In this document: positions 1-22,434 of the stretch, piece after piece
Layout: the number at the start of each line of letters is the position of its first letter
How positions within the stretch are numbered: the stretch's first letter is position 1
Virus record (IMG/VR): IMGVR_UViG_3300009151_000437
Span: 1-22,434 of that record
Direction: 5' to 3' (one strand)
Length of the DNA stretch: 22,434 nt
Source of the DNA: a virus
Program-made: the position numbers and the translations under genes
Notes under the pieces: generated by a model
What the model saw: the letters and a program-made list of their open reading frames with translations, nothing else
Database searches by the model: none
What the model was told of the DNA's origin: nothing

Positions 1-140
1 CCAGTGAAATTTGGAAATTGGCTGATCATCCAATGCCTTATTTAAGTCGTTTGTTTGCAGCACATCACCCTCCTCATGCCAATCTTTTTTCTTACCGATT
101 GACAAATTTGGAAAAAGTGCAACATAAAAAAATAGATTAA
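1..140 (+). CDS. C-terminal end of an unidentified protein (partial, open at left edge)
   Basis: Reading from base 3, the plus strand is open for 45 codons and ends at TAA 138-140, so this is the 3' end of a gene that begins outside the window. The visible tail is rich in His, Leu and Lys (motifs such as ADHPMPYL and AHHPPH) and ends in KKID. I do not recognise the family. The stretch is clearly more AT-rich than the nuclease gene that follows, which may mean a different origin. It lies in the same direction as the nuclease, 84 bases upstream of it. A random open stretch of this length is possible, so confidence is moderate. Confidence 0.5.
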   Translation, partial: SEIWKLADHPMPYLSRLFAAHHPPHANLFSYRLTNLEKVQHKKID

Positions 141-153
141 CGGGGGAAAGCGG

Positions 154-216
154 ATGCTGCTTGAGCTGTTGGCATTGCCATCTACAAGCAGACGTAGCGA
201 GTACCCCACCCTTTAA
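154..216 (+). CDS. possible 20-residue leader ORF upstream of the nuclease gene
   Basis: An ATG at 154 opens a 21-codon frame ending at TAA 214-216. It is preceded by a purine-rich GGGGGAAAGCGG that could act as a ribosome binding site. The product would start MLLELLALPS and end EYPTL. Its stop codon overlaps the AAGGAT (215-220) that serves the nuclease start at 225, so translation of this ORF could be coupled to the nuclease. It is too short to judge by composition and may simply be intergenic sequence. Confidence 0.25.
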   Translation: MLLELLALPSTSRRSEYPTL

Positions 217-220
217 GGAT
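215..220 (+). promoter_or_regulatory. ribosome binding site of the nuclease gene
   Basis: AAGGAT lies 4 bases before the ATG at 225 and supports that start. It shares bases with the stop codon of the short upstream ORF. Confidence 0.6.
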
Positions 221-224
221 AGAT

Positions 225-995
225 ATGAGTACAGTAATCAGGGCCAGCGAATCTAATCATTGGTACACTCGTGATGGCGTTCCGCAGTACACGGTGGAAG
301 CTAAGAAGGGCGGACTACGCTCCACAACCCTTCGTGATGCCCGAACAATGAATCTGGTGCCCTCGGTCACCACCATTCTTGGCGTGGCAGCAAAGCCCGC
401 TTTGTTGGCTTGGATGCAGCAGCAAGTGCTGTTGGCCGCGCTGACATTGCCCAAAGTAGATAGCGAGACAGAAGAGCAATACATAGCCCGAATCATCCAT
501 GACTCGAAAGAGCAGGGGCGTGCGGCTGCGGATGCTGGAACAGACATCCATGCGTCCATACAAGGATTTTATGAAAACAGGCCAACAGGCAACCACAAAG
601 CAAGCGTTTCAGCCTGCGTACAAGCGATCAACGACCACTTCGGCGATTGGGGCTGGGTATCGGAGCGTTCATTCGCACACGAACTCGGTTTTGGCGGTAA
701 GTGCGACCTATATGTCCCTGCCGATGAACGAGGTGATGGCTTCGTCATTGACGTTAAGACAAAAGAATTCTCTGACCCCGCAAAGATCGAGGGCTACGAT
801 GAGCATCTGATGCAGTTGGCAGCGTACCGTGTAGGGCTTGGATGCCCCAAGGCACGCTGTGCAAACGTGTTTGTAAGCCGTAGCGTCCCCGGCCTCGTGG
901 TGGTCAAGGAATGGTCATTAGAAGACCTCGACAGAGGTTGGCCGATGTTCTCCCACCTTCTATCCTTCTGGCAACTAAAGAACAAACACTCATGA
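225..995 (+). CDS. PD-(D/E)XK superfamily nuclease (RecB/Cas4-like phage exonuclease)
   Basis: This 256-residue protein carries the ordered motifs of a PD-(D/E)XK nuclease. An N-terminal helical motif GTDIH (residues 105-109) resembles the GxxxH of RecB-like nucleases. The core metal-binding residues are Asp161 in GGKCDLY and Asp176-Val-Lys178 in VIDVKTK, followed by the helix QLAAY (Gln197, Tyr201), the typical QxxxY motif. In phages such enzymes act on DNA ends in recombination, replication or host DNA degradation; which of these applies cannot be told here. The ATG at 225 has AAGGAT upstream. The stop overlaps the next start as ATGA. With the following small gene it forms a short plus-strand unit facing the late operon. 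No Cys cluster for an Fe-S centre is visible, so it is not a typical Cas4. Confidence 0.85.
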   Translation: MSTVIRASESNHWYTRDGVPQYTVEAKKGGLRSTTLRDARTMNLVPSVTTILGVAAKPALLAWMQQQVLLAALTLPKVDSETEEQYIARIIHDSKEQGRAAADAGTDIHASIQGFYENRPTGNHKASVSACVQAINDHFGDWGWVSERSFAHELGFGGKCDLYVPADERGDGFVIDVKTKEFSDPAKIEGYDEHLMQLAAYRVGLGCPKARCANVFVSRSVPGLVVVKEWSLEDLDRGWPMFSHLLSFWQLKNKHS

Positions 996-1216
996 AATAC
1001 CTAACCGAAGAAACCATCAAGCAGATTTTTTTCTACTGCGATGTCCACGAACCCGACGCCTTGATTGCAGACGAGGTGGACATTGTGCAGTTTTCCAACA
1101 AGCTGCTTGCCTATGCCCATCCTCACTTAGCCAAAGCGGAGCATGAGCGTTGCGTTGCTATCGTGGCCGAACTGAACCCTGAAGTCGCCAAGGCTTTAGA
1201 AAGTCAGCGGCCATAA
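992..1216 (+). CDS. 74-residue conserved-looking hypothetical protein, coupled to the nuclease
   Basis: The ATG at 992 overlaps the nuclease stop as ATGA, which argues for this start over upstream in-frame alternatives inside the nuclease gene. The product is acidic and helical in appearance (starts MKYLTEETIK, contains EPDALIADEVD and AKAEHERCVAIVAEL). It has no signal peptide, membrane segment or metal motif. I do not recognise the family. Tight coupling suggests it is made together with the nuclease, perhaps as an accessory factor, but that is inference. Its stop codon TAA lies at the start of the A-tract of the convergent terminator. Confidence 0.75.
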   Translation: MKYLTEETIKQIFFYCDVHEPDALIADEVDIVQFSNKLLAYAHPHLAKAEHERCVAIVAELNPEVAKALESQRP

Positions 1217-1240
1217 AAAAAGCCCCCAGAGGTGGGGGCT
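1215..1240 (-). terminator. intrinsic terminator of the minus-strand late operon
   Basis: AGCCCCCA (1221-1228) and TGGGGGCT (1233-1240) form an 8-bp, GC-rich stem around a 4-base loop. Read on the minus strand the hairpin is followed by seven U residues (A-tract 1215-1221 on the plus strand). It sits 28 bases past the end of the last late gene. On the plus strand the hairpin is followed by GAGTAG with no T-run, so it should terminate mainly the minus-strand transcript. Confidence 0.9.
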
Positions 1241-1267
1241 GAGTAGCAACTGCGTGCTGATAATACT

Positions 1268-2935
1268 CTACTGTGGTGGCCCAAGTTCAAAGGGCACGCC
1301 TACGTTACTCATGAGGCCTTGATACGAATCTTCTATCATCTTTTGAATGTAAGCACGCTTTGCAGGGTCTCGGTATGCGTCAAGAGCTTCTGCTCCTAGC
1401 ATCATTGGAACCCCAGCGGGCGCTGTGTACGGGAACATGGACAATGCACCCCCAAGAGCGCCAACGCCTTTGGTTCCAACTTTGATGAGGTCACGTTGAT
1501 CTTCGGGCTTCCTGTACTCGTGGGCACCTTCCGCTATGTCTAATCCAGCAGACAATCCAGCAAGCGGGGGGCCACCGTACTTGACTATGGTCTTTCCAAC
1601 ATCTAATGCGGTGGAAGCCAAAGGCTTAATCGTAGACTTAAACAAGTCGGTAACCGCATCCAGTCCTGCGGCAGCGCGTTGGCCTATCGTAGGCGGAGGA
1701 GGCGGTGCTAACGGCTTTGGCTTTGGAAGCTCTACCAAAACTCCTTGTGCTGGCGTCTCCCCTGATGCTCTCATCCTGCGAAGATCCAATGCATCTAACG
1801 CGGCTTCTTCTTTAGAAAGCGGCCCTTGCACTTTATAGGATGCTTTTGGACTGCCTTCGGGCGTCATCAAGCCGCCGTATTGCGGGTTTTCCACAAAAGT
1901 GCTGCTTGGGAAAAGTTGATTGATCCGATTTGTTGTGTCCCTGCGCCTTGACAGCAAGTCATGCACGCCACCTTCGTTTTTTGTGGTGTCCAACGCTCTA
2001 AGGGCTTCAATGTCAGTTAGGCCATGAACGGTTCCATAGTTAACAACAGCGCTTCCACGGCCAGTAGCTCTTTTAAGTCCATCTCCAGTAGCTTGAGGCG
2101 GGACAGTCTGCACATTGATAGGCTCTAGCCTGACCACGCTATTTGGCGGAGTAACATTTGGCGGCACGATTTTGTTAGCCTTGGCTGCTTTGTTTGCTTC
2201 ATCTGCTGCTCTGGCTGCTATACGAGCCTCTTCTTCTACTTTTGCAATATCCGGCGCTTTGCGTATGTCTCTTTTATCTTTTGCGCCTAAAAGACCTTTT
2301 CCTGAAGCCACTAAAGAACCCGCAATGGTGCCAGAGCCGCCATAAAGAACACGCTCTGCTTTGCTGGCACCAGAAGCAACTGGTGGAGGGGCATTATCCT
2401 TTTCAGTCGTTTCCACTAAAACTGGTTTATTGGGGTCAACATTTGCTTTGCCTTCTGGTGCGCCCTCTGCTGTTGCGTCCTCTGTATTTGCGGCATCAGT
2501 AGCCGTCAATCCTTCGTATGTTCCATAGCTGCCAACATCCTCAACATATTGTTTAGCTTTTGGAGTCGGATCTCCACCATAGAACAAAGCGGCGTCAGTA
2601 CCAGCAAAATAACCGTAAGCGGCCAACTGGGGTTTTTTTCCAGATTGATCCCAAGCCGTTTTTAAGTAAGCAATACCAGCCTTGATATTGCCATCTTCCG
2701 TCTTGATGTCGTCAAGACTATAGCCAACCATTTTTGCTGTGTCTGGCTTGATCTGCATACCGCCGATTGCTCCCGCATCGCTATTAGGCGAGTTGGGATT
2801 GAGCTTGCTTTCTTGGTAAGCAATTGCTATGGCAAGTTTTGGAGGTATACCAGCCTCTTTGGCTGCGTTGCCAACTTTGACGGCATAGGCAATTTGCGCT
2901 GGAGTGAGCTTGTCAAGGAATGATAGTTCGGCCAT
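1268..2935 (-). CDS. virion-associated lytic transglycosylase (SLT domain) with long ejection-type C-terminal region
   Basis: The first 140 of 555 residues form a soluble-lytic-transglycosylase (goose lysozyme-like) domain. The catalytic Glu is Glu42 in AYQESKLNP, followed by GAIGGMQI (55-62), AAYGYFAG (105-112) and a C-terminal KQYVEDV. Such enzymes cleave the MurNAc-GlcNAc bond of peptidoglycan with formation of the anhydro product. Residues about 150-440 are Ala/Pro/Lys-rich and probably disordered or coiled. The C-terminal 110 residues hold Gly/Ala-rich hydrophobic stretches that could contact membrane. There is no signal peptide, and it closes a block of large virion-type proteins, so I infer a particle-borne enzyme that opens the wall during DNA entry, as T7 gp16 does, rather than the lysis endolysin. 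Its start overlaps the preceding stop as TAATG behind a near-perfect AGGAGG. Confidence 0.85.
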   Translation of the reverse strand: MAELSFLDKLTPAQIAYAVKVGNAAKEAGIPPKLAIAIAYQESKLNPNSPNSDAGAIGGMQIKPDTAKMVGYSLDDIKTEDGNIKAGIAYLKTAWDQSGKKPQLAAYGYFAGTDAALFYGGDPTPKAKQYVEDVGSYGTYEGLTATDAANTEDATAEGAPEGKANVDPNKPVLVETTEKDNAPPPVASGASKAERVLYGGSGTIAGSLVASGKGLLGAKDKRDIRKAPDIAKVEEEARIAARAADEANKAAKANKIVPPNVTPPNSVVRLEPINVQTVPPQATGDGLKRATGRGSAVVNYGTVHGLTDIEALRALDTTKNEGGVHDLLSRRRDTTNRINQLFPSSTFVENPQYGGLMTPEGSPKASYKVQGPLSKEEAALDALDLRRMRASGETPAQGVLVELPKPKPLAPPPPPTIGQRAAAGLDAVTDLFKSTIKPLASTALDVGKTIVKYGGPPLAGLSAGLDIAEGAHEYRKPEDQRDLIKVGTKGVGALGGALSMFPYTAPAGVPMMLGAEALDAYRDPAKRAYIQKMIEDSYQGLMSNVGVPFELGPPQ

Positions 2936-5115
2936 TACTTATCTCCTCCTACTAATTTTTTCAACGCGTCTTCGCTACTAATTTTTTTGTTTTCTTGTTT
3001 TTTCCCACCAGAAGCGGCAGCTTTTGCTTGGGCGGGTTTTGCGTCAGCAGCTTTGGCGGGATTGGAATACTTTAACTCGCCATTAATAATTTTTATTAAA
3101 TCCTCGTTAAACTTATCCGATAGTTCTTTAACTTTTTTAGACCTATTGAAAGCAGACATATTCCCCTTCCAGTCATCCAGCATTTCTTCCAAATCTTCAT
3201 GGTATTGGGCTTGCCGCTCAATCATGTCTGCTTTTGCTCGTACCGTTAGGCGAGTATCTTTGTCGGTCACCCCGGATTGGCCCATCAACGCTAAGTCGTA
3301 ATTAGATGTGCTGCCTGAAAGCATTTTGCCTTTTGAAAGCTGCATTTGCGCAATCAACATACCCATTATCTGGGCCTTCTGCATCTCTTTAGGATCCAGA
3401 TTAAGATTTCTTAAAATAGGCGCTAGATCTTGAATGCCAATGCTATATCCCGTAACACCAACTCCGCTTTGAGCAAGGTTAACAATTGCGGAAAATACGC
3501 TGTTGTCGCTAAAAGCGCCCAAAATTTTATCGGCTGATGGGTCTTCAGAAATTGCCCTAAATTGACGCGCAAAATTTTTGGCGGTTCTTCCAACATCTGC
3601 TTTTTTTCTGAGTTCGGCTTTGCGTTCAAGATCTTCTTTTTGTAAGGCTGCTCTTTCGTCCTCTTCCGTTTTTATTCTGGATGCGTTCTCTTTTAGCGCA
3701 AGCTCTCTATTAAAATCTAATTGAGCTTGATCACGTTTTAATTGGGCGTCAATTATTCCTTGACGGTCTTTTTGCGCAATGGCGTTACTTAATTCGCGCT
3801 CGGATTGTTGTAAAGCCTGAGCTTCTTTGCTCATAATTCCGCTTGAGGCGGTACTTCCGCTAAGAATAGCTCCCGCGCCTCCAGAAGAAGATGCGACAAA
3901 AGAAGGTGAGCCAGCAGCATTAAAAGAAAAACGGTTGGCAGAAAGTGCAGCAGCAGGTGCAGCAGCAGAGGTAGCAGCAGAGGTGGTAACGGGTGCAGCA
4001 ACGATGGGAGCAGCGCGTGGGGCAAGTGCAGAGGGTTCGGCAGCAGCGGCAGGGGAAACAGCGGGTTTAACCTCAGACCCACCTTGTTCGCCACCTGTGT
4101 TAACAGGCGCAAGTGATTTAACCGGCTTATCGGAAGTTACTGGGGCACCAACAGTAGCGCCTGTTGAAGTTCTTCCTGACTCGTCTTTTACCCCAACAAA
4201 TGCTTCAATTTGTTGTGGCGTAGCTGGGAAGTTATTTGTATATCCTGCCGCCGAGGCAGCTTTTGTTTCCGCTGCTGGAGTTACTGCCGCCGGGGCAGCT
4301 TTTGGTACCGCTGGAGGCATTTTTTTATTAGCGGCAAGATATTCTATTTCCCTAGTGCTTTTTCCAGCTTTATATGCTTCTATCCACTCTTTTGCCAGTC
4401 CAGCATTTGCAGCCAATTGATATTTGTCATTCTGTGATGGCGTCATCCTAAAAGTGCCGCCAACAGTTAAGTAATCATCAGGCTTTTGGCCGGGAACTTG
4501 GATGTCCAAGTAACCGCCTCGTCCGCCATTTGCCCAAGCATCAAAAATTCCATTTTCCCTTACCGTAAAGCGGTCTTGACCTAGCTTTGCCGCATCCATA
4601 AGCATGGCGGCTTTTTTCTCCTGATTAGGAAACATTGTTGCAAATTTAAGCGCGTCTTGAACACTAACTACCCTGCCACCAGAAGGCGTACTTGCCTGTT
4701 GCCCGTCTAAAGAGATTCCACCTTCAGGCATTTTTTCGGAAGCATTATCTCCGCCAGTAAACAATCCAAATGCTTTTTGGGCGCGAATAGCATTTTGTTG
4801 TTCGCGTTCAGCTTGCGCCATCATTAATTGCGCCTGAGCATCTTCAATGTCTTGCTGCCTAATTAGCTGTTGCGCCTCTTGTGCGCCTTTAAAGCCAGCG
4901 CCAAGCCCTTCGCCAAAGTTTCCTCTGGACGATAGCATCGCCTGACCAAACGCCATCAACGTAGGGTCGTAGCCAAGGTTCTGACGAGCCATGTATGCCT
5001 GCATTACCCTTTGGGTGGCACGCTCTACAGCATCGTCTGTTTCGCCCTCTTCAAGCCCATAGGCTGGGGTCAGCTTTGTTTTAGCAAGACCGGATAAACC
5101 ACTTTTGTCAGCCAT
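2935..5115 (-). CDS. putative internal virion/ejection protein, coiled-coil and Ala/Pro-rich (726 aa)
   Basis: The N-terminal 130 residues are helical, with a segment about GNFGEGLGAGFKGAQ followed by Gln/Glu-rich helices; I know this pattern from phage structural proteins of unknown function. Residues about 265-420 are a low-complexity Ala/Pro/Thr linker. Residues about 425-510 are a strongly charged coiled coil (for example KEDLERKAELRKKAD). The C-terminal region has helical segments and ends in a Lys/Ala-rich tail. No enzyme motif or signal peptide is seen. It lies between another ejection-type protein and the transglycosylase, as internal virion proteins do in T7-like phages, so a role in the ejected protein conduit is a reasonable inference. 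AAGGAT lies upstream of the ATG at 5115. Confidence 0.6.
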   Translation of the reverse strand: MADKSGLSGLAKTKLTPAYGLEEGETDDAVERATQRVMQAYMARQNLGYDPTLMAFGQAMLSSRGNFGEGLGAGFKGAQEAQQLIRQQDIEDAQAQLMMAQAEREQQNAIRAQKAFGLFTGGDNASEKMPEGGISLDGQQASTPSGGRVVSVQDALKFATMFPNQEKKAAMLMDAAKLGQDRFTVRENGIFDAWANGGRGGYLDIQVPGQKPDDYLTVGGTFRMTPSQNDKYQLAANAGLAKEWIEAYKAGKSTREIEYLAANKKMPPAVPKAAPAAVTPAAETKAASAAGYTNNFPATPQQIEAFVGVKDESGRTSTGATVGAPVTSDKPVKSLAPVNTGGEQGGSEVKPAVSPAAAAEPSALAPRAAPIVAAPVTTSAATSAAAPAAALSANRFSFNAAGSPSFVASSSGGAGAILSGSTASSGIMSKEAQALQQSERELSNAIAQKDRQGIIDAQLKRDQAQLDFNRELALKENASRIKTEEDERAALQKEDLERKAELRKKADVGRTAKNFARQFRAISEDPSADKILGAFSDNSVFSAIVNLAQSGVGVTGYSIGIQDLAPILRNLNLDPKEMQKAQIMGMLIAQMQLSKGKMLSGSTSNYDLALMGQSGVTDKDTRLTVRAKADMIERQAQYHEDLEEMLDDWKGNMSAFNRSKKVKELSDKFNEDLIKIINGELKYSNPAKAADAKPAQAKAAASGGKKQENKKISSEDALKKLVGGDK
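2941..2950 (-). promoter_or_regulatory. strong ribosome binding site of the transglycosylase gene
   Basis: On the minus strand AGGAGGAGAT precedes the ATG at 2935 by five bases. It lies inside the last codons (Gly-Gly-Asp-Lys) of the upstream gene, so the genes are coupled and the start is well fixed. Confidence 0.75.
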
Positions 5116-5124
5116 AATTTATCC

Positions 5125-6147
5125 TTATGGTTTTTCAACCCAATTGCCGTTATCATCCCAATAACCACCATTAAGGACTTCATCACCAGATTGATCAATT
5201 GGCGGAGAATAGGGTGAGGTTGGAGTAGTTGGATTTGGAAGATAACTTACAGCTTTATCGTAAAGTTTGGAAAGCCAGTTTGGAGTTTCGGTAACAACGC
5301 CGGTCTTTGGATCCACTGTTCTGGTTGTGCCAAGGCCAGCGCCAAGTGTTGCGCCAAGGCCGACAACCTGATTGAGCGGAGATCCTTGGTAGTAAGCGCT
5401 GGTTAATGGGCCTGTCTTGGTGGACGTTACGGTGCTTGGCGCTTGGTATCCACGCAGCAACGAAGAGACATTGGTGGCCGTCTTCAATGGGGCATCAAGC
5501 AGCGACTGTTGGTATGCCTGCTGCTCTGCGCCTGCCTTGGTCAATGCGCCAGCGCCAGTGAGTCCAAGAGCCTGCTCTTGAGCGCCAAGGTTGCCTTGCA
5601 GTTGACCGGCTTGGGTTTGATCCCGCACATTTTGCAAAGCCGCATCTGTAGCGCTTTTATAACCAGCAGACAAAGCTCCATACTGCTGTCCGGTCAGGTT
5701 CGACTGCAAGTCAGACATGGTTTGGCCCATTGCGTTTGCATAACGCTGGCTGCCAAGGGCACCGGAGCCTACAAAGCCAGCTTTGAGTTGCGGCATCAAG
5801 TTACGCTGGACGTTTTGCTCTTGCAAACGCGCCATCTCATCCACCACGTTGGTGGTGTACGGGTTCATAAACGCGCTGATCTGCGGGGCGGCACCAGCGG
5901 CTGAGGTGTTGGCGGTTTGCTCTGCCGCAGAGAGGCCGGGCTTGTAAGCCGCCGCCGCATCAGGGACTGCCGCATACCCTTGGTTCTGCATGGCCGTCAA
6001 AGGAGCAACCTGATTGGGGTTTGCCAACGCCTGCATACCAGCAGTAGACAACCCCGACATCAGGTTTGTGTAGTAATTCGGCGATGCCGTTGACGTAGTA
6101 TCCGTTTGCGTTACATCTGGATTTGCGTAAACATCAAAGACTGACAT
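5125..6147 (-). CDS. putative phage structural (ejection-type) protein, 340 aa
   Basis: The protein has an Ala/Gln-rich central region with a segment FMNPYTTNVVDEMARL (residues about 93-108), then GFVGSGALGSQRYANAMGQ and repeated Gln/Ala/Gly helices to about residue 230. I recognise this Pro-Tyr-Thr...Val-Val-Asp plus Gly-x-Gly-x-x-Gly-x-x-Arg pattern from many uncultured phage virion proteins, without a proven function. The C-terminal part is Pro/Thr-rich and ends GGYWDDNGNWVEKP. There is no signal peptide. A strong AGGAGAT (6152-6158) precedes the ATG at 6147. It lies between the 1376-residue protein and the coiled-coil protein, in the block interpreted as internal or ejected virion proteins. 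Confidence 0.6.
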   Translation of the reverse strand: MSVFDVYANPDVTQTDTTSTASPNYYTNLMSGLSTAGMQALANPNQVAPLTAMQNQGYAAVPDAAAAYKPGLSAAEQTANTSAAGAAPQISAFMNPYTTNVVDEMARLQEQNVQRNLMPQLKAGFVGSGALGSQRYANAMGQTMSDLQSNLTGQQYGALSAGYKSATDAALQNVRDQTQAGQLQGNLGAQEQALGLTGAGALTKAGAEQQAYQQSLLDAPLKTATNVSSLLRGYQAPSTVTSTKTGPLTSAYYQGSPLNQVVGLGATLGAGLGTTRTVDPKTGVVTETPNWLSKLYDKAVSYLPNPTTPTSPYSPPIDQSGDEVLNGGYWDDNGNWVEKP

Positions 6148-6151
6148 ATTT

Positions 6152-6158
6152 ATCTCCT
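6152..6158 (-). promoter_or_regulatory. strong ribosome binding site
   Basis: AGGAGAT on the minus strand lies just ahead of the ATG at 6147, in a 30-base gap after the giant structural gene. No hairpin or promoter is evident in that gap. Confidence 0.65.
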
Positions 6159-6177
6159 ATTTCCTTGCTTGGGCAAA

Positions 6178-9100
6178 TCAAGCGGTGCGCTTGAGAAAAT
6201 CAAGCGGTGATTTGATCTGCGGAGGCAAATCCTTGGGTTTGGCAGAACGGGCATGGGCGCGGATGCCGTGCATCATGTCGTATAGTTTATCGCTTCCCGC
6301 CTTGGTTGAGCCATTTCCTATCGCGGCCACAACGTCGGCAGGGAAAACAAACTCCCCGTCAGCCAGCATGGCAGGAATGTCGTCAGATTGGCCGTCTCCA
6401 GCCCCTGTTACGGCGTCCCCGTGGCGAAAGTCCACCCGCATCTTGCCGCCAGAGGCCATCAGAGGGGTGCTTAGTCCGCCTTGGGCGTACTTCCCGTGCC
6501 GAGTGCCTGCCATGCCGCCTTGGGCGTAAGGAAGGGCCGTATAGTTCTGCGTGGATGCATCCTGCGCTTGGGGTGCCCCCATGTTGAGGATGTCCTCAAT
6601 GGGTCGCTGGTTCCCGTAGGAATAAGAAAGGTCGTTCATTGCAATTCCTTGTGGTTGCACCCCGTATTCATTTTCATACCCTAGCGGCTGCTCTTGGGCC
6701 TTCAAAAACTTTGCCAGCGGGCTTTCAAACTGGCCGGTCAGTTGTTTAGCGGTCAAATAACCCGCAGCAAGTGGCGCTATTGTATTTGCCACATCATTGG
6801 AAGTCGATTGTTTTAACAACGATAGGCCGCTCTGCATCCCAGATTTTTGCTGTGCAGCATTTGAGGCATTTGCGGCAGACTGGTTTGTGGATATTTTTAA
6901 CGCCAGATTACTTGCGGCCTTGTCGGCTGCGGCTTTATCTGCCGCCGCCTTTTCTTGTTCAAATGCGGCCTTCTGGATGTCGCTCAATCCAAGTTCAATC
7001 TCTTGGGCGGCAATGGATGTGGCCTCTTGCGGCGTTTTCCCGCTGCCTACCAATTGGTCAACCCGAGAGTTGAATTGGGACATCAAGTCGTTTGTTTTAG
7101 CGGGAATGCCCGTAGTCGTGCCCGTGGTTGTTCCGGGGGTAGTGATTCCAGCAATCGTCGTTCCGGTAGTAGCTCCGATAGTATCGCCAGTGGCCGCTCC
7201 GGTAGTAGCGCCGGTTGTAGTATTAGTAGTTGCGCCAGTGGTAGCTCCGGTGGTTGTGCCAGTCGCAGCACCTGTTGAAGTTCCTGAGCTAGTAGTTGTT
7301 CCGGTAGAAGTTCCTGCAACCGTTTCGTTAGTTACTCCGGGGGTAAAAACTCCACCAGTGGTTGCTCCGGTCGTAACCCCTGCGTCAGTTGTAGTACCTG
7401 AACCAGTCCCTGCTTCGGTAGTAGTTCCCGCTCCAGTAGTAGCGCCAGCTTCTGCGGTTGTATTGGTTGGAACGACAGGAGGAACTGTTTCAGTGGCCGT
7501 TCCTGCTGGTGCGCCAAAAACATTTTCTGTAGGTGTTTCAACTGGGGGAATTACTGGCGTAACAAGCTCATTGGTTACTGGTGCCGTAATATCAGGAGCC
7601 ACAACATCAGGAGTTTTAACAACAGCAGTGGTTTCTCCTGTATTTGAATCTACGATCAAATCTACTTTAGATCCAGCCGTTGCATCACCTACCGTATTTA
7701 CAGTGGACTGTTCGCCAGTGGAATCATTCTTAACCAATGAAGTTCCGTCGCCATAGATAGCCAGCAATGTGCCGACATCTGAAATGTCAAATGGGTTTTT
7801 TATAGTTGAGTCAACTGGCTTCTCGGCAACAACATCTGGTGGAATTGGCTCAACCGGCTTTTCTGCAACGGCATCAGTTGGCATTGGCTCAGATGGAGTC
7901 TGGGCGGGAGCCTCAACAGGCTGACCAGAAGAATTGACAAATTGTCCAGTCGTTGAATCAAATTTCGGCGGGTTTTTTGATGCAATGACAACAACATCGG
8001 ATAACACAGGATTGCCATTTGCATCAACGCTTTGTTCACCGCCACTGCCGCTCCAATTGTAAAAAATGCCTCCAGTCTCTGGGTCGTATACCATCCTATA
8101 TCCAGTAGGCTTACCATCAATGTCGGATGAAGTTACATATGAAACATAACCCTCTCCGTCAAAGTAAGCAGGAGAAAAGGTTGCATTTTTTGGCGCACCA
8201 TCACGCGCAACCGCTGCGCTCAATGCATCAGATGCTGCGATTGCATTCTTGTTGTTGGCGTCTACATTTTGGATTGGGACATAGCGCGTAGGTGAATTAG
8301 TGCCACCACTTCCAGCGTCAGAAACTGTACCAGTGTTTAATGCGGCAGTCTGCTCACCACCAGCCATTGATGTGTCTATAGGCTTAAAAGTAGAGGCTTT
8401 GTATGCATCCAAGTTCCCACCAAAATTTTGATAGGCTTTGTAGTCAGGAAAGCCTGCATCAGTTGCTTTGGTATTTGCGTAACCCAATATTTCAGGGATG
8501 CTTGCTTCTGTGTAGTCCCTGCCAGCAAATTTTGCTGCCTCTTGGTCGGTAAGCGAAACTCCGTAATCACGCTGGGCTATGTTCTTTGCGTCAGACACAG
8601 ACAACAAGCGCCCTGCTTTTTCGCTAAAGTTAACTTTAGAGCCATCTGAGCTAGTAAGGTCTAATGGCTTTTGATTGATGCCAGCAGCATTGGTAAATTG
8701 CTGCGACCCATCTTGCATGAATTTGCCATCTTTGGTCAACGTCATGCCATTGGATAAAACCCAGTTACCGGCGTCATCTTGTTTGGTCGCAGTGATAGCG
8801 CCTGAATTCAAGGCATCAATAGTTGCATCGCGTGTTGCGACTTCAGCCAAAGCCTTGGTGTAATTTTCTGCCGATTTGTCAGCGACAGCTTTTGTTGCAG
8901 ACCAAGAGTCGTAATTTGCTTGGTAATTGTCTGAAGCGTCTTTGAGCTTTTGTGCAATGTTTCTATCATCAATAGTTGCAAGCGGAGTTTTATTGCCAAA
9001 CAAACCGTTGACAGCCGTCATTGTTTTTGCAAGAGCACTATCATCTTGATGAATACTTCCTACTGGCTTTTCAATTTCGTATTTGATTGCATCAAATTTT

Positions 9101-10308
9101 GCAACATTGCTATTTATTTCATCTGACTTTGCTGTCAACGAATCAAGCATTGGCTTGTTGTCGTTGTACATCTTTGCGGCCTGATCTTGCAATGCATTTG
9201 CCCTACTAGCGGCAGCATTGGCGGCGGCAGCAGCAGCATTAGCAGAGGCAGCAGCACCTGAGTTCCCGTTTTCGTAAGAACTTACATAGCTATCGTAAGC
9301 GGCTTTTTGCGAATTAAATTCTTTTACTGCGGCTTCATTGTCTGCAATTAGTTTGTCATACTGTGTCTTAAACGGCGTGTACTTTTCATCAATAATTTTT
9401 TTGTAATCGGCAGAGTTTTTGTTTATTTCAGTGCGGATTGCTTCGCTTTCTTTTAGTTTATTGTCGTACTCTGTTTTTATTGGAGCGTAATCGGAGCCAG
9501 CTTTATCTAGTGCTTTTGTTTTTTCTGTGAATGATGCATACGAGCTTTTTGCTTTTTCCCAAAGTTCGGAACCCGCCATGTTTAGACTTGCGTAAGCAAT
9601 GTAATTGCCAACAGCTTGCGCTGGATCGCTTTTGCCGGATATAGCGGTGTTAAGCGCCGTCGCGGTAGCGCCCTTCATTAAGTTCAATGCTTGCGGGCTA
9701 AACCCCCAATTTGGATCTTCGTTTACCGAGTCAAAATAACTGCTCGTTGAAGAATTAACCAGACCAGATGTAAAGCCAAAAGATATGCCTTCAGCAACTG
9801 ACTTGCCGGTCATTGCCGCATTGATGCCACCCACAAGCGATGAGGTTAAAGCTGCGTTTGAAACCTTTGCAACCTGCACAGCCGTATCCGCTGGCAAATC
9901 AAACTTCTCCATCATGGAGTCGGTAAAGTCTCCAGACCATTCATTCACGGTGTAGTTCTTAATGTCTGCACCAATTTGCGTATCAGTCAAGAAGGAGGTT
10001 GTTGCATAAGATACGGCGGCAGACTTTGCAACATCCTCAAGGTTCCCGCCTTGGGCGGCTGTAATTGCTGCCGAGGTTACATAAGGAGGTATACCAAAAG
10101 ACGCACCAACTGCCATCGCGCCATATCGCAACAACGTGGGTATTGGGTTTTTAGCAATTGCACGAACAGCATCTGCGCCATAGTCCACAGCAGATTTTAT
10201 TTTGTCACCAGTCCATTTAATTGCATCGCCAGCAGCGTCGCCAACGGCTTTTAATCCATCACCAATTCTGTCGCCAACCCAATTAAATGCTTTTTCTGCT
10301 GAACTCAT
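6178..10308 (-). CDS. giant virion/ejection-type protein with coiled coil and Thr-Gly repeats (1376 aa)
   Basis: This is the largest gene. The N-terminal 60 residues look amphipathic (GDGLKAVGDAAGDAIKW), followed by Ala/Gly-rich hydrophobic segments to about residue 250. Residues about 265-415 form a long coiled coil with an Ala run. The middle is mixed, with no enzyme motif I can name. Residues about 930-1075 are a Thr/Gly/Ala low-complexity tract built from units such as GATTGATT. Residues about 1300-1320 contain DDIPAMLADGEFVFPADVV, a motif I know from the C-termini of many phage virion and tape-measure-like proteins. It could be an internal virion protein or a tape-measure analogue; its place after the nozzle gene and before the transglycosylase favours ejection. 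GAGGG precedes the ATG at 10308. Confidence 0.65.
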   Translation of the reverse strand: MSSAEKAFNWVGDRIGDGLKAVGDAAGDAIKWTGDKIKSAVDYGADAVRAIAKNPIPTLLRYGAMAVGASFGIPPYVTSAAITAAQGGNLEDVAKSAAVSYATTSFLTDTQIGADIKNYTVNEWSGDFTDSMMEKFDLPADTAVQVAKVSNAALTSSLVGGINAAMTGKSVAEGISFGFTSGLVNSSTSSYFDSVNEDPNWGFSPQALNLMKGATATALNTAISGKSDPAQAVGNYIAYASLNMAGSELWEKAKSSYASFTEKTKALDKAGSDYAPIKTEYDNKLKESEAIRTEINKNSADYKKIIDEKYTPFKTQYDKLIADNEAAVKEFNSQKAAYDSYVSSYENGNSGAAASANAAAAAANAAASRANALQDQAAKMYNDNKPMLDSLTAKSDEINSNVAKFDAIKYEIEKPVGSIHQDDSALAKTMTAVNGLFGNKTPLATIDDRNIAQKLKDASDNYQANYDSWSATKAVADKSAENYTKALAEVATRDATIDALNSGAITATKQDDAGNWVLSNGMTLTKDGKFMQDGSQQFTNAAGINQKPLDLTSSDGSKVNFSEKAGRLLSVSDAKNIAQRDYGVSLTDQEAAKFAGRDYTEASIPEILGYANTKATDAGFPDYKAYQNFGGNLDAYKASTFKPIDTSMAGGEQTAALNTGTVSDAGSGGTNSPTRYVPIQNVDANNKNAIAASDALSAAVARDGAPKNATFSPAYFDGEGYVSYVTSSDIDGKPTGYRMVYDPETGGIFYNWSGSGGEQSVDANGNPVLSDVVVIASKNPPKFDSTTGQFVNSSGQPVEAPAQTPSEPMPTDAVAEKPVEPIPPDVVAEKPVDSTIKNPFDISDVGTLLAIYGDGTSLVKNDSTGEQSTVNTVGDATAGSKVDLIVDSNTGETTAVVKTPDVVAPDITAPVTNELVTPVIPPVETPTENVFGAPAGTATETVPPVVPTNTTAEAGATTGAGTTTEAGTGSGTTTDAGVTTGATTGGVFTPGVTNETVAGTSTGTTTSSGTSTGAATGTTTGATTGATTNTTTGATTGAATGDTIGATTGTTIAGITTPGTTTGTTTGIPAKTNDLMSQFNSRVDQLVGSGKTPQEATSIAAQEIELGLSDIQKAAFEQEKAAADKAAADKAASNLALKISTNQSAANASNAAQQKSGMQSGLSLLKQSTSNDVANTIAPLAAGYLTAKQLTGQFESPLAKFLKAQEQPLGYENEYGVQPQGIAMNDLSYSYGNQRPIEDILNMGAPQAQDASTQNYTALPYAQGGMAGTRHGKYAQGGLSTPLMASGGKMRVDFRHGDAVTGAGDGQSDDIPAMLADGEFVFPADVVAAIGNGSTKAGSDKLYDMMHGIRAHARSAKPKDLPPQIKSPLDFLKRTA
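7090..7500 (-). repeat. degenerate Thr/Gly/Ala codon repeat tract inside the giant protein gene
   Basis: About 400 bases are built of imperfect 9- to 15-base units (plus strand around GCTCCGGTAGTAGC and variants), encoding GATTG, GTTTG, GAATG and similar. The units differ at third positions, so this is an old or diverging repeat and not a fresh tandem duplication. All visible units keep the reading frame. Confidence 0.7.
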
Positions 10309-10310
10309 TG

Positions 10311-10796
10311 TTAATCCCTCTGCTTACCAGTTGAGACTGTAAAAACACTGTTATCTTTGTCAAAGTGCGTTTTAACCTCCGGATTTTTCATTTTCTTTGC
10401 AGCCAACTTTAGCAAAGTAACATTTTCAGGAATGTGAGCAAAAGCTACAAGAAAATCAAAACCAATTTTTCTGGCGGCAGCCATAAATTGATGCATATTT
10501 TCAATGTAATTTTTAGCGGTGTCAGCGTTGTAGCTTTGCACAAGACCAACACGGCCATCAAATGCAGCAATAGTAAAAAGGGTATTGCCTTCTCTGATGC
10601 GTATCAAGCCCTTATTGCTGTACAACTTAATCATCGTGGCATAGAGCATCCGCTCAGGGGACACATGGGCCTTCTTAGCGCCATCAGCAACTATTTTTTG
10701 CCCGTACTTGTCCTCGTGCGCCGCTACCAAAAAAATATCTGTTGGAGTAAGCATATGCTGCTTTGAGTCTACGGGATGGATTCCTTGTGCGGCCAT
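10311..10796 (-). CDS. 161-residue hypothetical protein, possibly GNAT-like
   Basis: The ATG at 10796 (MAAQGIHP) is preferred; a GTG at 10808 would add four residues and overlap the upstream gene, and neither start has a clear ribosome binding site. The order of predicted elements (helices, then strands around NTLFTIAAFDGRVGLVQSYN, a helix AKNYIENMHQFMAAARKIG, a strand FDFLVAFAH, a helix LLKLAAKKM and a final strand SVFTVSTG) vaguely recalls a GNAT acetyltransferase fold, as in several small phage virion proteins. I cannot point to an acetyl-CoA binding motif, so the fold is a guess. It sits two bases ahead of the giant structural gene and after the nozzle-like gene. Confidence 0.6.
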   Translation of the reverse strand: MAAQGIHPVDSKQHMLTPTDIFLVAAHEDKYGQKIVADGAKKAHVSPERMLYATMIKLYSNKGLIRIREGNTLFTIAAFDGRVGLVQSYNADTAKNYIENMHQFMAAARKIGFDFLVAFAHIPENVTLLKLAAKKMKNPEVKTHFDKDNSVFTVSTGKQRD

Positions 10797-10800
10797 ACAA

Positions 10801-11058
10801 CTACCCACTTAAACTTGGATTTACGGCGTTCACCAATGAAAGCGCCCACTCCTGCCAATCATCAAATGCATCCGTCTGCGGGATGGCTTCGTTGGCAAAC
10901 ACATCAATTGCTTTAAGACCATTTCCCCACGTCTTCCAATCAGTGGTTGGTGATGGTATCTCAAGCTGCTGCGGGGCGTACAGTTCGCACATGAGCGATG
11001 CCCACGAGTCAAACGTGTGATACCGAGGGTCGTATATCTGTGCGGGATTAAGTGCCAT
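10801..11058 (-). CDS. 85-residue conserved-looking phage protein of unknown function
   Basis: The ATG at 11058 has GAGG a few bases upstream and overlaps the end of the nozzle-like gene by 11 bases; earlier in-frame starts lie deeper in that gene and lack support. The product begins MALNPAQIYDPRYHTF and contains many aromatic residues (WASLMCELY, TDWKTWGNG, DDWQEWAL). It is acidic, with no membrane segment. I have the impression of having seen the Tyr-Asp-Pro...Trp-x-x-Trp-Gly pattern in other uncultured phages, but know no function. Tight overlap with the nozzle gene suggests a virion accessory or assembly role. Confidence 0.65.
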   Translation of the reverse strand: MALNPAQIYDPRYHTFDSWASLMCELYAPQQLEIPSPTTDWKTWGNGLKAIDVFANEAIPQTDAFDDWQEWALSLVNAVNPSLSG

Positions 11059-13528
11059 ATGGCCTCGTATCGCCGATCTCAGCGGTGACCAAGAGCTTAC
11101 CAAGCTGGTAATTCCCGCCAACAACATTGGAGACAAACCTTAGCCTGATCTCCCTGCGCTGTTCGCGCATATCCAATTTGCCGGTGTTCTCATCAAAGAC
11201 GTATGGGCCAGTAGTTACATCCTCGGCCTGAGCAAATGGCCGTCCGGTGACATAAATTTCCATCTCACCAGATTGCACAAAGTCAGGCTCAATGCGGTCA
11301 ACCCGAAGCCATTTATTTATGCCATCCATTGCTGGCTGCGATGGGCCACCGCCTACCCAGCCCAAATCATTGGTCTCAAAATAACTTGGAATGGCGGTAA
11401 CCTCTTGGCCGTTGATCTCGTCGGTTCCAACCTCGTGCTGGTAGAAGTTGATTAAATCTGGCGGGGTTGAAAACGTCAAGGTATTTGTTCCTGTTGCCGT
11501 TGCGGCCAAAGAAAGCCCAATTGCTTGCGCGTAAATAGCAGACACAGGCACCGAAAAACCAGAACCAGTTCCGCCTATTGATGCCGCCGTTGCACTCAGC
11601 ACATTGCCAACAACGTAGTTTGATCCTCTGGCCGTGATGGTCACAGACGTTACCGCAGCACCAGAAACAATAATAGTTGCTTTTGCCCCAAATCCCGATC
11701 CACCAGTAAGGTTTACATTGGTGTACGTCCCATTGGTGTACAGCGAACCGCCAGTAATAGAGCCAAGTGTTTTTATGTTGCTTGAAGTAATTCCAATCAC
11801 GGTCGTGCCAGAGGCTATTCCTGTACCAGAGACAACTTGCAACAAAACAGCAGACGATTGATAGGTGTCTGTATATGCAAAGTAGCTGCCAGTTGTCAGC
11901 GTGTAAGCGGCAGAAAAAACAACCGTGCTTTCTGTGGTTGTCCAGCCAGCTTCAATTGGGTAAGCAAAAACTTGCGAGAAGTACCCTGAGCTACGATACG
12001 CACCCGTTGATTGGCCTACGTCATACCAAGTGTTTTCACGCACGTTGTAGACAATGGCATCAGTGCATTCTGTAGCGTCCCCGCGAGGGTAGAACCACCA
12101 AATCTCACCAAACCTTGGCACCTTGGTAACCCATACTTTTTGGCGCTGGTTGTAATTCAGGTTATCAAAGAACCAGTTCTGGTTCATTGTGTTTGGTATC
12201 TCTTTCACAACACCGTTGTACATCAGGAAGCGGTCAACGCCACACCAGTAATACACACCATCGTACTCAATAGCGCACTGGCTGGACATGATGGATGACT
12301 GGCTGCTGATGATGTCGTAGCGCCAGTATTGGGCAGGAGTTCCTGTCCCGCCGATGTAGGACACGCGAATAAGGCTGTCAACGCTCCAAAACAGGCCAGA
12401 AGGCGAGTTGGAGCCGCCCCTGACGGGTAATCCTTGGACAATCTTTCCGGTCGCTACATTGGTCGCATTTGCGTCCGCAGACACCCAGTCGTTGGTATTG
12501 CCTGCCGCGCAGTTTTGGATTAGGCCATTGTTGCCATACACAAACACATATGGGTGCAGGGATACAACCCCACCAGAGACCGAGATGTTGTTGTTGAACG
12601 TGATCGTGGTTGCGCCAGAGCTTGCAGTTGCCGCATTTGAAATTGTTACTGCTTGGAATTGACCAAGGGTAAAAACAAGCCCAGTAGTAGTACCTACGGT
12701 GGTGACGATTGCAGCTCCACCAGAAGTTGCAGACAGGGTAAAAGTGGTCGCAAAGTTTGTGGCAATGATGTAATAGGTTGTGTTGGTCGCAATGCCAGTT
12801 GCAGTGCCTGTCAGCGTGCCAGAAGTCTTTACCGTTTGACCAACAAACAAACCTGCGGTTGAAGCGCAGCTACATTGACCAGCTATGCCCGTAACGGCAA
12901 CAGTGACTAAGTTTGGCGCAGAAAGCGTTGAAGCGGTAACAGTAGTGCTTGCGGGGATGCCTGTGCCAGAAATAGATTGACCAGCGCCAATCAAGGTGTT
13001 GGTGGTAGCCAACGACATTGTGGTAGTGCTATTCAACACCACGCTGGCAGTAAACACGCCAATCTGACTCATTGTTGATCCAACAATGTCGCCTATCAAG
13101 ACCGGCGTATTAACAGTATTAGTGATGTCACTAAGGTTTTGACATGGGGCTGCAAGTAATGATTGAATGCCAGAGCCAGACACATCATAGAAGCCGTCAA
13201 ACTGCCACAAGTTGTTGTTTGAGGCGGTGAAGTTTGAAAGCGTGTAATTAGTGAACCCAGAGCCAACTCCATTGTTGTCAACGCCAAAAGATTGCAAGCC
13301 GTTGTTGTACCCGCTGTAAATGTAGTTTATGCCATTTTGAGCATTTAGCCAGACGCCACGCGAAGGGCCAGTCAATTGAGAAGTCATTACCCTGTACCCG
13401 CCAATCTTGCGGGGGCGTCCACGCTGGAAACGAACCCATTGACCAGAGGTGTAAAAATTTTTGTCAAAGACCGTTCCATCCCGCTGAATGCCGGGTTGCG
13501 TGTCAAGAGAAAAAACTTTTTGTCCCAT
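11048..13528 (-). CDS. nozzle/tail-hub (P22 gp10-like stabilisation) structural protein with inserted fibre-like modules (826 aa)
   Basis: The N-terminus, with GQWVRFQRGRPRKIGGYR (about residues 30-47), and the C-terminus, with an RREIRLRFVSNVVGGNYQLG-type ending, match the pattern I know from packaged-DNA-stabilisation or nozzle proteins of short-tailed phages, which close the portal below the adaptor ring. The beta-rich core includes SVDSLIRVSYIGG and KVPRFGEIWWFYPRG. Two low-complexity inserts interrupt it: about residues 140-320, Thr/Ser/Ala-rich with GTGIPASTTVT and an unusual CSCAS, and about residues 533-686, with a GGSLYTNGTYTN...VTITARGSNY module familiar from phage fibres. The start overlaps the stop of the fibre gene as TAATG. 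Assignment to the nozzle/gp10 group is by pattern and position next to the adaptor. Confidence 0.7.
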   Translation of the reverse strand: MGQKVFSLDTQPGIQRDGTVFDKNFYTSGQWVRFQRGRPRKIGGYRVMTSQLTGPSRGVWLNAQNGINYIYSGYNNGLQSFGVDNNGVGSGFTNYTLSNFTASNNNLWQFDGFYDVSGSGIQSLLAAPCQNLSDITNTVNTPVLIGDIVGSTMSQIGVFTASVVLNSTTTMSLATTNTLIGAGQSISGTGIPASTTVTASTLSAPNLVTVAVTGIAGQCSCASTAGLFVGQTVKTSGTLTGTATGIATNTTYYIIATNFATTFTLSATSGGAAIVTTVGTTTGLVFTLGQFQAVTISNAATASSGATTITFNNNISVSGGVVSLHPYVFVYGNNGLIQNCAAGNTNDWVSADANATNVATGKIVQGLPVRGGSNSPSGLFWSVDSLIRVSYIGGTGTPAQYWRYDIISSQSSIMSSQCAIEYDGVYYWCGVDRFLMYNGVVKEIPNTMNQNWFFDNLNYNQRQKVWVTKVPRFGEIWWFYPRGDATECTDAIVYNVRENTWYDVGQSTGAYRSSGYFSQVFAYPIEAGWTTTESTVVFSAAYTLTTGSYFAYTDTYQSSAVLLQVVSGTGIASGTTVIGITSSNIKTLGSITGGSLYTNGTYTNVNLTGGSGFGAKATIIVSGAAVTSVTITARGSNYVVGNVLSATAASIGGTGSGFSVPVSAIYAQAIGLSLAATATGTNTLTFSTPPDLINFYQHEVGTDEINGQEVTAIPSYFETNDLGWVGGGPSQPAMDGINKWLRVDRIEPDFVQSGEMEIYVTGRPFAQAEDVTTGPYVFDENTGKLDMREQRREIRLRFVSNVVGGNYQLGKLLVTAEIGDTRPYGT

Positions 13529-14772
13529 TAGTATGTACCGCCAAAAACTCCGCCAGTAAATGTGCCAGTGCCAGTAATCAACAGTCCTGTTGCAGTAAGG
13601 TCAAATCTTTGAACCCCAAGGACGGAAATGCCAAACTCGCCAGAGCCGGGACGATAAATACCTGTTGAGGTCTCTGAGCCAAAGTTCAACGATGGGCTAC
13701 CCGCCGTTCCATCAATAAGCGACAAGGCAGCAGATCCAGCAGTAACTGTTGCTGCATTAAGCAAGTTGGTGGAATCGCAAACAAGAATTGCTTGCTGGCT
13801 TGCAGTGACCGTTGCGGAGGATGCTCCAGACACATTGGTGGTAAATGTGATTGTGTATCCGGGGCCACCACCATTGGTTTGGTTTGTGATGTAGTAAACC
13901 TGAATTGTTTGTGGAACCACAATGGTGACGTTACCAGTCAAAGTGCCCGTGTACTTTTGAATGGTGTTTGACGCCTCTGCGGCGGTCAATGTGTACGTCC
14001 CAGATACAACTGCCTTAGTCAACTGGCTAAAATTAAATTGCGTGTTTTGACCAAGACCGACCGTGTAAAAAGCTGAACCAGAGCAACAAATAATGCAAGA
14101 ATCATCTGGCTGCAAAATAATAGAAGCAGCGCCATTGATTAGGTTGCCGCCTGAAGGAGAGACAGTCAATGTTCCAGTGCCTCCGTTTCGCAGCAGCATA
14201 AACCAGTTATCGCCAAGTGTGCCAACAGAAGACAGTGTTAGGGTTCCAGAGCCGCCAGTCCAAATGTAAGATGACGCCCTATCGGAAGAGACCGCCGTGT
14301 AATTTGTTCCAAAGGTTTGTACAGGGTATGCGGTATTGAGCGTGTTGGTTATTGCAAGCAGCCCATACCCAGCAAGCGTTGCCGCATCGGTGTTGGATGA
14401 TCCCAAGCCAAACGCAATGATCCCCCAAGTCCCGTACTCATCAGGATTGGCGGTGATGTATATGTATTGAGCCTGACTTGGCTGCACAGTAACGATTACA
14501 TGGGAACCAGAGTAGTCGTAAACCGTAACCGCAAAGCTACCAGTGTTTCGAATCAAAGCATCCTGACCAACAGACGTTTGATTTGCCGGAGGCATATACA
14601 GGCCATATGCAGCAGATGGAGAACTAACCTGCATAATCCGAGCGGCAACACTGTCTGTAACGCTGCCATTGATGGGCCATTCCAACTGCGTGTTAGCAGC
14701 CAGAGTGATTGAGCGGAACGATACGTCCGTAGGCTGGATTACTTGTCCAGTAAAAGGTGATGTAAAACTCAT
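13528..14772 (-). CDS. tail fibre/spike-like structural protein (414 aa)
   Basis: The protein is rich in Thr, Ser, Gly and Val and looks all-beta. It starts MSFTSPFTGQVIQPTDVSFR. Middle segments such as YTAVSSDRASSYIWTGGSGT and SGTYTLTAAEASNTIQKYTG resemble trimeric fibre modules. Near the C-terminus SPSLNFGSETSTGIYRPG (about residues 358-375) matches a motif common in phage fibres just before terminal fibre repeats or an S74 chaperone. Here the protein ends about 40 residues later (GGVFGGTY) with no S74 domain. It lies between the adaptor and nozzle genes, joined to both by TAATG junctions, so it may be a neck or tail-attached fibre. Receptor binding is inferred, not shown. Confidence 0.65.
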   Translation of the reverse strand: MSFTSPFTGQVIQPTDVSFRSITLAANTQLEWPINGSVTDSVAARIMQVSSPSAAYGLYMPPANQTSVGQDALIRNTGSFAVTVYDYSGSHVIVTVQPSQAQYIYITANPDEYGTWGIIAFGLGSSNTDAATLAGYGLLAITNTLNTAYPVQTFGTNYTAVSSDRASSYIWTGGSGTLTLSSVGTLGDNWFMLLRNGGTGTLTVSPSGGNLINGAASIILQPDDSCIICCSGSAFYTVGLGQNTQFNFSQLTKAVVSGTYTLTAAEASNTIQKYTGTLTGNVTIVVPQTIQVYYITNQTNGGGPGYTITFTTNVSGASSATVTASQQAILVCDSTNLLNAATVTAGSAALSLIDGTAGSPSLNFGSETSTGIYRPGSGEFGISVLGVQRFDLTATGLLITGTGTFTGGVFGGTY

Positions 14773-15407
14773 TATGAATCCCTTGCAATTGCTTGCCTGT
14801 CAGCCAGCCGGTTAAGATTTTCGGTTTGCAAAACCGCAATGATCTTGTCGTACTGCGCTTGCCACATTGGTATGCGCTCGTCGTTTTTGAGGAATGGCAT
14901 TGCTTGCAACAAAGATCCGTACAGCAGAGCTTGCGGAGCGTACTGGGTAAACCAGTTGCTTTGGTTGGACGAGTCAAGCGGTTGGTTGCGCTCGTAGTAC
15001 AAGACCTCGTAGCTGTATGCAACCGCTGGGGTGGGTGCCACCAACCAGTGTTCGTAATCGTAATCGCAGAAGTACAGTGGAACGTCCGTTGAACTGGCGT
15101 TAGGCCAATACTCGCGCAGGTATTCGTAAGTTCGCAGAAGAACGGGCTGGCGCTTGCTTGAAACGGTCACATTCATGGATACCGTCTTGCGCCAACGGGC
15201 AGGCTTTGCAATCGTGGCCTCTCCCAAAACCATGTTGCTGCCCACGACCACCAAGTTGCCAAGGAATTTAATTTCGGATGCAATGATCTGCTCGGCCAGC
15301 ATGATGAACTGAGGAATTTTTGCCAGCGTGGTGGCGTCCGTCCGCTCCAAATAAGACTGAATGTCTTCTACAAGGGAGTCATACGTCATTACCGAAGCGG
15401 TCGTCAT
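14772..15407 (-). CDS. head-tail adaptor protein (gp4/gp11-like, SU10-adaptor type), 211 aa
   Basis: The N-terminal helix YDSLVEDIQSYLER, the segment IPQFIMLAEQIIASEI, the following VVVGSNMVLGEATIAKPARWR, then YEYLREYWPNA, LYFCDYDYEHWLVAPTP and YSYEVLYYERNQPLD, and finally the helix APQALLYGSLLQAMPF are the signature order of phage adaptor proteins that form the ring below the portal. The length of about 210 residues is usual. The start at 15407 has GAGAGG upstream. The stop overlaps the start of the fibre-like gene (TAATG). It lies directly after the lysis cassette, which splits the adaptor genes of this phage into two groups. Confidence 0.8.
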   Translation of the reverse strand: MTTASVMTYDSLVEDIQSYLERTDATTLAKIPQFIMLAEQIIASEIKFLGNLVVVGSNMVLGEATIAKPARWRKTVSMNVTVSSKRQPVLLRTYEYLREYWPNASSTDVPLYFCDYDYEHWLVAPTPAVAYSYEVLYYERNQPLDSSNQSNWFTQYAPQALLYGSLLQAMPFLKNDERIPMWQAQYDKIIAVLQTENLNRLADRQAIARDS

Positions 15408-15431
15408 ACATTCCTCTCAAATCAGTCCTTA

Positions 15432-15866
15432 TTACCCTTGATTGTAAGGGCGGGTGCCCTGTTTGTCGATAATCAAAACCTGACCACGAGGCTTGCCTTT
15501 GGGGTCGTTTGGCACCGAAATATGCGTCCAGCGGTCAAACTCACGAATTAGCTGATCAAAGGGCAGCTTTGCAGCCATCACCGCCTTGACTACACCGTCG
15601 GGGGCCACGCCGGGTACACGAATGTCAGCAGCACAACCGACCCGATGCTGAGAAGTGTCTTTACTGCCCACTGCATCATTTACTTGTTTGCTCCGAAATG
15701 CGCTATTGACCATGATCGGTACGCCACCCAAAACGCTTTTAACTTGTTCCAAAAGGACAGCCAAGCGCTTGAGATTTTCTGTTTCAGTAGGGTTAGGTTC
15801 ATTTTTAAATTCTCGGTGATCGGTAACGATTAATTCTTCCAACGTGAAATTAGGTGTCAAGTTCAT
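15432..15866 (-). CDS. M15-family zinc peptidase endolysin
   Basis: The 144-residue product shows all marks of the M15 (D-Ala-D-Ala carboxypeptidase / L-Ala-D-Glu endopeptidase-like) fold: NSAFRS (residues 54-59), zinc ligands His74 and Asp81 in SQHRVGCAAD, a downstream FDQLIREF with Glu109 as likely catalytic base, and WTHISV with the third zinc ligand His115. These enzymes cut peptide bonds in peptidoglycan. It lacks a signal peptide, so it would need a holin to reach the wall. It follows the spanin gene with an ATGA overlap, consistent with being the lysis endolysin. The exact bond cleaved cannot be told from sequence. Confidence 0.88.
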   Translation of the reverse strand: MNLTPNFTLEELIVTDHREFKNEPNPTETENLKRLAVLLEQVKSVLGGVPIMVNSAFRSKQVNDAVGSKDTSQHRVGCAADIRVPGVAPDGVVKAVMAAKLPFDQLIREFDRWTHISVPNDPKGKPRGQVLIIDKQGTRPYNQG

Positions 15867-16336
15867 TTAGAACCCCTCATTTTTTCGTATTGGTCGATGC
15901 AGGCGTTAAGGTTACGGATGGCTTGATCTCCTCGGCTGGTGAGATCGACAAGAGCTTGAGCAACTCCTGAGTCAAGCTCGGCTCTTGTTTCTGTATTTCC
16001 ACTGGCAACGGTGGTATCTGCGGGGGTATGTACTGGGCAGGCGGGGGCTTTGACAGGAATGAACAGCTTGCGCTCACCATTGGCAATATCAGAACGCAGC
16101 TTAGTTTCTTTAGCTTTTGCAACATCGTTGGATTTCCTTAAAGTTTCGGCATACGTTTGGGCAACTTCACCCATACGCTGTTCTGCTTCCCGTGCTTGCT
16201 GGTTTAAACGGGCAATTTCAATTTGCTGACGCGCATACTCACTTTGCTTGCCACTGTAATATCCTGCGCTAAAACTACCTAGCAACGCCAACACAATGCC
16301 AAGGATTACCCAAGGGTTAAATAGGCTTAACATCAT
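15863..16336 (-). CDS. i-spanin (Rz-like inner-membrane lysis protein)
   Basis: This 157-residue protein has one N-terminal transmembrane segment (about residues 8-26, WVILGIVLALLGSFSAGYY), followed by a charged coiled coil (about 30-95) with a periplasmic topology, as in phage lambda Rz. It pairs with an outer-membrane lipoprotein to fuse the two membranes at the end of lysis. The start is one of two consecutive ATG codons (16336 or 16333) inside the last codons of the upstream holin-like gene, with no clear ribosome binding site, suggesting coupling. The o-spanin gene is entirely nested in it in another frame. Downstream, its stop overlaps the endolysin start. Confidence 0.88.
   Translation of the reverse strand: MMLSLFNPWVILGIVLALLGSFSAGYYSGKQSEYARQQIEIARLNQQAREAEQRMGEVAQTYAETLRKSNDVAKAKETKLRSDIANGERKLFIPVKAPACPVHTPADTTVASGNTETRAELDSGVAQALVDLTSRGDQAIRNLNACIDQYEKMRGSK
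15877..16125 (-). CDS. o-spanin (Rz1-like outer-membrane lipoprotein) nested within the Rz-like gene
   Basis: The 82-residue product begins with a Lys-containing signal sequence and lipobox (LKKLSCVLILPMVSASC; lipidated Cys21). This fits the broad lipoprotein pattern, although Ser at -3 is not the commonest residue. After the Cys the protein is proline-rich (KPPPAQYIPPQIPPLP), a hallmark of Rz1 proteins. It lies wholly inside the i-spanin gene in a different reading frame, the same arrangement as lambda Rz/Rz1. TAAGGAA (16134-16140) precedes the ATG at 16125. Lipoprotein anchoring in the outer membrane implies a Gram-negative host. Confidence 0.88.
   Translation of the reverse strand: MLQKLKKLSCVLILPMVSASCSFLSKPPPAQYIPPQIPPLPVEIQKQEPSLTQELLKLLSISPAEEIKPSVTLTPASTNTKK
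16134..16140 (-). promoter_or_regulatory. internal ribosome binding site for the nested o-spanin gene
   Basis: TAAGGAA on the minus strand, inside the Rz-like gene, lies eight bases before the Rz1-like ATG at 16125 and supports independent initiation there. Confidence 0.6.
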
Positions 16337-16592
16337 CGGTTTTCATCATAGCGGCAGTCTTATCTTTGCTCGACTTGCTTGATCCATAAAAGAACGAAAT
16401 GATGGTGGCGACTGCTGTTCCCAACAGAAAGCCCAAAATGATATTGGCGAAGTCCCTACCGCCTATTGGCAGTTGGAAAAACGTCACGCAGAAAAAGTAA
16501 ATAACCGAGGTTACTGACCAGAACCAAGCAAAGTAATAGATGAAATGCTTGGCAGTTTTGTCATCGGGGCTTATGGCTGTAACTTCAAACAT
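16317..16592 (-). CDS. putative holin (two-transmembrane membrane protein)
   Basis: The 91-residue protein has two hydrophobic segments: about residues 19-42 (YYFAWFWSVTSVIYFFCVTFF) and about 49-69 (NIILGFLLGTAVATIISFFY). A charged Ser/Lys/Asp tail (GSSKSSKDK) follows. I know the pattern LGFLLGT...FFYGSSKSSKDK from small phage proteins next to lysis genes. Two transmembrane segments and the position directly before the spanins and endolysin make a holin likely. AGGAAAGG lies before the ATG at 16592. The stop falls inside the start of the i-spanin gene (20-base overlap). Pinholin behaviour is possible but unlikely because the endolysin lacks a signal-anchor. Confidence 0.7.
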   Translation of the reverse strand: MFEVTAISPDDKTAKHFIYYFAWFWSVTSVIYFFCVTFFQLPIGGRDFANIILGFLLGTAVATIISFFYGSSKSSKDKTAAMMKTDDVKPI

Positions 16593-16595
16593 AAT

Positions 16596-16949
16596 TTAGT
16601 CCTTTCCTGTCAGGGTTTTGATGGGTTTGCTGACTATGGTTTTTTCTTCAAGGATTGCAATGTGCATCCTATTCTCAGCAATCTGGTCACGATTACGTTG
16701 GATTTCTTTCTCTAAATCTTGGCGTAACTTTTCCCGTGCAAGTTCTGCTCCAGTGTTTGATGCCTGCTTGTTGTCTGATGTAACAACGAGCGAAATTTTG
16801 CTGTTGAGGATGGTGACCTCATGCGCCAAGTTTGACAAGGCGCTCATCAAGTAGACGACGCAAGAAAATAACAGAGGAAGAAGAGCGAACGTAATCTTCT
16901 CAATGAGTTGACTTTTTGCTTCCATGCTATGAATTTTTTCCTCGCTCAT
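16596..16949 (-). CDS. membrane protein with coiled coil, lysis-cassette component of unknown role
   Basis: The 117-residue protein has one hydrophobic segment (about residues 20-40, ITFALLPLLFSCVVYLMSAL), followed by about 75 charged residues forming a likely coiled coil (REKLRQDLEKEIQRNRDQIAENR). The topology recalls an anchored membrane protein, perhaps a holin accessory or antiholin, but I cannot name a family. Its start overlaps the stop of the preceding holin-like gene as ATGA, and it is followed three bases later by the two-transmembrane putative holin. The family of small membrane genes in a row here makes a lysis role probable. Confidence 0.6.
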   Translation of the reverse strand: MSEEKIHSMEAKSQLIEKITFALLPLLFSCVVYLMSALSNLAHEVTILNSKISLVVTSDNKQASNTGAELAREKLRQDLEKEIQRNRDQIAENRMHIAILEEKTIVSKPIKTLTGKD

Positions 16950-17146
16950 AGTCCAAGCACCTTCTTGACAAATTCGGCGGCAACGCCGGGGCCAAGCAAA
17001 ACTGCAACAATCACCGCATAAAGCAGATACTCTATTTTGGTCATTCGGATGCTGCCAATATCTAGCGACTTAGAGATACTGTTGTATCTTTCAGCGCAGA
17101 CAGCCTCGTGAACGGCTAAACGAGTTTCAACCTGAGAATCATCCAT
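16946..17146 (-). CDS. 66-residue XhlA/holin-like membrane protein
   Basis: I choose the ATG at 17146 because it has AGAAGAAG upstream and overlaps the preceding gene by eight bases (ATGGATGA). A longer TTG-initiated frame to 17224 would add a Lys/Arg-rich segment that is just the shadow of the upstream gene. The product has an N-terminal charged helix (VETRLAVHEAVCAERYNSI) and a single transmembrane segment near the C-terminus (about residues 40-58, LLYAVIVAVLLGPGVAAEF). This helix-then-membrane layout is like XhlA-type proteins associated with lysis. Its exact role is not known. Confidence 0.65.
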   Translation of the reverse strand: MDDSQVETRLAVHEAVCAERYNSISKSLDIGSIRMTKIEYLLYAVIVAVLLGPGVAAEFVKKVLGL

Positions 17147-17312
17147 TTTTTTCTTCTTCTGGCGCAACTTCAACAACCGCCGAAGTGGCGACTTGCTCCT
17201 TGGCTTCGTTTTGTACGGACTCAATTAGCTGGTAAACCTCTTGGTAAGGGCGAGAACCCAAGTAACCGAGAACAGCGTTTACAGTTTGAACGGACAAAAA
17301 TAGTTTTTCCAT
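17139..17312 (-). CDS. 57-residue small protein of the lysis region
   Basis: This short gene is easy to miss. The ATG at 17312 has AGGAAG at the right distance, and the frame ends at TGA 17139-17141, overlapping the next start. The product starts MEKLFLSVQTVNAVLGYLGS, then RPYQEVYQLIESVQNEAKEQ, and ends in an acidic tail (VEVAPEEEKNG). It looks like one or two amphipathic helices with no membrane segment. I have the impression of similar LSVQ-VNA-LGYLG-RPY-EV proteins near lysis or tail genes in other phages, with no known function. Good translation signals and gap-free packing support a real gene. Confidence 0.75.
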   Translation of the reverse strand: MEKLFLSVQTVNAVLGYLGSRPYQEVYQLIESVQNEAKEQVATSAVVEVAPEEEKNG

Positions 17313-17324
17313 GATGCTTCCTAT

Positions 17325-17762
17325 TTAGGGTTTAGGATATTTAGCTTTTACCGCCAAGCAGTCAGCTATGTACTTGTCAATCTGTGCCTGATCACCCTTT
17401 ACAACGCCGTCAAGGTAGTCGGTCATTGGTGGGTATTCTTTACGGCGCTTTTGCGCGTAAGTTAGGCTTGCCTCAGCGGCAGCTTGTGCGGCGGCAACTT
17501 TAGCGGCGGCAGCTTCCCGCTCTGGTCGAGCCAACTCAACAATTGAGTCAAAACCAGTTGCAGTAGAAGTAGAACTCTTGCGCTCTACCAACCAAACAGG
17601 GGCGCGGCTTTGGATTTCTGCAACAAGCGCATCACCCGTCAAAAATGCACCCTCAACGATTGGCACGTCGATTGCGTAGGTTGCAATGTCTGTTCCAAAA
17701 TTACTGTAAGTTACTTGAATTTGCCCAATTGTTGCATCCGCAGAAATAATACGATAGTCCAT
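17325..17762 (-). CDS. putative tail-fibre assembly/chaperone-like protein (145 aa)
   Basis: The N-terminal 60 residues look beta-rich, ending near FLTGDALVAEIQSRAPVWL. An Ala/Glu helix (residues about 80-105) is followed by YPPMTDYLDGVVKGD and YIADCLAVKAKYPKP. This C-terminal Tyr-Pro-Pro...Asp-x-Leu-Asp plus Val-Lys-Ala-Lys-Tyr-Pro pattern is familiar from small proteins encoded next to tail fibres (XkdW or tail-fibre assembly-like). It lies directly behind the glycine-rich adhesin gene, its start sharing a base with the previous stop (TAATG) behind a strong GGAGGT. I infer a fibre assembly or attachment role; it is not proven. Confidence 0.6.
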   Translation of the reverse strand: MDYRIISADATIGQIQVTYSNFGTDIATYAIDVPIVEGAFLTGDALVAEIQSRAPVWLVERKSSTSTATGFDSIVELARPEREAAAAKVAAAQAAAEASLTYAQKRRKEYPPMTDYLDGVVKGDQAQIDKYIADCLAVKAKYPKP

Positions 17763-18580
17763 TACGTTTGACCTCCACCAGTTGTGCCGCCAGTAATACC
17801 AGCGCCAGCGTTAACAAAAGATTTACCAACTAAACAAGCCCCACCAGCACCAACAGTTCCAGTAAAACCTATACCATCTGGAAAATTGCCCCCCGTAGCT
17901 ACTGATCCCGAAGACGCCAATGCGCCGCCAGCCCCACCCGTCATGCCAGTAGCCGTTCCGCCTACGTTGGTGGCAGAGCCTCCAGCACCGCCGTTGCCAG
18001 CAGAACTACCGCTTCCGGGAGAGCCAGCAGTGCCATTACCAGTGCCTGTACCGCGTGCGCCGCCGCTGCTAGAGTTACCTTGCCCGCCGCCTCCACCGCC
18101 GCCGCCGCCAGTTACATATGATGCACTACCGTCAAATGAACTAGCAGCGCCACCACCAGCGCCACCACCGCCACCGCCGCCAGCAACACCGCTGGTGTTA
18201 GTCCATGTGATTGCCCTACCAACAGACACCGCAGGGCCTCCAGAAGTTCCGTTTCCGCCCGTGGTATCGCTGCCATTACCCGGATTAGTAGCCCCAGCGC
18301 CACCAGTTCCACCAAAACCTATAACAGTACCGTTGTTTATAACAGCAACCGTATCGGCAGCATCCCAAGAGGTGTCTACAGTGAAGGCGTAAGAACCTGC
18401 GGAAGCAGAACCAACAACAACAGCATTGTTAATTGTAAAAGTAACATCAGTTTTACCAGACTGGTAACCGCTAACTTTTGCTGTGTTTGCAAGGTAGTTT
18501 TGGGTACTGGCGCTGATAGTTATGGTAACGGCAAGCCTTCCAGCGCCCTTAGCCACAAGTAATTGCTGTATTGCGCTCAT
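17762..18580 (-). CDS. glycine-rich tail-tip adhesin-like protein (272 aa)
   Basis: After an 85-residue N-terminal beta domain (TVAVINNGTVIGFGGTGG near its end) the protein is largely Gly, Ala, Ser, Thr and Asn, including runs of seven to nine Gly (about residues 132-160). The N-terminal INNG...IGFGG pattern leading into Gly-rich repeats is seen in phage tail fibres and adhesins. In gp38-type adhesins of some myoviruses, glycine-rich motifs form a polyglycine-II sandwich with receptor-binding loops. A similar fold is an attractive inference. It follows the main fibre gene by one base and precedes a fibre-assembly-like gene, which fits a fibre-tip protein. No clear ribosome binding site is visible. 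Confidence 0.65.
   Translation of the reverse strand: MSAIQQLLVAKGAGRLAVTITISASTQNYLANTAKVSGYQSGKTDVTFTINNAVVVGSASAGSYAFTVDTSWDAADTVAVINNGTVIGFGGTGGAGATNPGNGSDTTGGNGTSGGPAVSVGRAITWTNTSGVAGGGGGGGAGGGAASSFDGSASYVTGGGGGGGGGQGNSSSGGARGTGTGNGTAGSPGSGSSAGNGGAGGSATNVGGTATGMTGGAGGALASSGSVATGGNFPDGIGFTGTVGAGGACLVGKSFVNAGAGITGGTTGGGQT
18060..18185 (-). repeat. glycine-codon low-complexity tract in the adhesin gene
   Basis: Two blocks of GCC/CCG-type triplets on the plus strand encode Gly runs on the minus strand. The codons vary (GGC, GGT, GGA, GGG), so this is protein-level low complexity and not a simple microsatellite. Confidence 0.7.
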
Positions 18581-18581
18581 G

Positions 18582-20303
18582 TTATGTCAGCCCAGAACCT
18601 GTGATAACCCAAGTCGTACTGGTCATCTTGACAGCAGTTGCGACACCATATTGCGCCAAGGTGCGGCTACCGGTTGTACCTGTGCCGCCTAGATAAAGCG
18701 TGTCTGTTGTGATGGCAATAGTAACTGCATTGGTAGACATGTTGATGAACGTCACAGCAGTGCCAATTGCGTAAGCAACAGAAGCATTAGCAGGAATTGT
18801 GTAAGTAGCCGCCGCTGCCGCCGCAGCATGGTAGATGTGCTTGCCTGCATCCCCCGCCACAAGTGTGTAGCTGCCAGTCTGTGCATTTTGTGGGATGTTG
18901 ATGTACCCCACTCCATTTGTGCCATCTACCGTAGTGCTGCTTAATGTTCCCGAAGAAGGAGTACCTAAAGCGCCTCCATTCACAACAAAAGCACCCGCAG
19001 TGCCAGTATTTACACCAAGCGCAGTTACAACGCCAGTGCCTGTTGTGGTTGATGCAATTCCTGTGCTTGCGCCACCACCAATCAATATTGCGCTTGCCGC
19101 TAATGTTGCGGTTTGAGTAACCAATCCGCTTGTATTGTTTACCGCATTACCAATTGCTGTAACCACTCCTGTGCCGGTCGCAGTGGTCGCTGGGGCGGTT
19201 CCTGCGCCTCCACCAATCACAATTGCATTTGCAGCTAATGCAGCAGATGTAGCCCAAGTTGTACCGCTAGAAAAGTAAGGAATACCGCCCGATGTTCCCG
19301 CAATCGTAAATGCTGGCGTTGTTGTTGCCGTGGCAATCGAAACAATGCCGCCCGTCCACCCAATCGATGTAACTGTTCCAGTTGCAGCAGTACCCCAAGT
19401 AGGTGCAGCGCCTGTGTTTGCTGTTAAAACTTGTCCAGTCGTTCCAGCCGCTGTTGCAACAGGCGTAGCTCCAGCGCCGCCACCATAAACAATGCCGTAC
19501 TGAGTCAATACAGCAGATGTTGCCCAAGCAGTACCGCTGGTAAAGTATGGAATGCCCCCGCTTGTTCCAGCTACAGTTAAAGCCAAAGTGCCGCTTGATG
19601 TAATCGGAGACCCGCCAACAGAAATAATACCGCCAGTAAATGACTGAGCAACCGATGTTACTGTTCCACTAGCTCCTGTGGCAGCTATGCTAATAGTGCC
19701 ACTACCATTGGTAATAGATATGCCAGTTCCAGCGGTAAGCGTGGCTTTTGCCAACGTGTTGCCAGTTGTATTGCCAATCAGAAGCTGGCCGTCTGTGTAG
19801 CTTGTTTGGCCTGTTCCGCCAGAGGAAACCGCAAGAGTTGTAGATAGTCCTGCTGCTGTGCCGGTGGTGTTTTGATTTAATGTTGGGAATGTGCAGTTTG
19901 CCAAATTTCCAGATGCGGGCGTTCCCAGAGCAGGCGTGACCAATGTAGGGCTGTTGGACAAAACAACATTGCCAGTACCCGTAGAAGTTGTAACTCCCGT
20001 GCCTCCGTTTAAAACTGGGAGCGCTGTCCCAGAATAGGTAACGGCCAAAGTCCCGCTTGTGGTGATTGGGGATCCAGCTATTGACAAGAAGGAAGGAACA
20101 GACATCGCCACCGAAGAAACGGTGCCGCTAGATGATGTGTTGGAGGCCAACAACTTAACGGTGCCCGCGCTGTTTTTAAAGTACAACTTTTCATCCACGG
20201 TGTTCAGCGCAAGTTCGCCTGCAACCAAATTCCCCGACGACGGGGCCGCAGCAGCCGTGGTGCTGTAGTACAACGATATGGGGGTGTAACCTGCCTGTGC
20301 CAT
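18582..20303 (-). CDS. tail fibre protein with internal repeats (573 aa)
   Basis: The protein is Thr/Gly/Ala/Ser-rich and all-beta in appearance. The N-terminal region holds GELALNTVDEKLYFKNSAGT, typical of phage fibres. Residues about 60-240 include SPTLVTPALGTPASGN and NTTGTAAGLS, fibre motifs I know. Residues about 240-420 contain a 90-residue repeat (AGTSGGIPYF...WATSA...IV.GGGAG) present twice, and a shorter IGGGA...TGTGVVTA(I/L)G motif. The last 100 residues (YTLVAGDAGKHIYH, then TDTLYLGGTGTTGSRTLAQYG) match a fibre-end domain common in environmental phages. It is probably receptor-binding or a fibre shaft. TAAGGA lies before the ATG at 20303. It heads the fibre block, followed by the adhesin and assembly-like genes. 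Confidence 0.8.
   Translation of the reverse strand: MAQAGYTPISLYYSTTAAAAPSSGNLVAGELALNTVDEKLYFKNSAGTVKLLASNTSSSGTVSSVAMSVPSFLSIAGSPITTSGTLAVTYSGTALPVLNGGTGVTTSTGTGNVVLSNSPTLVTPALGTPASGNLANCTFPTLNQNTTGTAAGLSTTLAVSSGGTGQTSYTDGQLLIGNTTGNTLAKATLTAGTGISITNGSGTISIAATGASGTVTSVAQSFTGGIISVGGSPITSSGTLALTVAGTSGGIPYFTSGTAWATSAVLTQYGIVYGGGAGATPVATAAGTTGQVLTANTGAAPTWGTAATGTVTSIGWTGGIVSIATATTTPAFTIAGTSGGIPYFSSGTTWATSAALAANAIVIGGGAGTAPATTATGTGVVTAIGNAVNNTSGLVTQTATLAASAILIGGGASTGIASTTTGTGVVTALGVNTGTAGAFVVNGGALGTPSSGTLSSTTVDGTNGVGYINIPQNAQTGSYTLVAGDAGKHIYHAAAAAAATYTIPANASVAYAIGTAVTFINMSTNAVTIAITTDTLYLGGTGTTGSRTLAQYGVATAVKMTSTTWVITGSGLT
19241..19583 (-). repeat. in-frame direct repeat within the tail-fibre gene
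   Basis: 19241-19313 and 19511-19583 align with roughly three-quarters identity by eye, offset 270 bases (90 codons). A second, shorter pair (near 19080 and 19215, offset 135 bases) encodes the IGGGA motif. Both offsets are multiples of three and preserve the frame. Confidence 0.65.
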
Positions 20304-20315
20304 ATTTTTCCTTAT

Positions 20316-20585
20316 TTATGTGTTTACAAGACCGTCATAAGGCAATCCACCAGTATCCTCAAGCAGCGGTAAATCTGGGCGAGGGAATCGGATTGTGATG
20401 CGCTCGGTCTTGCGTGCTGCTAGGCGGTATGGATCAAGCTGGTCAGCGCAACCCTCATTACACACCCGCAGGCCGGGGAAGTTTGGATCGTTCCTCATCA
20501 CCGCATGGGGGCGCTTCATCTTGCATCTGTCGCAAATTGCGATTGCAATGTCTGAGTAACCAAGGGTATCCAGAAAGACTGGCAT
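20316..20585 (-). CDS. small Cys4 (zinc-ribbon-like) phage protein, 89 aa
   Basis: Four cysteines are arranged CxxC (Cys18, Cys21), 20 residues, then CxxxC (Cys42, Cys46), suggesting a structural zinc site. The segment NDPNFPGLRVC between the pairs, and DPYRLAARKTERITIRFPRPDLP after it, are familiar from small proteins encoded beside neck genes in environmental phages. The function is unknown. The start at 20585 has GAGG upstream and lies two bases after the adaptor stop. Placement between a neck adaptor and a tail fibre suggests a structural or assembly role, but DNA or RNA binding is also possible for a zinc ribbon. Confidence 0.7.
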   Translation of the reverse strand: MPVFLDTLGYSDIAIAICDRCKMKRPHAVMRNDPNFPGLRVCNEGCADQLDPYRLAARKTERITIRFPRPDLPLLEDTGGLPYDGLVNT

Positions 20586-20587
20586 GA

Positions 20588-21649
20588 TTACCTCGTGTAA
20601 ACGCTGATATTCGGCGCAAAGTAAATTGGAGACTTGTCGCGCTCTTCTTCCTCTGCTTGCGACAGGTACTTCGCGGCCTGTGTTTCAAGGTAAGCAACGC
20701 GATTCATGTCCACGCCGGGCAACTCCAACGACATCTGGTGGGCCAGCATACTCACCACGGCCAAATACCAGCGCTGAGGCACCTCTAACTCGCCATACAG
20801 GTCGCCAACGTCCATGACTTGCCGCGAGTACCACACCGTCATCTGATAAAAGGCATTTTGGGGCGTCGGCCACAACACAATCTCGCTTTGAGGGATCGTG
20901 CGGTTAAACCAAAACTGGAACGGCTGGTTGGCCGTGAAGTTCTTATTGGGCAGGTTGGTGTAATCGTCGCGGTTCAGACGCGACATGGTGATCTCGGTAG
21001 AGTTGTTGCCTAGATACCACTCACGCAGGCTTAATGTCGTGCCGCTGTAAGCCCGAATCCGGTAATACGGCACTGTCTGGCCGTTCTCAATGTCCGTCCA
21101 TACCCACTCATTGTCCACCACGGTGATGGTGCCAAGATCAACAAGCGTCTTCCAAGTGATGTTGTCTTGCGAGTATTCGTAAATAATCGACCAAGAGCCA
21201 GATGCCGCAGGAAGAAAGCCAATTGACCCTATAAAAATGGGATTTGAAGCACCGTAATCAACCGAAATATTGCCATTGGCCGTGGTCTGGGTGCATATCG
21301 TATCCACATCGCCGTCGTAGACGTTACTTACGGTGCCGCCACTAGAAGATGTGTACGAGCCAGTTGGACGCTCTAGCCAGCGATACAAGGCGTTTAGAAC
21401 GTCATTACCACCAACAGGCAGCAGGTATATTGCTTGGTCAGGGGAGAAGCCGTAAACCTTCTTGTTGATGGCCCAATACTGGATGCCAATGTTGATCAGA
21501 TTGGACATCAGGAAAAACAAGGACTCACGGGCCGACAGAACCTGCTCGGAAGTCAACTCCTCGGCCAGCTTGCCGCACCGACGAGCGCCGTGGTCAATCA
21601 GGGTTTGGACTGTGATTACCGTCGTCCCAACCGTTCCAGAGTAGGCCAT
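20588..21649 (-). CDS. gp4-like neck/adaptor protein with an inserted discoidin (F5/8 type C)-like domain (353 aa)
   Basis: Residues 1-92 (helical, TVQTLIDHGARRCGKLAEELTSEQ) and 215-353 (YTNLPNKNF..., FWFNRTIPQSEIVLWPTPQN, MTVWYSRQVMDVGD, EVPQRWYLAVVSMLAHQM) follow the pattern of P22 gp4-like tail accessory or adaptor proteins. Between them, about residues 93-214 look like a discoidin/F5-8C beta sandwich: VYDGDVDT, SVDYG, GSIGFLPAASGSW, SIIYEYSQDNITWKT and YYRIRA, ending in LREWYLGN. Such domains bind sugars or other ligands. It would be a neck protein carrying an outward-facing binding or stabilising module. AAAGGA precedes the ATG at 21649. It opens the fibre block, with the Cys4 gene next. 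Confidence 0.75.
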   Translation of the reverse strand: MAYSGTVGTTVITVQTLIDHGARRCGKLAEELTSEQVLSARESLFFLMSNLINIGIQYWAINKKVYGFSPDQAIYLLPVGGNDVLNALYRWLERPTGSYTSSSGGTVSNVYDGDVDTICTQTTANGNISVDYGASNPIFIGSIGFLPAASGSWSIIYEYSQDNITWKTLVDLGTITVVDNEWVWTDIENGQTVPYYRIRAYSGTTLSLREWYLGNNSTEITMSRLNRDDYTNLPNKNFTANQPFQFWFNRTIPQSEIVLWPTPQNAFYQMTVWYSRQVMDVGDLYGELEVPQRWYLAVVSMLAHQMSLELPGVDMNRVAYLETQAAKYLSQAEEEERDKSPIYFAPNISVYTR

Positions 21650-21659
21650 GTGTTTTCCT

Positions 21660-21914
21660 TTACCAGCCGGGGCAGTCCCACCGCTTTAGCGATGCTTTGG
21701 CGCGTGGAGCGTCCCCTTTTGAGTGTTCGACAACGCCAGACATCCTAGCGCAGAAAGAATCCTTGCGTGCCCCGCCTTTTGGCTGCGGCGCTTTGAGATT
21801 GGATCCAGTCTCTCTATTGTATTTCTCTCGGCCTTTTTGCGTAAGCCCTGCACCACGGTCAACGGACAACTTTTCTCCGCGACCAACTGCAAGGCTTACA
21901 TTCTTCTTGCTCAT
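21660..21914 (-). CDS. conserved phage protein, DUF6321-like (84 aa)
   Basis: The core pattern GLTQKGREKYNRETGSNL-KAP, then ARKDSFCARMSG, and a terminal ASLKRWDC is one I associate with DUF6321, a small basic domain of unknown function common in environmental phages. The product is highly positively charged, so DNA contact or packing is possible, but nothing shows it. It starts by ATGA overlap with the preceding gene and ends 11 bases before the start of the gp4-like gene, whose ribosome binding site lies in that gap. Confidence 0.75.
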   Translation of the reverse strand: MSKKNVSLAVGRGEKLSVDRGAGLTQKGREKYNRETGSNLKAPQPKGGARKDSFCARMSGVVEHSKGDAPRAKASLKRWDCPGW

Positions 21915-22189
21915 TTTACTTTGGCGGTCTTTGCAGACTGCTTGAAGGCATCAGCCGTTGGCGCACCTTTGCTGCCCACTCGGCGCATCTTTTCGCCAGA
22001 GCCTTCAGCAATTCTTTCGCGTTTTGCATTGATGTTGTCATATAGACCGCCTCCTTTAAACTTCTTGCCCTCATCAGCTTTGGAAAATTCCTTGCCAACT
22101 TTTTGGGGGATGCCAGCCTTCTTGGCAAACGCAGGGTTATGTGCGACCGCCTCCATCAAACGGTGTTGGGCAGGTGACTTGCTGGGCAT
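21911..22189 (-). CDS. small basic phage protein built of two short modules (92 aa)
   Basis: I choose the ATG at 22189 (MPSKSPAQHR) because it follows the preceding stop by one base and starts with a conserved-looking N-terminus; a longer frame to 22279 lies inside the previous gene. The first half (MPSKSPAQHRLMEAVAHNP, KKAGIPQKVGKEF) and the second half (LYDNINAKRERIAEGSGE, SKGAPTADAFKQSAKT) each resemble short phage proteins that I know separately, so this may be a fusion. It is strongly basic, with no membrane segment or enzyme motif. The function is unknown; a virion or DNA-associated role is inferred from composition and position. Confidence 0.7.
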   Translation of the reverse strand: MPSKSPAQHRLMEAVAHNPAFAKKAGIPQKVGKEFSKADEGKKFKGGGLYDNINAKRERIAEGSGEKMRRVGSKGAPTADAFKQSAKTAKVK

Positions 22190-22190
22190 A

Positions 22191-22434
22191 TTAAGCCTGT
22201 GCTTCTTTCCAAGAAAGACGAGCCTGAATGGTTGCTCCGCCAGTTGTGGTTGCAACAACGTACAGCACATCGGGGCCATCTGGGTACAAGCCAGCTTGAG
22301 TTGTTGGAACGGTGTTATTCACACCACCACCCAAAATTGAATTGCCCAAATCGCGCACACCACCCAAGTCCAAAGTGTTGATGCCAATTGGAACGTAAAA
22401 CGCCGCCAATGATTCTCCGCCCGAAATGGTTGCA
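22191..22434 (-). CDS. C-terminal end of a probable virion structural protein (partial, open at right edge)
   Basis: The minus-strand frame is open to the window edge and ends at TAA 22191-22193, giving about 81 visible residues. An in-frame TTG at 22409 could be a start, but the frame continues above it with good composition (SGGESLAAFYVPIG), so the gene most likely begins outside. The visible part is beta-rich, with GLYPDGPDVLYVVATTTGG and ending QARLSWKEAQA, an ending I have seen in phage head or decoration-type proteins. It is the first gene of the visible late operon and probably belongs to the capsid module beyond the window. Confidence 0.65.
   Translation of the reverse strand, partial: ATISGGESLAAFYVPIGINTLDLGGVRDLGNSILGGGVNNTVPTTQAGLYPDGPDVLYVVATTTGGATIQARLSWKEAQA

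Follow-up and report, generated by a model that had tools for sequence, protein, structure and literature searches.

The adaptor locus and its neighbouring genes

The window analysed here is the entire 22,434-base virus record IMGVR_UViG_3300009151_000437 of a short-tailed freshwater phage, with no larger genome attached. Its minus strand carries an open reading frame at positions 20588–21649, where a preliminary description had placed it, which encodes a 353-aa neck adaptor with the P22 gp4/Pam1/SU10/T7 gp11 fold whose chain is split by an F5/8 type C (F5/8C) sandwich of about 120 residues. The gene can be divided into three segments on that strand. The N-terminal half of the adaptor (residues 1–93, positions 21371–21649) comprises helices 14–24 and 34–54 followed by strands of a dock-like beta domain, and aligns in homologues that have no insert. 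The insert itself is a discoidin/CBM32-like beta sandwich (residues 94–213, positions 21011–21370). The C-terminal half (residues 214–353, positions 20591–21010) holds the remainder of the beta domain, helices 292–309 and 315–336, and a C-terminal arm.

In the order of transcription, the adaptor gene is followed directly by an ORF for an 89-aa Cys-rich (CxxC...C) protein (20316–20585, minus strand) and then by one for a 573-aa fibre-like protein (18582–20303, minus strand; phrog_31660, tail fiber, E 4.4e-18). The adaptor had been described as encoded immediately before the fibre block; the fibre-like ORF is indeed close by, but the Cys-rich ORF intervenes. Across related loci, with those at contig ends included, the Cys-rich protein was detected at 154 of 156 loci with long adaptors, 76 of 80 with mid-length and 18 of 157 with short ones. 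It is a possible partner of the insert-bearing adaptor. The fibre gene is adjoined by an ORF for a 272-aa protein (17762–18580, minus strand), the C-terminal two thirds of which are very glycine-rich. On the other side of the adaptor gene lies an 84-aa protein (21660–21914, minus strand) matching DUF6321 (E 3.9e-17), a domain that forms the C-terminus of much longer proteins in several PHROGs.

The adaptor gene is located upstream of the fibre, second adaptor-like and nozzle genes, and the capsid gene lies beyond the window. In the relatives MW202545 and CRP-901, the adaptor gene is placed after the capsid gene. Window and relatives together put it between the capsid and tail nozzle genes. The gp10/nozzle-like stabilization protein of the window (826 aa; 11048–13528, minus strand) was identified by phrog_3287 (E 9.2e-27), and its relative in MW202545 is annotated as a "phage stabilization protein". 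Residues 594–665 of this protein match residues 111–182 of the homologue in ctpbd312, out of order. Judged from this alignment, the nozzle proteins seem to contain a small domain that changes position, in contrast to the fixed insert of the adaptor.

A second adaptor-like protein of 211 aa (14772–15407, minus strand; SU10_adaptor, E 1.1e-22) is separated from the nozzle-like gene by one 414-aa fibre-like ORF. Relatives of it were present at 169 of the loci retrieved, among them insertless loci such as CRP-901 (20952–21578 of locus L083) and HTVC023P (gp56), and its profile matches the solved SU10 and Pa223 adaptors. Because these relatives run through the group and the profile matches solved adaptors, two stacked neck rings are plausible in these phages. 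We tentatively assign the 353-aa protein to the portal, since its gene follows the capsid genes in relatives and the protein is linked to P22 gp4; with two adaptor-like proteins encoded, however, either ring may be the one that touches the portal.

Profile matches and predicted structures

The two parts of the protein were recognized by different sequence profiles. The family profile phrog_12985 covered residues 217–327 in the C-terminal half (E 2.5e-12) and matched all 127 homologues that we collected. Pfam SU10_adaptor matched residues 206–336 at E 1.4e-3 (19.6 bits against a curated cut-off of 27); at E ≤ 0.01 it matched 110 of the 127 homologues, with a best E-value of 9.7e-15, and one insertless homologue (P0003) scored 52.4 bits. 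The insert region, residues 100–202, matched Pfam F5_F8_type_C at E 0.015, under the curated cut-off, and the insert searched alone reached E 3.5e-4 (21.1 bits against a cut-off of 28.2). The same profile matched 25 of 127 homologues at E ≤ 0.01, the best at 6.3e-6. A search of NCBIfam gave no match. For the adaptor part, sequence searches against the PDB with both the 353-aa protein and an insertless profile returned nothing significant, and the solved adaptors were found by fold comparison alone.

AlphaFold2 modelled the 353-aa protein with a mean pLDDT of 84 and a pTM of 0.69. The best-predicted region of the model was the insert, where ten-residue pLDDT means were mostly 91–96. When the model was compared with the PDB, the insert matched CBM32 and other discoidin-like domains (e.g., 4a42 and 2j1a), with TM-scores up to 0.81 normalised by the target. 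Among the best 50 matches listed for the whole model there was no adaptor, the insert alone having been matched; the likely reason is that the adaptor part of this protein is not continuous in the chain. We therefore modelled an insertless homologue separately. A predicted viral protein of 350 aa, A0A6J5RSL2, matched the 353-aa model over its full length (TM 0.84, 23% identity), so that the architecture may be older still.

The model of the insertless homologue (L188) was of moderate confidence, with a mean pLDDT of 74. Its elements (helices 13–23, 34–52, 169–187 and 189–210; strands 60–66, 80–90 and 97–100) correspond to the flanks of the 353-aa model, with the sandwich absent. Searched against the PDB, it matched adaptors and ring proteins of cyanophage A4, VP1, GP4 (two chains), DEV, LME-1, KHP30, SU10, N4, crAss001 and T7, with TM-scores of about 0.5–0.6 to the solved adaptors. 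The two GP4 chains among these model-based matches give a further hint of two rings, and crAss001 provides a precedent for stacked rings.

Both models contain two N-terminal and two C-terminal helices, with a beta domain separating helix 2 from helix 3 and an arm at the C-terminus. In the 353-aa model, the insert breaks a hairpin of this beta domain, the stem of which is formed by strands 81–93 and 207–221. The predicted architecture is thus a nested one, with a discoidin sandwich within a dock-like domain within a helix bundle. The preliminary description of a gp4-like adaptor interrupted by a discoidin-like sandwich and then resumed is confirmed by profiles, insertless homologues and predicted structures alike: the model is not a single continuous fold, and the sandwich stands apart from it. 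That description can be refined in three respects: the insertion lies within the beta domain that belongs to the adaptor itself, a second adaptor-like protein is encoded by the same phage, and the trait is found clade-wide.

Distribution and evolution of the insert

We then compared homologues with and without the insert. The closest insert-bearing relative in the phage collection was that of ctpbd312 (MW202545; 65% identity), annotated as a tail adaptor. The Caulobacter phages KcrB (gp076), RW, RLK and GB2A carry an insert-bearing form of 328 aa (40% identity) with the same architecture, although their insert is about 25 residues shorter. For the Roseobacter phages CRP-901 and CRP-902, the alignment was restricted to the two flanks; their protein of 226 aa, also annotated as a tail adaptor, has no insert. 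A search with this Roseobacter-phage protein added those of HTVC023P, DSL-LC04 (annotated as a Pam1 adaptor), Pag-Yong1 (annotated as portal-adaptor) and others. CRP-901, HTVC023P (gp54 in each) and DSL-LC04 thus encode direct homologues of both flanks but lack the insert. One step further outward, PAE2 gp7 and EPV1 gp32 match the P22 gp4 family, EPV1 gp32 weakly; the family is thereby linked stepwise in sequence to PAE2 gp7, which itself scores over the P22_Tail-4 cut-off.

Among viral contigs, we retrieved 515 relatives of the 353-aa protein, 178 of the Caulobacter form and 424 of the Roseobacter form, whereas a scan of the viral contigs with the QDWS535 protein gave no match. Bacterial genomes yielded no relatives, and no close prophage relative was present among the genomes scanned. 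Homologue lengths were bimodal, at about 203–252 aa and 323–361 aa. In an alignment of 127 proteins, residues 94–213 were empty and both sides filled in all 36 short homologues of 220–227 aa. These boundaries lie close to the 93–214 proposed earlier, and the segment is not part of the standard adaptor, as represented by the L188 model with its matches to solved structures. These results indicate that the insert-bearing architecture has been conserved across a large clade comprising hundreds of phages and is not a peculiarity of this contig.

In a tree built from the alignment without the columns of the insert, every protein that carries it fell on one side of a single branch with support of 99; this was a quick tree with long branches among the outgroups. 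The presence of the insert therefore corresponds to a single change on the tree. A gain is more likely than a loss because the insertless proteins include the P22-like outgroups, although the count of changes alone cannot tell the two apart. Pairwise distances in insert and core were correlated (r 0.57 and 0.66, Mantel p 0.001), and therefore no exchange of modules is evident.

Within the group of the window, dN/dS was 0.10 in the insert and 0.07 in the core, rough ratios given that dS was high and near saturation. At the level of these sequence comparisons, the insert evolves under purifying selection. It diverges faster than the core, with a mean identity of 0.62 against 0.76. Residues D112 and T117 of a DGDxxT-type loop are invariant in the 353-aa class, while the 328-aa Caulobacter-phage class is without about residues 104–125, the region of this loop. 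In many F5/8C and CBM32 members, the DGDxxT-type loop is a calcium site.

Possible roles of a sandwich at the neck

The account that we favour, and to which we give about an even chance of being right as a whole, combines an old single insertion, an outward belt and structural bracing. A complete F5/8C (discoidin/CBM32) sandwich would have been inserted once, long ago, into the hairpin of the beta domain and inherited with its host protein ever since. In the adaptor, the helices would form a bundle that lines the channel for the DNA, with the beta domain placed between the second and third of them and the arm at the C-terminus. By analogy with solved adaptors, its ring is probably twelvefold with the beta domain facing out, in which case some twelve sandwiches would encircle the neck of the particle as a belt. 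The most likely function of this belt would be structural, as a surface on which fibre or collar proteins dock, or the capsid rim rests, and are braced against the neck.

We found no solved virion of this clade, and the position and stoichiometry are borrowed from other phages. The outward position of the insert is suggested by analogy with DEV gp83, T7 and SU10. The beta domain of DEV gp83, 101 residues in length, is outward-facing and has been called a "lectin-binding domain" (PMC10925440), while those of T7 gp11 (PMC6702177) and of the SU10 adaptor (PMC9509320) are fibre docks. The ring proteins of crAss001 likewise combine helices with a beta sandwich, and R1 and R2 hold fibre hubs (PMC10172136). 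External decoration of the particle, glycan binding and clamping of fibres to the neck had all been suggested for the insert. Among these functions, fibre or neck clamping fits best, and glycan binding is a possibility. We prefer a structural surface over a host-range lectin because the insert is fixed, is inherited with the core, and was able to lose its typical loop; its faster divergence is a counterpoint, as this would also fit a ligand-facing role.

A working lectin is the first alternative, a possible but doubtful one, in which a ring of weak carbohydrate-binding modules at the neck would attach the particle reversibly to polysaccharide on the host surface, ahead of fibre engagement. Besides that divergence, it draws on the nearest folds of the insert being glycan-binding CBM32 modules and on the invariant D112 and T117 of the 353-aa class. 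Discoidin-like or galactose-binding-like domains, already known from the tailspike of phage LKA1 (PMC5701251) and the turrets of the archaeal virus HFTV1 (PMC12494034), have moreover been proposed to act in glycan adhesion. However, the motif-bearing loop is missing from the entire 328-aa class, and neither evident module exchange nor elevated dN/dS accompanies the insert.

We regard it as unlikely that the sandwich is instead a cement for assembly or stability that has nothing to do with fibres and packs between neighbouring subunits of the adaptor, onto the second ring or onto the vertex of the capsid. Such contacts are known, since the T7 beta domain also touches the portal clip (PMC6702177) and the adaptor of siphophage R4C uses an Ig-like attachment domain at portal and capsid (PMC10276861), and both purifying selection on the insert and the second adaptor-like protein found throughout the group would agree with a cement. 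Against this, the insertless relatives encode an adaptor without any sandwich, and peripheral beta domains in solved adaptors often hold fibres. Less probable again is a mixed history, in which a neck ring of functional lectins shares in adsorption and the binding loop was later stripped in the Caulobacter-phage branch, leaving a pure scaffold there. If a neck-lectin ring did exist, the neck would join the fibres and tail tip as a place where host binding starts. That the segment is no more than the usual beta domain of an adaptor, mistaken for a discoidin domain, is highly improbable and we reject it: both models do place a beta domain of the adaptor here, but insertless homologues retain that domain while lacking residues 94–213, and the insert matches CBM32 folds and Pfam F5/8C.

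Returning to the favoured outward belt, adaptors with outward beta domains and discoidin-like phage domains were already known, and the new element is a discoidin domain nested in an adaptor, of which we found no description in the open-access literature. DEV gp83 (PDB 9bgm), one of the structures matched by the insertless model, shares the four-helix bundle, the outward beta domain between H2 and H3 and the C-terminal arm, but has a single beta domain, whereas the equivalent domain of the 353-aa protein encloses an additional sandwich of about 120 aa. SU10 gp11 and T7 gp11 have the same fold order, and the family falls under Pfam SU10_adaptor; in these two proteins a small beta-barrel serves as the dock, no discoidin insert is described, and fibre docking has been demonstrated, whereas in the 353-aa protein it would be by analogy (PMC9509320, PMC6702177). 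The CBM32/F5-8C domains 4a42 and 2j1a share the fold of the insert but are glycoside-hydrolase modules, and binding by the insert would be putative. The R1–R5 proteins of phicrAss001, also matched by the insertless model, form rings of helices and beta sandwiches with several paralogues per phage; in contrast, that phage has up to four ring genes, and the accessible part of the report does not mention a nested discoidin domain (PMC10172136).

Podovirus adaptors differ in the cargo of their outward beta domain, and in solved phages this cargo decides whether and how fibres dock. An old, fixed and widespread nested domain offers a natural experiment on the function of such domains, and the architecture is directly testable in cultured carriers (the four Caulobacter phages) and cultured insertless relatives (CRP-901 and HTVC023P). 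The analysis also allows genes that are at present mostly labelled hypothetical to be annotated, and it points to necks with two rings in the group. A different insert, of about 85 aa, was observed in the homologous adaptor HTVC027P gp64 (1501–2439 of locus L247), in a beta-domain loop that comes earlier in the chain, and the adaptor beta domain thus tolerates insertions at more than one place.
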